Source of the DNA: Prosthecobacter sp. SYSU 5D2
Lineage (GTDB): Bacteria; Verrucomicrobiota; Verrucomicrobiia; Verrucomicrobiales; Verrucomicrobiaceae
Direction of reading: 5' to 3'
Assembly (NCBI RefSeq): GCF_039655865.1
Contig: NZ_JBBYXL010000003.1
Span: 186,001 to 250,000 of the forward strand
DNA: 64,000 nucleotides
Shown: positions 1 through 64,000 of the stretch, piece by piece
Layout: the number at the start of each line of letters is the position of its first letter
Position numbering within the stretch: the first letter of the stretch is position 1
Notes under the pieces: model-generated
What the model saw: the letters and a program-made list of their open reading frames with translations, nothing else
Database searches by the model: none
What the model was told of the DNA's origin: nothing
Translations under genes and position numbers: made by a program

Positions 1-316
1 GAAGATAACGCGGGAGGTCCGCATTAAAACTGATCAACATCCGCACGGCCAGGGTGATCAGCCCCGCCAGCACGCTCAGGTTCACCAGCAGGGTGATGCC
101 CAAGGCCACAGGGCCAGGAATGCGATGCCGGGTCAGCCAGCGCATTAACGGAAAACTCAGGACAGCCAGGAAAAAGGCATAGACGACCGGCACCAAAATC
201 CCCGCCGCCGCCCGCATCCCGGCGATGAGCACGATCAGACAGGCCAGGGTGAGAAGCATCTGCGAGCCTTTACGGCCCCAGTCCACACTCTTATTTTCCT
301 CAGGCAGGATGGTCAT
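1..316 (-). CDS. AI-2E family transporter, N-terminal part (cut by window edge)
   Basis: Only the first ~105 residues are inside the window; the rest lies off the left edge. The visible part has a short polar N-terminus and then three hydrophobic segments (about residues 16-32, 35-53 and 65-90). The stretch around LVPVVYAFFLAVLSFPL followed by a short basic loop is typical of the AI-2E/PerM (formerly UPF0118) family of eight-helix membrane proteins. Some members export AI-2 or act as Na+/H+ antiporters, so the substrate cannot be stated. I chose the ATG at 316 because AAGGA lies 9 bases upstream. An in-frame ATG at 322 has that motif only 3 bases away. Confidence 0.75.
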   Translation of the reverse strand, partial: MTILPEENKSVDWGRKGSQMLLTLACLIVLIAGMRAAAGILVPVVYAFFLAVLSFPLMRWLTRHRIPGPVALGITLLVNLSVLAGLITLAVRMLISFNADLPRYL

Positions 317-499
317 GTCCATCCATCCTTGATGATAGGAATCTTCTCAAGAAGAAAGAGGCGGGGGATGCGGCACTGAGACTGTTTCTGAGAAGAAAAA
401 AGAAAGTCCATTTTCATACAACATCTCAGTTGCAAACATGACAGCCAAACGCCAGTATCCTCTTCCCCAGCCGGACTCCAACGAGTCTCGCTAAAAGGT

Positions 500-576
<77 letters not shown>

Positions 577-685
577 CTTCCAGCCTCAAACAGAGGCTTT
601 ATACGGCCTTCATCTGTCCCTGACGGAGGTTCCTGAAACCTGGCCGACACAGGGTCCGTACCATTGATTACCCCCCACGTATTTG

Positions 686-1975
686 ATGCTCCAGAACTCC
701 ACATCTCCGGCGCTTGGCCGCCGCCAGTTTCTCCGCAGTGCCTCCGCTCTCATCGCCCTGCCAGCCTTGGAAGCTCTCGGTGGCGCGAGCGCTTCGGCCG
801 CTGCTGCCACGACAGCCGCCCACAAGCCAAAAAACTTTGTCGCCATTGGTTCATATCTGGGCTGGCATCAACCGGCATTCTTCCCCAAATCCGCTGGCAA
901 GGATTATGCGATGCCGGCGATCTTGCAGCCGATGGAGCCGCATCGAGACAGTTTCACGATTTTCTCCGGCCTGGACCACCGCGCACCCAACGGCCACAAG
1001 GCCTGGTCGAATTTCATTTGCGGCAACTCGCCAGGGTCTTATTCGCTTGACCAGCAGGTCGCAGATCAGGCGGGTGGAAAGACGCGTTTTGCCTCGCTGG
1101 AGCTGGCCACGGGCATGGGTGAAGGGGCCAAGTCCATGAGCTTTACCAAACAGGGAGTGGGCCTGCCGACGACGATCCGGCCAAGTGTGCTCTATCGCCA
1201 GCTCTTTGCCACGCAGGCTTCCCGTGCGCGGACGGAGTATCTGATCAAGAGCGGCCAGAGCTCCCTGGACAGTGTGCTCGATGACGCGAAACGGCTTCAG
1301 GCTGGGCTGCCTCAGCGGGACAAAGACAAGCTGAACGAATACTTTGATTCCTTCCGCAGTGTGGAAAAGAAAATGGCTCGCCAGCTTGCGGCGCTGGACC
1401 AGCCTGTGCCGGAGCCGGATTACAAGCTGCCAAGCTATGACCCCATCACGCCGAACCTGCAGATGGAGGCGGGCACCATCATGTATGATCTGATGACGCT
1501 GGCCCTGGAGACGGAATCCACCCATGTGATCTCGCTTTTCCTGGATGGTCTGGGGCAGGTCTTCGCCATCAATGGCGAGGTGCTGAAGGCGGGTTACCAT
1601 GCGCTGTCGCATCACGGCAATGATCCGGAAATGATCCGCGACCTCATCGCCATCGAGCGGGCGCACATGGAGTGCTTTGCGGGGTTTTTAAAGCAGCTTT
1701 CTGAGAAGAAAAACCCGGAAGGCCGGACGCTGCTGGATGATACGGTGATCCTGGTGGGCACGGGCATGGGAGATGCCAGCCGGCATAGCAATGCCAACCT
1801 GCCAATCCTGGTGGCAGGCGGCGGATTCAAGCACGGCCAGCACATCGCGATTGATGCCAAGGCCAGGGACGCGCCCTTGCTGGGCGACCTGTACATCACC
1901 CTGAAGCAGCGGCTGGGTGTGGAGTCTGACTCCTTTTCAAACGCCTACCGCAATCTCAATCATCTTTTCTCATAA
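686..1975 (+). CDS. DUF1552 domain protein, Tat-exported
   Basis: This 429-residue protein has a twin-arginine signal (GRRQFLRSASALIALPAL, about residues 11-28) and then the DUF1552 domain over the rest of its length. DUF1552 proteins are abundant in Planctomycetes and Verrucomicrobia and are usually encoded beside DUF1592 cytochrome-type proteins. Their biochemical role is not established; the fold is thought to relate to sulfatase/phosphatase-like proteins (DUF1501). A TTG three bases upstream could also start the frame, but ATG at 686 is simpler. No Shine-Dalgarno sequence is visible. The stop codon overlaps the next start (TAATG), so translation of the pair is probably coupled. Confidence 0.9.
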   Translation: MLQNSTSPALGRRQFLRSASALIALPALEALGGASASAAAATTAAHKPKNFVAIGSYLGWHQPAFFPKSAGKDYAMPAILQPMEPHRDSFTIFSGLDHRAPNGHKAWSNFICGNSPGSYSLDQQVADQAGGKTRFASLELATGMGEGAKSMSFTKQGVGLPTTIRPSVLYRQLFATQASRARTEYLIKSGQSSLDSVLDDAKRLQAGLPQRDKDKLNEYFDSFRSVEKKMARQLAALDQPVPEPDYKLPSYDPITPNLQMEAGTIMYDLMTLALETESTHVISLFLDGLGQVFAINGEVLKAGYHALSHHGNDPEMIRDLIAIERAHMECFAGFLKQLSEKKNPEGRTLLDDTVILVGTGMGDASRHSNANLPILVAGGGFKHGQHIAIDAKARDAPLLGDLYITLKQRLGVESDSFSNAYRNLNHLFS

Positions 1976-4620
1976 TGCTGTTCCACCCAATGGTGATGCG
2001 ATATTTTTTGTTAGGCTTGGCGGTCTGTGCGGCCATGCCCGCCATGGGGGCGGAGTTAAAAAAGACCGCGCCCCTGCCCGAGCCGGTGGTGAATGTTTTG
2101 GAGCAGCATTGTTATCGCTGCCACGACTCCGAGGATGGAGAAGGCGGGATCAATTTGAACCTTGCCGAAATTGACTGGAGTGCGGAAGGAGCGACCGGTG
2201 TGTGGGAGAAGACCTTCAACGTGGTTGCCCATAAGCAGATGCCGCCGGTCAACCGGCCGGCACTGACGCCGAAGCAAAAACAGACGCTGCTCGACTATCT
2301 GGACGGGCAGCTCACACAGCACACAGCCATCGGCGGCACGCTGCCCCGCAGGCTGAACCGGACGGAGTATCGAAACTCTATCCGCACGGTTTTTCAGATG
2401 CCGGATTTTGAACTGCCCTTGGGTTTCCCACGGGATACGCGGGAGCATGGCTTTGATACGGTGAGCGAGGCGCTGGTGCTTTCGCCGCCATTGCTGGAAG
2501 CCTATCAGCAGGTGGCCTGGCAGATCGCCGATGAGATCTTCCCGCCAGTGAAAAAAAAACCTCCGGTGACGACCTGGAAGGCAGGCGTGGAGGACCTGGT
2601 GCTGAGCTTTTCCGCCTCCACCATTCATGGCGATGCGCTGCGGCTGGCCTCGCGCAGCCCGGACATCATGAGGAGTTGCACCTGGCCGAGCAAAATCGAG
2701 ATCATGGCTTCGGGCACATACCGCATCAGCGTCAGCACCTCCGCCTTCCGCCCAAAGAAAGGCGCAACTCCCATGATCCTGCATGTGCATGCCCGCGATG
2801 TGGCGGCGAGCGACCGTTCCCGCACGAAAATCTTCCGCCTGCTCAAAGAGATCCAGGTCACCAGCGAGACCCCTGAGACGGTCACCTTTGATGCCGAGCT
2901 TTATGAGGGCCAGACGCCCTTGTTTCATTGGACCAATGCGGAGCTGGATCATGAGCCGGAGCCCTTTTCCACCCTGCTGGAGGCGAAGTTCCAAGACCCG
3001 CGTTTCCTCGCCGCCTGGCAGGAGATGCTTTTTCCAGGCGCCCCCAGGAAAAGGATCTCCATCACGCCTCTGCGCGGCCGCAACGGGTGGAACATTTTCC
3101 AGCGCCATTATAACAATCCTCAGCTGAATCTTGCCGATGCCACCCTGGACAACCGGTTTGCCATTGCCGCCTTGGACATGGCAAAAAGCGAAGGCTCATC
3201 ACGTGCTCTGGCGGACACCCTGGCTTATCATTATCACGAAAATGGCCCGGCTTTGCAGTTGCATGGCGTGACGGTGGAAGGCCCGTTTAAAATCGTGGAT
3301 GGCCCGCAGGATCTGCAACGCCGTAAATGGCGGGAGTGGAATTTTGCAACGCAGAAAAAGGGAGAAACGAACGAAGCCTATGCCAGCCGTGCCCTGGAAC
3401 TCCTTCTGCCGCGCTTGTTTCGTCGGCCTGTGACGGAGGATGTCCGCCGCAGCTTTGTGGACATCGCCAAGCATCACTGGGACGCCGGTCACAGCTTTGA
3501 TGAAGGCATGCACCTGATGCTGCGCAGCACCCTTGTCTCGCCACGTTTTCTTTATCGTGAGACCACCCCCGGCAAATTGGATGCACACGATCTGGCCAGC
3601 CGCGTCTCCTATTTCCTGACCCGCGACACTCCCACGAACAACATTGTGCATCAAGCGCGCAGTGGAGAACTGGCCAAACCAGCGGTGTATCGTGCTGCGA
3701 TCGAAAACCTGCTGCCCAGGTCGCCCGGCTCCCCGATGATCCGGGACTTCACGGAGCAATGGCTGGATACCCGGCTGCTGCCAGAAATCATGCCGGATGA
3801 GAAATTTGGATTTACGACGGATGAAATCGAAATCGCCAAGCGGGAAGTGGAGCATTTCTTTTTCACCATGCTGAAGGAAAACCGCCCGCTGCGGGACTTC
3901 ATTGATCCGGATTTCATGACCACGTCGAAGCGCTTCGCCTTGGAAAACTACGGTTACACCGTGGCTGGCCTGAAGCCTGTGAAACCGGCCAGCACCTACC
4001 TCACCGAACATCACAAGATCGAGCGCCTGCCCATCAAGCGTGGCGGCGTCAGGGGCGGCCTGCTGGGGCAGTCCGCCATCATGATGGCCACGGCCAATGG
4101 CGTGGATACCCAGCCCGTGCTGCGCGGTGTCTGGGTGCTGGAAAACATCCTCGGCATTCCCTTGCCCCCGGTGCCCAGCAACGTGCCCGCCCTCACCCCC
4201 GATACCCAGGGTGCCAAAACTCCCCGCGACCTCCTGGCCGCACACACTAAGGCCGCCGACTGCCGGGGCTGCCATCAGCAGATAGACCCTATCGGATTTG
4301 TCTTGGAAAACTTTGATCCCGTCGGCGGCTGGCGCGAGCAATGGCCCGGCATCAACGTGGAGATTGACCCTTCAGGCGTGCTGCCTGACGGCACCGAGAT
4401 CCTGGGTTATCCCGATCTCAAACGGTGGATTGTGGAGAACATCCACATCTTCGGTCAATGCCTCTCCGAGAAGCTCATGATCTATGCCACCGGCCGAATC
4501 CCTAGCTATGCCGAAAAGCAGGAGCTGAAGCAGATCGTGGCGAAAATCGAGCGTGAAAAAGGTGGCTTCCGCGACCTGCTCCTCACCCTGATGGAAAGCA
4601 AGACGTTCAGGACGAGGTGA
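1975..4620 (+). CDS. DUF1592/DUF1588/DUF1585 protein with c-type cytochrome motifs
   Basis: This is an 881-residue exported protein. A signal peptide covers about residues 1-26 (in-frame Met at 6 and 8 are alternative starts). It has two haem-binding CxxCH sites, CYRCH at residue 46 and CRGCH at residue 763. Between and after them is the usual series of Planctomycete-type domains: a DUF1587-like N-terminal region, DUF1595/DUF1592 in the middle, DUF1588 around the GGVRGGLLGQ stretch, and DUF1585 at the end. Such proteins are periplasmic, and electron transfer linked to polymer breakdown has been suggested but not shown. The start codon overlaps the DUF1552 stop, so the two proteins probably act as a pair. 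Confidence 0.9.
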   Translation: MLFHPMVMRYFLLGLAVCAAMPAMGAELKKTAPLPEPVVNVLEQHCYRCHDSEDGEGGINLNLAEIDWSAEGATGVWEKTFNVVAHKQMPPVNRPALTPKQKQTLLDYLDGQLTQHTAIGGTLPRRLNRTEYRNSIRTVFQMPDFELPLGFPRDTREHGFDTVSEALVLSPPLLEAYQQVAWQIADEIFPPVKKKPPVTTWKAGVEDLVLSFSASTIHGDALRLASRSPDIMRSCTWPSKIEIMASGTYRISVSTSAFRPKKGATPMILHVHARDVAASDRSRTKIFRLLKEIQVTSETPETVTFDAELYEGQTPLFHWTNAELDHEPEPFSTLLEAKFQDPRFLAAWQEMLFPGAPRKRISITPLRGRNGWNIFQRHYNNPQLNLADATLDNRFAIAALDMAKSEGSSRALADTLAYHYHENGPALQLHGVTVEGPFKIVDGPQDLQRRKWREWNFATQKKGETNEAYASRALELLLPRLFRRPVTEDVRRSFVDIAKHHWDAGHSFDEGMHLMLRSTLVSPRFLYRETTPGKLDAHDLASRVSYFLTRDTPTNNIVHQARSGELAKPAVYRAAIENLLPRSPGSPMIRDFTEQWLDTRLLPEIMPDEKFGFTTDEIEIAKREVEHFFFTMLKENRPLRDFIDPDFMTTSKRFALENYGYTVAGLKPVKPASTYLTEHHKIERLPIKRGGVRGGLLGQSAIMMATANGVDTQPVLRGVWVLENILGIPLPPVPSNVPALTPDTQGAKTPRDLLAAHTKAADCRGCHQQIDPIGFVLENFDPVGGWREQWPGINVEIDPSGVLPDGTEILGYPDLKRWIVENIHIFGQCLSEKLMIYATGRIPSYAEKQELKQIVAKIEREKGGFRDLLLTLMESKTFRTR

Positions 4621-4729
4621 AGGCCGGCTTCCGTGGCTGGCTGCGCGACTGACCCTCCGGTGCCGACATTTCCTGAGGCGTGAACATTCCTTATTCGTCA
4701 TTTTCCATTCCCCTGCTAGCCTTCACCCA

Positions 4730-7645
4730 ATGTCCAAACGTCTCTTCCTGCTCGATGGCATGGCGCTTCTCTACCGCGCCCACTTTGCTTTCATCAAAAA
4801 TCCCATCCGCACAAGCGACGGGATGAACACCTCCGCCCTCTACGGCTTCACGAACACCCTGCTGGACATCATTAAAAACTGGCAGCCCACGCACCTCGCC
4901 GTCGTCCTGGACACCTCCGCCCCCACTCCCCGGCACGAGATTTTCCCCGAGTACAAAGCCCAGCGCGAGGAGATGCCCGAAGATCTCTCCCTCGCCATCC
5001 CGCAGATCCACCGCCTCTGCGCGGCCATGAACATCCCCCTCCTCACCCGCGACGGGTACGAGGCCGATGACATCATCGGCATCCTGGCCAAGCGCTCCGA
5101 AGGCAAGGACTACGAAACCTTCATGGTCACGCCGGACAAAGACTTTGGCCAGCTCGTTTCGGAAACCGTCAAAATCTACAAACCCGGCCGCCAGGGCAGC
5201 GATGTCGAGATCCTCGGCGTCTCAGAAGTCTGCGCCCGCTGGGGCATCGAGCGCCCGGAGCAGGTCGTGGATATCCTCGCCCTCATGGGCGACGCGGTGG
5301 ACAACATCCCCGGCATCCCAGGCTTTGGCGAAAAGACTGCCACTGCCCTTATCCAGCAATACGGGAGCCTGGAAAACCTGCTCAACAATGCCGACAAGCT
5401 CAAAGGCAAGCAGAAGGAAAAGGTCGAGCAGAATGGAGACAAAGCCCGCCTCTCCTACCACCTCGCCACCATCATGCACGATGCGCCGCTGGAGGTGGAA
5501 CTGGACAACCTCGCCGTCCGTCCACATGACGACGAGCTGCTGAAAGGCCTCTTCACCGAGTTCGAGTTCAACGCCCTCGGCAAGCGGATGTTTGGCGATG
5601 AATTCAAAGCCGGGCGTGGTCGCCAGCTCGCCAAAGACGCCGCCAGCGCCGCATCTGCATCCGCTTCTTCCGACCCCGCTTCCGGCGACCTCTTTTCCAT
5701 GGAGGAAACCACCCAGCAGACCTCCCATAACCTGCGCACCATCGCTGATACCGAGCACGCCTACCACCTCGTCCGCACCCCGGAAGAGCGCACCAATTTC
5801 ATCGTCGAGCTCCAGGCCCAGCCCCGCTTCTGCTTCGACCTCGAAACCACCTCCCTGGACCCCCGCGACACGCAGATCGTCGGCATCGCCTTCTCCTGGA
5901 AGGCCAACGAAGGCTGGTTCGTCCTCTTCCCTCGCGACAAAGCCCAGGCTGCCGCCGTCCTGGAGGAATTTCGCTGCGTCTTCACCAATTCCGCCCCCGC
6001 GCCGGAGTCCATTTCCGCCCCCTGGGATAGCGGCGACGATACCGCCCTTCCAGTGTCACCTCTGCCCGCAGGCATTGAGAAAATCGGACATAACCTCAAG
6101 TTTGACCTCAGTGTCCTCCTCGCCCACGGACTTGAAGTCACCGGCCCGTTCTTCGATACCATGCTCGCTCATTCCTTGATCGAGCCCGACCAGCGTCATG
6201 GCATGGATTACCTCGCGGAGTCCATGCTCAGTTATACCCCCGTGCCCATCACTGCCCTCATCGGCACGGAAAAAAACGACCTCTTCAGCCAGTCCACCAT
6301 GGCCGACGTCGCCGAGGCCGATCCGCAAAAGATCACCGACTACGCCGCCGAGGACGCCGACATCACCTGGCAGCTTGCCGAAAAACTCCGCCCCCTGCTT
6401 CCCGTCCACGGTGCCGAGCGCGTGTTTTATGAGATCGAGTGCCCCCTCCTTCCCGTCCTGACCAAAATGGAAAACGAAGGCGTCGCCATTGATGTGCAGG
6501 CGCTACGCGAATTCGGCCTGGAGCTTGAAAAACGCGCCAATGAAATGCACCGCCGCATTCAGGAAGTCGCCGGCGGCCCCTTCAATCTCAACAGCCCCAA
6601 GCAGCTCGGCGAAGTCCTCTTTGACCGCCTCAAGCTGTCCGACAAACCCAAGAAAACTTCCACCGGCCAGTACCAGACCAATGAGCAGGTCCTGCAATCT
6701 CTCGCCGGTCTGCATCCCATCATCGCCGACATCCTCGAATATCGCGAGGTGACCAAGCTGAAGAACACCTATGTGGACACGCTACCTGGCACAGTTTCCA
6801 AAGTCACCGGCCGCGTCCACACCACCTTTCATCAGCTCCTGGCCGCCACCGGCCGCATGGCCTCCAGCAACCCGAACCTGCAGAACATCCCCATCCGCTC
6901 GGATTCTGGGAAGGAGATCCGCAAAGCATTCGTGCCTGGGCAGCCCGGTCATGTTCTCCTCAGTGCCGACTACAGCCAGGTGGAGCTGCGCGTGATGGCC
7001 GCCATCAGTGAAGACCCCGCCATGATTGAGGCCTTCCAAAACGGTCACGACATTCACCAGGCGACCGCCGCGCGCGTCTATGGAGTGCCGCTGGAGGGAG
7101 TGCTTCCGGAAATGCGCCGCACCGCCAAGATGGTCAATTTTGGCATTATCTACGGCATCAGTGCCTTTGGCCTGTCGCAGCGTCTCGGCATCCCGCGTAG
7201 CGAGGCCGCCACCATCATTGAGAACTACTTCAAACAGTTCCCCGGCATCCACAAATACATGGACCAGATCGTCCAGGATGCCAAACGCTACGGCTATGTC
7301 GAGACCATCACCGGCCGCCGCCGCGTCATCCGCGACATCACCAGCGGCAATGCCAGCATCCGTGGCGGTGCCGAGCGCATGGCCATGAACACCCCCATCC
7401 AGGGCACCGCCGCCGACATGATCAAGCTCGCCATGATCCACGTGGACAAAGCCCTCACCCGCAGCGGCCTCAAAACCAAAATGCTCCTCCAGGTGCACGA
7501 TGAACTCCTCTTCGAAGTCCCCGAAGACGAAGTCCCCCAGGCCAAAGAAATCATCCTCACTGAAATGCGCAACGCCCTCTCCCTCGGCGACGTCCCTGTG
7601 GAAGTGGATGCAGGCACCGGCAGTAACTGGCTCCAAGCTCATTGA
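4730..7645 (+). CDS. polA: DNA polymerase I
   Basis: At 971 residues this is a full-length three-domain family A polymerase. The 5'-3' exonuclease domain occupies about residues 1-290. A 3'-5' proofreading domain follows (about 340-580) with its acidic residues intact: DLETTSLDP, then HNLKFD, then YAAEDAD. The polymerase domain has motif A with the catalytic Asp at 747 (SADYSQVELR), motif B (RRTAKMVNFGIIYG) and motif C (HDE at 923-925). It fills gaps and replaces RNA primers in repair and lagging-strand synthesis. The gene stands alone after a 109-base gap. No Shine-Dalgarno sequence precedes the ATG. Confidence 0.97.
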   Translation: MSKRLFLLDGMALLYRAHFAFIKNPIRTSDGMNTSALYGFTNTLLDIIKNWQPTHLAVVLDTSAPTPRHEIFPEYKAQREEMPEDLSLAIPQIHRLCAAMNIPLLTRDGYEADDIIGILAKRSEGKDYETFMVTPDKDFGQLVSETVKIYKPGRQGSDVEILGVSEVCARWGIERPEQVVDILALMGDAVDNIPGIPGFGEKTATALIQQYGSLENLLNNADKLKGKQKEKVEQNGDKARLSYHLATIMHDAPLEVELDNLAVRPHDDELLKGLFTEFEFNALGKRMFGDEFKAGRGRQLAKDAASAASASASSDPASGDLFSMEETTQQTSHNLRTIADTEHAYHLVRTPEERTNFIVELQAQPRFCFDLETTSLDPRDTQIVGIAFSWKANEGWFVLFPRDKAQAAAVLEEFRCVFTNSAPAPESISAPWDSGDDTALPVSPLPAGIEKIGHNLKFDLSVLLAHGLEVTGPFFDTMLAHSLIEPDQRHGMDYLAESMLSYTPVPITALIGTEKNDLFSQSTMADVAEADPQKITDYAAEDADITWQLAEKLRPLLPVHGAERVFYEIECPLLPVLTKMENEGVAIDVQALREFGLELEKRANEMHRRIQEVAGGPFNLNSPKQLGEVLFDRLKLSDKPKKTSTGQYQTNEQVLQSLAGLHPIIADILEYREVTKLKNTYVDTLPGTVSKVTGRVHTTFHQLLAATGRMASSNPNLQNIPIRSDSGKEIRKAFVPGQPGHVLLSADYSQVELRVMAAISEDPAMIEAFQNGHDIHQATAARVYGVPLEGVLPEMRRTAKMVNFGIIYGISAFGLSQRLGIPRSEAATIIENYFKQFPGIHKYMDQIVQDAKRYGYVETITGRRRVIRDITSGNASIRGGAERMAMNTPIQGTAADMIKLAMIHVDKALTRSGLKTKMLLQVHDELLFEVPEDEVPQAKEIILTEMRNALSLGDVPVEVDAGTGSNWLQAH

Positions 7646-7697
7646 GGCCGCAGCCCCTGCAACTTTCCTCCTCCGACCTTCGTTGACGCCAGGACGC

Positions 7698-8762
7698 ATG
7701 CCTTTCCGCCTCGTCATCCTCAGCTTCGTTCTGGCCGTCTCCACCGCCAGTGCCTGCACCATCCCGGTCTTCCGCTTCGCTCTGGACCGCTGGGAAGCGG
7801 ACCCGTTCCATCTCGTCCTCCCTCCGTCCACATCTCAGGACCCCGCCGTCAGCGACCTGCTGCGTCCCCTCCGTGCCAACGGCAAGGCCAACCTCACCAT
7901 CACCTCCGCCCCCGCAGCCACCATCTCGGAACTCAAATACTCTCGCGAAAGCGACCACCTCGTCTGGTCCGGCGACCTGAATGCCCAGACGCTCCCTGCC
8001 CTGCTCGATTCCCCTGCCCGCCAGCAGATCCTCCAGCACATCCTCGCCGGCGACTCCGTCGTCTGGGTCATCGCCGAAGGCGGCACCGATGCCGATGCAG
8101 CAGAAGCCGACCGCATCGAAAAGCGCCTCCGGTTTCTCGAACAGGTCGCTGCCCTGCCCGTGCAGAACCCCAATGATCCCGACAGCCAGCTCGGCCCCGG
8201 CCCGCCCTTGCTGCTGAAGTTCACCACCCTGCGCCTCAACCGCAATGACCCTGCCGAGCTGCCCCTCATTCAAATGCTCGCCGGGCCTAACCAAAAGGTG
8301 GACCCCAAGACCACCAGCTTTGCCGCCGCCGTCTTCGGCCGTGGCCGCGTCCTCGGAGCCTGGCCCCTGACGGATCTTGACGATGCCTCCTTGGAGGATG
8401 CCTGCATGTTCCTCGTCGGTCGCTGCTCCTGCCGCGTTAAAAATGAGAACCCCGGCTGGGACCTCCTCATGAATGTGGACTGGGAAAAATCCCTCACCGA
8501 GGTCAAAGCCACCCTCGCCAGCGCCCCCACCGTTGACATTGCCGAACCAGAAGTGCAACCACCAGCTCCCTCCATGGTGCCAATTACCGTCACCACACAG
8601 CCGCCTCCTGGTGCTCCATCCACCAGCGCCGGTGATCCAAACATTTGGATAGGTTCCTCACAGGATGACACGTATTTTATTGGTCTAAACAGGCCATTGC
8701 TCACCGGCATCGGCGCCTTTGTCCTGACCCTCCTCGCCTTCCTACTCCTCCGGAAAAAATAA
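7698..8762 (+). CDS. Exported, C-terminally anchored protein of unknown function
   Basis: The 354-residue product has an N-terminal signal segment (about residues 1-19) followed at once by CTIPVFRFALDRW. A Cys-rich stretch GRCSCRVKNENPGWDLL lies around residues 243-259, then a Pro-rich linker, then a single membrane helix at the very C-terminus ending in LLRKK. I recognise the CTIPVFR/CSC pattern as recurring in Planctomycetes and Verrucomicrobia proteins but know no assigned function. The frame stays open upstream to 7500 inside polA, but the signal peptide fixes the start at 7698. It is 12 bases from the next gene and probably heads a three-gene operon. Confidence 0.8.
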   Translation: MPFRLVILSFVLAVSTASACTIPVFRFALDRWEADPFHLVLPPSTSQDPAVSDLLRPLRANGKANLTITSAPAATISELKYSRESDHLVWSGDLNAQTLPALLDSPARQQILQHILAGDSVVWVIAEGGTDADAAEADRIEKRLRFLEQVAALPVQNPNDPDSQLGPGPPLLLKFTTLRLNRNDPAELPLIQMLAGPNQKVDPKTTSFAAAVFGRGRVLGAWPLTDLDDASLEDACMFLVGRCSCRVKNENPGWDLLMNVDWEKSLTEVKATLASAPTVDIAEPEVQPPAPSMVPITVTTQPPPGAPSTSAGDPNIWIGSSQDDTYFIGLNRPLLTGIGAFVLTLLAFLLLRKK

Positions 8763-8774
8763 CCCCTCCTCGCC

Positions 8775-10304
8775 ATGTTCCGAAAACTTCTCGCCATTGT
8801 CCTGCTCATCGCCGCCGGAGGACTGGCCTTTTACAGCCTGCGCACGGAATCATCTGCCTCAGGGAAGTCCCTCACCGTCTATTGCGCCGCCGGGCTGAAG
8901 AAACCGGTGGAAGCCATCGCCACGCAGTATGAAAAAGACACCGGCACGTCAATCGCCCTCCAGTTCGGAGGCACCGGCACCCTTCTCAGCCAGCTCCGTG
9001 TGGCCAACCGGGGAGACCTGTTCATCGCTGCGGATGACGCGGCCCTGGCCGATGCCCACAAGCTGGAAGTCACCCGGGAAGTCCTGCCCCTGGCCGTCCA
9101 GCATCCCGTCATCGCGGTTGCCAAAGGCAATCCCAAAAACATTCGCACCCTGGCCGATTTGGAAAAGCCGGACATCCGACTGGCCCTGACCAACCCGGAG
9201 GCCGCCAGCAACGGCAAGATTGCGCAAAAAATCCTCGGTGCCCGCTGGGAAGTCCTGGCCAAAAAAGCCGCCGTCATGAAACCCACTGTGACGGAAATCG
9301 CTGCCGATACCAAGCTTGGGGCCGTGGATGCCGCCCTTGTCTGGGACAGCACCGTCCCCCAGTTTAAAGGGCTTGAAGCAGTCAAAATCCCCGAACTCTC
9401 CACCCATGAAGAAAAGGCCAGTGCTGCCGTGCTGAGCAGCGCTGTTTCCTCCGTTGAAGCCCTGAAATTCGCCCGCTACCTCTCCGCCCCGGAAAAAGGT
9501 GGCACCCTCTTTAAAGAGCATGGCTTCCAGGCCGCAGGCGGTGATGCCTGGGTGGTGAAACCCGAACTCGTCCTCTACAGCGGCGGCGTCAACCGGCCCG
9601 CCATTGAAAAGCTGGTCCAGGACTTCGCCACCCGTGAAGGCATCAGCATCACCACCGTTTTCAACGGCTGCGGTATCCTCTGCGCCGCCATGAAGACCAT
9701 GGAAGACAGCAGCAGCTCCAATTACCCGGATGTCTATTATGCCTGCGATGTCTGCTTCGTCCCGCCCGTGGCTGAAAACTTCCCGGAGGCCGTCCTGCTG
9801 ACCGAGGCCGAAATCATCATCGCCGTGCCAAAGGGCAATCCCAAGAATATCAAGACCCTGGCCGACCTCGCCCGCCCCGGCCTGCGTGTCGGCATCTGCA
9901 ATGCTGAGCAGTCCACCCTCGGCTTCATGACCCAGGGCATATTGAAGTCCATGAACCTGTTTGAGAGCGTCAGCAAAAACGCCTCCAGCCAGGTCCCCAC
10001 TGGCGACTTCCTGGTCAATCAACTGCGCACCGGCTCCCTCGATGCCGCCGTCGTTTACCACATCAACATCCAGAACGAGATCGAGCACTTCGAATCCATC
10101 CCCCTGCCTGCCGACAAGGCCAAAGCCATCCAGCCCTTTGCCGTGCGGGTGAATTCCCCACGTCGTCAGCTTGGTTACCGCCTGCTGGCCTGGCTGAGGG
10201 CTAACCAAAAGAGCTTCACCGATGCCGGATTTGTCTGGCGTGGTGATGCTCCCGCCGTGAAAAGCAGCGAACTCGAGATTCCCGAATGGCTTCAACAGCG
10301 CTAA
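8775..10304 (+). CDS. Tandem ModA-like periplasmic binding protein
   Basis: This 509-residue protein has an N-terminal membrane anchor or signal (residues 3-20) and two copies of a molybdate-binding-protein-like (ModA/PBP type II) domain, about residues 31-255 and 264-495. The duplication shows directly: AVAKGNPKNIRTLADLEKP at 114-132 matches AVPKGNPKNIKTLADLARP at 350-368. Domain 1 keeps the usual ligand loops (GGTGTL, GDLFIAAD). In domain 2 the matching loops carry cysteines: CGILC (299-303) and CDVC (324-327). No ABC permease or ATPase gene is adjacent. The ligand is unknown; an oxyanion in domain 1 and a thiophilic metal or metalloid in domain 2 is only inference. Confidence 0.85.
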   Translation: MFRKLLAIVLLIAAGGLAFYSLRTESSASGKSLTVYCAAGLKKPVEAIATQYEKDTGTSIALQFGGTGTLLSQLRVANRGDLFIAADDAALADAHKLEVTREVLPLAVQHPVIAVAKGNPKNIRTLADLEKPDIRLALTNPEAASNGKIAQKILGARWEVLAKKAAVMKPTVTEIAADTKLGAVDAALVWDSTVPQFKGLEAVKIPELSTHEEKASAAVLSSAVSSVEALKFARYLSAPEKGGTLFKEHGFQAAGGDAWVVKPELVLYSGGVNRPAIEKLVQDFATREGISITTVFNGCGILCAAMKTMEDSSSSNYPDVYYACDVCFVPPVAENFPEAVLLTEAEIIIAVPKGNPKNIKTLADLARPGLRVGICNAEQSTLGFMTQGILKSMNLFESVSKNASSQVPTGDFLVNQLRTGSLDAAVVYHINIQNEIEHFESIPLPADKAKAIQPFAVRVNSPRRQLGYRLLAWLRANQKSFTDAGFVWRGDAPAVKSSELEIPEWLQQR

Positions 10305-10315
10305 GCTGTCAGACA

Positions 10316-10747
10316 ATGCGTATCCTTCTCCCGCTGCTCGGTCTCGGCTTCTGTCTCATCGGCTGCAAACCTGCGCCTGCCCTCCGGGTGGACCTGGAGC
10401 CACCCGCCGTCATCCTGCCCGCCTCAGTTCAGGAGTTCTCCCCCGCCGAAGCCGCTGCCTGGATGACCGAAAACCCTGGTGCCCTCATCCTGGACGCACG
10501 CATGGCGGAAGAAGTCACCCGCGAGGGAAAACTCCCCGGCTCCCAGCATCACGATTATCTCAAGCCCACCACCCAGGAATACCTGGCCACGCTGGACCGC
10601 CAAAAACCCTGCCTCATCTACTGCGCCCTCGGCGGCCGCTCCCGCCGCCTGGCCGTGCAGATGCATGAGCTAGGTTTCACCCGTCTTGCGGTTCTCAAAG
10701 ACGGACTGAATGCCTGGCAGACAGAAGGCCGCGCTGTCGTCAAGTAA
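10316..10747 (+). CDS. Rhodanese-domain lipoprotein
   Basis: The 143-residue protein starts with a short signal ending in the lipobox LIGC (Cys17), so it should be lipid-anchored in the envelope. A single rhodanese domain follows (about residues 38-143) with the active-site cysteine Cys103 in the loop CALGGRS, the position that carries a persulfide in sulfurtransferases. The ATG at 10316 is 11 bases after the previous stop; an upstream in-frame ATG at 10286 lies inside that gene and would spoil the signal peptide. Position suggests it works with the two preceding Cys-containing envelope proteins, perhaps in sulfur or redox transfer. Confidence 0.88.
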   Translation: MRILLPLLGLGFCLIGCKPAPALRVDLEPPAVILPASVQEFSPAEAAAWMTENPGALILDARMAEEVTREGKLPGSQHHDYLKPTTQEYLATLDRQKPCLIYCALGGRSRRLAVQMHELGFTRLAVLKDGLNAWQTEGRAVVK

Positions 10748-10752
10748 GTGCT

Positions 10753-11619
10753 TCAGTGTTCCAGATCTCCCATCTCACCACGCTCAAACTCCTCAAAGGC
10801 CGCTTGGATCTCCTCCATTGTGTTCATCACAAAAGGACCGTGACCCACCACAGGTTCGTTCAGCGGCTCACCATCCATGACCAGCAGCCTAGCCTCAGCG
10901 CGGGCATGAATGACGACGCGGTCGCCCTGCCGTTTGAACATCACCAGATCCGCCTCCCGTGCCTGGCCCTCATCATTGACCAGCAGTTCCCCCGCCAGCA
11001 GCAGCAAGGCAGTGGTATGGCCATCGGGCACCGGCAGTGTCACGGTCTTGCCTGCGCCCAGAGTTACGTCCCAAAGCTGGATCGGAGAGAAAGTCTGCGC
11101 ACTTCCGGCATGACCGTCAAACTCCCCAGCGATCACCCGCAGGCTTCCGGCATCATCAGGTAAGGCTACGGAAGGGATGTCGGCTTTGAGCAAAGTTTGG
11201 TAGCGGGGAGGGGTGCCTTTGTCCTTCGCCCGCAGGTTGACCCAGAGCTGCACCATCTGCAAGGTTCCGCCCTGACGGGTGAATTCTTCCGAATGGAACT
11301 CCTCATGGATGATCCCCTTCCCGGCCGTCATCCACTGCACATCCCCCGGGCCGATCTTGCCGCCGCCGCCGCTGGAATCACGGTGCTCCAGTTCCCCCTG
11401 ATAGGCGATAGTGACGGTTTCAAATCCCTTGTGCGGATGCGCCCCCACTCCCCGCTTCCCCTTGCCAGGGGCAAAGAGATGAGGGGCGGCATAGTCGAGC
11501 AAAAGAAACGGGCTCAGTTCCCGGCCCAGTCCGTTGTAATCAAAAACCGAGCGGACCGGAAAGCCGTTGCCCACCCAGTGCATGGCGGAGCTGTGTTGAA
11601 TGCGTTGAATCGTTTTCAT
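10753..11619 (-). CDS. Pirin family protein
   Basis: A 288-residue bicupin. The N-terminal cupin carries the pirin metal-site signature HPHKGFETVT (about residues 61-70) followed by EHRD, and the GxVQWMTAGKGIIHEE block is also typical. Pirins bind iron; some cleave quercetin (2,3-dioxygenase activity) and others act as redox-sensitive regulators, so the precise role here is open. It converges on the rhodanese gene with a 5-base gap and is co-oriented with the VOC gene upstream. Confidence 0.93.
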   Translation of the reverse strand: MKTIQRIQHSSAMHWVGNGFPVRSVFDYNGLGRELSPFLLLDYAAPHLFAPGKGKRGVGAHPHKGFETVTIAYQGELEHRDSSGGGGKIGPGDVQWMTAGKGIIHEEFHSEEFTRQGGTLQMVQLWVNLRAKDKGTPPRYQTLLKADIPSVALPDDAGSLRVIAGEFDGHAGSAQTFSPIQLWDVTLGAGKTVTLPVPDGHTTALLLLAGELLVNDEGQAREADLVMFKRQGDRVVIHARAEARLLVMDGEPLNEPVVGHGPFVMNTMEEIQAAFEEFERGEMGDLEH

Positions 11620-11657
11620 ATAAGATGATCGTCAGGTGTGAAGCGTGTGGATTTGAT

Positions 11658-12155
11658 TTAGGCTTGGATCAGGGACTCAAGGTCCAGGTGACGCGAATAC
11701 ATGGCCAGGCTGCCGTCGGCATTGCGCGGCCATTCGGATTCGGGGCGGTCCCAGTAAAGCTCGACGCCGTTTTGATCCGGGTCGCGAAGGTATAAGGCCT
11801 GGCTCACGCCATGATCGGATGCGCCATCCAGGGGAATGCCCGCCGCCTGGACCCGGCGAAAAGCATCCGCCAGAGCCGCGCGGGAGGGATAGAGGATGGC
11901 GGTATGGTAGAGACCGGTAGAGCCAGGCGGCGGTGGAGATCCGCCCCGGCTTTCCCAGGTATTTAGAGCGATGTGGTGATGATAACCGCCTGCGGAAACA
12001 AAAGCTGCTTCCTTGCCGTAACGCTGCGTGACGGTGAAGCCGAGCACACCCGAGTAGAACTGAAGCGCCCGCTCCAGGTCCGCCACCTTCAGGTGGACAT
12101 GGCCGATACGGGTTTGAGGGTGGAGTGGCTCGGGGTTCATGACTACAAAGTGCAT
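11658..12155 (-). CDS. VOC family (glyoxalase/extradiol dioxygenase-like) protein
   Basis: The 165-residue protein contains paired beta-alpha-beta-beta-beta modules. Metal-ligand candidates are His in IGHVHLKVAD, His in YHHHIALN/TGLYHTAIL and Glu in NGVELYWDRP. The pattern is close to catechol 2,3-dioxygenase-like members such as CatE/YfiE, but it is a single-length protein and the substrate is not evident. Met6 (12140) is an alternative start with little effect on the domain. It lies 38 bases upstream of the pirin gene on the same strand, so the two may be co-transcribed. Confidence 0.85.
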   Translation of the reverse strand: MHFVVMNPEPLHPQTRIGHVHLKVADLERALQFYSGVLGFTVTQRYGKEAAFVSAGGYHHHIALNTWESRGGSPPPPGSTGLYHTAILYPSRAALADAFRRVQAAGIPLDGASDHGVSQALYLRDPDQNGVELYWDRPESEWPRNADGSLAMYSRHLDLESLIQA

Positions 12156-12223
12156 CTGAACTGAGGTTTATAAAATGCCAGAACGTTGGCCTCAGCATGT
12201 GCCAGGCTTGGTCTAGGGGCCTT

Positions 12224-13744
12224 TTACTTCAGCACGCCCCAGAAGTTCATGATGAAGCCACCTGTAAGAACGATCAGAACGGCGGCGGTGAGGCTGATGA
12301 GGATGGCGGTGCGGGCCATCTCGGCGGAGGTGAATTCACCACGCGCATAAGCGAGAGCATTGGGCGGGGTGCTGATGGGCAGCATCATGGTCATGGAGGC
12401 GACCATGGCAATGCTGAGAGCCATCTGCACGGGATGCAGACCACCTCCCGCGACGGCGGTGGCGGAGGAGATGCCGAGGGGAAGGAAAAGATTCGCCGCT
12501 GCGGTATTAGACATGAAGGTGCCCACCACCAACGTCGCGGCGACGAGGACGGTGAGCAGCCAGATGCCGCTGCCGGAGGTGGGAAGGAAGGTGGAGATCA
12601 TCTGGTCCAGCCCCGTCATCTGCATGCCCATGCCCAGAGAGATGCCACCGGCGATGAGAATGAGGATGCGCCATTCAAGACGACCGAGATCCTCGCGCGT
12701 AAAGACTCCTGCCCCGGTCAGAACAATGGCGGGAAAAAGGGCCACCACGGAAGCAGGCAGGCCATGCCACTGGTCGCTCATCCAGAGCAATACCGTGATA
12801 GTAAAGACGCAGACCACCAGCCAGCCACGGCGGCTCAAGGGCTCACTGGTGAGCTTTAGACGAAGGCCTGAAGCCACAGGCTTGTATAGCCGGTAAAGCA
12901 GCCACCAGGCAAACAGGGTCAAAAACACGGCCAATGGGATGGCGATGAGCATCCAGTCCAGGAAGGTCACCGCATGCCCGGCATCCGCCAGAAAGCCGAC
13001 GGCCACGGCATTGGGCGGCGAGGAGATGGGGGTGCTCATACCGCCGATGTTGGCGGAAAAGGCGATGCCCAGGAGCAGGGCTTTGCGGAAGGGCTCGCCT
13101 GGCGGAAGGGCGGCCAGCAAGGGCGTGGCCAGCGCCAGCATCATGGCGGCGGTGGCGGTATTGCTCATCCACATGCTGAAGATCAGGGTGACGAGCATCA
13201 TTCCCAGCAGCACCTGCCGGGGTTTACCACCAAACGGTTTTAAAAGGATCAGGGACATGGAGCGGTCCACACCTTCATTGACGGCGGTCTGAGCCAGGAC
13301 AAAACCACCGAAGAACAGCAGCAGTACGGGATCTGCCGCTATGTTAAAGATGTCCCGGTAAGAGGGTGATTCACCCGATTCAAAACCCAGGCCGGGCCAG
13401 TTTCCTGGGTTGGCCAGAAGCAGGGCTTCAAGACCGATGACCAGAAGAGAGGTGGCGAAAAGGGGGATGGCTTCAGTCACCCACAGGAGGAGTGCAAGAA
13501 CGAAGATGCCTGACATGAATCCAGCCTCACGAGGAGCCGCACCCGTGCTGATGAGGCCCCAGGAGACAGCGCCCGCAAGGACGAGGGCGGTGATGGCGAT
13601 ACGCCAGGAGGGAGCACCATGCGGCAGCAAGCTGGCAGGAGCGGGAGTTGGCTGGGGGGCTGGCATCAGTGTTTTTATACCCAATCTTATGGATTGGCCA
13701 TGAGCTTCCTTGGCTGGGGAAAATTGACTGTCAGATTGGGGCAT
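12224..13744 (-). CDS. SLC13/DASS family anion transporter
   Basis: This polytopic membrane protein has about 12 hydrophobic segments and the paired signatures of divalent anion:Na+ symporters. SNTATAAMM with [15 protein letters not shown] lies in the first half, and [13 protein letters not shown] with [13 protein letters not shown] in the second. These repeated SNT and hairpin motifs form the substrate and Na+ sites in the family; substrates range from dicarboxylates to sulfate. The frame gives 506 residues from ATG 13744. Met at 13666 (480 residues) is equally plausible, since the first 26 residues are polar and not family-like. It is divergent from the sulfatase gene, which makes sulfate a reasonable guess. 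Confidence 0.9.
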
Positions 13745-13765
13745 CCTGCCCGTTTCAACAGGCTC

Positions 13766-15133
13766 ATGAAATCTGCGCGCCTCCTTTCATTTGCCCTTTC
13801 CCTTCTGCTGTCGTTTATCCCGGCCCTGGGGGCTGAGCGGCCTAACATGATCTTCATTCTCTGTGACGACCTGGCCCAAGGGGATCTGGGCTGCTATGGG
13901 CAGAAGCTGATCCAGACGCCTAACCTGGACAAGATGGCAGCGGAAGGGACAATGTTTCCGCAACTGTATTCAGGCACGAGTGTCTGCGCTCCATCACGCA
14001 GCTCTCTGATGACGGGTATGCACATGGGCAACTGCCCCATCCGGGCCAACCGGGAAGTGCAGCCGGAGGGCCAGATGCCGCTGCCGGAAGGCACGCTGAC
14101 GGTGGCGCAGGTTCTGAAGGAGGCAGGGTATGCAACGGCCTGCATGGGCAAGTGGGGGATGGGCATGTTTGATACTCCCGGCAGTCCGCTGAAGGTGGGG
14201 TTCGACCACTTTTATGGTTACAACTGCCAGCGCCATGCGCATAGCTACTTCCCCACCTACCTTTGGAATGATGACCAGAGAATCCCGCTGGACGGGAAGA
14301 CGTATGCGCAGGAACTCATCGCCCAGGATACGCTGAACTGGGTGCGCAAACAGGCCGACAAACCCTTCTTCCTTTTCTATGCCATCACCCTGCCGCATGG
14401 CAAATTTGAGATTGATGACCAGGGCCTTTACAAGGACAAACCATGGACCGAGTTGCAGAAGAACTATGCGGCCATGGTGACGCGGCTGGACAGCGATGTG
14501 GGCCGCCTGATGGACCTGCTGAAGGAACTGAAGGTCGATGAGAAAACGCTGGTGATTTTTTCCGGTGACAACGGTGCCTCATTTGCGCCGGACTCCGAGG
14601 TAGGGAGCTTGTTTGACCAGTCCATGGGCGGCAAGCTGCGGGGCTACAAACGAGGGTTGTATGAAGGCGGTCTGCGTGAGGCCGGGATCGCCCGCTGGCC
14701 CGGTAAAGTGCCTGCCGGGCAGGTGAATGAAGCGCCGTGGGCTTTCTGGGATTTCCTGCCAACTGCGGCAGAACTGGCGGACGCCAAACTGCCTGCGAAT
14801 GCGCCCAAGGACGGTCATTCCGTAGTGTCGCTGCTCAAGGGCGGCGAGGCACCGGAGCGAGAGTACTTTTACTGGGAGCTGCACGAAAAAGCGTCCATTC
14901 AGGCGCTGCGGTTTGGAGACTGGAAGGCTGTTAAAAACGGGCCGATGAGCCCAACAGAACTCTATGATCTGAAGACGGATCTGAGTGAATCCAAGGACGT
15001 GGCGAAGGATCATCCGGAACTGGTGGCGAAGGCGGAAGCGATGATGAAAGTGGCACGCACCGAGGATCCCAACTGGCCGATGGTGCAGAACCGCGCGGGC
15101 AAAGGCAAGGGCAAGAAAAAGGCAGCGAAGTGA
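13766..15133 (+). CDS. Exported sulfatase (arylsulfatase A type)
   Basis: The 455-residue protein has a signal peptide (about residues 1-23) and a type I sulfatase domain starting at [12 protein letters not shown]. The CAPSR pentapeptide holds the Cys that is converted to formylglycine by a sulfatase-modifying enzyme. The calcium site (DD in the first strand) and the DNG motif (FSGDNGAS) are also present. The tail is Lys/Gly-rich ([11 protein letters not shown]). It should remove sulfate from a sulfated saccharide or aryl ester in the periplasm. The gene is divergent from an SLC13 transporter that could import the freed anion. The in-frame region upstream of ATG 13766 overlaps the transporter gene and lacks a signal peptide. 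Confidence 0.93.
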
Positions 15134-15230
15134 ACCCCGTCCATTGCAGGAAGCAATGCATCGTTGCCGTTTTCCATGCACTTTGCAGAGAATTCAATGG
15201 TTAGACTCGTGGTGATTTTTACACAATTGA

Positions 15231-15252
15231 TTTGTAATCAACAGATTACGAA
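15231..15252. repeat. Operator-like inverted repeat
   Basis: TTTGTAATC and GATTACGAA form 9-base arms with one mismatch around the 4-base spacer AACA. The AT-rich sequence has no T-run after it, so a protein-binding site or a local promoter operator is more likely than a terminator. Confidence 0.45.
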
Positions 15253-15308
15253 TACCTGACTCATTGTGGCATCGTCTGTGCACTAGCAAAGCTATCCAGT
15301 CGTCTCCG

Positions 15309-15347
15309 ACAACTTGCCGTTTAGCACCGTGAAAAGCGGCAAGTTGT
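15309..15347. repeat. Perfect 11-base inverted repeat
   Basis: ACAACTTGCCG (15309-15319) and CGGCAAGTTGT (15337-15347) are perfect complements separated by 17 bases. In RNA this would be a stable stem with a large loop. No T-run follows on either strand, so it does not look like a simple terminator. Confidence 0.6.
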
Positions 15348-15486
15348 AAGTTTCGATTGGTAAATTTTCAAAACCCTTTCGTCGCTCCGTGCCTGTGGGT
15401 CAGCCTGATTTGATTCGGGAGATCTTTCAAAGCTGCCCCATGGGCCGGACCGGCGACTCCTAACCCTCTTGTCTTTCCATATAGCC

Positions 15487-15564
15487 ATGATTTTCGACCT
15501 CGCTTTGATCGTCGCGCTTTCTGGAGTTTTTGGCATTACAGCAGCCTATACGCTGACCCCTTGA
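15487..15564 (+). CDS. Possible 25-residue membrane peptide, KdpF-like
   Basis: The ORF encodes a 25-residue peptide starting MIFDLALIVALSGVFG and ending in TLTP: one hydrophobic helix with an acidic residue near the N-terminus. Length, the MIFD start and the helix recall KdpF, the small subunit of the Kdp K+ pump, although the usual C-terminal YALLRPE-type ending is absent and no kdpA follows. It has no Shine-Dalgarno sequence, like many real genes here. It may be a true small protein, an orphan remnant, or chance. Confidence 0.3.
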   Translation: MIFDLALIVALSGVFGITAAYTLTP

Positions 15565-15572
15565 GGAGAGGT

Positions 15573-16526
15573 TTATTTCGCGGATGATGCCGGGCGGTAC
15601 TTGTCAAAGGTCTGCTGATGATGACGCATGATATCATCGCCCTTCACTTCATAACTGCCGGTGGCGGTATGGGCCACATCGAGAATGGAAAGAAAGGTAT
15701 GCTCAACGCCAAGCTCCTTGAGATAGGCCGAGTACTTGAGATTGTATTCGTAATTGAAGCACTTGGTGCCGTCCCAGATGAGGATGCTCAATGGCAGGCG
15801 GTCGGATTTTGAAGCGTATTCCTTGGCCAGATCCCAGGTATTCGTGCCGACCGGAAGGAAACGTAGGCTAGGAGATTCATACCCGTCGTTTTCCTGGATG
15901 ACTTTTTCCGGTTTATAGCCTGAGCCGCCAGGGGCGACGGAAAGAAAGAGCTGCGGATAACGGAACATCATGCGGGTAGTGCCGCGGCCGCCCTGGGAAT
16001 ACCCTTCGAGGGCACGGCCTTCGCGGGTGCCCCAGGTGCGATAAGTCGCGTCTATGTGAGGGATGACCTCGTTGACGAAGACGGATTCACCCAGGCCGTG
16101 CTTGATGTCCGGCATGTCATACCAGCTCACCGGGCCGCCATTCGGGAAGATATATAGGGTGGGTTCGATGATGCCTGCAGCGATGGCTTTATCCACGTAT
16201 TCAGCCAGCCGTACCGCCTTATTCTCCGCACCGGGGCGGCCACCGTGGAGATGATAAACGACGGGGTACCGCCCTTTTCCCTCTTCATAGCCGGGAGGGA
16301 GGTAAATGTAATATCCGACATCGATACCCATGGAGGGACTTTTGAAGGTGGCATGCCTGACACCAGACGGAAGAACTTTTTTAGCATACTCCTGGTTAGC
16401 CATCGGTGCGACCCAGCTAAAGGGGCTGCTTTTGGCTGGAGCGGCTTTGGATGCCTTTTGTGTCTGGGCAGGCAGCAGGCTGGCGGAAGCGGTGAGAAGG
16501 ATGAGAATAAAAGCGGTACAGCGCAT
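15573..16526 (-). CDS. Secreted esterase (esterase D/feruloyl esterase-like)
   Basis: Starting at ATG 16526 gives 317 residues with a clean signal peptide (about residues 1-20); the longer open frame to 16601 adds an unlikely Arg-rich leader that overlaps the neighbouring gene. The alpha/beta-hydrolase domain has the oxyanion stretch PVVYHLHGG, the nucleophile elbow GYSQGG and a late His (LDVAHTATGSYE). It is nearest the putative esterase/CE1 group that includes feruloyl and acetyl-xylan esterases; the substrate is unknown. It follows another secreted esterase gene by 43 bases on the same strand, so the two probably form an operon. Confidence 0.88.
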   Translation of the reverse strand: MRCTAFILILLTASASLLPAQTQKASKAAPAKSSPFSWVAPMANQEYAKKVLPSGVRHATFKSPSMGIDVGYYIYLPPGYEEGKGRYPVVYHLHGGRPGAENKAVRLAEYVDKAIAAGIIEPTLYIFPNGGPVSWYDMPDIKHGLGESVFVNEVIPHIDATYRTWGTREGRALEGYSQGGRGTTRMMFRYPQLFLSVAPGGSGYKPEKVIQENDGYESPSLRFLPVGTNTWDLAKEYASKSDRLPLSILIWDGTKCFNYEYNLKYSAYLKELGVEHTFLSILDVAHTATGSYEVKGDDIMRHHQQTFDKYRPASSAK

Positions 16527-16569
16527 CAGGGGTGAACGGCGGCGGATGACCGATCTTCCGCGAAGATGC

Positions 16570-17379
16570 TCACGGTGCCGCAGTGGCTCCGCCTTTGGCA
16601 TGCTGCTTGAAAAACTTCACGATGAGCGGCGGGGTATCCTTGCGGTATTCGTGGCCCCCTGGATGCAGTGCGGTGACGACGGGATGCCCGGTGGCGGAGG
16701 GATAAAGGGTGCAGTTTTCATCCTGGTCCCAGGCGCGGCCTTTGCCGCACTGGTTTAGGCGGATGAGCGAATCAATGGTGACTTTCTGCCAGGCAAATTT
16801 GACCAATGGATCGTTCTCGCCTGCGATGTGCATGACGGGTTTGGGCTTCAGCAACGGGAGGGTCTTGGAGGCTGCGGAGGCTGATGGGGCCATGGCGGCA
16901 AAGACATCCCCACGGGCCCCCCATAGCAAGTAAGTGAAGCCGCCGCCATTGGAGTGGCCGGTGGAATAGATGCGGTTGGCATCCACTTTGTAATCGGCTT
17001 TGAGGCTGGCGAGGACGGCATCGAAGAATTTCAAATCGCGGTCATCCTGATCTCCAAGACCGTGCTGCCAGCCAGGCTTTTTGCCTTCAGGATCGGTCAG
17101 GCGGCCAGGGGTATTTAAGCCCTGCATGTAAACGACCAGAGCCTCTGGCCAAAGGGCAGGAAAAGGAAAGGTACGGACGGAATTTCGCATATTCCCCCCA
17201 TGACCGTGAAAGGCAAAAATGACCGGGGTGGTCTCCTTGGCAGCCTGCGGCGGGATGTAAAGGAGAGCCTCACGTTTGACACCATCCACCATCCAGTCCC
17301 GCGGGGTGATGACGGGGTCTGCGGCATGCAGGCTGATGCTGAGGATGAAGAGCAGCAGAAGAGGAACCAGTCGTTTCAT
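16570..17379 (-). CDS. Secreted PHB-depolymerase/feruloyl esterase-like hydrolase
   Basis: The 269-residue protein has a signal peptide (MKRLVPLLLLFILSISLHA) and a COG3509 (LpqC/PHB depolymerase-type) alpha/beta-hydrolase domain. HGHGGN forms the oxyanion region, GHSNGGG contains the nucleophile Ser, and Asp in AGENDPLV and His in HPGGHEY complete a likely triad. Members release feruloyl, acetyl or hydroxybutyrate esters; which applies here cannot be told. It is the first gene of a two-gene esterase set that would fit breakdown of acylated plant or algal polysaccharide. Confidence 0.88.
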   Translation of the reverse strand: MKRLVPLLLLFILSISLHAADPVITPRDWMVDGVKREALLYIPPQAAKETTPVIFAFHGHGGNMRNSVRTFPFPALWPEALVVYMQGLNTPGRLTDPEGKKPGWQHGLGDQDDRDLKFFDAVLASLKADYKVDANRIYSTGHSNGGGFTYLLWGARGDVFAAMAPSASAASKTLPLLKPKPVMHIAGENDPLVKFAWQKVTIDSLIRLNQCGKGRAWDQDENCTLYPSATGHPVVTALHPGGHEYRKDTPPLIVKFFKQHAKGGATAAP

Positions 17380-17464
17380 GACGGCATCAAACCCCGCACG
17401 AATGAAATAGTTGTGATGGAAGATGCTGGCAGGTCAGGGCATTTTGAGGTCCATTTTCCATGTC

Positions 17465-17824
17465 ATGACACTCGCTGACTTCTGTGCTCACTGCCTTTCC
17501 CTGCCCCATGTGGAGGAGACGACGCCCTTTGGCCCGGATGTGCTGGTGTATAAAGTGGCGGGAAAGATGTTTGCCCTGGCCACCCCGGATGATTACCCGC
17601 CCTCAGTAAACCTGAAATGTGAGCCAGAACGGGCCATTGAACTGCGCGACCGGTATGAGGAAATCCAGCCAGGGTATCACATGAACAAGCGCCACTGGAA
17701 CACAGTGATGCTGGAGGGCCGGCTGCCGGAAAAGCTGTTGAAGGAACTCATCCACCATTCCTATGAACTGGTGGTGGCAGGGCTGCCAAAGAAAACGCGG
17801 GAGGCGCTGGCGGCAGATGGCTGA
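17465..17824 (+). CDS. MmcQ/YjbR family protein
   Basis: This 119-residue single-domain protein begins MTLADFCAHCLSLPHVEETTPFG and has the family's F/YKVAGKMFAL, VNLKCEPERAIELR and MNKRHWNTV blocks. The YjbR fold resembles a CyaY-like DNA-binding domain, but no reaction is established. In-frame codons before ATG 17465 add nothing family-like. It converges on rpoC with a shared terminator between them. Confidence 0.92.
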   Translation: MTLADFCAHCLSLPHVEETTPFGPDVLVYKVAGKMFALATPDDYPPSVNLKCEPERAIELRDRYEEIQPGYHMNKRHWNTVMLEGRLPEKLLKELIHHSYELVVAGLPKKTREALAADG

Positions 17825-17863
17825 CGGGGGGAGAATCTGCATCATACGCCATACCTCACCACA

Positions 17864-17900
17864 AAAAACCCCTGTCTGGCATGGCCGGACAGAGGTTTTT
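17864..17900. terminator. Bidirectional terminator after rpoC and the YjbR gene
   Basis: AAAAACCCCTGTCTGGC pairs with GCCGGACAGAGGTTTTT (one mismatch, one G-U) around a 3-base loop. Runs of A and T flank the GC core on both sides, so it can end rpoC transcripts leftwards and yjbR-like transcripts rightwards. Confidence 0.9.
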
Positions 17901-17914
17901 GAGGAGGTTACAGA

Positions 17915-20900
17915 TCAGGCCTGCATGAGGTCTGCATCCTCTTCCTGCTCGACGACGGGAGACTTCTCAGTCTCGACGATGTCAAAGTTGCGGTGGCTGA
18001 TGAAGCCGGTGCCCGCAGGAATGAGGTGACCCATGATGACGTTTTCCTTGAAGCCACGGAGGTAATCCGATTTCGCCAAGGTGGCGGCTTCGGTGAGAAC
18101 ACGGGTGGTGTCCTGGAAGGAGGCGGCGGAGATGAAGGACTCGGTTTCGAGGGAGGCCTTGGTGATGCCGAGGAGGACGGGTTCAGCCTCTGCAGGCTTG
18201 CCACCTTCTTCGGACACACGCTCGTTCTCACGCTCGAACTCCGTGCGGTCCACCTGGTCGCCCCAGAGGAACTCGGTATCGCCCGTGTCCGTGATCTTCA
18301 CTTTGCGCAGCATCTGGCGGATGATGATTTCGACGTGCTTGTCGTTAATTTCCACCCCCTGGGCGCGGTAAACTTCCTGCACTTCGTTCACCAAATGCTC
18401 GCGCAGGGCCTGAGGGCCAAGAATCTCGAGGATCTCATGCGGGACAACGGGGCCGTCGGTGAGCTGGTCACCTTTGGTCACGATGTCGCCATTGAAGACG
18501 AGGATGTGCTTGCTGCGGGGAATAAGATGCTCTTCCTGCTGGCCGGTCTTCTGGTCGGTGACGATGACGCGGCGCTTGCCACGGACGAGGCCGCCGATTT
18601 CAACGGTGCCGTCAATGCGGGCGATTTCGCAGGCGTCCTTCGGCTTACGAGCTTCGAAAAGCTCGGCCACACGTGGGAGACCCCCGGTGATGTCCTTGGT
18701 CTTGCTGGCCTTACGAGGGGTCTTGGCAAGCGTGGTACCGGCCTCGACCTTCTCGCCGTTCTTCACGTTGATGTGAGCCCCGGCAGGGATGGTGTAGCTG
18801 GCGAGGACTTCGTGAGTCTTGGCATTGGTGACGACCACCTGGGGGTGAAGGTCTTCCTTGTGCTCAATGACGACGGTTTCTTCGTTGCCGGTGGATTCGT
18901 TCTTCTCCTTGGTGAAGGTGATGCCGGCGATCATGTCGCGGAACTCGATCTTACCTGCCTTCTCGGTGATGATGGGCATGTTGTAAGGATCCCAGGTGGC
19001 GACCTGCTCACCCTTCTTGATGGTAGAGCCATCAGGCTTGGCGATAATGGCGCCGAGCATGAGCTTGTGGCTTTCCAGCTCGCGGCCGTCTTCATCAATG
19101 ATGGAGAGGATGCCGTTCTTGGTCAGGGCGATCCACTGGCCTTCCGGTGTCTGCACCATGCGCATGTCGGAGATCTTGAGGATACCAGCATTCTTCACAT
19201 TGATGAAGGGCTGCTTGAAGCTGCTCATGGCGGCACCACCGACGTGGAAGGTACGCATGGTGAGCTGGGTTCCAGGCTCGCCGATGGACTGGGCGGCAAC
19301 GATGCCGACGGCTTCACCGATCTTCACCAGGCGGCTGGTGGCGAGGCTGAGGCCGTAGCACATGGCGCAGCAGCCGCGCTTGCTTTCGCAAGTGAGCACG
19401 GAGCGGATCTTTAGCTTCTCCACACCGATCTTGGTGAGGTGGGCGGCTTCCTTTTCCAGCACAAGCTGGTTGGCGGCGATGATGGTTTCCTTGGTAACAG
19501 GATCGTGGATGGTCTCACAGCTTGTGCGGCCATAAACGCGGGTCTTGAGGTCCACCACTTCTTCATCACCCTGATAGATGGAGGCGAGTGTGATGCCATT
19601 GACGGTGCCACAATCGTTTTCCGTGACGATGACGTCCTGGGAAACGTCCACCAGCTTACGGGTCATGTAACCGGAGTCAGCCGTCTTCAGAGCCGTATCC
19701 GCGAGCCCCTTACGGGCACCGTGGGTGGAGATGAAGTATTCGAGCACGCTGAGGCCTTCACGGAAGTTCGAGGTAATCGGGCGCTCAATGATCTCACCGG
19801 ACGGCTTGGCCATGAGACCGCGCATCCCTGCGAGCTGCTTGATCTGCGTCTTGTTACCACGGGCGCCGGAGTTCACCATCACGTAAAGCGGGTTGTGGAA
19901 CTTCTTGCCGTCGTTGTACTCCAGGGTGCGGAACACTTCGTCAGCCGTCTGGTCACCAACCTGGGTCCAAACGTCCACGATCTTCTGGTAACGCTCACCA
20001 TGGGTGATGAGACCACGACGGTAAAGTTTTTCCACGTCTTCGATCTCCTTGTAGGCGCGCTCAAGGCCGACCTTTTTGGCGGTCGGGATGACCATGTCGG
20101 TGATACCGATGGAACAGCCGGAGCGGGTGGCTTCGCGGAAGCCGAGGTTTTTCAGGCGGTCAAGGCAGGCGACGGTTTCCTTCTGTCCGACGGTCTGGAA
20201 GCAGCGCCAGATGATGTCCGAGATCTGCTTCTTGCCGACGGTGTTGTTGATGAAACCGAGCTTCTCAGGCCAGATTTCATTGAAACGCACGCGGCCTGCG
20301 GTGGTCTCGATGAAGGTCTTGGTCGGGTCGCCGAAAGGACGCTTGGGCTGCTGGTAGTCCGGGTTAAGATAGCGGACCTTGTCATTGACGCCCAGGCCGC
20401 CTTCATCAAGAGCGAACTCGACTTCGGCAGGATCACTGAACATGGGCAGGCGGTCCGGTGCATCAGACTTCTTGGCCTTGGAATCCGGAGTGGGGAACTC
20501 GCGAAGGTAGGTGAGGAAGTAGCAACCCAGAGGAATGTCCTGGGAAGGCGTGGTGATAGGCTTGCCGCTGGCTGGGCTGAACAGGTTGTTAGGTGCCAGC
20601 ATGAGCAGGCGGGCTTCCAACTGGGCCTCGACAGAAAGCGGGACGTGCACGGCCATCTGGTCACCATCGAAGTCGGCGTTGTAAGCCGTACAAACGAGGG
20701 GGTGGACGCGGATGGCATCACCTTCAATCAGCTTCGGCTCGAAAGCCTGGATGGAAAGGCGGTGGAGGGTCGGCGCACGGTTCAGGAGAACCGGGTGTCC
20801 GCGGGTCACTTCGTCCAGAATGTCCCACACTTCAGGAGTGCGGCGCTCAATCATCTTCTTGGCGGAGCGAACGGTGTGCACCAGGCCCATCTCTTTGAGA

Positions 20901-22063
20901 CGGCGGATGATGAACGGCTCAAACAGGACGAGAGCCATCTTCTTGGGAAGACCGCACTGGTTCAGGGTGAGCTCAGGACCGATAACGATGACGGAACGTC
21001 CGGAGTAATCCACGCGCTTGCCGAGAAGGTTCTGACGGAAGCGGCCAGACTTGCCCTTGAGCATGTCGGAAAGGGACTTCAGCGGGCGGTTGCCGGCACC
21101 GGTGACAGGGCGGCCATGGCGGCCGTTGTCAAACAGGGCGTCCACCGCTTCCTGAAGCATGCGCTTCTCATTACGGATGATGACGTCCGGAGTGCGAAGC
21201 TGAAGGAGGTTCTTGAGACGGTTGTTACGGTTGATGACACGACGGTAGAGGTCGTTCAAGTCCGAGGTGGCGAAGCGGCCGCCTTCCAGAGGCACCAGAG
21301 GACGAAGGTCCGGTGGCACGACAGGAAGCACTTCCATGATCATTGCCTCAGGGCGGCTATGAGATTCGGCAAAGCCCTGGCAGAGCTTGAGACGCTTGGC
21401 CAGCTTTTTGCGGATCTGCTTGGAGCGGGTCTTGGTCATGGCCTCTTCGAGGTCCTTGATCGCATCCGTCAGATTGATCTGGCTGAAGATGTCGCGGATG
21501 GCCTCAGCACCCATGCCCACGCGGAAGGCGTCAGCACCGTACTGTTCTTCAGCTTCGCGGAGGTCCACCTCGGTCAGGAGCTGGCCGCGCAGCAGCGGGG
21601 TGCTGCCGGGATCCACGACCATGTAGTCTTCATAATAAATCACGCGCTCCAGGCTGCGGGCGGTCATGTCCAGCATGAGGCCGATGCGTGAAGGCATGCA
21701 CTTGTAGAACCAAATGTGGGTGACCGGGACGGCCAGCTCGATGTGGCCCATGCGCTCACGGCGCACACGGGAGAGGGTCACTTCGACGCCGCAGCGGTCG
21801 CAGATGACGCCCTTGTGCTTGATGCGCTTGTATTTGCCGCAGGCACATTCCCAGTCACGGGTGGGTCCGAAGATACGCTCGCAGAAAAGGCCGCCCTTTT
21901 CCGGTTTGAACGTACGATAGTTGATGGTCTCAGGGTTCTTGACCTCCCCGTGGCTCCAGGACCGGATGCGGTCCGGAGAGGCGATGCAGATTGACACAGA
22001 GTCAAACTCCTCACCGGTGGGCTTTTCCCCGAAAATTTCTTTCAAGCTCGCGTCAGCATTCAT
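17915..22063 (-). CDS. rpoC: RNA polymerase beta' subunit
   Basis: At 1382 residues this is a standard-length beta' subunit. The N-terminal zinc site (CACGKYKR...CDRCG), the catalytic magnesium motif [12 protein letters not shown] and the second zinc site ([13 protein letters not shown]) are intact, as are the bridge-helix and trigger-loop blocks near [13 protein letters not shown]. It forms the active centre with beta. It follows rpoB by 49 bases in the same operon and ends at a strong terminator. No Shine-Dalgarno sequence is seen before the ATG. Confidence 0.99.
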
Positions 22064-22112
22064 AAGTCGTTAATTGATGCGTTAAAGGTTAATGGCTTGG
22101 TTCAGGGTTGGA

Positions 22113-25100
22113 TCATGCACCGGCGGTGAAGCGCTCAATAGCCTCCACATCAGCGTCAATGTTGGCGCGTTTGTGAACCCGGACATCAAGGCCGAGGGAC
22201 TGCATTTCCTTGATCAGCACGTTGAAGGATTCCGGCGTGCCGGCTTCAAGGGCATTGTCACCTTTGACGATCTGTTCATAGATGCGTGTGCGGCCCTGGA
22301 CGTCATCCGACTTCACCGTGAGGAGTTCCTGCAGGGTGTAGGCGGCGCCGTAGGCCTCAAGGGCCCAGACTTCCATTTCCCCGAAACGCTGGCCACCATA
22401 CTGGGCCTTGCCGCCGAGAGGCTGCTGCGTGACGAGCGAGTATGGACCGACAGCACGGGCGTGGATCTTGTCAGCGACAAGGTGGCCCAGCTTGAGCATG
22501 TAAATGTAACCCACAACGACATCCAGTGCGAAGGTATCGCCAGTGCGGCCGTCATAGAGGCGGGATTTGCCATTGAGGCCCATCCACTCATAACCGGGCT
22601 GCTTTTTGGCCTCCTGGATGTATTCCATGATCTTGGTCTCTGGAATGCCATCAAACACCGGGGTGGCAATGGTCATGCCCAGGGCCTTGGCGGCGAGGCC
22701 AAGGTGGGTCTCAAGCACCTGTCCGACGTTCATTCGGGAAGGCACGCCCAGAGGGTTCAGGACGATGTCAACCGGAGTTCCGTTTTCCAGGTAAGGCATG
22801 TCCTCTTCCGGAACGATGGTGGCGACGATGCCCTTGTTACCGTGACGGCCGGCCATCTTGTCACCGACGGAAAGCTTGCGCTTGCTGGCGACGAACACGC
22901 GGACCTGCTTGACGACGCCGTCTGCAGTGCCGTCTTCGCTGGTTTCAATGCGGTCCAGGTTGCGTTCGCGCTCCATGTCGGCATCGGCAAACTTCTGCTC
23001 GAAGGTCTGGATGATGTCGAAGATCTTGTTGCGGATCGGGCTTGGATCAATTTCCACCGAGTCGTAGCTCTCAGCGAGCTTGCGAAGGAGGGTCTTGGTG
23101 ATCTTTTTGTTGGCACCGAGGATGATCTCGCCGGTCTGGCCGTTGACAACGTCCAGCGGGATTTTCTCGTTAAGCAGGATGTCGCTGAGCTTCTCAGTGA
23201 GCTGCTCAGTGAGGTCTTCCTTCTTGGCACGATAGTCTTCTTCGATCTGCTTGATCTGCTTCTTGGCTTCCGCCGGGGAAAGCTTCTCTTTGTCAGCACC
23301 ATTGACGCCACCGCGCTGGGCGAGCTTGACGTCCATCACGATTCCGGTGCACCCGGAAGGCACACGCAGGGAGGTATCCTTCACGTCAGCGGCTTTTTCA
23401 CCGAAGATGGCGCGCAGGAGGCGCTCTTCAGGGGCAAGCTCCGTTTCGGATTTCGGGGTGATTTTGCCGACGAGAATGTCGCCAGGCTTCACTTCCGCAC
23501 CAACGCGGACGACGCCGTCCTGATCGAGGTTTTTGAGAGCCTCATCACCGACGTTGGGGATGTCCCGGGTGATTTCTTCAGGCCCAAGCTTGGTGTCACG
23601 GGCAATGACATCAAAATCCTCAATGTGAATGGAGGTGTAAATGTCATCCTTCACCACACGGCGGCTGATGACGATGGCATCTTCGAAGTTATAACCATTC
23701 CAAGGCATGAACGCGACGAGCATGTTCTTGCCGAGGGCGAGCTCGCCATTGTCCGTGCAAGGACCGTCAGCGAGGACATCGCCCTTTTTGATCTTCTGGC
23801 CGCGCTTGACCAGCGGACGCTGGTTGATGCAGGTGCCGGCGTTGGAGCGGCCAAACTTGCGGAGAGGATAGACATAGGTCCCCTTCTCCGTGTCAGTCTG
23901 GACGGACTTCATCGGATCAGCGAGGAACTGCTTGTCGCTGACAGGCAGGTTGCCGTCTTTAGTGATGATGATGACATCGGCAGTGGCGCTGGCCACGGTG
24001 CCGCTGGCATCGGCGACGATGACGGCGCGGGAATCACGCGCTGCCTTGCCTTCCATGCCGGTGCCGACGAGCGGCGCCTCTGCCTCCAGAAGCGGAACGC
24101 CCTGGCGCTGCATGTTCGAGCCCATCAACGCACGGTTGGCGTCATCGTGCTCAAGGAAAGGAATCAAGTTGGCCGCGATGGAGACGAGCTGCTTCGGAGA
24201 CACGTCCATCAGGGTGGGCTTGCCTGGGTCCACTTCCAGGAAATCGCCGCGATAACGCACAGTCACCTTGGCGGAGCTGAAACGGCCCTTTTCATCCAGC
24301 ACATTGTTTGCCTGGGCGATGTAATGATTTTCTTCCTGATCGGCGGTCAGGTATTCAATTTTGTCGGCGGTGACACCGTCTTTGACAGGACGGTAGGGGG
24401 TCTCAATGAAACCGAATTCATTGATCCGGGCGTAGGTGCCGAGGGAGTTGATCAGGCCGATGTTCGGACCTTCCGGAGTCTCAATCGGGCAGATACGGCC
24501 GTAGTGGGAAGGATGAACGTCACGAACTTCAAAGCCGGCGCGGTCACGGTTCAAACCACCAGGCCCAAGGGCGGAAAGACGGCGCTTGTGGGTGAGCTCG
24601 GCCAGAGGGTTGATCTGGTCCATGAACTGACTGAGCTGGCTGCGACCAAAGAAGTCACGCACCACTGCACTCAGGGCTTTTGGATTGATCAGCTTGGCGG
24701 GAGTCATCGTGTCCATGCTCACGTCGAACAGGGTCATGCGTTCCTTGACCAGGCGCTCCGTGCGGGCCAGGCCCACGCGGCACTGGTTGGCCAGAAGCTC
24801 ACCAACGGCACGCACACGGCGGCTGCCAAGGTGGTCAATATCATCCAGGAGACCTTCACCGGCGCGCAGCTTGAAGAGGTAGCTCATGGCGCTGATGACG
24901 TCATTCGGGTCCAGAATTCGCATATCTGAATCGGTCTTCAGAGTGAGCTTCTGGTTGATCTTGTAACGGCCGACGCGGGTGAGGTCATAGCGCTTCGGAT
25001 CAAAGAAAAGGCGCTTCACCAGGGCACGCGCATTAGGGATGGTCGGAGGATCACCAGGGCGGAGACGGCGGTAGATTTCCTTGAGGGCTTCATCTTCGTC

Positions 25101-25967
25101 CTTGGCAGGATCCTTGCGCAGGGAGGTGACGATGAGGTCGTCCTGGGAGGCCGTGATGACCTTGACGCTCTTGTGGCCAAGCTGGATGAGCTGGCGGATG
25201 ACGCCAGCGGTCAGCGGCTCATAGGCACGGGCAACGATGAGTTCGCCGTCCAGGATGTCCTTGTAGAGGAGCTTTGTGGAGACTTCTTCTTCGCTGAGGT
25301 TTTCCTTCAGCTTCAGATCCTCAATGTTATAGAACAGCTTGAGGATGTCCTCATCGTGGGAATAACCAATGACACGGAGAAGCGTGGTGGCCAGGAACTT
25401 GCGACGACGACGGCGGCGGTCCAGGTAAACGTAGAGAAGATCATTCGTATCGAACTGGACTTCCAGCCAGGTGCCGCGGTCAGGAATGATTCGGAAACCA
25501 TAGAGCCAGCGGCCGTTCAAGTGCTGGCTGCTTTCAAAGCAGATACCGGGGGAGCGGTGAAGCTGGCTGACGACGACACGCTCAGCACCGTTGATGACAA
25601 AGGTACCCCGGTCGGTCATGAGGGGGATTTCTCCCATGTAAACGCGCTCCTGCTTGGCACCGGCTTCATCGCGGAGCTCAAAGGTGACGTAAAGGGGGGC
25701 GCTGTAGGATTCCGCCTCGCGGATGGCTTCGAGGGCGGTCAGCTTGGGCTCGCCAATTTCGTACATGACGAAATCAAGAGTCATCTTGGCGTCATAGCTC
25801 TCAATGGGGAAAACTTCCTTGAAGACCGCCTGAAGACCGACTTCCTTGCGCTTGGAGGCGAGGATATTCTTTTGAAGGAATTCCTCATAGGAGCGGAGCT
25901 GAATCTCGATCAGATTCGGGGGCTCGGCGACTTCGTGAATTTTGCCAAAATTGGTGCGCTGGGACAT
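22113..25967 (-). CDS. rpoB: RNA polymerase beta subunit
   Basis: The 1284-residue protein begins [13 protein letters not shown], the usual position for this family; the frame is open to 26036 but that extension is unlike any beta subunit. All conserved blocks are present, including the rifampicin-pocket segment ([18 protein letters not shown]), [12 protein letters not shown] and the C-terminal [24 protein letters not shown]. The residue matching E. coli N518 is Ile. The gene is separated from rplL by a 359-base leader with hairpins and is followed by rpoC. Confidence 0.99.
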
Positions 25968-26326
25968 AATCAGAGGTAAGGAGACGACGGGGTGGCAACG
26001 GCGGTGGCGGGGTGCAGGAGGTGAGCCTGCGGGCACTGAGGATCAAGAAATACGGCGGCCAGCGGTAAATTTGACGGATTCAGCGTGAAAATGACGAAGC
26101 CAGAACACGGACCGGAGTCCCCGTTCAGGCGGTGAGGCAGATATTACGCTTCCAGCGTCCAGTGCGGCGCTCTCGATTCCGAAGCAGGTGCTACGGGAAA
26201 CAGGGAGCGGGCGAACCAGGAGGCGGGGCATGCGAGATTTGAAATTTTGCAGAAAGGAGGTTCTTTGAAAGACTCCTTTCAACCCTGGGCCGCCCTTTCG
26301 GACGGCCCAGAGGAAAGGACAGGAGG
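25968..26326 (-). promoter_or_regulatory. rplL-rpoB intergenic leader
   Basis: There are 359 bases without a convincing gene between rplL and rpoB. The rplL-proximal part holds a nest of hairpins (26252-26310); the rest shows no clear structure. In other bacteria this junction carries an attenuator and an RNase processing site that set RNA polymerase output against ribosomal proteins, and the same use here is likely by position. Confidence 0.5.
26252..26310 (-). promoter_or_regulatory. Candidate attenuator with competing hairpins
   Basis: A GC-rich hairpin (CTGGGCCG at 26285-26292 with CGGCCCAG at 26303-26310) lies next to rplL. Downstream, two overlapping hairpins compete: CTTTCAA/TTGAAAG (26265-26282, 4-base loop) and CTCCTTTC/GAAAGGAG (26252-26280, 13-base loop). 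They share bases, so only one can form. No long T-run follows, which suggests partial termination or RNase processing. Confidence 0.5.
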
Positions 26327-26710
<384 letters not shown>

Positions 26711-26842
26711 AATAGTGTGTCGGTATCGCCGTTTCCCGAAGCATCGGGTGATTTAAGAGAGAAAGCTTTCGCTCCGGCAAGGAACCATTGGGTGTTAGGT
26801 TCAGGCTCCTGTGGGGGAGCCATCTGATCAAAGGGGTTGGAA

Positions 26843-27361
26843 TTATGCGGCGGCTGCGTCGGCCTTGGCCTGGAGCACGCGCGCCAGGGAGGCGGCAGGC
26901 TCGTTGAGGAGGCGGGCCAGCTTGGAAGCCGGGGCCTGAAGAACGCCAAGCAACTGGGACTGAAGCACTTCCTTGGAAGGCAGGTCAGCCAGGGCTTTGA
27001 TACCGGCGGCATCCAGAAGGTTGCCATCCAGAACGCCGACCTTGACGACGGGCTTGGTGAATTCTGCGGTGAAGTTCTTGAGGATCTTGGCGGCGGCGCA
27101 GACGTCCTGGGCACCGGTGACGAAGGCGCTCTGGCCGACGAGGTGGGCTCCGAGGTCGCCAGGATAGCCAGCTTTTTCGGCGGCTTTCTTGACCAGCGTG
27201 TTTTTATACACGTGGATTTCGGCACCGCAGCCGGCGAGGCGCTTGCGCAGCTCGGCAAATTTGTCCACCTTCAACCCGGTGTAATCCACAACGAAGAGGA
27301 AGGGAGAGGCGTTGACCCGGCTAAGCAGGTCTTCAATGAGGAGTGTCTTTTCAGCTTTCAT
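26843..27361 (-). CDS. rplJ: Ribosomal protein L10
   Basis: The 172-residue protein carries the L10 N-terminal RNA-binding domain (MKAEKTLLIEDLLSRVNASPFLFVVDYTGLKVDKF) and a C-terminal Ala-rich helix that docks L7/L12 dimers. L10 anchors the stalk and in many bacteria represses its own operon. Only 18 bases separate it from rplA, leaving little room for a separate leader. GAGGA lies about 10 bases before the ATG, one of the few clear ribosome-binding sites in this block. Confidence 0.97.
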   Translation of the reverse strand: MKAEKTLLIEDLLSRVNASPFLFVVDYTGLKVDKFAELRKRLAGCGAEIHVYKNTLVKKAAEKAGYPGDLGAHLVGQSAFVTGAQDVCAAAKILKNFTAEFTKPVVKVGVLDGNLLDAAGIKALADLPSKEVLQSQLLGVLQAPASKLARLLNEPAASLARVLQAKADAAAA

Positions 27362-27379
27362 GGGTGTCTTTCCTCAGGA

Positions 27380-28078
27380 TTACAGTTTCACATACTTGGA
27401 GACATCAATGCGCAGAGCAGGCGACATGGTCGCGGCAAGCGTGATGCTGTGGACGTACTTGCCACGGGCGGAAGCCGGCTTGGCACGGACGATGGAGTCA
27501 ATGAGAGCGGTGCCGTTCTCGGCCAGGGCGCTGACATCAAAAGCGACTTTACCAATGGTGGCGGCGATGTTGCCGTTCTTGTCGAGCTTGAAGTCCACAC
27601 GGCCAGCCTTGACGGCCTTCACCGCACCGGCCGTGTCGTCGGTGACGGTGCCAGTTCTTGGGTTCGGCATCAAACCGCGAGGTCCGAGCTGCTTACCAAG
27701 CTTACGCACTTCGTTCATCGCAGCCGGAGTGGCGATGGCGACGTCGAAATCCATGGAGCCTTCCTTAACTTTGGCGATGAGGTCTTCATAACCCACCAGA
27801 TCCGCACCAGCGGCTTTGGCGGCATCAGCAGCAGCGCCAGTGGCGAAGACAGCGACGCGAACGCTTTTACCGGAACCGTGAGGGAGGGGGCAAGTGCCAC
27901 GAACCATCTGGTCGCCCTTTTTAGGGTCCACGCCCATATGGAAGGAGAGGGTCACGGTCTGGTTAAACTTCGTGCCGGGGAGCTTGCGCACGAGTTCGGC
28001 GGCCTCTTCGAGAGAAAAGGTTTTTCCTGCCGGAACCATCTCGGCAGCTTTTTTGTATCTTTTGCTTCTTGTTATCAT
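27380..28078 (-). CDS. rplA: Ribosomal protein L1
   Basis: The 232-residue L1 has its typical blocks: AAELVRKLPGTKFNQTVTLSFHMGVDPKKGDQMVRGTCPLPHG, then GPRGLMPNPRTGTVT in the second domain. It binds 23S rRNA at the mobile L1 stalk and helps release deacylated tRNA; in other bacteria it represses the L11-L1 mRNA. It lies 48 bases after rplK. Confidence 0.98.
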   Translation of the reverse strand: MITRSKRYKKAAEMVPAGKTFSLEEAAELVRKLPGTKFNQTVTLSFHMGVDPKKGDQMVRGTCPLPHGSGKSVRVAVFATGAAADAAKAAGADLVGYEDLIAKVKEGSMDFDVAIATPAAMNEVRKLGKQLGPRGLMPNPRTGTVTDDTAGAVKAVKAGRVDFKLDKNGNIAATIGKVAFDVSALAENGTALIDSIVRAKPASARGKYVHSITLAATMSPALRIDVSKYVKL

Positions 28079-28126
28079 GGGTTGGATGCAGTGCTGGCGA
28101 ACGGAGGCCGTTCTCCTGCGGTCAGG

Positions 28127-28552
28127 TTAATCAATGATTTCGATGCCCATCTGGCGGGCGGTTCCGGCCATGATGCGTGAGGCACGCTCAAGGTCAGGGG
28201 TATTGAGGTCCACCAGCTTCATCTTGGTGGCTTCCAGGAGTTGGGCCTTGGTGATTTTGGCGACTTTTTTCTTGGCGGACTCACCGGATCCGGAAGCGAT
28301 GTTGGCCACCTTCTTGAGGATGTTGGAAGCAGGGGGCTGCTTGGTGATGAAAGTGAAGCTCTTGTCTTTGTAAACCGTGATGACCGTAGGAAGGACATCA
28401 CCGCCGGCCTTCTGGGTGGCAGCGTTGAACTCCTTGCAGAAAGCCATGATGTTCACGCCAGCCTGACCGAGCGCAGGACCGATGGGCGGAGCGGGGTTAG
28501 CAGCACCAGCTTTGATCTGGAGCTTGATGAATTTGACGATTTCTTTGGCCAT
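28127..28552 (-). CDS. rplK: Ribosomal protein L11
   Basis: This 141-residue L11 has the N-terminal domain with the Pro-rich [25 protein letters not shown] block (thiostrepton-binding region) and the C-terminal rRNA-binding domain ([10 protein letters not shown] ... [23 protein letters not shown]). It is the first ribosomal-protein gene after nusG (69 bases). No Shine-Dalgarno sequence precedes its start. Confidence 0.98.
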
Positions 28553-28621
28553 GTTGTTTGTTCGCTTGCTTGAGATTGAGGGGAAGGGCGCCGTTCACTG
28601 GAAGGCTGCCTGAGGATGCGA

Positions 28622-29191
28622 TCAGGCTTTTTCGACCTGCCAGTATTCGAGGTCCACCGGAGTGGAGCGTCCGAAGATGTTTACCGAGACACGCAGCACG
28701 CCGCGCTCAGGATCAATTTCTTCAATGATGCCGTTCTGGCTCTCGAAAGGACCGTCAGCGACGCGGACGGTGTCACCAACAGTGAAGGCGATCTTCGGCA
28801 CGACGGAATCGTCCTTGTCACGAACCTGGGCGAGCATGCCGTCCACTTCACGCTGGCGCATGGGAATCGGATGATCCTTGGTGCCGGCAAAGTTGAGGAC
28901 GCCGTCGGTTTCCTTGACGAAGTACCAGGTGCGGTCAACAAGCTGGTTATGCTCGTTGAGCAGGTAGCAGTTGGCGATCACGTAACCAGGGAAAAATTTC
29001 CGATTGGTCTCGGAGCGCTTGCCTTTTTTGACTTCGGAGACACGCTCCGTAGGCACAAGCACTTCGAAGATGTAATCGCCCATCTCTTCTGTCTGGATAC
29101 GGCGCAGCATGCTGTCACGGACCTTTTGTTCAAAGCCGGAGCGCACGTGAATCACGTACCATTGATCGCGAGGGGCGGGGATAGCTCCCAT
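28622..29191 (-). CDS. nusG: Transcription termination/antitermination factor NusG
   Basis: The 189-residue NusG has its NGN domain (WYVIHVRSGFEQKVRDSMLRRI ... VNRKFFPGYV-like) and a C-terminal KOW domain (FTVGDTVRVADGPFESQNGIIEEIDPERGVLRVSVNIFGR). It rides on RNA polymerase, suppresses pausing and links transcription to Rho or the ribosome. It sits between secE (48 bases upstream) and rplK, the standard order. Confidence 0.98.
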   Translation of the reverse strand: MGAIPAPRDQWYVIHVRSGFEQKVRDSMLRRIQTEEMGDYIFEVLVPTERVSEVKKGKRSETNRKFFPGYVIANCYLLNEHNQLVDRTWYFVKETDGVLNFAGTKDHPIPMRQREVDGMLAQVRDKDDSVVPKIAFTVGDTVRVADGPFESQNGIIEEIDPERGVLRVSVNIFGRSTPVDLEYWQVEKA

Positions 29192-29239
29192 AAAGTCAAT
29201 CGGTGAGTAAAAAATTAAAAAAAAGAAAGGTGACTGTAA

Positions 29240-29461
29240 TCAGCCGGCGATCCACTTGGCCAAGGCTTCAAAAGCCCCGCGCAAAGCGGTGTCGAAAAAG
29301 GCCACGAAGGCGCCGAGCAGGAGCATCGCGATAAAAACGACGATGGTTGAATCAATCAGTTCCTTGTACTTCGTAAAACCCTTTTCTTTGGGGTCCCACG
29401 GCCAGTTGGCTTTTTTGAGTTCAATGTAAACTTCACCAAGGTAGGTGCGGATGCTGCTCAT
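29240..29461 (-). CDS. secE: Preprotein translocase subunit SecE
   Basis: The 73-residue protein is of the short SecE type: an amphipathic helix (YLGEVYIELKKANWP) followed by one membrane helix near the C-terminus (STIVVFIAMLLLGAFVAFF). SecE clamps SecY in the protein-export channel. The open frame continues upstream through the tRNA-Trp gene, which fixes the real start at ATG 29461. Confidence 0.96.
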   Translation of the reverse strand: MSSIRTYLGEVYIELKKANWPWDPKEKGFTKYKELIDSTIVVFIAMLLLGAFVAFFDTALRGAFEALAKWIAG

Positions 29462-29508
29462 GTGAATCGGGACGTCAACGGAAAATTCTAACCAAAAGTG
29501 AGGAAGGA

Positions 29509-29584
<76 letters not shown>

Positions 29585-29640
29585 GTATGTGCATTCTTCC
29601 TGCGGATTGCGCTTATGTCTGCCTGCCACCCGATGAAGGG

Positions 29641-29677
29641 GCCGCCGTAAAATCTGTGCGCCAGATTTTACGGCGGC
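29641..29677 (-). other. Perfect 16-base-pair hairpin between tuf and tRNA-Trp
   Basis: GCCGCCGTAAAATCTG (29641-29656) is the exact complement of CAGATTTTACGGCGGC (29662-29677) around a 5-base loop. No T-run follows on the minus strand, so it is more likely an RNA processing or partial-termination element than a full terminator, as tRNA-Trp and secE lie directly downstream. Confidence 0.75.
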
Positions 29678-29703
29678 TCGGACAAGCGAACAAAGAACGC
29701 AGA

Positions 29704-30888
29704 CTAGTCGAGGATGTCGGCCACACGACCGGCACCCACAGTCTTACCACCCTCACGGATGGCGAAGCGGATGGTTTTTTCCATGGCGATCGGGGTGATC
29801 AGCTCGACAGTGATCGAGACGTTATCACCAGGCATCACCATTTCAACACCCTCAGGGAGGGTCACGCTGCCAGTCACGTCCGTTGTGCGGAAGTAGAACT
29901 GTGGGCGGTAGTTGTTGAAGAAAGGCGTGTGACGGCCACCTTCATCCTTGGAAAGGACGTAGATTTCAGCCTTGAACTTGCGGTGAGGCTTCACAGAACC
30001 TGGCTTGGCGATCACCTGGCCACGCTCGATGTCGGTTTTCTTCACACCACGAAGGAGGAGACCGACGTTGTCACCCGCACGACCTTCGTCGAGCAACTTG
30101 CGGAACATTTCAATATCCGTGACGGTGGTCTTGATGGTGTCGCGGATGCCGATGATTTCGACTTCGGACATTTTCTTGATGATGCCACGCTCCACACGGC
30201 CAGTGCAGACAGTGCCACGACCTTCAATCGCGAACACGTCTTCAACCGGCATGAGGAAGTCCTGGTCGATCGGGCGCTCAGGAAGCGGGATGTAGTCATC
30301 CACAGCGTCCATAAGCTTAAGGATGTTGGCGCGCTGCTCTTCGTCACCTTCGAGGGCCTTCAGAGCGGAGCCTTTGACGATCGGAATGTCGTCACCAGGG
30401 AATTCATATTTGGAAAGGAGATCGCGAACTTCCATTTCGACGAGGTCGAGGAGTTCAGCGTCGTCCACCATGTCCACCTTGTTCAGGAAGACCACGATGG
30501 CAGGCACACCCACCTGACGGGCGAGCAGGATGTGCTCACGAGTCTGGGGCATTGGGCCGTCGGCAGCAGAGCAAACCAGGATCGCGCCGTCCATCTGGGC
30601 GGCACCGGTGATCATGTTCTTCACATAGTCAGCGTGTCCAGGGCAGTCAACGTGAGCGTAGTGACGCTTGTCGGTCTGGTATTCCACGTGAGCGGTGTTG
30701 ATGGTGATGCCGCGAGCCTTTTCTTCAGGGGCTGCATCAATGTCAGCGTAATTTTTCGCTTCAGCGAAGCCCTTTGTTGCGAGGGTGGTCGTGATTGCCG
30801 CGGTCAGCGTGGTTTTGCCGTGGTCAACGTGGCCGATAGTGCCAATGTTGACGTGCGGCTTATTGCGTTGGAATGCTTCTTTAGCCAT
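29704..30888 (-). CDS. tuf: Elongation factor Tu
   Basis: The 394-residue EF-Tu has all GTPase motifs: [10 protein letters not shown] (P-loop), [25 protein letters not shown], and the NKVDMVDD guanine-specificity site. Domains II and III follow with the usual [13 protein letters not shown] and [11 protein letters not shown] blocks. It delivers aminoacyl-tRNA to the ribosome. It lies 76 bases after tRNA-Thr on the same strand, which suggests a tRNA-Thr/tuf/tRNA-Trp/secE/nusG transcript. The leader lacks a Shine-Dalgarno sequence. Confidence 0.99.
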
Positions 30889-30964
30889 GAGTTAAGTTGA
30901 GGTTGTTGCGCTAGGACTTCTTGTTCGTTTGTCGTGTAACGGCGATTCCTGTGCATGACTCCGC

Positions 30965-31039
30965 TGGAGCTGATGAAGGGGATTGAACCCTCGACCTCGT
31001 CCTTACCAAGGACGTGCTCTACCACTGAGCTACATCAGC
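30965..31039 (-). tRNA. tRNA-Thr (anticodon GGT)
   Basis: The acceptor stem GCTGATG pairs with CATCAGC, the D stem is GCTC/GAGC, and the anticodon stem CGTCC/GGACG encloses TTGGTAA with anticodon GGT (reads ACC/ACU). The T loop is TTCAATC. Discriminator T and an encoded CCA end are present. It is immediately upstream of tuf. Confidence 0.96.
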
Positions 31040-31167
31040 AAAATTTAACCGGCGGCGACTCGCGAAGAATCTCCTCCTCTTTCGACAACAAAACCGGGAT
31101 ACAATGTCCTGCCTGCATAACATCAGGCGACAATACACCCCGGCCCTTTTGGTGAAAAAGTGGATTG

Positions 31168-31195
31168 AGAGTAGTTGGTGATGCGGTCCTGTCAA
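31168..31195 (-). promoter_or_regulatory. Candidate promoter of the tRNA-Thr/tuf transcript
   Basis: On the minus strand a perfect TTGACA (31195-31190) is followed after 16 bases by TACTCT (31173-31168), a weak -10. It lies about 130 bases upstream of tRNA-Thr, with no other gene between. The -35 match is good and the -10 poor. Confidence 0.35.
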
Positions 31196-31281
31196 AGATA
31201 ATTTATCATCATTTCAGCTAAATATTGAAGAAAAAGTGTCCAGAGCTTGGCAAAAGGCACTTTCCGCAGCAAATAGCGCCT

Positions 31282-31494
31282 ATGACCCGCCCAGAAGCCA
31301 TTCAGCAAATTCGCGATGCCTGCAAGACGGTCGCACTCCAGTTTATGAAGATCCACCCTGCCCTGCCCCACCTGCAGCATGGAGAAACCATGGCCGACTG
31401 CCTCAAAGCGCTGCATGAGATGACGGTTCAGCTTGAGACCATCAAAAAAAAGGTGGGCAAACTGGAGAGGGAGGATGACAGCACGCTGCTCTGA
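31282..31494 (+). CDS. Small protein of unknown function
   Basis: This is a 70-residue ORF beginning MTRPEAIQQIRDACKTVALQ and rich in Leu, Lys and His. The C-terminal half (QLETIKKKVGKLERED) looks like a short coiled coil. I do not recognise a family. An in-frame ATG at 31225 would give 89 residues, but the added part is basic and less regular. It stands alone, 63 bases before the membrane-protein gene on the same strand. Confidence 0.5.
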   Translation: MTRPEAIQQIRDACKTVALQFMKIHPALPHLQHGETMADCLKALHEMTVQLETIKKKVGKLEREDDSTLL

Positions 31495-31556
31495 GATTCT
31501 GCCACGCTGACCGGCCACCGCCGTCGTTTTGAGTCCTCATTATCAGTTATACCTGC

Positions 31557-32282
31557 ATGCCTCCGCCTAACAAAGAACAGCCCCACCCGCTTACCGACCT
31601 TCTCCTGACCATCATCCTGCCATCGGTGATTCTGGAATTCCTGAGCAAACCTGACCGGTTAGGCCCGGCCTGGGCGCTGGTGGTGGCACTCATGCTGCCG
31701 CTTGGCTTCGGGATCTACTGCTTCATCAAAAAACGCGGATTGAATTTCTTTTCCGTCCTGGGGCTGGTGGCCATTTTGGTGACCGGCGGCCTGGGGCTGC
31801 TGAACCTGAGCGCCGTCTGGTTTGCGGTTAAAGAAGCGGCTTTCCCCGTGTTTCTCGGCCTGGCCTTTCCCTTGAGCTTTGCCTGGGGGAAACCGCTGGT
31901 GACAGAGCTTCTGCTGAATCCGCAAGTCATCAACCACAGCCTTTTGCAGGAGAGCCTTGACTCGACCGGAAAGCAGGTGGCTTTCCGCCAGCTTCTCAAA
32001 AAAGCATCCTGGGTGCTGATGGGCACGATGATGCTGTCTGCCGTGGCGAACGCGTTGCTGGTTCTCCATTACCTGGAGGGCACCGTGCCGGGGACGGAGG
32101 CTTATACGCAGGCCATCGGGCGGCAGAACTGGGTGGGGTTCATCGTCATTGGTGTTCCGATGATGGGGGCGATGATGGCGCTGCTTTTCTGGATGCTGGG
32201 ACGGCTGCAGGCACTCACAGGGCTGGAGCGTGATGACCTCATGAATCCAGGCAACACCGTGCGGCGGCAGGTGGGAGAATAA
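31557..32282 (+). CDS. VC0807-like integral membrane protein
   Basis: The 241-residue protein has six to seven hydrophobic segments. The blocks LGPAWALVVALMLPLGFGIY, GLVAILVTGGLGLLNL and FAVKEAAFPVFLGLAFPLS recall the VC0807 family, which is distantly related to intracellular-septation/YciB-like proteins. No function is established. A hairpin terminator begins at its stop codon. Confidence 0.75.
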   Translation: MPPPNKEQPHPLTDLLLTIILPSVILEFLSKPDRLGPAWALVVALMLPLGFGIYCFIKKRGLNFFSVLGLVAILVTGGLGLLNLSAVWFAVKEAAFPVFLGLAFPLSFAWGKPLVTELLLNPQVINHSLLQESLDSTGKQVAFRQLLKKASWVLMGTMMLSAVANALLVLHYLEGTVPGTEAYTQAIGRQNWVGFIVIGVPMMGAMMALLFWMLGRLQALTGLERDDLMNPGNTVRRQVGE

Positions 32283-32314
32283 AAAACGCACCTCCGGAAG
32301 GGAAGTGCGTTTTT
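32282..32314. terminator. Bidirectional terminator
   Basis: AAAAACGCAC pairs perfectly with GTGCGTTTTT around a 13-base loop. T-runs follow on both strands, so it serves the converging membrane-protein gene and the lipoprotein gene. Confidence 0.88.
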
Positions 32315-32342
32315 GGAAAGGCCTGGGGAAAGCTGTCGGCTG

Positions 32343-32825
32343 TTACTGCGGACCACGGATGTATTCCGTCACGCGACCGCTGCGGAAGGAGACCGTGGCC
32401 GCCTTGTAGGGCACGTAGGTGACGGTAGGGCCGTAGCCGCCCCAGAAGGGATCCCAGGCACCATAATAGCCCCAACCACGTCCATAACCCCTGCCCCAGC
32501 CAAAGCCAGGCCCCCAGCCGAAATTGTCCACGAAGACGGGCTGCGTACCCACATAGGTCCATTTTTCCAGCTTGGCACCTTTTTGGCTGCCCTCAGCCAC
32601 CTGGTCGGGACGCCCCCAGGCGAGGAAGACACCCTCTTTGTTCAGTCCTTCGCGAATCCTCCCCTGGGCGACCAGGGCTTTGTCGCTGTCGGTCAGCTTG
32701 CTGTAAATCTCGGGATTCCGCTCGATGCGCCGCTCAATGGGAGAAGCGCAACTGGCCAGGCCGAAAAGAAGGCACAGGCCCAATGCCGTCCGAAGAGCGG
32801 CTGAAGTAAAAAGTTTTGTTTTCAT
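32343..32825 (-). CDS. Lipoprotein of unknown function, aromatic/Gly-rich tail
   Basis: Starting at ATG 32825 gives 160 residues with a signal ending in the lipobox LASC. The segment IREGLNKEGVFLAWGRPDQV resembles the helix-turn of SmpA/BamE-type small outer-membrane lipoproteins, where a short protein packs against larger partners. The C-terminal half is very rich in Gly, Trp and Tyr (GWGPGFGWGRGYGRGWGYYG). The longer frame to 32882 would lose the signal peptide. Function unknown. Confidence 0.8.
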   Translation of the reverse strand: MKTKLFTSAALRTALGLCLLFGLASCASPIERRIERNPEIYSKLTDSDKALVAQGRIREGLNKEGVFLAWGRPDQVAEGSQKGAKLEKWTYVGTQPVFVDNFGWGPGFGWGRGYGRGWGYYGAWDPFWGGYGPTVTYVPYKAATVSFRSGRVTEYIRGPQ

Positions 32826-32878
32826 CACAATGGATATACGCTGGCGTGGAAGCAGTTGACCGCATGATTGGTGGGCAA

Positions 32879-33364
32879 TCAAAGCAGCATTGCAAAATGC
32901 ACCTGGCGGCCGATTTCTTCAAAACCGCAGCTCGGATATAAGTTCTGGCCGATGACATTGGAAGCCATGGTCTCAATCTTGGCCACTTTCATGTTCTGGT
33001 CCCGGAAGTAATCCATGGCATGATGAATAAGGCGCCGGCCCAGGCCAAGACCGCGGGCGGCCTCGACGACCGCCAGATTGGGGATGCGGCCGATGGAATT
33101 GATGCGGTCCACCCGGGTGGTGATGTAGCCCAGGATCTCACCACCGCGCTCTGCGACGAAACAGCCATCCGGGTTGGCCGTGCAGTCGTCATTGATGTTG
33201 TCCGCTTTGCGCGCTTTCCAGTCACGCTCGTTCCAGATGCCCAGGCGGTCCTCCAGCATCTGGTCAAGCGCCACGGCGCCAAATGAATCTACGGTGATCT
33301 GGCGGAGCAGTTCCAGATCCTCAGGACGGTAATGCCGGATGGCGACGGGAAGTTCGGGGGTCAT
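32879..33364 (-). CDS. GNAT family N-acetyltransferase
   Basis: The 161-residue single-domain protein has the acetyl-CoA binding motif A (LAVVEAARGLGLGRRLIHHAMDYFR, with the R-x-x-G-x-G pyrophosphate loop) and a motif B-like end (NLYPSCGFEEIGR). The substrate cannot be inferred: alarmone, peptide N-terminus and small amines are all possible. It lies 6 bases after the LysM protein gene on the same strand. Confidence 0.9.
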   Translation of the reverse strand: MTPELPVAIRHYRPEDLELLRQITVDSFGAVALDQMLEDRLGIWNERDWKARKADNINDDCTANPDGCFVAERGGEILGYITTRVDRINSIGRIPNLAVVEAARGLGLGRRLIHHAMDYFRDQNMKVAKIETMASNVIGQNLYPSCGFEEIGRQVHFAMLL

Positions 33365-33370
33365 GATGGG

Positions 33371-34021
33371 TTAGAAAGGCCAGCGATAGGGGGCGTTGTG
33401 GATGAGCTTGCTTTTTGGATACGGACTGATGCGCACCTGGTTTGCGGAGTTTCCGCTCAGCAGCCACACGTTGGTGGCATCCATGGCATGAAGAAAACCG
33501 ATGTGACCGCTGCCGGCCTGGTCTGTCGTCAGGGGCTGAAGGATACAAATGGCCCCATAGGTGGCGGCGACGGGCCGGCCCCAGCCCCACCAGTCCGAGA
33601 CGCGGGCGCTTTTCTGCCCTGGATAGCCTGATTTCCACAGGCACCAATAGGCGAAGGCCGCACACCACGGTGTCTCATCCTTTAGCATGGATCCTGTGAG
33701 GCCGACGTTGCGGAGGTATTCAATGATGCGCGGATGGTGCTGGGTGCCGGGCCACTCCTGGACACCCTGCTCCATAATGGCGATCTGCATCCAGGGAGGC
33801 GGGGCGTTAAAGCCCGCCGGCTGTGCCGTGGCAGGCTCGGCCGGCTGGCCGGTCACCACGCCAGCAACGTTTAAAATCTGCCCGGGAAAGAGGACTTTGC
33901 AGTTGTTGGTGCCATACTCGCAGAGGCCAGGATTGGCTTTCTGGAACTGCGCCAGGGACATCCCAAACTTCCGGGCAATCTTGGTTGGATTATCTCCAGG
34001 CTGGACGATGTATTGGGACAT
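33371..34021 (-). CDS. LysM + CHAP/NlpC-like (TIGR02594-type) protein
   Basis: The 216-residue protein has one LysM repeat at residues 1-56 (QYIVQPGDNPTKIARKFGMS ... LFPGQILNV) and a C-terminal cysteine-peptidase-like domain (about 90-216) with PWCAAFAYWCLWKSGYP and GHIGFLHA providing a Cys/His pair. TIGR02594-type domains occur in phage lysins and secreted toxins and probably cut peptidoglycan. No signal peptide is visible at this start. The frame runs on to 34243 inside the divergent amidase gene and that extension looks spurious. Confidence 0.75.
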   Translation of the reverse strand: MSQYIVQPGDNPTKIARKFGMSLAQFQKANPGLCEYGTNNCKVLFPGQILNVAGVVTGQPAEPATAQPAGFNAPPPWMQIAIMEQGVQEWPGTQHHPRIIEYLRNVGLTGSMLKDETPWCAAFAYWCLWKSGYPGQKSARVSDWWGWGRPVAATYGAICILQPLTTDQAGSGHIGFLHAMDATNVWLLSGNSANQVRISPYPKSKLIHNAPYRWPF

Positions 34022-34093
34022 GCGGGAGGTTTTATCCGAGCTTTGGAGAAAAGCCAAGGTGAATGAAGCTCCTGCGAAAATCCCTGTTTCAAA

Positions 34094-34870
34094 ATGCACA
34101 TTCACGCAGTTCAGCTTGATCCGGTCTGGGAAAACAAGCAGGCCAGCTTTGCAAAGGTCCATGCGCTCCTGGCAGGGGCCCCTCCCCTGCCCGGCTCGCT
34201 GATTGTGCTGCCGGAAATGTTTGCCACCGGATTCAGCCATCAACTGGCTGTGACACGGGAGCCTGAGGGTGGTGAGACGGAAAGTTTTTTAAAGGCCGTG
34301 GCCGCCCAGTGGCAATGCGCCGTGCTGGGCGGGGTGGTGACACCCGGACCGGAGGGAAAAGGTTATAACCAGGCAGTGGCGGTGGCACCGGACAGCCGCA
34401 TCCTCGCGCGCTACACCAAAGTGCATCCTTTTAGCTACGGACCTGAGGCGGAGGTCCACGCGCCAGGCATCGGCCCGGTGGTGTTTGAATGGGCGGGAAT
34501 TAAAATGGTTCCGCTGATCTGCTATGATCTGCGGTTCCCAGAACTGGCCCGTGAGGCACTGAAGCAAGGCGCTGAGCTTTTCATCTACATCGCCGCCTGG
34601 CCAGCCCGGCGGACCGGCCACTGGCTGGCCCTGCTGCAGGCGCGGGCGATAGAAAACCAGGCCTATGTGCTGGGGGTGAACCGCTGTGGCCAGGAGCCGG
34701 AGACGGGCTACAGCGGGCGCAGTTCAGTCATAGACCCGCAAGGCGTGATCATCGCGGATGCCTCCGACGGAGAGAAGGTGCTCACGGCAGAACTGCGGCC
34801 GGAGACAGTCCGCAGCTGGCGGCGGGAGTTCCCGGCCGTCAAAGATTTTATCGCGAAGGCACAGGTTTGA
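34094..34870 (+). CDS. Nitrilase-family amidase (YafV/omega-amidase-like)
   Basis: The 258-residue enzyme has the family's catalytic Glu-Lys-Cys set: E in IVLPEMFATGF (about residue 42), K in RYTKVHPFSYG and C in PLICYDLRFPE. The size and FSxGPE... pattern fit the branch hydrolysing alpha-keto acid omega-amides (ketoglutaramate) formed by transamination, but other C-N hydrolases are possible. It is divergent from the LysM gene and converges on the secretin gene with a 12-base gap. Confidence 0.88.
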   Translation: MHIHAVQLDPVWENKQASFAKVHALLAGAPPLPGSLIVLPEMFATGFSHQLAVTREPEGGETESFLKAVAAQWQCAVLGGVVTPGPEGKGYNQAVAVAPDSRILARYTKVHPFSYGPEAEVHAPGIGPVVFEWAGIKMVPLICYDLRFPELAREALKQGAELFIYIAAWPARRTGHWLALLQARAIENQAYVLGVNRCGQEPETGYSGRSSVIDPQGVIIADASDGEKVLTAELRPETVRSWRREFPAVKDFIAKAQV

Positions 34871-34882
34871 AGCCGGACAAAT

Positions 34883-37462
34883 TTACTGCCCCATGTAAAC
34901 GGGTTTGGGCGCTTCAATGTCGGGCTCTTCACGGCTGAAAATTTTGCGAAGCATGGAGCTGATGCGGTTTCGTTTGGCGGGTTGCAAGGCGGCCTGCTTG
35001 GCGGCCTCAGCGGCCTGGCGGTCCATGTTTTTCTCGTGGTCAAAGAAGGCCATGGATTCCTGCCCGAAGGGGCTGGTACCAATGCCGTCCGCAGGCGTCG
35101 GAGGCAGGTCAAACTGGCTCTCGACAATGCGGGGCTGGATAAAAATGAGCAACTCACGGCGGTCCTTGTCATCACTGGTGGAGCCGGTGAGATACTTCAG
35201 GAGGGGAATGTTGGCCAGGAAGGGCACGTTGACGTTGTTCTTCTCCTGGCTTTCGCGGATCAGACCGCCAAGCAAAACGGTGGAGTTGTTTTTGCACATC
35301 ACCACGGTGTTGAGCTGCTGCTTGGTCAGCACCGGGTAGGTGTTTTCAGCGATGACGGTGCTGCCGGCCACTTCGCTGTTTTCCTGGGAGATCTGCAAGG
35401 TCAGTTCATCTGAGGAATTGATGAGGGGAATGATGTTCAGACTGAGGACCACGTCCTGGTAGGCCACGTTGGATAGCAGGCCGTTGTTAGCGCCGCCACC
35501 GACAAACCCCTGGGTGGAAGTGGCGATGGGAAAGGAGGAACCGCTGCTGATGTTGGCAGGCGTGTTGTTCATGGTGAACACGGAAGGCCGGGAAATGACC
35601 TTGAAGTCATCACGGCTGTGCATGGCGCTGAGAATGACGTCAATTCCCTCACGAATGCCCCCGTAAAAAGTCAGCCCGGAACGTGAGGCCAGATCAGCCA
35701 GAGGGATGGGCAGCCGGGGGTCCAGAGGCGTAATTGAATTGCCAAGCTGACCGGCAAGACCTGCGGTGGCCCCGGTCTCGGTGCCATTGCGGCGTGCGCG
35801 GATGAGAGTTTCGATACCGAAAGACTCTTCACGGCCAAGCTGGATCTCCCCAATGACGGCGGAGATGAGGATCTGCTGCGGGCGGCGGTCCAGTTCATCC
35901 AGGATTTCATTCAGGATGCGCAGGTGCTCCGGCGGACCGGAAGCGAACAGGGAGTTGGCGGTAGGATCGCTAATGAGGAGCGTCTTCCCGACCACCAGAG
36001 AGGTAGGGCCGTTGTTAGTCCGCAGCGGCTGGAGATTGCCTCCTCCGGAGCCAAAACCGCCACCCGCGCCGCCAAAACCGCCGCCGCTGCTGCCGAAGCC
36101 GCCGCCGCTGTTGTTAAAGCCGCCACTGGAACTGCCAAGTCCGCCGCCAGTGTTATTGCCGAAACCGCTGCCGCCGGTGTTGCCAAAAAGGCCGCCACTG
36201 GTGCCACCGGTGCCTGTGCCGGTATTGTTACGGTTGTTGGTACCGCTGCTGGGCTGTCCCAGGCTGTTGACACCGCCGCCAGCGCCAGAGCCGCCCCCAT
36301 CGCCTTCCGTGCGTGAGATGGCATCGCTGATGATGCCCATAGCCGCTTCGACTCCAAGATACTTCAGCGTGCGGGAAACAAAGGTGCGCAATTCGGAAGC
36401 AGAATCGAGCTCTGTCACCAGGGTTTCAATGTATTCGGCGGTCTCGGGCATGGCAATGACCAGGAGACGGTTCGTGCGGGGGATCGCCAGGATCTTTGGA
36501 TCCACTTCGGCTGCGGCGGAGCCGGTGCTCTCGGTGGGAAGCGGGGCAAGCTGCTGCTGGGGAACCATGCCCGGCTGAGCCTGGATGTTAGCCCGGGTAC
36601 CGGGTGCGCCGGAAGCATTGTCCTTCTCATCCAGTCCAAGGATCTCATCCAAAGCGGCTTTGACATCCTCCGCATCGGCACGGACAAGCTGGATGCGCTT
36701 GGTCACAGTGGCTCCGGGCTTGACGTCCAGACGGTCCAGCAGTTCCAGGATGGAGCGGATGGTGCTGCTGTTTTCGACAATGACGAGCGCCTTCGCATTC
36801 GGCACCGGTGTGATGGAACCATAGGAGTGACGCGGGATGATGGTATCAATCGCCTTGACCGCATCTTCGGGATTCAGATACTTGAGAATGGCGACGTAAC
36901 TGACCACCTGGTCCGTTTCTGGAAGGTCGGCCATGGATTCAAAAAGCGGCGCGCCGTCGCTGGTGGGCTTTTTGTCAGAACCGAGGATCTTCACCATGCC
37001 GTCCCCTGCCGGAACGAAGGAATAACCGTTCAGCAAAAGGCTTTTTTCGATGAACATGATGGCGCGGTCCTTGGGCAGCTCACCGGTGGTCTCGATGGAG
37101 ACGGTGGCCTGCTCAATGCTGGCATCGCGGATGATTTTAAGGCCGGTCAGCTCTTCATACACGAGGAGGATCTGGGAAAGCGGGGTGTTTGGAAACTGGA
37201 GTTCCACACCGCCGCCGGGCTTCACTGCATCTTCCGGACGGATGGCGGTGCGTTCTTCACCGGCAGCCGCCGGGGTTCCTGCGGGACGCTGGGCAGAAGA
37301 AGGAGGGGCTCCAGGCCGCTGACGGTTGAACCCGCTGCCGGGAGGTGGCGTCGCATTCGGGTTGGTGGGCCGCTGCAACTGCGGCGGAATCTGCGCCAGC
37401 AAAGGAGCCGCACCCACCAGAAGGCAGGCGATCAGAAAAACGCGATGGAAAAGATAAATCAT
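34883..37462 (-). CDS. Type II/IV secretin (GspD/PilQ-like) with Gly-rich insert
   Basis: An 859-residue outer-membrane secretin. A signal peptide (about 1-23) is followed by a Pro-rich stretch, N-domains (about 85-375), a Gly/Ser/Asn-rich low-complexity region (about 389-474) and the C-terminal secretin barrel with the VPFLANIPLLKYLTGS gate block and a late helix-rich tail. Secretins form the outer ring through which type II substrates or pili pass. The upstream genes encode PilM/N/O/P- or GspL/M/C-like parts, so it belongs to a secretion or pilus machine whose ATPase and pilin genes are elsewhere. Confidence 0.93.
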   Translation of the reverse strand: MIYLFHRVFLIACLLVGAAPLLAQIPPQLQRPTNPNATPPPGSGFNRQRPGAPPSSAQRPAGTPAAAGEERTAIRPEDAVKPGGGVELQFPNTPLSQILLVYEELTGLKIIRDASIEQATVSIETTGELPKDRAIMFIEKSLLLNGYSFVPAGDGMVKILGSDKKPTSDGAPLFESMADLPETDQVVSYVAILKYLNPEDAVKAIDTIIPRHSYGSITPVPNAKALVIVENSSTIRSILELLDRLDVKPGATVTKRIQLVRADAEDVKAALDEILGLDEKDNASGAPGTRANIQAQPGMVPQQQLAPLPTESTGSAAAEVDPKILAIPRTNRLLVIAMPETAEYIETLVTELDSASELRTFVSRTLKYLGVEAAMGIISDAISRTEGDGGGSGAGGGVNSLGQPSSGTNNRNNTGTGTGGTSGGLFGNTGGSGFGNNTGGGLGSSSGGFNNSGGGFGSSGGGFGGAGGGFGSGGGNLQPLRTNNGPTSLVVGKTLLISDPTANSLFASGPPEHLRILNEILDELDRRPQQILISAVIGEIQLGREESFGIETLIRARRNGTETGATAGLAGQLGNSITPLDPRLPIPLADLASRSGLTFYGGIREGIDVILSAMHSRDDFKVISRPSVFTMNNTPANISSGSSFPIATSTQGFVGGGANNGLLSNVAYQDVVLSLNIIPLINSSDELTLQISQENSEVAGSTVIAENTYPVLTKQQLNTVVMCKNNSTVLLGGLIRESQEKNNVNVPFLANIPLLKYLTGSTSDDKDRRELLIFIQPRIVESQFDLPPTPADGIGTSPFGQESMAFFDHEKNMDRQAAEAAKQAALQPAKRNRISSMLRKIFSREEPDIEAPKPVYMGQ

Positions 37463-37486
37463 GTCAAAGGGCTGGCGGAAAATGGC

Positions 37487-38236
37487 TTACTGGGGCGGAG
37501 ACGGCGGCTGGGGAGGTGGCGCGGGAGGCACCGGTATCAAATTACGACGGCGGGAAATGGTGGGCGGGCTGGCCGGGGACTGCGGACTGACCGCAGGAGC
37601 GACCCCAGGCCGTGGTGGCAGCCCGGACGATGGCAAACCCTGCAAGCCGGGCTGCGCCACATTCACCGGCTGGCCAGGCTGACCTGGACGGGCGTTTGGA
37701 TTGACTCCGGGCGGGGCGGTCGGCGCTTTGAAAGTCTGGTTGATGGTGACCGGCTTGGAGGTCAGATTTTCATCATACTTGAGCGTGCCCCTGACATTGC
37801 CTTTCTCGATCTCCACCGAAGCCTCATTGCGGTTGCGGTTAAAATTGGCCTGAACCAGGCGAAACTCGCTGTTAGGCCCATCTTCATTGGTGACGCGTTT
37901 AAAATCGCCTGTCTGCTTGTTCTGAAGCCCGATGGAGATCTTTCCCGTCTCGCTTTTGAACATGCTGGAAAGGGCCCAGTCCTCGGTCCAGTTCTTCGTC
38001 GGAGCAGCGGTTCTGGTCGTGATTTTGAGGAACGGATTGGTTTTCCAGGTGTTTTGATAACGGGTACCAGGGTAGGCTTCAGGAATGACTTTTTCATCCA
38101 GGACGGAGGGTGCCGTCCCGATGATTTCCCCGGTCTCTTCCTCGACTTCGTAAGCAGGGTCTTCCATGTCGTCCTGAGCGGATGCGCGATCCAGGCCCCA
38201 AGCACCCAGCACTAAAAGCAGAATGAATAATCTCAT
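37487..38236 (-). CDS. GspC/PilP-like exported protein, Pro-rich tail
   Basis: Starting at ATG 38236 gives 249 residues with a signal peptide (about 1-20). The central region (NPFLKITTRTAAPTKNW-EDWALSSMF, then GKISIGLQNKQTGDFKRVT) resembles the small periplasmic domain that links inner-membrane parts to the secretin. The last ~80 residues are Pro/Gly-rich and probably disordered. The start overlaps the previous gene's stop by 4 bases (ATGA), and the secretin follows 24 bases later. The assignment leans on order as much as on sequence. Confidence 0.7.
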   Translation of the reverse strand: MRLFILLLVLGAWGLDRASAQDDMEDPAYEVEEETGEIIGTAPSVLDEKVIPEAYPGTRYQNTWKTNPFLKITTRTAAPTKNWTEDWALSSMFKSETGKISIGLQNKQTGDFKRVTNEDGPNSEFRLVQANFNRNRNEASVEIEKGNVRGTLKYDENLTSKPVTINQTFKAPTAPPGVNPNARPGQPGQPVNVAQPGLQGLPSSGLPPRPGVAPAVSPQSPASPPTISRRRNLIPVPPAPPPQPPSPPQ

Positions 38237-38754
38237 AACGGCAGGCGGAACCATTTCTGAATGTTCATGTTCACGGTGACCATCGTCGTGTCGTCGTCTT
38301 TGGGACTCATGGTCAGCGTGGGGATACTGATGTAGGCATCGGGCTTCTGCAACGCGTGCAACCACTTGTTCATATCTTCCCAGGTGGCAGTCGCCTGGAT
38401 GGTGAAGGTGGAAGAGACAATGCCGGCTCTCTCGGACGGCTCGATGGGCTGGGTCTGGTCCAGTTCAATTCCGTACTCCGCAGCTGAATCAGTGAGCTGG
38501 TTCAAAAATTTATTATCCGTGTCACCGCGGCTGGTGAAAAGCGGCTGCTTTTCAGCCAACCAGGTGAAACGCTGATTCCAAAAATCTTTTTGAGCCAGCA
38601 GGTCTTCCGCCTCAACACGGCGGGTCTCCATCTCAATGGAACGAAGGTCCACCGTTTGTTTCCATGCCCTGAGTTTGGTCAGGCCGACAAAAGCACCGCC
38701 GAATACGACGACGGCACCGAGCCCAAGGGCGAGACGTTGTTCACTGGCGGTCAT
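38233..38754 (-). CDS. PilO/GspM-like inner-membrane protein
   Basis: The 173-residue protein has one N-terminal membrane helix (about residues 8-26), a coiled-coil region (RSIEMETRRVEAEDLLAQ) and a small alpha/beta domain, the layout of PilO or GspM. Its ATG overlaps the upstream stop by 4 bases (ATGA) and its stop overlaps the next start likewise, so translation of the three genes is coupled. Confidence 0.75.
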   Translation of the reverse strand: MTASEQRLALGLGAVVVFGGAFVGLTKLRAWKQTVDLRSIEMETRRVEAEDLLAQKDFWNQRFTWLAEKQPLFTSRGDTDNKFLNQLTDSAAEYGIELDQTQPIEPSERAGIVSSTFTIQATATWEDMNKWLHALQKPDAYISIPTLTMSPKDDDTTMVTVNMNIQKWFRLPL

Positions 38755-40025
38755 AGAGTGGTCACCTCCAGGTCCTGGTCCACATCCGGAAGACGCGCCT
38801 CAGCACGGAAAGTGGCCGTTCCATCATTGAGGTTAATAGGTTGGGGGAAGTCCCAGACCCAGCGTTTGAATGGTTCATGGGAGATGAGTTTTTCACGGAA
38901 GTCAATGCCGTGTCCGAGGCTGGAAGCCACTCCGTCAATGACCATGCCGTCTTCACGCACTTCAAAACGGGTGATGCGGATGTTTTGCTCAGGCAACAAG
39001 CCAACCAGCTGATGGAGGGACTCCACCGGATACTCCTCCGGGGAAATGGCAAAGCGCATGTCTTCCCAGGCAGCCTGGGCATCGCGGATGGTGGCCAGCT
39101 CCGGTTCCAGGGAATCCAGGCGGGCCAGTTCCTGCTCAACCGCATGATCACGCAAGGCCACGCGCGCCGCAAAGGCACCCAGTGCGGCCACCATAACGAA
39201 GGCGAATGCCAGCGCTCCCATCATGATCATGTGGCGCTGCTGGCGGTCCAGCCTGTCCTTCACTACAGGGGCGGGAATGAGACGCGAGGCATGGGCAGGG
39301 AGCGAAGGGATCTGCTCCTCCCGTAAAGTGACCGGGATGTCCAGTTCGTCGGTGAAACTTTCGGTTAGAATGTCCTCCATGGGAGGCACAGGTTCCTCAC
39401 CCACGACGGCTTCCGGTTGCAGAGAGGTGCTGACGATGGCCAGCTTTTGGATGTCTGGTGACAGGCCGCCAAGCTCAAGCGATGCCAGGATGCAGCGGAT
39501 CTCCGCAGCCGCATCGGCATCCAGCACGCGGGCGGCAAGTGCCTGGCAATGCAGCGGCGCCCCCGATTCATGCGGAATGGCCAGCACAAGGGTGCCTGCC
39601 TCGCGCCAGATGAGGGCCTCTCCAGGCTGCAACTGATGAAATGCCACGGACGGGGCGAACTTCGCATTGCCGCCTTCTTCAAGGATGTCCGCAGGGAGAG
39701 AGGACACCTGAATAAAGCTGATGGAGCGCTGGTCACGCTCGTCCTCACCCAGGTTCCAAAGGTCAAAGTTGTTCGTATCCGCTGTCTCCTGGCCAAAGCC
39801 GGCCGCTTCCAGCTCAAGCTGGGCCATGGCCTCGCGGCGTCCGGAGTCCACCCCCTGAAAGCGAAAGGGCACTGTGACGAGGCTGCGCGCGGGAAGGGCG
39901 ATCCAGGCGGTGCCCCGGCGGGAGCGGGATTCATGTTCTGCCTTGGCAATACTGCCGCCACGCAGACGCCATGCACGAAATCCCTCCTCGTGGGGAATGA
40001 GCATGAGATCGTCAGAATTTTTCAT
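38751..40025 (-). CDS. GspL/PilM-PilN-like protein
   Basis: Starting at Met 40025 gives 424 residues. The N-terminal ~220 residues look like the cytoplasmic actin-like half of GspL/PilM, a membrane helix lies at about 265-290 (MIMMGALAFAFVMVAALGAFAA), and a PilN-like periplasmic coil and ferredoxin-like domain follow. That fusion plan is typical of GspL. It is the first gene of the coupled secretion operon. The 17 codons before Met 40025 add a hydrophobic stretch that is not family-like. Confidence 0.75.
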   Translation of the reverse strand: MKNSDDLMLIPHEEGFRAWRLRGGSIAKAEHESRSRRGTAWIALPARSLVTVPFRFQGVDSGRREAMAQLELEAAGFGQETADTNNFDLWNLGEDERDQRSISFIQVSSLPADILEEGGNAKFAPSVAFHQLQPGEALIWREAGTLVLAIPHESGAPLHCQALAARVLDADAAAEIRCILASLELGGLSPDIQKLAIVSTSLQPEAVVGEEPVPPMEDILTESFTDELDIPVTLREEQIPSLPAHASRLIPAPVVKDRLDRQQRHMIMMGALAFAFVMVAALGAFAARVALRDHAVEQELARLDSLEPELATIRDAQAAWEDMRFAISPEEYPVESLHQLVGLLPEQNIRITRFEVREDGMVIDGVASSLGHGIDFREKLISHEPFKRWVWDFPQPINLNDGTATFRAEARLPDVDQDLEVTTL

Positions 40026-40146
40026 GGGGCCGATTAGTAGAGCCTGAAGGATAACAAAAGCCTGTGCAGCATGCAAGGCAGGAAGGGGAGACAGCCGTTT
40101 CCCGGAGTCGGTTCAAACATTCATGTCTGCACCCGGCATCCGGAAA

Positions 40147-40770
40147 CTATTCCTCAAGCGATTTCAGTTCCTCTTCGGCCCATTTGTCCCAGGCGGCATA
40201 GTCGTTTTCAAAGTCATCACCCGCCAGGATGGTCAACACATTGCGAACCTCCTCGTTTTGAGGATGCTCAGGATTTTTGAGGATGTTCATGAACAGCGGG
40301 AGCTGCAGGGCGCGGTCACGGTTCATCAAATCAGAGAAGAGCACCTCAATGACATCCGGGTTCATTTTGGGATCCACCAGGAAGCCTGAAATCAGGTTGT
40401 AATTTTCATCCTCAGTCAGGTTGACCAGGTGCTGGCTGGCATTCACCTGGGCTTCACCATTGAGCTTTTTAACCAGCTCATGCAGGTCACGGGCCATTTC
40501 AGGGATCTCTTTGTCGGTCCGCAAGATGGCATCAATCATTTCATCCCCTTCTTCCACCGTCGTGAGCTGGGTGGCGGTGCCGGTGGCTGGCGCGGGGGAA
40601 AGGGGCCGGGGTGCCAGAGGCTGGATGTCCGGTTTCGGTTCCGGATCCTGCCGCGTCTCGACGACAGCAGGAGCCCCTGGCTCAGAGCCGGCATACTGCC
40701 AGCCAAAGTAGAGCGCGGCGGCCAGAAAAAGACCGGCGGCACCGAAAATGATTTTTGTCTTAGGGGACAT
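40147..40770 (-). CDS. Membrane-anchored protein of unknown function
   Basis: From Met 40770 the product has 207 residues: an N-terminal anchor (about 6-25), a Pro-rich linker (about 40-65) and an acidic, helical domain (MIDAILRTDKEIPEMARDL ... NEEVRNVLTILAGDDFENDYAAWDKWAEEEL). The repeated helical pattern recalls HEAT-like repeats but I cannot assign a family. It lies between rng and the secretion operon in the same direction, with gaps of 77 and 121 bases. Confidence 0.75.
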   Translation of the reverse strand: MSPKTKIIFGAAGLFLAAALYFGWQYAGSEPGAPAVVETRQDPEPKPDIQPLAPRPLSPAPATGTATQLTTVEEGDEMIDAILRTDKEIPEMARDLHELVKKLNGEAQVNASQHLVNLTEDENYNLISGFLVDPKMNPDVIEVLFSDLMNRDRALQLPLFMNILKNPEHPQNEEVRNVLTILAGDDFENDYAAWDKWAEEELKSLEE

Positions 40771-40847
40771 GGAGGCGGAAGGCATGGTCAGTATGACAAG
40801 CAGCAGATTGAAGTTTGTTCAAATCCATTCAGGCATTTCTGCCCGGA

Positions 40848-42440
40848 TCAATTGCGAATTTCTTCTCCTGTAGCGGCATTGGCCAGTTTCATTTCTTCGC
40901 GGTGCAGGCTCGGATCGCTGCGGAAAGTGAGGCGGGCGCCGTATTTGCGCTCCAGGTCCACCAGCAGTTCCCCGTCCTCCGTTTTGAGGCGCTGCATGAC
41001 CTCCGGATGGACGATGACCAGGAGGCTTTTTTGATCTTCCTTGCCCCGGCCGAGAATGGCGATGAGACGGCGCTGCAGTTCCACGCTCATGGTCATGGTG
41101 GTCTTCACCTGGCCATGGCCTTTACAATAGGGGCAGGGTTCATAAAGGGCGCTGCTGAGGCTTTCATGCAGGCGCTGGCGGGTCATTTCCATGAGGCCAA
41201 ACTGGCTGATGGGCAGGACCTGGGTCTTGGCTTTGTCACGCTTCAGATGGTCGAGCATGAACTTGTACACCGCCTGCTGATCCTTGCGGTGCTTCATGTC
41301 AATGAAGTCCACGACGATGAGTCCGCCCATGTTGCGCAGGCGGAGCTGGCGGGCCACTTCCTGGGCGGCTTCCAGGTTGGTATCCAGCAGCAGCTTGTCT
41401 TGGTCCTTGGCACCTTTGTTACGTCCAGTGTTTACGTCAATGGAGACCAGGGCTTCGGTTTGATCAATGACGATGTAGCCGCCGCAAGGCAGCCAGACCT
41501 GGCGGTAAAAGGCGTTATCAATCTGCTTCTGGATGCCGTAGTGCTCAAAGAGGGCGGTCTGCCCCTGGTAATGGGTGATGCGACTCTTGGCACGGCGGGA
41601 AATCTGGGCCGCCATTTTCTGCATGCGCTCGACAGTGGCCTGGTCATCACAGGCCACTTCGTCAATTTCTTCGGTGAGGAAGTCACGCACGGTGCGCTCA
41701 ATAAGCTCCGGCTCCTGGAAGCAGCAGACGGGGGCTTTCTGGCCGTCCCGCTTGGCGACGATGTCATTCCACTGCTCGATGAGAAGGCTGAGATCACGAA
41801 TGATGTGGCGGGCACGTTTGCCTGCGGCCTCGGTGCGCATGATGAGGCCCATGCTTTCAGGCAGGTTGACCTTTTCGATGATTTTGCGCAGGCGGGCGCG
41901 CTCCTTGGGGTCTTCCACCTTGCGGGAAATGCCGAACTGGTCGTTCTGCGGCATGAGGACGAGAAGCCGGCCAGCCAGGGAGATGTTGGTCGTGACCCGC
42001 GGGCCTTTGTTGCCGATGGGACCTTTGGTGACCTGCACCATGATCTCTGAACCGACGGGATACAGATCCGGGATGTCCTTGGCCTCAATGCGCTTGCGCT
42101 TTTTCTGCTGGCCACCGCGCGTCACCTCTTCCATGCCCTGGTTGGAAAGGGCTTCAGGAATGGCATCCCAGAAATGCAGGAAGGCGTTTTTATCCAAGCC
42201 GATGTCAATGAACATGGCCTTCAGGCCCTGCTCGATGTTTTTGACGCGGCCCTTAAAGATGGATCCCACGATGGTGCTGGTACCGACACGTTCAATCGTG
42301 TATTCCTCCAGCACACCGTTGTCCAGCAGCGCCACGCGGTTCTCCAACTTTTCACAGTTGATGACCAGGCGGGTGCCGCTTTTGATGTCTTTTTTTCCGG
42401 TGATGAACTCTTTGATTCGTTGCACAATTCCAAGGGGCAT
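40848..42440 (-). CDS. rng: Ribonuclease G/E family endoribonuclease
   Basis: The 530-residue enzyme has an S1 RNA-binding domain (about 36-130, GSIFKGRVKNIEQGLKAMFIDIG), the RNase E/G catalytic core with DVNTGRNKGAKDQDKLLLDTNLEAAQEVARQLRLRNMGGLIVVDFIDM (both catalytic Asp), and the zinc-link Cys pair CPYCKGHG. It lacks the long RNase E scaffold tail, hence RNase G. It processes rRNA and starts mRNA decay. It follows mrdA by 30 bases; rng also sits beside mreBCD in E. coli. Confidence 0.95.
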   Translation of the reverse strand: MPLGIVQRIKEFITGKKDIKSGTRLVINCEKLENRVALLDNGVLEEYTIERVGTSTIVGSIFKGRVKNIEQGLKAMFIDIGLDKNAFLHFWDAIPEALSNQGMEEVTRGGQQKKRKRIEAKDIPDLYPVGSEIMVQVTKGPIGNKGPRVTTNISLAGRLLVLMPQNDQFGISRKVEDPKERARLRKIIEKVNLPESMGLIMRTEAAGKRARHIIRDLSLLIEQWNDIVAKRDGQKAPVCCFQEPELIERTVRDFLTEEIDEVACDDQATVERMQKMAAQISRRAKSRITHYQGQTALFEHYGIQKQIDNAFYRQVWLPCGGYIVIDQTEALVSIDVNTGRNKGAKDQDKLLLDTNLEAAQEVARQLRLRNMGGLIVVDFIDMKHRKDQQAVYKFMLDHLKRDKAKTQVLPISQFGLMEMTRQRLHESLSSALYEPCPYCKGHGQVKTTMTMSVELQRRLIAILGRGKEDQKSLLVIVHPEVMQRLKTEDGELLVDLERKYGARLTFRSDPSLHREEMKLANAATGEEIRN

Positions 42441-42470
42441 AAAGATAAGTCGGTTGAAGATAAAAGTTTT

Positions 42471-44738
42471 CTACTGGCGGAATAGCCGACGGAAAAAACC
42501 ACCACCGGGGGATGATGGAGAAGATTCGTCCGTGCTGTTTCCACGGTTAAAAAGCGGGGCTCTGCGAACAGGCTCGGCTTTTTTGACCGCACGGTTGGAA
42601 CTGGCACTGGACGTCCCTTGCTGGTCGGCCTCCCTACGAATGCTTGGCGCACTGCGGATGCGGGGCGCCTCGTCAGTAGATGCATTGGCGGGCTCGTCGG
42701 TGCCCGTGTCTCCATCTTCGTCCGCCGCAGCAACAAGCGGGACGCCGATGTCAGAATAAGTGATTCCCTCGATGAGTTTGAAGTTCCCCTCCACCTCTCC
42801 GAGCGGCTCCGGGGTGACCTGGTAGCCGTTTTCCAGGGCCAGCGCCTGCTCCATCACACGATGGGCCACCGGGGCGGCAGTGCCGCCTCCGGATTTGCCA
42901 CCCTGCACGAGGATGCAGATGGCATATTTGGGATTAACGTAGGGGGCAAAGGTGATGAACAGGGTGTGGTTGTCCACCACGCGGACATTTTTCTCATTGC
43001 GGCGCCAGTTCTGCGCGGTGCCGGTTTTACCAGCGACCTCCACACCCGGGATGCGCGCGCCACGGGCGGTGCCGCCTGAATCATTGACTACTTTCCACAT
43101 GCCTTTGCGCACCATTTCCAGGGCCTTGGGCTCGAAGTGCTGGGAGAGGTCCGAACGCAGGACGGGCTTGTGCTCCATCACCAGTTCCTCATGATCCATG
43201 ACGCGGTGCAGAAGATGAGGGACGAAAGATTTGCCGGAGGCGACGGCAGCGGTCACCGAGGCCATCTGCAGTGGGGAGGCTTCAACCGAACCCTGGCCAA
43301 TGGAAGTATTGGCGGTGTAGCCGGAACTCCAGCGGTCCCTCGGACTGGTCATCCGCAGCCAGGCCGGGTTGGGAAGAATGCCGGGCATGTCCTCCTCCAG
43401 CTCAATCCCTGTCCGCTCACCGAGGCCGAGCAGCTTGCCCACCTTGGTGATGTTATCAATGCCGGCGCTGTTGCCATACTGGTAAAAGAAGCAGTTGCAT
43501 GAGCGCATGAGCGCATCACTCAGGTTCAGCGATCCATGGGAGCCGCCGCTCTGGCGCTTGATCCAGCATTGCATGGCCTTGCTGCCATAAGTGACACTGC
43601 CGCTGCAATTGAAGTTCCGGTTCTGAATCCCGGCCAGGCAGCCGGCCAGGGCGATGGGCACCTTGTAGGTGGAGCCTGGCACATAAGGACGGGTGGCCCG
43701 GTTCATCAGGGGCACGGTGAGATTGTTTGTCAGCACATCCCAGTCTGCCTGGCGGATGCTGGGGATGAAACGGTTGGGATCGTAACTAGGTACGGAGGCC
43801 ATCGCCAGCACATCTCCGGTCTGTGGCTGGATGACCACCACGGAACCCCGTCCGACATTGCCGTCACGCAGCGCTTTTTCCGCGATGTACTGGATGCGGG
43901 CATCCAGGGTGAGATAAACATCATTGCCTTTGCGCGGCTCTTCAAAGCTGAGCTCGCCAACGATGCGTCCGCGCTCGTTCACCTGCATGGTGCGCACGCC
44001 GGGCTTGCCACGCATGTACTTATCGAAGCTCTTTTCCACGCCAGCACCGCCGTAATCATCCGGCAGGTAGTAGTCCCAGCCTTTGCGCTCCTCCACCGAG
44101 ACGCGCTGGTCGTCAGGAAGACGGACATAACCCATGATGTGACAGGCCATAGCGCCAAAGGGGTACACCCGGCTGCCGCGCTCTGCCACGGTCACTCCAG
44201 GCAGGCCCAGATTGTGCTCGGCAAACTGGCTGAATTCCGAAAAGGACAGACTGTCCTGGTAAACCCAGGGAATGACGCCGCCGAAACTGCGGTAATGAAT
44301 GCGCAGGGCATCTGAATAATTGGGTGCGGGGAGGCCCATCTCCTCCAGCCGTGCGATGATGAGCTCCTGAAACATGCGGACGATGTCCGGCTCCTGCTTT
44401 TTACGCGGCAGGCCGCGATCCATGTATTCAAAAGGGACGGTGGGGATGTCCAACTTCTTGACGCGGCACTGGCGTGCATACTCCTCATACACCTCGCGCA
44501 GGTTCACACGCACTTCGAAGCTGGCCTTGTTGGTGGCCAGTACGATGCCGTTGCGGTCCTTGATCTCGCCGCGCACACCCGGGATGCGGGCGCGGAGCTG
44601 CTTGGCCTCAGGAACTTTGTTCACGAACTCTTCATGCCGGACGATCTGGAGAGTCCAGAGGCGGTACATGAGAAGGCTGAACCCGCACATCATGGCGAGG
44701 GTCAGCAAGTAGAGACGGAAGCGGTATTTAACGACCAT
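42471..44738 (-). CDS. mrdA: Penicillin-binding protein 2 (elongation transpeptidase)
   Basis: The 755-residue class B PBP has a short cytoplasmic tail, one membrane helix (about 6-27), a pedestal domain and the transpeptidase domain with SxxK (GSTYK, about residue 354), SxN (SCN, about 411) and KTG (about 569). It cross-links peptidoglycan of the rod-elongation complex with MreBCD. The C-terminal ~90 residues form a Ser/Asp/Pro-rich disordered tail ending in FFRRLFRQ, longer than usual. Its start overlaps mreD by 11 bases. No rodA gene follows; rng does. Confidence 0.95.
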   Translation of the reverse strand: MVVKYRFRLYLLTLAMMCGFSLLMYRLWTLQIVRHEEFVNKVPEAKQLRARIPGVRGEIKDRNGIVLATNKASFEVRVNLREVYEEYARQCRVKKLDIPTVPFEYMDRGLPRKKQEPDIVRMFQELIIARLEEMGLPAPNYSDALRIHYRSFGGVIPWVYQDSLSFSEFSQFAEHNLGLPGVTVAERGSRVYPFGAMACHIMGYVRLPDDQRVSVEERKGWDYYLPDDYGGAGVEKSFDKYMRGKPGVRTMQVNERGRIVGELSFEEPRKGNDVYLTLDARIQYIAEKALRDGNVGRGSVVVIQPQTGDVLAMASVPSYDPNRFIPSIRQADWDVLTNNLTVPLMNRATRPYVPGSTYKVPIALAGCLAGIQNRNFNCSGSVTYGSKAMQCWIKRQSGGSHGSLNLSDALMRSCNCFFYQYGNSAGIDNITKVGKLLGLGERTGIELEEDMPGILPNPAWLRMTSPRDRWSSGYTANTSIGQGSVEASPLQMASVTAAVASGKSFVPHLLHRVMDHEELVMEHKPVLRSDLSQHFEPKALEMVRKGMWKVVNDSGGTARGARIPGVEVAGKTGTAQNWRRNEKNVRVVDNHTLFITFAPYVNPKYAICILVQGGKSGGGTAAPVAHRVMEQALALENGYQVTPEPLGEVEGNFKLIEGITYSDIGVPLVAAADEDGDTGTDEPANASTDEAPRIRSAPSIRREADQQGTSSASSNRAVKKAEPVRRAPLFNRGNSTDESSPSSPGGGFFRRLFRQ

Positions 44739-45348
44739 CGAATGAGTACCTCAGGCCTTCGTATTTAATTTCGTATCGTGACAGACCCGCCAGGGAATAC
44801 AGCAAAAGAAAAATCAGGGGGGCTGCCAGCATGGCCAGCAGGGTGTCAGTGATCATCTTGGTCCAGACCATCTGGGGAAAATAGATGCTCCCGCGCAGGA
44901 AGGTCATGACGAGATATTCAATGAGCAGCCAGGCAAAGGTGGTGAAGCCCACGAGCAGCACGGGCAGCTCCAGACGCCCGCGCTTGAACAGCGGCCGCAC
45001 GCCCTGCATAAAGGTGCCCAGCAGCCCGAACAGAAGGATGGAGAGGCCAAAGCCAAAACCACCGCCAGCCATGTCCAGTTCGGGCAGATGAGAGCCCGAA
45101 CTGATGAATGAATGAACTGCCTGCCCCTGCGGCTCGAAAACGCCTGGCACATACCTGGCATCCCAGATGAAACCTGTGACGAAGGCCATGAACAGCATGA
45201 CCGGAAACGGTACGGCCACTGAGGCGGCGAAGAAAAACACCGGCGGCAGGAACAGCGTGGCATACTGGGCCATCGGTATCCCCGGAATGAACTCCTGCAC
45301 CGCAAAGGTGAGCAGCAGCAAAAGGAATGTGACGGGATAAAAAATCAT
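44728..45348 (-). CDS. mreD: Rod shape-determining protein MreD
   Basis: From Met 45348 the product has 206 residues with five to six membrane helices, the MreD plan. Sequence conservation in this family is low, so the call rests on topology and on position between mreC and mrdA. It bridges MreC and the elongation machine in the inner membrane. The 15 codons upstream in the frame are Cys/Ser-rich and unlikely to be translated. Confidence 0.85.
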   Translation of the reverse strand: MIFYPVTFLLLLLTFAVQEFIPGIPMAQYATLFLPPVFFFAASVAVPFPVMLFMAFVTGFIWDARYVPGVFEPQGQAVHSFISSGSHLPELDMAGGGFGFGLSILLFGLLGTFMQGVRPLFKRGRLELPVLLVGFTTFAWLLIEYLVMTFLRGSIYFPQMVWTKMITDTLLAMLAAPLIFLLLYSLAGLSRYEIKYEGLRYSFDGR

Positions 45349-45444
45349 GGCCTCGGGTGATGACGAACCAGACCCGCCGCAGAAGCGGCACAAGCCGCTC
45401 CTGGCTGCAGGATCATGTCAGTCTCCAGGTTCATTTTAAACACA

Positions 45445-46305
45445 TCATTGGTTCGGCACAGCCGCCTGCGGTGCGGTTTCAACGGTTGCCTCCGGCTCCG
45501 TCACCGGCTGCATCTCCACGACAAAGACATGCTCCAGAAGCGCAAAGTCCACGGCCGGCTCCACAATGGCCTCGCCGGAAAGATCCCGGTTTTCAAAGCG
45601 CTTCACACGTCCGATGAGAAGACCGGCCGGGAAAACGCCGCCTTCACCTGTGGACACGACATTGGCGCCGGGATTGAGAAGGATGTTCTTGCTCAGAAAC
45701 CGGAGGCGCAGATCAGGACGCATGTCCAGCCCGGCCCGCTCACCGGCCAAAATGCCCTGCTCATGGCTGCCTTCAATTTTGGCCGACACCCGGCACATTT
45801 CATCCGTCAGCAGAATGATCTCCGCCATGTGCGGAGCCAGCTTGCCGGTCTTGCCGATGAGGCCGGCTGCACTGATGACCGGACTGTCGGTCGCCAGGCC
45901 GTCCAGCGCCCCCTTGTCAATGATCATGCTGTTCCACCAGGTAGAAGAGACGCGCTTGATCACCCGTGCGGCGGTCATCTTGAAGGGGGCCGCCTCCTGG
46001 AACTGCAACTGGCTGCGCAGTTTGTTATTCTCCTCAAGAGTCTGCGCATACTTTTGGGAGATGATGCGCAGCCGTTCCACCTCGATCTGCAGGCGCTCGT
46101 TTTCACGTGCCAGCTCACGAGGGTCCTCCACCGTTGCTGAGGAACCGGTGACACTCTGCTCCACCGCCGCACTCGAATGAATGAAGGGTGAGAGCACGGT
46201 CATGGTGCGGCTCTGAATGTCCCGTGTGACCGGGGTGTCCAGAGTAAACACAGATACCACCGCCGCGATGAAGAGCAGCAGCGCCAGGATGTTGAGCTTT
46301 TTCAT
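45445..46305 (-). CDS. mreC: Rod shape-determining protein MreC
   Basis: The 286-residue protein has an N-terminal anchor (about 5-22), a coiled coil (about 65-100, ERLQIEVERLRIISQKYAQTLEENNKLRSQLQ) and a beta-rich periplasmic domain, with the family block VISAAGLIGKTG and the later VVSTGEGGVFPAGLLIGRV. It links MreB filaments to the cell-wall enzymes. It lies 71 bases after mreB. Confidence 0.94.
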   Translation of the reverse strand: MKKLNILALLLFIAAVVSVFTLDTPVTRDIQSRTMTVLSPFIHSSAAVEQSVTGSSATVEDPRELARENERLQIEVERLRIISQKYAQTLEENNKLRSQLQFQEAAPFKMTAARVIKRVSSTWWNSMIIDKGALDGLATDSPVISAAGLIGKTGKLAPHMAEIILLTDEMCRVSAKIEGSHEQGILAGERAGLDMRPDLRLRFLSKNILLNPGANVVSTGEGGVFPAGLLIGRVKRFENRDLSGEAIVEPAVDFALLEHVFVVEMQPVTEPEATVETAPQAAVPNQ

Positions 46306-46376
46306 GGTTCAGCCTTTTCCTCCCGTTCAGCCTAACAATGGATTGAACAAGATCAGGTTTGCGCTTCCATCAGTCA

Positions 46377-47408
46377 TCACACTTCCGTGGTGCTCACCTT
46401 GCGCAGGAACTCCAGCTCGCTGAGCACACGTCCGGTGCCTTCGCCCACGGCGCTGAGAGGATCCTCGGCCACGTGCACCGGCAGTGCGGTCTCCTCTTGA
46501 AGCAGCTTGTCCAGACCGCGCAGCAGCGCACCGCCGCCGGCCAGCATGATGCCGCGGTCCACAAGGTCGGCGGAGAGCTCCGGCGGGCAGCGCTCCAGCG
46601 TGGTGCGGACTGCATCAATGATGGCATTCAAAGGTTCAAGCATCGCCTCACGCACTTCCTGGCTGGTGATGGTGATGGTCTTCGGCAGGCCGGCGACCAT
46701 GTCGCGTCCCTTCACTTCCATGGTGGTTTCCTTGCCCAGAGGAAACGCGGAGCCGATGCGCAGTTTGATCTCCTCCGCCGTGCGCTCACCGATCATGAGG
46801 TTGTAGGCACGTTTCATGTAATTGATGATGGCCTCGTCCAGCTCATCACCGGCCACCCGTACGCTGCGGCTGTAAACGATGCCGCTGAGGGAGATGATGG
46901 CCACCTCCGTGGTGCCGCCGCCAATGTCCACGATCATGTTGCCGGCCGCTTCCTGCACGGGCAGGCCCACGCCGATGGCAGCAGCCATGGGTTCTTCGAT
47001 GAGGTAAACCTCACGCGCTCCGGCCTGCTCGGCACTTTCTTTAACGGCGCGCTTTTCCACTTCGGTAATGCCGGAAGGCACGGCGATGACCACACGCGGA
47101 CCGCGCATGGCGCGGCGGTTGTTATGCACTTTACGGATAAAGTGGCGCAGCATGGCCTCCGTCACACGGAAGTCTGCAATGACACCATCTTTCAAAGGAC
47201 GGATGGCGGTGATGCCGCCAGGGGTTCTCCCCAACATGCGTTTTGCATCATCGCCCACGGCGACGACTTCATTGGTGCCTGTTTTTACGGCGACCACAGA
47301 GGGCTCGCGGAGCACGATGCCATGATCTTTGACGTAAACGAGGGTGTTTGCAGTTCCGAGGTCAATACCGATATCGTTGGCGACGAAGCCAAAAAGTTTG
47401 CCGAGCAT
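46377..47408 (-). CDS. mreB: Rod shape-determining protein MreB
   Basis: The 343-residue bacterial actin has the nucleotide-binding signatures [14 protein letters not shown] (phosphate 1), the [16 protein letters not shown] block (phosphate 2) and [15 protein letters not shown] (adenosine). The N-terminus MLGKLFG supplies a membrane-binding amphipathic start. It positions wall synthesis in rod-shaped cells and opens the mreB-mreC-mreD-mrdA-rng operon. No Shine-Dalgarno sequence precedes the ATG. Confidence 0.98.
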
Positions 47409-47726
47409 GATGAGCTGTAGAAATTGTTGAGATTGAAAATGAGCTGCGGACCCTGTGCGGTAGTGGAAGAGATCCCGCTTTTTTCAGTTCACAAAAGCAG
47501 CGCCACCCACGGGCTCCTGACAGGCGGCGAGTTTAAGGGCGGCGTTTTTTAGGGTCAAGGAGAGATTCCCCACGGTGGAAAAGAGGTAAACAGCCTGTGA
47601 AAGAGGCTTGAATCCAGGCTTTAAGCGCCAAAGAGGATGTCGGGATGACGAATTCCACTCAATTGAACACATGCATTAACTTTGCAGCAATGACCACGGC
47701 GCTGTGATCAAAAACTGTGAAAATGG
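47409..47726. other. mreB-recF intergenic region, probable mreB leader
   Basis: There are 318 bases between the mreB start and the recF stop. I see one short hairpin (GCTTTT/AAAAGC, 47477-47498) and no recognisable promoter, RNA gene or convincing ORF. A 62-codon minus-strand frame here has no family features. Promoter elements for mreB and the recF 3' end must lie in it. Confidence 0.4.
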
Positions 47727-48791
47727 TTACTCCACCAGCTGCACCTTCGCGGCCTCCACCTCATACACCTGCCCAGTCATGACATCCCCCTGCGCCCAGT
47801 CCAGATTCGTGGTGGTGATGACCTTCTGGGTGCCTGCCGGAAGAAGCCGCAGGAGGGAGCGGCGGCGATGGGCATCCAGCTCGCCAAAGACATCGTCCAG
47901 CAGCAGCAACGGAGGTGTCCCGGCGGCATGTTCCAGGGCGTGCGCCTGGGCGATTTTTAAAGCCAGCGCCAGGCTGCGCTGCTGGCCCTCGGAGGCGTAG
48001 GAGGTGGCATCCAGATCATTCAGCATCAGCGTCAGGTCATCCCGATGCGGCCCGGCGGCGGTCTGCCGGTTCCGCTGCTCGTCCTCGCGCAGCTCATTTA
48101 GGCGGTCGTGCAGGCTGCCCTCTGCCAGGCTGGGGGCATAGTTCAAAAGCGCCTGCTCACTGCCGCCGCTCAGCTCCCCATGGAGGCGGGACACGTGCGG
48201 CTGCAGCATCCCAACCAGCTCACTGCGCCGGGCGATGATGACTTGGGCAAATTCATCCATGACTTTTGCAAAGGCATCCGCCTGCCGCCAGGGGATGACC
48301 GCATCCCGCTTCAGCACATGATTCCGCCCGCGTAGCGCCCGGTCATAACCGCGGAGCGCCTTCAGATATTCCGGGAACATCTGGCTGGCAGCAAAGTCCA
48401 GGTACCGCCGCCGGTGCTCCGCACTGCCGCGCAGCAGGTTCATGTCCCGGTGGTCCATCCACACCACCCGCCCGCTATGGCTGAGATACTCCGCAGACCG
48501 GCCGCACACGCTGCCGTCAATGGCCAGCCGCCTTATCGTGGCCGACTGTGCACAGCGGAGTTTTTTTTCGCCGAGGGTTCCCTCAATGAGCATCGTCTTG
48601 GCCCCCAGGCGGATGACTTCCGCCCGGTTGCTGGTGCGCGGCGACTGCAACCGCAGAAGCACGCACACTGCCTCCATGAGGGAGGTCTTTCCCTGGGCAT
48701 TGCGACCGGTAAACACCGTCATCTCCGGATGCAGCTTGACGCGGCATTCGTCAAAGCAGCGAAAATTTCGAAGCAACAGATCCGTCAGCAT
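47727..48791 (-). CDS. recF: DNA replication and repair protein RecF
   Basis: The 354-residue SMC-like ATPase has Walker A in GRNAQGKTSLMEAV (about 29-42), the signature motif ASEGQQRSLALALKIAQ and Walker B LLLLDDVFGELDAHRR. RecF loads RecA at gaps with RecO and RecR. It is not next to dnaA/dnaN/gyrB here but divergent from hisS. Confidence 0.96.
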   Translation of the reverse strand: MLTDLLLRNFRCFDECRVKLHPEMTVFTGRNAQGKTSLMEAVCVLLRLQSPRTSNRAEVIRLGAKTMLIEGTLGEKKLRCAQSATIRRLAIDGSVCGRSAEYLSHSGRVVWMDHRDMNLLRGSAEHRRRYLDFAASQMFPEYLKALRGYDRALRGRNHVLKRDAVIPWRQADAFAKVMDEFAQVIIARRSELVGMLQPHVSRLHGELSGGSEQALLNYAPSLAEGSLHDRLNELREDEQRNRQTAAGPHRDDLTLMLNDLDATSYASEGQQRSLALALKIAQAHALEHAAGTPPLLLLDDVFGELDAHRRRSLLRLLPAGTQKVITTTNLDWAQGDVMTGQVYEVEAAKVQLVE

Positions 48792-48851
48792 GAGTCATGG
48801 GACATCGCCTCCGGCCTGAATTTTGGTTGAATTCATTGTGCAGGGGGCCAT

Positions 48852-50156
48852 GTGTCCGCCCTTCTAATGGCCTCCTTCCGCACCGTCAAAGGCTTTCGCG
48901 ACTTCTTCCCCGAGGAGTGTGCGTTGCGCAATTATATCTTCGACACCTGGCGCTCTGTCGCGCGCCGCTATGGGTTTGTCGAATACGAAGCTCCTGTCGT
49001 GGAGTCCACCGACCTGTACCGCAAAAAAAGCGGCGACGAGATCACCAGCCAGCTCTTCTGCTTTTTGGACAAGGCTGAGCGGGAAATCTCCCTGCGGCCC
49101 GAGGTCACCCCTTCCCTGGCCCGTATGGCCACGACCCGTCATCGCGACTTTAAAAAGCCGATGAAGTGGTTTCAGATCGGCTCCTGCTTCCGCTATGAGG
49201 AACCGCAGGAAGGCCGCTCCCGCGAGTTCATCCAGTTCAATGCCGACATCCTGGGCGATGCCAGCCAGGGCACCGATGCGGAACTGGTGGCGCTGGCCAT
49301 TGATGTGATGCTGGCCTTCGGCATCCAGGCGGAGGATTTCATCATCCGCCTCAGCAACCGCCAGATCTGGACCACCTTCCTGGCGGACAACAACATCGCC
49401 GAAGAGCATACCAGCTCCTTCCTCCAGATCATTGACAAGATCGAGCGGGCGAAGCATGAAGACACGTCTAAAAAACTGGAGGCTATCGGTCTCAGCCTTG
49501 ATGTGGTGCGCGCCTTCATGGCGGCCACCGACGGCGAGCACCCTGCCTTCGCCACGCTGCGGGCGGACCTCAGTGCCCGAGGCCTCTGGCAGTATGTCAA
49601 AATTGACGCCAGCATCGTGCGCGGCCTCGCCTATTACACGGGCACCGTTTTTGAAGTCTTCGACCTGAAACACGGCCTGCGTGCCGTCGCAGGTGGCGGA
49701 CGTTATGACAAGCTGTGCGCGCTGATGAGCGACGGCAGCGTGGACATGCCCGCCGCCGGTTTTGCCATGGGGGATGTGGTGCTCGGCATCCTGCTTTCCA
49801 AGACTCCTGGAGCGCAGCTTGGCATCACGGATTATCTCAATGCCCAGCAGGGCGTAGAGGCCTACGTGGTCATCGCCGATGAAGCCCAGCGGCCGCATGC
49901 ACTGGCTACTGTGCAGGCCCTGCGCAGCGCCGGTGCGCGGGTGGACTTCAGCTTCAATGCGCAAAAAGTGAACAAGCAGTTTCAAGCGGCCGAAAACCAG
50001 AAGGCACGCCTGGCCATCGTCTTCGGCCAGGAGTATCCGCAAGTGGCCCTGAAGAACCTCGTCAGCCGCAGCCAGGAACTTGTCCCGGCTGAGCAGGTGG
50101 TGAGCCTGGTGTTGGAGGAACTGAAGAAGCCCATTCAGGGCAAAATGATCGCCTGA
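48852..50156 (+). CDS. hisS: Histidyl-tRNA synthetase
   Basis: The 434-residue class II synthetase has RTVKGFRDFFPEE at its N-terminus, motif 2 (FQIGSCFRYEEPQEGRSREFIQFNADILG), the histidine-binding LAYYTGTVFEVF, motif 3 (AVAGGGRYDKL) and a C-terminal anticodon-binding domain. An ATG five codons in (48867) is an equally good start. A strong terminator follows. Confidence 0.97.
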   Translation: MSALLMASFRTVKGFRDFFPEECALRNYIFDTWRSVARRYGFVEYEAPVVESTDLYRKKSGDEITSQLFCFLDKAEREISLRPEVTPSLARMATTRHRDFKKPMKWFQIGSCFRYEEPQEGRSREFIQFNADILGDASQGTDAELVALAIDVMLAFGIQAEDFIIRLSNRQIWTTFLADNNIAEEHTSSFLQIIDKIERAKHEDTSKKLEAIGLSLDVVRAFMAATDGEHPAFATLRADLSARGLWQYVKIDASIVRGLAYYTGTVFEVFDLKHGLRAVAGGGRYDKLCALMSDGSVDMPAAGFAMGDVVLGILLSKTPGAQLGITDYLNAQQGVEAYVVIADEAQRPHALATVQALRSAGARVDFSFNAQKVNKQFQAAENQKARLAIVFGQEYPQVALKNLVSRSQELVPAEQVVSLVLEELKKPIQGKMIA

Positions 50157-50173
50157 TACAAAGTCAGGATCGG

Positions 50174-50213
50174 AATCGGCAAAGCTGCCTGGCTTTGCCG
50201 ATTCTTGTTTTTA
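50174..50213 (+). terminator. Terminator of hisS
   Basis: GAATCGGCAAAGC (50174-50186) pairs perfectly with GCTTTGCCGATTC (50193-50205) around a 6-base loop, followed by TTGTTTTT. Confidence 0.93.
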
Positions 50214-50220
50214 AGCCCGG

Positions 50221-51660
50221 TTACCGGACGCGCTTCAGCATCTCCAATGTCTGAGCGGTGATCTTGACAGATGCCTCGCGCTCCACGCGGTTGGTTCCGA
50301 GCCAGGTTTCATAACCTCCCAAGTCAATGTGCGCAGGAGTGGGAAGGTAACCAAAGCTGCCATTGGCCAGCTCAATGGTGAAGGTGTTGGGAAAAGGGCT
50401 CCGGTCTTTGATCTCCAGGCCGATCTCGGTAAAGACCTCAAACGGGATGGCCGCGATGCCGAGTTCACCAATGCTGAAAGCCTGCGTCACGGTCTGGATG
50501 CGGTCCGGTTTGTAATCACGTGCAGCCAGAGTCCGCTCCGCGTAGGCCAGTTCGTGGCGATGAACCGGCGTTGTCTCTTTGGGCCGGGCCAGGACAGCTT
50601 CAGCGCGCGCAACCATCTCTGGTGTGGGCCGCCGCACCACGAGCTCCAGCTCATCTGCCGCCGCTTTCAAGGGCACCCAGTCCTGATGCTTCAGCGACTT
50701 CTGGACCTTGACGACTTCTTTCGCCAGGTCATTGGCCACCAGCTTGATCTTTTCATAGGGACCGTATTTCACTGCGGGGCTCTTGCCGCTGTAGTCATTG
50801 TTGTTCACATCTCCACAAGGGCCGTTCGCCAGCAGGCCGACAAACGGAGGCTCCTGCCGCTCCACTTCCAGCAAGTACTCCACCTGACGGCAAAACTCAC
50901 CAAAATAGTCTGCCGACAGATGCTCACGTGGCACCCCGCCAACATAGTGCAGCCAGTAATTCGCCATCAGGGCAAGTTGCCTGCCATCCAGCGCCTGGAC
51001 GGATAGGCAATACACCTCTGGATTGGTAGGGCCAGCAGGCTTGAGCAGGCGGGACCGGATCAGACCACCCGGATTCATCACGGCACGATCCTTTTCACCG
51101 AAAGGATTCGTCTCTGTCACGCCCTCTTTCAGCAGCCAGCGGCGGTTAAAGACATGCTGGGGCATCTGACCAGAACCCCACGCGATCCGCGCCGGCTCCA
51201 GATTCGTCACCGCACGCATGACTCCATCCACAATGCGGCTAATGATGAACTTCCGGTAGTCCAGCGATGTATTGGTATGGGATCCGGAAGAAACGCTGGA
51301 ATGCGTATGCGTGGCCGAAAACATCATGTTGCTGGTGGGAATGCCTGTGGCGGCCTCAATCTTGGCCTTGGCCTCGTCCCAGTTTTCACGCGGCATGGAA
51401 ATATTATCCGCCACCGCAAACGCCAGCCGGGTGGTCCCATCATCCAGCACCAGGCAGCGCACATGCAGTTCATCATGCACGTGGCTGGCGATCGGCCGTG
51501 GGGCGAAGTTTCCGACAATCTCCAGCCCCAATGGCGGAGTGATATTGCTGGTCGCCGCACCTGCTTTGAACACGCGTGCCGCCCCCGCATCCTGGGCTCT
51601 TCCCACGCCTGACCAACCCATCAGCAAAACAGAAACCCAAACATAAGCCGTTATTTTCAT
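50221..51660 (-). CDS. Exported neutral ceramidase-like hydrolase
   Basis: From Met 51660 the product has 479 residues with a signal peptide (about 1-22). The domain starts FKAGAATSNITPPLG, the hallmark of the neutral/alkaline non-lysosomal ceramidase N-terminal family. Zinc-ligand candidates include His in SATHTHSS, and the GPCGDVNNNDY block is also typical. Planctomycetes and Verrucomicrobia have many such genes, and true ceramide hydrolysis has rarely been shown for them. The longer frame to 51771 lacks a signal sequence at its start. Confidence 0.88.
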   Translation of the reverse strand: MKITAYVWVSVLLMGWSGVGRAQDAGAARVFKAGAATSNITPPLGLEIVGNFAPRPIASHVHDELHVRCLVLDDGTTRLAFAVADNISMPRENWDEAKAKIEAATGIPTSNMMFSATHTHSSVSSGSHTNTSLDYRKFIISRIVDGVMRAVTNLEPARIAWGSGQMPQHVFNRRWLLKEGVTETNPFGEKDRAVMNPGGLIRSRLLKPAGPTNPEVYCLSVQALDGRQLALMANYWLHYVGGVPREHLSADYFGEFCRQVEYLLEVERQEPPFVGLLANGPCGDVNNNDYSGKSPAVKYGPYEKIKLVANDLAKEVVKVQKSLKHQDWVPLKAAADELELVVRRPTPEMVARAEAVLARPKETTPVHRHELAYAERTLAARDYKPDRIQTVTQAFSIGELGIAAIPFEVFTEIGLEIKDRSPFPNTFTIELANGSFGYLPTPAHIDLGGYETWLGTNRVEREASVKITAQTLEMLKRVR

Positions 51661-51748
51661 CTGACGAATACGCCGGCCCGGAAAAGGATCATTCGGCAAA
51701 TGTATCCGTCGCTCGCGAAGTTCTGGAAACCTCGCCCACCACGGAATA

Positions 51749-52726
51749 ATGGACGCTTTCACCGCTCTCACTCACGTGTCTTCCGCTCCCCCCATCGCGT
51801 CCAAAATCATCCCCTCTTCATTAGGCCGCATCGCCATCATCGGTGCCGGGGCCGTCGGCTGTTATTATGGTGGCAGGCTGGCCCAGCATGGGCATGACGT
51901 GCATTTCCTGATGCGCAGTGATTATGAAACGGTGGTCCGTGACGGCCTCCGCATCACCAGCCCTCAAGGGGATGCGCGCATCCAAGTCAATGCCCACCGC
52001 ACAACCGCTGAAATTGGCCCCTGCGACCTCATTATCATCGCCATGAAGGTCACGTCCAATGCCGCCCTGCTGGATCTCATCCCGCCGCTGCTGCATGAAA
52101 ACACCGTCCTGCTGACACTACAGAACGGCCTCGGCAATGAGGAGTTTCTGGCGCAGAACTTTGGTATCGAGCGTGTGCTCGGCGGCCTCTGTTTCGTCTG
52201 CATCAACCGCATCGCGCCGGGTGTCATTCACCACATTGCCCAGGGCCGCATCAACATGGGTGAGCACACCCGTACTCCCCTGCCCCGGACGCATCAAATC
52301 GCCGCTGAGTTTCAGCGCAGCCTCATTGATGCCCATGTCGTGGAAAGCCTGGCCGCCGCCCGCTGGCAAAAACTCGTCTGGAACATTCCCTTCAACGGCC
52401 TCTCCATCGCCGCCGGAAGCATTGATACCGAGACCATCCTTGCGGCCCCTGCCCTCGAAGCCCGCGTCCGCGCCCTCATGGCGGAGATCATCCAAACCGC
52501 CACCGCCCTGGGCCACACCCTGCCGGACAACCTCATCGAGACCATGGTCGCCAACACCCGGACCATGGCCGCCTATAAACCCTCCTCACTCATTGATTTC
52601 CTGGAAGGTCGCGAAGTCGAATTGGAGGCCATCTGGGGCGAACCCATCCGCCAGGCTGCCGGTGCAGGCCTGGAGATGCCGCTGGTGCAAAGTCTGTATC
52701 ATGAACTGAAGGCACGACTGGGCTGA
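51749..52726 (+). CDS. panE: Ketopantoate reductase-type dehydrogenase
   Basis: The 325-residue protein has a Rossmann NADPH site (IAIIGAGAVGCYYGGRLAQHGHDV), the KVTSNA segment with the general-acid Lys region, and the C-terminal helical domain with KLVWNIPFNGLS, matching ApbA/PanE. It would reduce 2-dehydropantoate to pantoate for coenzyme A, though paralogues act on other 2-keto acids. It is followed by a methyltransferase gene after 13 bases. Confidence 0.88.
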   Translation: MDAFTALTHVSSAPPIASKIIPSSLGRIAIIGAGAVGCYYGGRLAQHGHDVHFLMRSDYETVVRDGLRITSPQGDARIQVNAHRTTAEIGPCDLIIIAMKVTSNAALLDLIPPLLHENTVLLTLQNGLGNEEFLAQNFGIERVLGGLCFVCINRIAPGVIHHIAQGRINMGEHTRTPLPRTHQIAAEFQRSLIDAHVVESLAAARWQKLVWNIPFNGLSIAAGSIDTETILAAPALEARVRALMAEIIQTATALGHTLPDNLIETMVANTRTMAAYKPSSLIDFLEGREVELEAIWGEPIRQAAGAGLEMPLVQSLYHELKARLG

Positions 52727-52739
52727 AAATCATACCTCC

Positions 52740-53447
52740 ATGCAAGACTCTACCCCCGCCCCCAAGATCGCTTTCGACGAAGCCCACGCGGCTGCGTATG
52801 ACACCAACTTTGCCAAGCTGGCCCCCATCCGCGATACGCTGCATCTGCTCACCGATGCCGTTTTTTCACCTCTGCCTGCCAATGCCCGCATCCTCTGCGC
52901 CGGTGCCGGAACCGGAGCGGAGATCATGCATCTGGCGCAAAAAAATCCCGGCTGGCATTTCACCGCCGTGGAGCCCTCCGCTCCCATGCTGGCCGTCTTC
53001 CGCCGCAAGGCGGAGGAAGGTGGCATCGCGGCACGTTGCACCTTCCATGAGGGATATCTGGAAAGCCTTCCGCCCATGGACGCCTTTGATGCCGCCACCT
53101 CTCTGCTCGTTTCCCATTTCATTCTCTCCCGCACAGACCGTGTTGGTTATTTCCGGGAAATCTCCATTCGTCTCCGCCCCGGCGGCCTGCTGGTCAGCGC
53201 CGACCTCGCCTATGACATGACTTCACCTGCTTATCCAGGCCTCCTGGATGTGTGGATGCGAATGATGACCGGTGCCGACGTACCTGAAGAAAAGCTGGAG
53301 TCCATGCGGGCTGCCTATGGCCGGGATGTGGCCATGCTGCCTATGGAGGAAGTCAGCGCGATCCTGGTCGCCGGGGGCTTTGAAAATCCCACGCTCGTGA
53401 TGCAGGCCGGCCTCATCCACTCCTGGTACGCAGCCACCTCACATTGA
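52740..53447 (+). CDS. Class I SAM-dependent methyltransferase
   Basis: The 235-residue protein has the SAM-binding motif I ILCAGAGTGAEIMHLAQ (about 58-74), motif II/III with FTAVEPSAPML and a post-motif FREISIRLRPGGLLVSADL. It belongs to the broad ubiE/Methyltransf_25 group; the substrate is unknown. It is co-oriented with panE, PNP and folP genes. Confidence 0.9.
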   Translation: MQDSTPAPKIAFDEAHAAAYDTNFAKLAPIRDTLHLLTDAVFSPLPANARILCAGAGTGAEIMHLAQKNPGWHFTAVEPSAPMLAVFRRKAEEGGIAARCTFHEGYLESLPPMDAFDAATSLLVSHFILSRTDRVGYFREISIRLRPGGLLVSADLAYDMTSPAYPGLLDVWMRMMTGADVPEEKLESMRAAYGRDVAMLPMEEVSAILVAGGFENPTLVMQAGLIHSWYAATSH

Positions 53448-53488
53448 GGAAGATTTGCATTTCGGTCTGCCAGGGACATTGATCCGCC

Positions 53489-54247
53489 ATGTCCATCGCC
53501 GCCCTGGAAAAAGCCTGCCCGGAAACTGCCATCGTGCTCGGCTCCGGCCTGGGAAGCGTGGCGGAGGCTTGGGGCATCGAAGCGGAGGTTGCCTATGCAG
53601 ACATTCCTGGCCTTAGCGCCTCCACCGTGCCCGGTCATGCAGGCCGTTTTGTCCTCAGCCGGGTTCATGGAAAACCGGTTCTCATCGCCCAGGGACGGCG
53701 TCATTTGTATGAGGGGCTTACGGCACACGAAGTGACCGCCGGCATCCGCTTCATGCACACATTTGGTGTTAAGCGCATCATCCTCACCAATGCCGCCGGG
53801 GCCATCAATGCCAGCTTCGCCGTCGGTGACCTCATGCTCATCACGGATCATCTGAACCTCCTGGGCAGCACGCCTCTGCTCGGCGGACCGCATTTTCATG
53901 ACATGAGCGAGGTCTATTCCGCCCCCTGGCGCGCGCGTTTCATTGAGGCCGCCAGCCAGCTCCGCCTGCCGCTGCACCAGGGCGTTTATGCCGCCACGCT
54001 CGGACCGCAATATGAAACCCCCGCCGAGATCCGCATGATGCGCACCCTCGGTGCTGACGCTGTCGGCATGTCCACCGTGCCGGAGGCCATCCAGGCTCGC
54101 GCGCTCGGCATGGAAGTAGCCGGCATCTCCATGCTCACGAATTGGGCTGCCGGGCTCAAAGCGCAGACCTTGGACCACTCGGAAGTCGTCAGCACCGGCC
54201 GAGCGTCCTCCGCAAATCTGGCGGCGTTGTTGAAATCAGTGTTGTGA
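53489..54247 (+). CDS. punA: Purine nucleoside phosphorylase (trimeric type)
   Basis: The 252-residue enzyme has the family blocks VLGSGLGSVAEAW (phosphate loop), VPGHAGRFV, GRRHLYEGL, TNAAGAINASFAVGDLMLITDHLN and GPQYETPAEIRMMRTLGADAVGMST. The base-site Asn in LTNWAAGL fits 6-oxopurine (inosine/guanosine) specificity. It releases hypoxanthine or guanine and ribose 1-phosphate for purine salvage. Confidence 0.94.
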   Translation: MSIAALEKACPETAIVLGSGLGSVAEAWGIEAEVAYADIPGLSASTVPGHAGRFVLSRVHGKPVLIAQGRRHLYEGLTAHEVTAGIRFMHTFGVKRIILTNAAGAINASFAVGDLMLITDHLNLLGSTPLLGGPHFHDMSEVYSAPWRARFIEAASQLRLPLHQGVYAATLGPQYETPAEIRMMRTLGADAVGMSTVPEAIQARALGMEVAGISMLTNWAAGLKAQTLDHSEVVSTGRASSANLAALLKSVL

Positions 54248-54276
54248 TTTGCCCGCAAATCGCCTGAACTGCGCGC

Positions 54277-55125
54277 ATGAATTTCCACTGGCGTATCCAC
54301 GGGCTGGACCATGACCTCACCCATCGCGGCCTGGTCATGGGCATCGTCAATGTCACCCCGGACTCCTTTTCCGATGGCGGACGTTACCTGGATACCGGCC
54401 GTGCCGTCGAGCACGCTCTGACCCTCGTATCCGAAGGGGCCGACATCCTCGACATCGGCGGCGAATCCACCCGCCCTGGTGCCGATCCTGTGGAAGAGGC
54501 CGAAGAGCTAAAGCGTGTGCTGCCCGTCATCCGCGCCGTCCGTTCGCAGACCAAGACCCTCATCTCCATTGATACGATGAAGGCCAGCGTCGCCCGCGCC
54601 GCGCTGGAAGCCGGGGCCGACATCATCAACGACGTCACCGGTCTGCGTGGAGATCCCCTCATGCTGCGCATGGCCGCCGATAGCGAAGCCGGGCTCGTCG
54701 TCATGCACATGATCGGCACCCCACGCACCATGCAAAAGCAGCCCGAATACCGCGATGTTGTGGCCGAGGTTCAAGATTACTTCACCCAACGCCTGCGAAT
54801 CCTGGCCGATCTCGGCATAGCCTCCGAGCGTGTCGTGCTGGACCCCGGCTTCGGTTTTGGCAAAACGCTGGAACACAACATTTCCCTCATGCAGTCACTG
54901 CCGGACCTCACCGTCCAGGGCCGCCCCGTCCTGGTGGGCGTCTCCCGCAAAAGCATGATCAGCAAGCTGCTGGAAACGGAGGATGTGGAAGACCGCGACT
55001 GGCCTACGGTTGCTCTCACCGCCCACTCCCGCGAGCTCGGCGCCCGCATCGTCCGCGTGCATGATGTAAAACCCAATGTCCACGCCATGCGCATGACCGA
55101 AGCGATCTTGGGCAACAAGGAGTGA
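54277..55125 (+). CDS. folP: Dihydropteroate synthase
   Basis: The 282-residue TIM-barrel enzyme has the pterin/phosphate motifs MGIVNVTPDSFSDGG, IGGESTRPGA, ISIDTMKASVA, DIINDVTGLR and VLDPGFGFGKTLEHN, and RPVLVGVSRKSMI. It joins the pterin pyrophosphate to p-aminobenzoate in folate synthesis and is the sulfonamide target. Its TGA stop is the first base-pairing part of a tandem palindrome (55123-55163). Confidence 0.97.
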   Translation: MNFHWRIHGLDHDLTHRGLVMGIVNVTPDSFSDGGRYLDTGRAVEHALTLVSEGADILDIGGESTRPGADPVEEAEELKRVLPVIRAVRSQTKTLISIDTMKASVARAALEAGADIINDVTGLRGDPLMLRMAADSEAGLVVMHMIGTPRTMQKQPEYRDVVAEVQDYFTQRLRILADLGIASERVVLDPGFGFGKTLEHNISLMQSLPDLTVQGRPVLVGVSRKSMISKLLETEDVEDRDWPTVALTAHSRELGARIVRVHDVKPNVHAMRMTEAILGNKE

Positions 55126-55163
55126 GGCCATCCTGGCCTCAAATTGAGGGCGGGACGCCCTCA
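55123..55163. repeat. Tandem 8-base-pair palindromes between folP and the YggS gene
   Basis: Two hairpins of the same design lie in a row: TGAGGCCA-TCC-TGGCCTCA (55123-55141) and TGAGGGCG-GGA-CGCCCTCA (55145-55163), with 8-base perfect stems and 3-base loops. No T-run follows. They may act as a REP-like element or a processing barrier for the two converging transcripts. Confidence 0.7.
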
Positions 55164-55174
55164 CGCCTTGCCCT

Positions 55175-55861
55175 CTACCTCCCCCGCGCCCCAAAAATGG
55201 CACTGCCCACGCGCACAATGGTGGCCCCTTCCTCAATGGCCACTTCGAAGTCATGGCTCATGCCCATGGAAAGCACCGGCAATGGCGCTCCTCCCAACTT
55301 TTCCAGCTCATCCCGGATCTCCCGAAGCTGGCGGAAATAACGGCGGCTTTTCTCCGCATTGGGATCAAAAGGCGGGATGCACATCACTCCCTGGATATAA
55401 AGCCGGTCCAGCTCATACAGTGCCTCCAGTTGCGCCCGGATGGCAGATGGCGTGAAGCCATGCTTGGAGGATTCCGCCGCCAGGTTGATCTCAATGAGCA
55501 CCTTTGGATGCAGCCCCAGTTCCCCTCCGATGCGGTTGATGTCCTTCGCGATGTCCACCGAATCCACCGCATGGATCATCTGCACCAACGGCAGGACCTT
55601 GCGCACCTTGTTGGACTGCAAAGGGCCGATGAGATGCCACTGCAATTTTCCCGGAAGTTGCGGCTGCTTCAGCAGGATTTCCTGCACCCGGTTTTCGCCA
55701 AACAGAAGCTGCCCCGCGTCCACTGCTTCATGGATCGTTTCCACCGGATACGTCTTGGAGACGGCCAGCAGATCCACATCGCCCGCCTTGCGGCCTGATC
55801 GTTCGGCAGATTTAGTTAGGCGGTCACGGATTTCCTGGAGACGGTCAGCGATGTCAGACAT
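55175..55861 (-). CDS. YggS/ProsC-type PLP-binding protein
   Basis: From Met 55861 (MSDIADR) the product has 228 residues. The PLP lysine lies in LLAVSKTYP (about 36), and FGENRVQEI, WHLIGPLQSNKV, LSMGMSHDFEVAI and TIVRVGSAIFG are the family signatures. The single-domain barrel has no racemase C-domain. It keeps PLP in balance and affects amino acid homeostasis. It converges on folP. Confidence 0.95.
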   Translation of the reverse strand: MSDIADRLQEIRDRLTKSAERSGRKAGDVDLLAVSKTYPVETIHEAVDAGQLLFGENRVQEILLKQPQLPGKLQWHLIGPLQSNKVRKVLPLVQMIHAVDSVDIAKDINRIGGELGLHPKVLIEINLAAESSKHGFTPSAIRAQLEALYELDRLYIQGVMCIPPFDPNAEKSRRYFRQLREIRDELEKLGGAPLPVLSMGMSHDFEVAIEEGATIVRVGSAIFGARGR

Positions 55862-55900
55862 GCCTCGCATCTGAGCGAAGACCCGTCGGGCCGCAAGCGG

Positions 55901-56767
55901 TCACTTCGCCCCAGGCTTGAGATGTTTGTCAAAAAAGGCCAGCACCAGAGGACGGAGATCTTTCTGTTTCGGCTGCAAATGAAAGGTGTGCGGCGCTTCC
56001 GGAATGATCTCCAGATGATGCTCGATACCCTTCTCCGCCAGGGCTTTGGCCAGAATCTCCGACTGACTCACATCTACGGTTTTGTCCGCTGTGCCATGGA
56101 GGATCAGAAAAGGCGGATCATTTTTATCCAGGTAGGTGGTGACAGAGAAGGCTTTATAAAGCGCCGGATTCTCCGCCAGGGTGGCGCGCAGCACAGAGAG
56201 ATCCTTACCTCGTTGCACCAGATCCGTGGGGCCATACATGTCCACCACGCAGCTCACCTGGCAGGAGTATTCCCCATACGGACCCGCCGGATCCAGACCA
56301 TCCCTGGCTTGTGTCACGCCCACCATGCTGACCAGGTGACCGCCGGCGGAACCGCCAATCACGCCGATGTGATCCGGGTCCACCTTCAGCCGTTCCGCAT
56401 TGGCCCGCAGCCAGCGCACCGCTGTCTTGCAATCATGCAGGTTCTGCGGCCATGCTGGCTTTTCGCTCTTCGTGGAATGCAGCAGGTAGTCAATGCTCAT
56501 GCAGACATAGCCATGCCCTGCCAGGGTCGTACCAATGTTGATCTCCCGCTTGGCATCCTTGATCCCGCCCGCCCAACCACCGCCATGGATGATCACCACA
56601 GCAGGATGCTTTTTCCCTTCCTGTGCTGCTGGCAGATAAAGATCCGCCTTTTCCGTACGGCCTTCCGCCAGATATGCGATGTCTTTTTCAATGCGGACCT
56701 CCGGTTCTGCTGCCGCGACGAGCAGAGTGCCGATGAGGATGGAGAGAATGGTGCTACGAAAAAACAT
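55901..56767 (-). CDS. Exported BD-FAE/lipase-like alpha/beta hydrolase
   Basis: From Met 56767 the product has 288 residues with a signal peptide (about 1-20). HGGGWAGG is the oxyanion region, GGSAGGHL holds the nucleophile Ser, and Asp (HGTADKTV) and His (APHTFHL) complete the triad. The family (BD-FAE, acetyl-xylan esterase-like) removes acetyl or feruloyl groups from polysaccharides. It is the third such secreted esterase in the window. Confidence 0.9.
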   Translation of the reverse strand: MFFRSTILSILIGTLLVAAAEPEVRIEKDIAYLAEGRTEKADLYLPAAQEGKKHPAVVIIHGGGWAGGIKDAKREINIGTTLAGHGYVCMSIDYLLHSTKSEKPAWPQNLHDCKTAVRWLRANAERLKVDPDHIGVIGGSAGGHLVSMVGVTQARDGLDPAGPYGEYSCQVSCVVDMYGPTDLVQRGKDLSVLRATLAENPALYKAFSVTTYLDKNDPPFLILHGTADKTVDVSQSEILAKALAEKGIEHHLEIIPEAPHTFHLQPKQKDLRPLVLAFFDKHLKPGAK

Positions 56768-56829
56768 GATTCCAGGAAACGTCACGACGGCTGTTTTTAT
56801 CTCCTCCGAAATGGAGGAGTGCCGACTTT

Positions 56830-57447
56830 TTACACGGTCAGTCCCTGCTTACGCGCCCACGCTTCCAGGTCAGCCTCCAGCCGGTCATGGGCCAGATGAT
56901 GATAGTGATGCACGTCAAAGCCGAGCTTCTGCGCCGTGGCGATGTTTGGCTCCAGATCATCAATGTAAAACGTCTGCGACGGGTCCAGATCCAGTTCCTG
57001 AATGGTCACCCGAAAGATCTCCTCCCCCGGCTTGCTGCATTTGGCGGAGTAAGAGTACACCCCGCCGCTGAAGGGACGGAAGATGTCAAACGTGCGCAAA
57101 AGGTAGTCCTTGTGCAGGCCGCTGGTATTGGAGAGCAGCTTCATCGGCACCTTTCCCACCAGCGGGGCCAGCGAGCGTTTCATCGCCTCATTCTCCGTGA
57201 AAATATCGCACCAGATCGCTTCAAATTCCGCCGCCGTTCCTTCAAACTCCAGCGCCTGGATGGCCGCCCGCACAAAGGTGTCATCATCCATGTCCCCATT
57301 TTCAAAAGGCCCCTTGATGTCCTCCAGCCTTTCCGAAAGTGCCTCTGGCGGAAACGGGCAGCGCTCCGACACCCTCAGTGCGGCGACGCTGAAATCAAAG
57401 AAAGTGAGCACGTTGCCGATATCAGAAAGGAGGACGGGGGAAGGCAT
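56830..57447 (-). CDS. HAD-family phosphatase (YihX-like)
   Basis: From Met 57447 the product has 205 residues. Motif I is DIGNVL, with Gly in place of the usual second Asp, as in YihX-type phosphatases; motif II is LLSNTSG, motif III is the Lys in CSKPGEEIF and motif IV is FYIDDLEPN. It probably dephosphorylates a sugar phosphate or similar small molecule. It lies 62 bases upstream of the hydrolase gene on the same strand. Confidence 0.88.
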   Translation of the reverse strand: MPSPVLLSDIGNVLTFFDFSVAALRVSERCPFPPEALSERLEDIKGPFENGDMDDDTFVRAAIQALEFEGTAAEFEAIWCDIFTENEAMKRSLAPLVGKVPMKLLSNTSGLHKDYLLRTFDIFRPFSGGVYSYSAKCSKPGEEIFRVTIQELDLDPSQTFYIDDLEPNIATAQKLGFDVHHYHHLAHDRLEADLEAWARKQGLTV

Positions 57448-57584
57448 AAAGGCTCTATGGCAAGCCTTGGCCAAAGTTGCAAGCAGCAGGACCGTCACCT
57501 CCGCCGCGCCCGTTTACCAATCCCCCTCCTCTCCCCGCGATTCCTCTTGCCTCCCCCCACCGTCTTCATTAACGCTGGTGCTAC

Positions 57585-58547
57585 ATGGAATCCGCAGCCC
57601 AACCCTTCCGCATCGGCGTCGCCGGTGTCGGTGCCATCGGTAAAAATCATGCCCGCATCATGGCGGAGATCGCCAGCCGCAGTGAAGGCACCGTCACCTT
57701 TGCCGCTGTTTATGATGCCGACCCCGCACGCGCCGCCGACTTCGCCGCCCAATATGGCACCCAGGCCGCGAGTGATCTGGCCGACTTCGCCGCCCGTGTG
57801 GATGCTGCCACCGTCGCCGTTCCCACCATCTATCACCGTCGCGTCGCCGAGCCGCTCATGGAAAAGGGCGTCCATGTCATGGTGGAAAAGCCCATCAGCG
57901 AATCTTATGACGAGGCTCAAGCACTGATCGGGCTGGCCCAGACCAAAAACGTCATCCTCCAGGTCGGTCACATCGAGCGCTTCAACCCTGTGCTGCGCCA
58001 GCTCGAAGACCGCATGGACCACCCACGGTTCATTGAGGTCCACCGCCTTTCCCCCTTCCCCAACCGCAGCATGGACATCGGTGTTGTCCTGGACGTCATG
58101 ATCCATGACATCGAAATCGTTCTCCACTTGGTCAAGTCTCCACTTGTACAGATTGACGCCGTGGGCATCCCCGTGCTGACCAAGCGCGAGGACATCGCCA
58201 ACGCCCGCTTTAAATTCGCCAACGGCTGCATCGCCAACCTGACCGCCAGCCGCATCAGCCCGGAGAAGATGCGCAAAATCCGCGTTTTCCAGCAGGATTC
58301 ATATCTTTCGCTCGACTATCAGGAACAAAGCGGGTGGATCTATAAAAAGGACGGCATGCAGATCGTCCGCGAAGCCGTGGAAGTGGAGAAGGACGAACCT
58401 TTGAAGCTGGAGATCGCCGCCTTCGTTGAATGCGCCCGCCATGGCAAGCGCCCCGTCGTCACCGGCCAGGAAGGTGCCGAGGCCGTCCGCATCGCCCTGG
58501 AAATCACTGACCAGATTGAGAAAAACGCGGCGCTGGGAGAGAAGTGA
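57585..58547 (+). CDS. Gfo/Idh/MocA oxidoreductase (possible GnnA-type)
   Basis: The 320-residue protein has an N-terminal NAD-binding fold (FRIGVAGVGAIGKNHARIM), the EKPISESYDEAQ segment with the catalytic Lys, and a C-terminal beta-sheet domain including GHIERFNPVL. Family members oxidise sugars or UDP-sugars. The nearby lpxB and the IERFNP pattern suggest a UDP-GlcNAc 3-dehydrogenase (GnnA-like) role in 3-amino lipid A synthesis, but no GnnB aminotransferase gene is seen here, so this stays inference. Confidence 0.88.
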   Translation: MESAAQPFRIGVAGVGAIGKNHARIMAEIASRSEGTVTFAAVYDADPARAADFAAQYGTQAASDLADFAARVDAATVAVPTIYHRRVAEPLMEKGVHVMVEKPISESYDEAQALIGLAQTKNVILQVGHIERFNPVLRQLEDRMDHPRFIEVHRLSPFPNRSMDIGVVLDVMIHDIEIVLHLVKSPLVQIDAVGIPVLTKREDIANARFKFANGCIANLTASRISPEKMRKIRVFQQDSYLSLDYQEQSGWIYKKDGMQIVREAVEVEKDEPLKLEIAAFVECARHGKRPVVTGQEGAEAVRIALEITDQIEKNAALGEK

Positions 58548-58565
58548 CTCTCCTGATACAACTGG

Positions 58566-58593
58566 TTGACCACACTTGGGTTACCGATACTTT
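58566..58593 (+). promoter_or_regulatory. Candidate promoter of the toxin-antitoxin pair
   Basis: TTGACC (58566-58571) and TACTTT (58588-58593) are 16 bases apart. Transcription would start about 7 bases on, at the antitoxin ATG (58600), which predicts a leaderless mRNA. The spacer holds an imperfect GGT...ACC palindrome, a plausible site for self-repression by the AbrB-fold antitoxin. Confidence 0.45.
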
Positions 58594-58599
58594 TTAATC

Positions 58600-58836
58600 A
58601 TGACCATAACCGCCAAAGGCCAAGTGACGATTCCTCAATTTCTGAGAAATCGCTACCGTCTGCGCCCAGGAAGTCATGTTGATATTATCCCGCAGGAAGA
58701 CGGCCTGCATTTGGTCCCGCAAAAAACGCTTCCCACCCAGGGAGAAGTCAATGACTGGCTCTCCAAAGCAACGGGATCGGCTGCAACCACATTGACTACG
58801 GACGAACTCATGACGCTCACACGCGGGGAGGATTGA
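58600..58836 (+). CDS. AbrB/MazE-fold antitoxin (VapB type)
   Basis: This is a 78-residue protein with an N-terminal SpoVT/AbrB DNA-binding domain (MTITAKGQVTIPQFLRNRYRLRPGS, about 1-45) and a short C-terminal part (about 46-78) that would wrap the toxin. The start ATG at 58600 lies right after a promoter-like sequence; a TTG eight codons upstream would need the -10 region to be coding. The toxin gene follows after 3 bases. Swapping of antitoxin folds between VapC partners is common. Confidence 0.9.
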   Translation: MTITAKGQVTIPQFLRNRYRLRPGSHVDIIPQEDGLHLVPQKTLPTQGEVNDWLSKATGSAATTLTTDELMTLTRGED

Positions 58837-58839
58837 TCC

Positions 58840-59241
58840 ATGGTGCTTGTGGATACGAACATCCTGATTGATATCGCCACCAAGGATCTGCAATGGTACG
58901 CTTGGTCCAGTGCTCAACTGGCCAGTTTGGTCAGCCAGGGAAAGGCGGCCATCAATCCAATCATCTACGCAGAACTCGCACCGGCATTTGCCAATGAAAC
59001 GGAACTCGATTCCAAATTGCTGCCGCCGGATCTGATCATCCGTTTGCCCCTTCCCTATTCCGCAGCATTCTCCGCCGCACGCGCGTTCATGAGCTACAGG
59101 AAGTCAGGGGGCATTAAAACATCTCCCCTTCCCGATTTTTACATTGGAGCTCACGCCGAGGCCGAAAGCCTCACATTGCTGACACGTGACCCGGTCCGTT
59201 ACCGCACCTATTTCCCCCAAGTCCAACTCATCACCCCATGA
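58840..59241 (+). CDS. PIN-domain toxin (VapC type)
   Basis: The 133-residue PIN ribonuclease has the acidic active-site residues in order: Asp5 (VDTNILIDIA), Glu in IIYAELAP, Asp in LPDFYIGAHAEA and Asp in LLTRDPVRY. VapC toxins cut tRNA or rRNA. GGGGAGG precedes its ATG at good spacing, unlike most genes here, which fits recent arrival. Its TGA overlaps the lpxB start (ATGA), so translation of lpxB may depend on ribosomes finishing the toxin. Confidence 0.92.
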   Translation: MVLVDTNILIDIATKDLQWYAWSSAQLASLVSQGKAAINPIIYAELAPAFANETELDSKLLPPDLIIRLPLPYSAAFSAARAFMSYRKSGGIKTSPLPDFYIGAHAEAESLTLLTRDPVRYRTYFPQVQLITP

Positions 59242-60365
59242 CCTCCTTTTACATCATCGCCGGTGAAGTCAGCGGAGACACCCATGGGGCAGGCTTGCTG
59301 AAGGAACTGCGGCTGCTGGCGCCGGAGATCAAGGTCGCCGGTCTGGGCGGTCCGAGGATGAAAGAAGCCTCAGGTGCCGGCATTGAGGACTGGGTGGAGA
59401 CGGCGGGAGTGGTGGGTTTGTGGGAGGTGCTGAAAATGTATGGCTACTTTAAGCAGAAGTTCAATGCCACGCTCACCGCCATTCTGGAGCAGCAGCCCGC
59501 TGCGGTGATCCTGGTGGATTACCCGGGCTTCAACCTGCGCGTGGCCAAGGCCCTGCGGGAAAAAGGCTACAAAAGCAAAATATTGTATTACATCAGCCCC
59601 CAGGTTTGGGCCTGGAAAAAGGGCCGAGTGAAGACCATGGCCAAGGTGCTGGACCTGATGATCTGCATCTTCCCATTCGAAAAAGAGTTCTATGAAAAAA
59701 GCGGCCTGCCCACCGAATTCAGCGGCCATCCCATGGTGGACCGCGTGGTCACCCTGCGTCGCAATTGGGAGCGCGAGCGCGGCCTCGTCGGCTGGTTTCC
59801 CGGCAGCCGCCTGAATGAGGTGAAGCGGCTTTTTCCCATCATGCTCCAGGCCGCCCTGGCCATCCGCATGGTGCATCCGCAGGCACGCTTTGCCGTCTCA
59901 GCGGCCAATGAAACCCTGGCCGGCCACATGCGCCAGATGGCCGATGCTGCGGGCATGCCCGAGGCCCGGCAGTGGATCGAAACCGGCACCGTCTATGACC
60001 TCATGCAGCGCGCCCAGGTCGGTGCCGTGGCCAGCGGCACCGCCACCCTGGAAGCCGCCTGTTTTGGCCTGCCGTATGCCCTGGTTTATCAGGTCAATGG
60101 ACTCACCTACGCGGTGGCCAAAGCCGTCGTCCGCATCAAGCACATCGGCATCATCAACGTCCTGGCCAAAAGGGAGGTCGTCAAAGAGCTTGTCCAGGGA
60201 AGCCTCAATCCCGATGTCCTGGCCGCCGAAATGGTGGACCTGCTGACCAATGATATACGCCGCCGTGATCTGCAAAACGACCTCGCAGAAGTCGTCGCCA
60301 CGCTGGGCCAGGGCGGGGCTTATCACCGCGCCGCCCAGGCCGTCCTGAACAGCCTCCATCCGTAG
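59238..60365 (+). CDS. lpxB: Lipid-A-disaccharide synthase
   Basis: The 375-residue GT19 glycosyltransferase has the family blocks IAGEVSGDTHGAGLL, GLGGPRMKEAG-like, DYPGFNLRVAK, YYISPQVWAWKKGRVK, FPFEKEFYEK, VGHP-like SGHPMVD and GTATLEAACFGLPYALVY. It joins UDP-2,3-diacylglucosamine to lipid X in the inner membrane. Its ATG overlaps the toxin stop by 4 bases, and a nearby Gfo/Idh gene may feed the same pathway. Confidence 0.97.
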   Translation: MTSFYIIAGEVSGDTHGAGLLKELRLLAPEIKVAGLGGPRMKEASGAGIEDWVETAGVVGLWEVLKMYGYFKQKFNATLTAILEQQPAAVILVDYPGFNLRVAKALREKGYKSKILYYISPQVWAWKKGRVKTMAKVLDLMICIFPFEKEFYEKSGLPTEFSGHPMVDRVVTLRRNWERERGLVGWFPGSRLNEVKRLFPIMLQAALAIRMVHPQARFAVSAANETLAGHMRQMADAAGMPEARQWIETGTVYDLMQRAQVGAVASGTATLEAACFGLPYALVYQVNGLTYAVAKAVVRIKHIGIINVLAKREVVKELVQGSLNPDVLAAEMVDLLTNDIRRRDLQNDLAEVVATLGQGGAYHRAAQAVLNSLHP

Positions 60366-60420
60366 CTATGGCCTTTCGGGCTTGCTTTTCCCGCATTTAC
60401 GCCTAAAACCCTCGCTCTCT

Positions 60421-60987
60421 ATGGCATCAACCCCAGTCATCAACCTCCGCAAGGGCCACGCGGTTCGTTATAACAACGAAGTCTGTCTCGTGTCCGATTT
60501 CGAACTCAAGACCCCTCCGCGCATGGCCTCCTATGTGCAGATGTCCGTCCGCACGCTCAGCACGGGCAAGGTTTACAACCTGCGCATGACCTCCAACGAA
60601 TCCCTTGAGGCCGTGAACCTGAACCGTGAGCCCCATGAGTACAGCTACAAGGACGGCGAAGACTACCACTTCATGCACCCTGAGACGTTCGAAGACGTGG
60701 TCCTCATGGAAAGCCAGGTCAAAAACGCCAAGGACTATCTCATCGAAGGCCAGAAGTACACCGTCCAGTTTGCCGACGACATCGTCATCGGCATCGAGCT
60801 GCCACCTTCCGTCGTGATGACCGTCACCGAATCCCCTGAGGGCGTCAAAGGCGACTCCGCCAACAACGTTTACAAAGCTGCCAAGCTGGAAACCGGCCTC
60901 GTCGTCCAGGTTCCCCTCTTCATCGGCCCAGGCGACAAAATCAGCGTCAAAACCGAAGACAACAGCTATCTCGGCCGCTCCAACTAA
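60421..60987 (+). CDS. efp: Elongation factor P
   Basis: The 188-residue EF-P has the three-domain plan: KOW-like domain I (VINLRKGHAVRYNNEVCLVSDF), domain II and the OB-fold domain III with GDSANNVYKAAKLETGLVVQVPLFIGPGDKISVKTEDNSYLGR. It rescues ribosomes stalled at Pro-Pro. The loop that holds the modified residue reads KTPPRMASY, so the modified position is Arg, not Lys, flanked by two prolines. ATG 60421 is the family start; the frame opens earlier. No Shine-Dalgarno sequence is visible. Confidence 0.97.
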   Translation: MASTPVINLRKGHAVRYNNEVCLVSDFELKTPPRMASYVQMSVRTLSTGKVYNLRMTSNESLEAVNLNREPHEYSYKDGEDYHFMHPETFEDVVLMESQVKNAKDYLIEGQKYTVQFADDIVIGIELPPSVVMTVTESPEGVKGDSANNVYKAAKLETGLVVQVPLFIGPGDKISVKTEDNSYLGRSN

Positions 60988-61020
60988 GCCGCCTCGCAGC
61001 CTCAATTTTCAACCTTTCAA

Positions 61021-61048
61021 AGCCCCGGTGCAAACCGGGGCTTTTTTT
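61021..61048 (+). terminator. Terminator of efp
   Basis: AGCCCCGG pairs with CCGGGGCT around a 6-base loop and is followed by a run of 7 T. Confidence 0.95.
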
Positions 61049-61068
61049 GTTTCATGAAAGGATGCAGT

Positions 61069-62268
61069 TCACTCCAGAGAAGCCAGCGCCAGCACATTCA
61101 TCACCGCTTTCGGCACAAAGGTGTCCACCTCCACATACTCCGGCAGCTTGCTGCCATCCGCCGACCGTTCGGAACAATGCGCGTTTCCCCCGCTTGGCCC
61201 CATGGCATCCAGGGTCGGTGCCAGGGAGCACAGGTAGTTGGCATCGCTGAGGCCACCGCGGGCCATGCGCAGCACCGGCAGTTGCATGGCCGCCCCTGCC
61301 TTTTCCCAGGCATTGAAAAGCGCCTCCGTCTCCGCTCCGCCCGGCCAGGCCTCCGTGCTGCCCAGGCACTCCACCACAATCTTCGCTCCGGCTTCCGTCG
61401 GACCCGCCATCGCTTCCAGCGCCGCAGCGGCATCCGCCAGCACCTGCGGTTCAAAGGCCCGCATTTCCAGCTTCACCACCGCCTGATGAGGAACCCTGTT
61501 CAGCACCGTGCCGCCATTAAAGCTTGCCACATTCACGGTTAGGCCGCGTTCAGGATCGCTCAGTGCATGAATGCGCGGCAGGATGCGGGCCATTTCCACC
61601 ACGGCATTGATGCCAAGCGCATGATTGCTCCCCGCATGCGCGCCGCGCCCCTCGCAGGTGATTTTGTACTCCAGCCGTCCTTTTCGCGAAGTCACCACGT
61701 GATAACCGGCCGCATCTCGTGGACCGCCTTCAAAAACCAGAACCCCGCGCGCCCCCGCCGGACAGCGCTCCGCCGTGCACCGGGCAAAGTCTGAGCCGAT
61801 CACCTCCTCCGCAGAATTAGCCGCGATGAGCCAGTGAGTCTTTTCAAACAGTTCCGGCAGCACCTCCTGCATCGCCTTCAGCATCAGCCACATCATTACC
61901 GTACCGCCCTTGTTATCCACCGTACCCGGTCCGTAAATCCGCTCTCCGTCCACCTGCCAGCCGAAGTTGTTTCTCTTCTCTTCCTCAGGCGGAAAAACCG
62001 TGTCCAGATGCGTCACCAGCACCACCGGCTTATCGGTAGAATCCATGCCCCGCCGACGCAAAAACAAATGCGGCCCGTGCTCCAGATGCTGCGCCGGTAC
62101 ATAGTCCGCCTCGAAACCCAGCTCCGAAAAACACTCCGCCGTCACCCGCCCCACGGATTCGATGCCCTCCAGGTTCGTGGTGAAGCTGTTGATCTCCACC
62201 ATCCGCCGCAGCCAGTGCAGCGCTTCTGGAAGATAATGCTGAGCACGGGCAGTGAGGTCTTCGATCAT
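61069..62268 (-). CDS. M20 family metallopeptidase (carboxypeptidase G2-like)
   Basis: From Met 62268 the product has 399 residues. The two-zinc site is complete: His in VLVTHLDTVF, bridging Asp in GPGTVDNKGG, the catalytic/ligand Glu pair in NSAEEVIGS, and late His in GGNAHCSERSADG. The lid domain carries a GRGAHAGSNHALG block. The closest group cleaves C-terminal glutamate. It starts 10 bases after the epimerase gene on the same strand, so both probably handle Ala-Glu from peptidoglycan. Confidence 0.9.
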   Translation of the reverse strand: MIEDLTARAQHYLPEALHWLRRMVEINSFTTNLEGIESVGRVTAECFSELGFEADYVPAQHLEHGPHLFLRRRGMDSTDKPVVLVTHLDTVFPPEEEKRNNFGWQVDGERIYGPGTVDNKGGTVMMWLMLKAMQEVLPELFEKTHWLIAANSAEEVIGSDFARCTAERCPAGARGVLVFEGGPRDAAGYHVVTSRKGRLEYKITCEGRGAHAGSNHALGINAVVEMARILPRIHALSDPERGLTVNVASFNGGTVLNRVPHQAVVKLEMRAFEPQVLADAAAALEAMAGPTEAGAKIVVECLGSTEAWPGGAETEALFNAWEKAGAAMQLPVLRMARGGLSDANYLCSLAPTLDAMGPSGGNAHCSERSADGSKLPEYVEVDTFVPKAVMNVLALASLE

Positions 62269-62278
62269 ATAAATAGGA

Positions 62279-63256
62279 TTACGTTCGCGGACGTGCTCCG
62301 ATACCACATCTCTGCGGCATGACAACGCGGCCTTGCTCATCAAAAGTGATACCCGTATAATCATCATCCGTCAGATACAGGTGCCCGTCCAGGTCCACAA
62401 AATCCGCCCATGGAGCCAGATGCGCTGCCGCCGTTGTGCCCAGGCTGCTCTCGATCATGCAGCCCAAAAGAACGCCCATCCCCAGCCTGCGCGCCTCCGC
62501 AATCATCTCAATCCCCCCGCCAAAGGAAGCGCACTTTAGCAGCTTCACATTCACCCCGTCCGCCAGCCCGGCCAGACGCTGCACATCCTCAGCGTTCTGT
62601 GCGCTTTCATCTGCATACAGCGGCAGCGCGCCCGCTGGCAGCTTCGCCTTCAGTTCCTTCCAGGCTTCGATGCCCTGTCCATGATGCACCGGCTGCTCGA
62701 TCATCACCAGCCCATACCTCTTCAGCCGCTCCATCATAAGAACCGTCTCATCCACCGACCAGCCGCCGTTTACATCTGCAAACATCGTCGCTCCAGGTGC
62801 CGCCGCACGTGCTGTCGAAACAATGCCTTCGTCATGATCCAGGTCACCGCTGCCCAGCTTCAGCTTCAACACCCGGAACTGCCGCGACGTCTCCCGCACC
62901 TTTTCCTCAAAGACCTCCAAGTCAGTCGGGATGCCGAGTGACCGGCACGCATAAACCTCCTCCCAGGGTTTGCCTTTCCCCAAGATCTTCTCCACACTCT
63001 GCCACAACGGCTCTGCCTGCTGATCCCAATGACAAAGATCCCGCGCCAGCTGGCCCGCCTTGCTCCCCCCTCCCTCCCTTTCGCCTTTCAGCCAGGACAC
63101 AGTCTCCTCCGCGTTCTCCCTGTAATAGTACACAATCGGAGCTTCACCCGCCGCCCCACTTTCATGGACCCTCACCACCTGCCGGGTAGAGCTGACCCCA
63201 TGAGCAATGCGAAACGGCTCTGTCAAATGCAGCGTTTTCAATTCGATTTCTGGCAT
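62279..63256 (-). CDS. Enolase-superfamily dipeptide epimerase (L-Ala-D/L-Glu type)
   Basis: The 325-residue protein has the capping domain and the TIM barrel with the catalytic Lys pair (LKLKLG, about 155), metal ligands Asp (DVNGGW), Glu (MIEQPV) and Asp (YADESA), and the second Lys (VNVKLLKCA). The set fits L-Ala-D/L-Glu epimerases, which convert murein-derived L-Ala-D-Glu to the L,L form, rather than mandelate racemase. The adjacent M20 peptidase would then split it. Confidence 0.85.
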   Translation of the reverse strand: MPEIELKTLHLTEPFRIAHGVSSTRQVVRVHESGAAGEAPIVYYYRENAEETVSWLKGEREGGGSKAGQLARDLCHWDQQAEPLWQSVEKILGKGKPWEEVYACRSLGIPTDLEVFEEKVRETSRQFRVLKLKLGSGDLDHDEGIVSTARAAAPGATMFADVNGGWSVDETVLMMERLKRYGLVMIEQPVHHGQGIEAWKELKAKLPAGALPLYADESAQNAEDVQRLAGLADGVNVKLLKCASFGGGIEMIAEARRLGMGVLLGCMIESSLGTTAAAHLAPWADFVDLDGHLYLTDDDYTGITFDEQGRVVMPQRCGIGARPRT

Positions 63257-63344
63257 GATCCGTCAATTTGACCGCGGATTCTGTGCATTGAGAAGTGAAA
63301 TTTCCGAATCCTGTGCTTATGGTGCCGGTTCCAGCCGAACCGTC

Positions 63345-64000
63345 ATGCCCATGCCCCGTCCCTACCCTTCCCGTTACCCCTCCAATGCCCCCAAGCCGCC
63401 ACCGCCTGGCAGCGAATCCTGGGTGCGGCCATGGGCACAGATGAAGTACTACTCGTATCACCCCGCCATCTTCCCCAATATGGTCGGCGCGATTTCCAAC
63501 GACGCAGGCGCAGGCGATCTGGTGAACGTCTATGACAAAGAAGGCCAGCCCTTCGGTGCGGGCTTCCTCAACCCCAAAGCCCGCGTCCCCCTGCGTGTCA
63601 TCCACCATGGCCTGGCCCCTTTTGGTGAAGCCGAGCTCGATGCCCGCCTCATCCAGGCCGTGCGCCTGCGCAAAGAAACGCTGAAGCTGGACGCCAGCAC
63701 CGATGCCTATCGTGTCATCCATTCCGATGCCGACGGTATCAGCGGCCTTATTGTGGACCGTTACGATGACACCCTCTCCATCCTCGTCACCACCCTCGGC
63801 GTCTGGCGCCGCATCCGCCGCTGGCTGCCTTTGTTGCACAAGGAGTTAGGCACCATCAACCATGTCATCCAAACGGATCCCGACATCTCCCTCATCGAGA
63901 GCATGCGCATCAGCGACGTGCCGGAGATTGACGATCCCGCCCCGCCCGTCGTCCGCATCCGTGAAAACGGCGTCCGTTACCTCGTCAACTTTGAGGACGG
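63345..64000 (+). CDS. RlmI-like 23S rRNA methyltransferase, N-terminal part (cut by window edge)
   Basis: About 218 codons are visible and the frame is open at the right edge. After a Pro-rich start, residues ~35-105 form a PUA-like domain (HPAIFPNMVG ... NVYDKEGQPFGAGFLNPKARVPLRVI), followed by the RlmI/RlmK-like insert (DADGISGLIVDRYDDTLSILVTTLGVWRRI). The SAM-binding motif lies beyond the edge. Members methylate cytosine C5 in 23S rRNA. ATG at 63345 is chosen; another ATG is two codons later. Confidence 0.88.
   Translation, partial: MPMPRPYPSRYPSNAPKPPPPGSESWVRPWAQMKYYSYHPAIFPNMVGAISNDAGAGDLVNVYDKEGQPFGAGFLNPKARVPLRVIHHGLAPFGEAELDARLIQAVRLRKETLKLDASTDAYRVIHSDADGISGLIVDRYDDTLSILVTTLGVWRRIRRWLPLLHKELGTINHVIQTDPDISLIESMRISDVPEIDDPAPPVVRIRENGVRYLVNFED

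Follow-up and report, generated by a model that had tools for sequence, protein, structure and literature searches.

In the genome of Prosthecobacter sp. SYSU 5D2, three genes for exported or membrane-anchored proteins follow each other closely on the plus strand of the window analysed here, a stretch of 64,000 nucleotides (positions 186,001 to 250,000 of contig NZ_JBBYXL010000003.1; coordinates below are those of the window). An initial sequence-only reading took them for a periplasmic binding and sulfur- or metal-handling unit, which raises the question of whether the locus is a free-standing binding system, the visible part of a transporter or just a chance neighbourhood, and of what its cargo could be. 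Gene 1 (G1, 354 aa; 7698..8762) encodes an exported protein that combines a thioredoxin-fold domain with a membrane anchor at its C-terminus, gene 2 (509 aa; 8775..10304) a membrane-anchored tandem ModA-like binding protein, and gene 3 (143 aa; 10316..10747) a rhodanese lipoprotein. The coordinates, order and strand originally given hold, as do the gaps of 12 bases between genes 1 and 2 and 11 bases between genes 2 and 3. Upstream lies polA (4730..7645, plus strand), a conserved neighbour outside the system; in the two genomes of the same genus it likewise precedes the genes for the binding proteins.

A tandem ModA-like protein with cysteines in its pocket

Judging from its sequence, gene 2 encodes a tandem ModA fold, with two SBP_bac_11 domains (Pfam, 250.5 bits over two stretches) behind a modelled N-terminal membrane-anchor helix (residues 2-22; 8778..8840, plus strand). 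The first domain, D1 (residues 33-252; 8871..9530, plus strand), is ModA-like and contains C37 (8883-8885); it is the only part matched by the NCBIfam model TIGR01256 modA (residues 38-248, 81.9 bits against a cut-off of 62.5), and the sole ModA-like match in the window's genome. The second domain, D2 (residues 261-492; 9555..10250, plus strand), is a diverged copy of D1 (29% identity, E 4e-22 in a single comparison) with cysteine-rich pocket loops. Gene 2 scored below the cut-offs of the sulfate- and thiosulfate-binding families (Sbp, 33.5 bits against 155.5; CysP, 30 against 308), and when viral contigs were scanned with it, 24 stretches matched the search pattern, none of which encodes a relative. 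Structure alignment with VIA-align, which covered mainly D1 and not D2 alone, gave a best Z of 27.9 over D1 (217 aligned residues, 2.1 Å). Foldseek placed the GlnPQ-type tandem protein 6h30 at rank 3 (E 1.7e-17), but with an rmsd of 20 Å, and the related folds include ferric- and metal-citrate-binding proteins.

The oxyanion ligands of ModA, Ser12 and Ser39, align with G40 and T67 in D1 and with V272 and C299 in D2, so that neither lobe has either serine. According to the same alignment, the anion pocket of D2 carries cysteines where the molybdate-binding protein has serine or alanine: C299 (9669..9671), aligned via T67 of D1, falls on Ser39 itself, and C324 (9744..9746) lies in the loop equivalent to the ModA 'SAD' motif, with C303 (9681..9683) and C327 (9753..9755) as two further D2 cysteines (all on the plus strand). 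These four residues and C37 of D1 are kept in 40/40 rows of a close set, made of the window and 39 of the 48 loci in which a tandem gene occurs (from the best 80 of at least 575 G1 loci), where Met306 in the pocket loops is also invariant (40/40). In a wider phylum sample of 12 tandem proteins from 11 genomes, C299 and C324 are present in 12/12, whereas C303 (4/12) and C327 (2/12) are lineage-specific. The conservation originally proposed for all four D2 cysteines thus stands for the first pair, and for the second does not reach beyond the close set. Met329, common in the wide set, was considered as a metal ligand gained upon loss of C303 and C327 and then dropped, as E. coli ModA also has a methionine at the aligned position. 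Some related single-lobe proteins carry Cys or His in the equivalent loops (three aligned, by eye). Conserved cysteines at the oxyanion site are, to our knowledge, not described for any other ModA-type binding protein, and the literature, searched for the trio and for a cysteine-bearing ModA, yielded no example.

A membrane-anchored partner with a thioredoxin fold

The product of gene 1 gave zero matches to Pfam-A or NCBIfam families, and a PDB sequence search with its profile returned 0 matches at E up to 1. Its structural model (pLDDT 87.5) shows a thioredoxin fold at residues about 104-241 (Z 9.1, 98 aligned, 2.3 Å, with VIA-align covering residues about 103-241 and not the first half of the protein), and double-thioredoxin proteins head the Foldseek rows (E 1.6e-3). 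This fold is common to thioredoxins and the b-b' domains of PDI/ERp57, but G1 differs from these proteins in lacking a family assignment, in being anchored by a predicted C-terminal transmembrane helix (residues 332-352; 8691..8753, plus strand; an AlphaFold2 helix, hydrophobic and ending in RKK), and in the absence of a CXXC active site, with no Cys at the expected place within residues 104-236.

The conserved cysteines of G1 lie outside its clear thioredoxin domain, at C20 in CTIPVFR (7755..7757) and in the motif C243-S-C245 (8424..8432), both on the plus strand. The sequence before C20 resembles a signal-peptidase-I site, and the mature protein probably begins with this cysteine. Simple patterns of our own, rather than a trained predictor, fitted SPase I in 60/69 rows and a lipobox in 5/69, which disfavours G1 as a lipoprotein. 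The rows come from a genome scan with the pattern VF[RQ][YF]A[LI][EDQ][RHN]W, from which the best 80 of at least 575 loci were kept; 68 of the 76 usable loci plus the window, with CxxPV[FY][RQ][YF] required, made up the closer set. Since pattern and row filter demand certain residues, their invariance in this set is partly by construction. C243 and C245 are kept in 69/69 rows, and so is C20, which is itself part of a filter that discarded no row. Among the 19 G1 relatives of the phylum sample, the CSC motif is kept in 18 and C20 in 17; the phylum alignment holds 17 of these genes, and of the two inspected separately one has C20 and CSC and the other CSC without CxxPVFR. Both motifs singled out at the start are therefore present and conserved.

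Transporter and E1 genes, linked in relatives and scattered in Prosthecobacter

In many related loci, an operon runs from a PQQ-propeller gene through G1, the tandem protein, ModB and ModC to an E1-like enzyme. Among the 38 testable loci (from the 80 best of at least 575 G1 loci), a ModB gene, a ModC gene or both come after the tandem gene in 25, and neither these nor a rhodanese is found in 7; another 32 of the best 80 G1 loci have no visible tandem gene, some of the stretches being short. With the proteins of the related locus L112 as reference, the window's own genome was found to encode a ModB (65-71% identity; next-best match 26%) on contig C3 about 260 kb from the trio, a ModC (61%; next-best 36%) on contig C14, and an E1-like enzyme (72% to the L112 protein; next-best 40%), which is likewise unlinked. 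The closest models of the ModB relatives are Mo_ABC_porter and modB. The remark that genes for an ABC permease and ATPase are missing is thus correct for the neighbourhood but not for the genome, where the unlinked ModB and ModC rule out a permease-free binding system. An adjacent modB/modC in relatives, which had been named as the mark of an ordinary importer, was looked for, and one or both genes were found in the 25 loci mentioned; by this standard the system is an importer. The expectation that it would not be a standard molybdate importer is supported as well: it is set apart by its cysteine conservation, by G1 and by linked genes for E1-like and ubiquitin-like sulfur-carrier proteins.

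Across 194 phylum genomes, G1 occurs in 11/11 of those with a tandem protein and in 5/183 others (Fisher 1.6e-14, ignoring relatedness). A chance neighbourhood, which would have undone the initial proposal, is rejected, since genomes carry G1 together with the tandem protein even when the two genes lie far apart or on different contigs. An E1 of at least 50% identity was detected in 9/11 tandem genomes against 1/11 chosen others (Fisher 0.0019, the 22 genomes of this E1 and ModB comparison being hand-picked and not drawn at random); the tandem genomes G004 and G139 lack it, and G114 has the E1 without a tandem protein. The same-genus genome G190 (99% complete) lacks G1, D2 and such an E1 (best match 37%), yet has D1, the rhodanese and a ModB (64% identity). 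This gives D2, G1 and E1 the look of an extra module on top of a ModABC-type importer. The system as a whole is widespread in Verrucomicrobiota. Carriers of the MoaD/ThiS type accompany the E1 gene (PF02597 in 3/3 scanned), with an E1 lacking a rhodanese domain and a ThiS/MoaD-like protein beside the ABC importer in the relatives L084, L087 and L168, and an E1-rhodanese fusion adjoins G1 at locus L077. Genes for sulfate reduction or cysteine synthesis did not stand out among the recurrent neighbours (26 largest groups, by eye).

The third gene shows a different pattern. Its product matches the rhodanese family PF00581 (49.8 bits against a cut-off of 22.2) and has a lipobox, LIGC, with C17 at 10364-10366, and a predicted active-site C103 in CALGGRS, a CxxGxR-type loop (10622-10624; both on the plus strand). 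This loop is kept as CA[LI]G.R in 6/6 rhodanese loci and both same-genus genomes, and the rhodanese is a common family, with 17 matches in the window's genome. The gene follows the tandem gene in 6/38 testable loci (best 80 of at least 575 G1 loci) and in both same-genus genomes, and is a lineage-specific neighbour of the system. The original view that the three genes form a unit is supported, with this reservation on the rhodanese. In G190 it stays with D1 without D2, G1 or E1 and, consequently, need not belong to the cysteine module.

A proposed mechanism and its alternatives

Altogether, the trio very probably represents the binding side of a dispersed importer of the ModABC type, equipped with a module of pocket cysteines, G1 and E1. 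A fuller model, to which we give a probability of about 0.4, makes it the periplasmic half of an importer that captures a sulfur species through thiols and loads it onto an E1 system inside the cell. The ModABC-type genes would have become scattered in the window's lineage, with D1 and D2 acting as two membrane-tethered binding lobes for one ModB/ModC translocator encoded elsewhere. The D2 thiols C299 and C324, helped here by C303 and C327, would capture the cargo at the site of ModA Ser39, and G1, anchored in the same membrane and offering a free Cys20 as well as the CSC motif, could keep these thiols reduced or swap cargo with them. The lipoprotein rhodanese may feed or draw sulfane sulfur, and in the cytoplasm a dedicated E1-like enzyme would load the sulfur as a thiocarboxylate, on a MoaD/ThiS-like carrier in some relatives. 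Thiosulfate, a persulfide or a similar sulfur species would be the likeliest cargo; we infer this identity, as well as the chemistry of the cysteines, the direction of sulfur flow and the physical contacts among the proteins. Sulfur as cargo is a tentative assignment, and its capture by cysteine is our best guess, with a thiophilic metal less likely. On the sulfur side, the model draws on the E1 and MoaD/ThiS-like carriers of relatives, the E1-rhodanese fusion at L077, the rhodanese of this lineage and the sulfur-assimilation and thiosulfate precedents described below; the incomplete presence of MoaE and the absence of aldehyde:ferredoxin oxidoreductase in the tandem genomes also count in its favour.

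Several observations run against this model: the two tandem genomes without the E1, G114 with the E1 but no tandem protein, the loci with neither ModB/ModC nor a rhodanese (7/38) or with no visible tandem gene (32/80, some of them short), the rhodanese of G190, the missing CXXC of the thioredoxin domain, and the lack of prominent sulfate-reduction or cysteine-synthesis genes among the 26 largest neighbour groups. D1, moreover, remains closest to molybdate binders and MoaE occurs in 7/11 tandem genomes, which agrees with a molybdate or tungstate importer, where D1 would bind the oxyanion, D2 would serve as a redox-gated or thio-oxyanion lobe, and the MoaD/MoeB-like neighbours would act in molybdenum cofactor synthesis. 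The modA score of D1 and its standing as the only such match in the genome speak for this alternative, together with the molybdate-type models closest to ModB and with G190, which keeps D1 and ModB without D2 and has MoaE. We consider it unlikely, as ModA Ser12 and Ser39 are kept in neither lobe and MoaE is missing from four of the tandem genomes (G029, G139, G145 and G165; drafts, 93-96% complete), although Mo-nitrogenase needs molybdenum but not MoaE. Aldehyde:ferredoxin oxidoreductase was found in 0/11 tandem genomes (4/194 in the sample), which also weighs against this alternative, and a tungsten cluster around this enzyme, as suggested by the MoaD/MoeB-like neighbours, is rejected for them.

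The invariant Met306 and the four cysteines of the close set (40/40) would suit an importer of a thiophilic metal, for instance Cu(I), taken up as an ion or in a complex and bound through C299, C324 and neighbouring Cys or Met residues, with G1, given its mature N-terminal Cys and CXC motif, as a thiol chaperone; the Cys/His loops of some single-lobe relatives (the three aligned by eye) and the citrate-complex binders among related folds fit as well. The variation of C303 and C327 beyond the close set, the methionine shared with E. coli ModA at Met329, which is no special metal ligand, and E1/MoaD-type partners that suggest sulfur transfer rather than metal transport make this reading somewhat less probable still. 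Least probable is that the cysteines form structural or regulatory disulfides while the cargo is an ordinary oxyanion, for example sulfate or molybdate, with G1 as a disulfide-handling helper. C299 and C324 do sit on adjacent loops and are conserved jointly in every case (12/12), and G1 has a thioredoxin fold, but C299 stands in the very place of the ligand serine, CXXC is missing from the thioredoxin domain, and the shared distribution of D2, G1 and E1 would be left unexplained.

Relation to known systems

The closest known relative is the ModA/ModBC importer (TIGR01256; E. coli ModA, 1amf/1wod), which has the same fold as both lobes and the partners ModB and ModC, with D1 above its cut-off. 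In contrast, the system described here has two fused lobes on a membrane anchor with Gly/Thr (D1) or Val/Cys (D2) for the two serines, an obligate-looking G1 partner, a linked E1 and ubiquitin-like carrier, and scattered genes. GlnPQ-type importers (6h30; PMC8025302) likewise place two type-II binding lobes in series per translocator, but there the lobes are permease-linked and bind amino acids, whereas here a separate ModA-like protein carries pocket cysteines. In row 4e of PMC1779556, operons that combine sulfate/sulfite ABC transporters, ThiS/MoaD and an E1 without rhodanese are tied to sulfur assimilation, and they similarly couple an oxyanion-type ABC importer to an E1 and a ubiquitin-like sulfur carrier; compared with that row, the present system has the tandem ModA-like protein, G1 and the PQQ-propeller, and sulfate-reduction genes were not seen among its recurrent neighbours. 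Cysteine-based thiosulfate handling is also described for TsuA/YeeE and SoxT in PMC11582611, with conserved cysteines in the import path of sulfur compounds and rhodanese or TusA-like partners; they are not ABC importers and apparently not homologous to the present system.

A bolder and rather doubtful extension is that these genes represent a new class of ABC importer, in which cysteines in a ModA-like anion cleft would capture sulfur or a thio-metallate, G1 would service the thiols and the E1/ubiquitin-like pair would receive the sulfur, coupling transport to the formation of a protein-bound thiocarboxylate. The system is widespread in Verrucomicrobiota, yet G1 falls outside all Pfam and NCBIfam families, and the congener G190, without G1, D2 and E1, lends itself directly to experimental comparison. 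Should the cysteines contact the cargo, the substrate of this ABC importer would be thiol-reactive, and the genetic link with E1 and ubiquitin-like carriers would tie uptake to sulfur-carrier chemistry.

Three genes downstream of polA and their predicted folds

On contig C3 of the 5.87 Mb genome, three + strand genes lie 3' of polA, separated by gaps of 12 and 11 bases. Gene 1 (7698-8762; 354 aa) matched no model in Pfam-A or NCBIfam, gene 2 (8775-10304; 509 aa) carries two SBP_bac_11 domains in tandem, and gene 3 (10316-10747; 143 aa) encodes a rhodanese bearing both a lipobox and the loop CALGGRS. Just 5' of polA, window 1975-4620 encodes a planctomycete-type cytochrome-related protein (DUF1587/1592/1595/1588/1585, PSD/PSCyt). 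A genome scan with gene 1 gave at least 575 loci; among the best 80 of these, the closest named matches come from Prosthecobacter and other Verrucomicrobiaceae (top gene 1 identity 74%).

The two lobes of gene 2, D1 and D2, share 29% identity (E 4e-22, single comparison) and follow an N-terminal helix (2-22) in the AlphaFold2 model (mean pLDDT 91.3). D1 superposes on ModA and related proteins (7tav, Z 27.9, 217 residues, 2.1 A; tungstate-bound ModA 1wod, Z 27.4), and the gene 2 family profile matches ModA chains at the sequence level through D1 only (1amf, E 9.3e-13). The gene 1 model (mean pLDDT 87.5) shows a thioredoxin fold at residues ~104-241 (Z 9.1, 98 residues, 2.3 A) and a predicted C-terminal membrane anchor (332-352); no CXXC was found in this protein. 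Double-thioredoxin proteins head its Foldseek list (E 1.6e-3), so its N-terminal half may form another, reduced domain of thioredoxin type.

Conserved cysteines

In the alignment, the ModA ligand residues Ser12 and Ser39 correspond to G40 and T67 of D1. D2 C299 aligns with T67, and thus falls at the Ser39 position, while C324 aligns with D1 A86, in the loop next to that of C299. The sequence-only reading had singled out C299, C303, C324 and C327, which are real and, like C37, invariant in 39 relatives plus the window. Among 12 tandem proteins (11 genomes, phylum sample), C299 and C324 are kept in all 12, but C303 in 4, C327 in 2 and C37 in 9; the four are therefore conserved within the lineage, and C299 and C324 mark the tandem family as a whole. 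In gene 1, C243 and C245 occur in 69/69 close rows and 18/19 phylum genes, and C20 in 17/19 phylum genes; C20 may be the mature N-terminus, because a signal-peptidase-I-like site precedes it in 60/69 close rows.

Operons and distribution

Many related loci show the order PQQ-propeller protein, gene 1, tandem protein, ModB, ModC and E1-like ThiF enzyme, joined in some by a MoaD/ThiS-like carrier. Among the best 80 gene 1 loci (of at least 575), a PQQ-type gene neighbours gene 1 in 48 of 76, and the tandem gene is present in 48 of 80, with none in the stretch available for the other 32. Where there was room downstream of the tandem gene (38 loci), it is followed by ModB and/or ModC in 25, by a rhodanese, never with ModB/C too, in 6, and by neither in 7. 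In more distant genomes the neighbours of gene 1 are a permease of the FtsX type and a LolD-like ATPase; at locus L077 gene 1 adjoins an E1-rhodanese fusion.

A gene 1 paralogue lies divergent to a PQQ-propeller protein (L066:7584-12863; G000:C3 ~40.6-45.9 kb) of 1362 aa with additional weak methyltransferase and malectin matches. In genome G139 (L068:5307-10012), ModB and the tandem gene are separated by genes for a small protein resembling 4Fe-4S ferredoxins and for a membrane protein of 216 aa that matched nothing in Pfam; an extra single-lobe binding protein encoded there bears cysteines in comparable loops (ARAC, CNRHC). In some gene 1 genomes (L079, L092, L093) a pair of binding proteins, single-lobe or fused in another way, replaces the tandem; those that were aligned show Cys/His (CHDP, AHDP) in place of the ACD of the tandem family and have no C299 equivalent.

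Across the phylum, gene 1 occurs in 16/194 genomes, and gene 2 is matched somewhere in 43/194, over both lobes in only 11. Gene 1 is present in all 11 of these tandem genomes versus 5/183 others (Fisher 1.6e-14, with no correction for relatedness); the two genes sit on separate contigs in several of the 11.

A probable scattered importer and a proposed added module

The sequence-only reading reported no ABC permease or ATPase gene, which is correct for the neighbourhood but not for the window's genome, which encodes elsewhere a ModB (65-71% identity to the protein of locus L112; next best 26%) and a ModC (61%; next 36%). Its dedicated E1 is 72% identical to the L112 protein (next 40%, a MoeB-like E1-rhodanese fusion). 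As these genes each lie at a separate place and gene 2 is the sole ModA-like gene found, the importer is, judged by homology, complete but scattered. In the congeneric G187, ModB and E1 are on other contigs than the trio. As output by the search, the dedicated E1 homologue of a draft genome (G015:C294:8953-9678) has a single TAA codon in frame.

The locus of G190, another congener (99% complete), reads polA, D1 only, rhodanese; searches of this genome gave neither gene 1, nor D2, nor a dedicated E1 (best match 37%), and it retains ModB (64%) and MoaE. In 22 genomes of our choice, ModB at >=50% identity occurs in 11/11 tandem genomes versus 1/11 others (G190), and E1 at this threshold in 9/11, being absent from G004 and G139, versus 1/11 (G114; Fisher 0.0019). 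Together, these patterns point to D2, gene 1 and E1 as a single module added to D1 and ModBC.

Possible cargo

Aldehyde:ferredoxin oxidoreductase occurs in 4/194 phylum genomes and 0/11 tandem genomes, and MoaE in 49/194 and 7/11, not being found in G029, G139, G145 and G165. Mo-nitrogenase aside, this argues that the system is probably not tied to the molybdenum/tungsten cofactor in at least some of the genomes that carry it. Sulfur transfer is suggested by the partners, namely E1, a ubiquitin-like carrier and the rhodanese, and sulfur ranks first as cargo, with a rough probability of 0.35-0.4. PMC1779556 offers a precedent in operons combining sulfate/sulfite ABC transporters, ThiS/MoaD and a rhodanese-less E1, ascribed to sulfur assimilation, and PMC11582611 describes conserved cysteines in sulfur import by TsuA and SoxT. 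Against sulfur stand the ModA identity of D1, the seven tandem genomes with MoaE, the G190 rhodanese, which stays beside D1, and the fact that no sulfur-assimilation genes could be recognised among the neighbours (26 largest groups, by eye). Weighing partners and precedents against these counterpoints places molybdate/tungstate second, as an unlikely cargo, and a thiophilic metal third, with somewhat poorer odds.

The observation of a three-gene envelope set with conserved cysteines is confirmed, its interpretation supported in part only. The system appears to be a variant form of the ModABC importer, in which a tandem, membrane-tethered, cysteine-lined binding protein is combined with a thioredoxin-fold partner and a link to E1.
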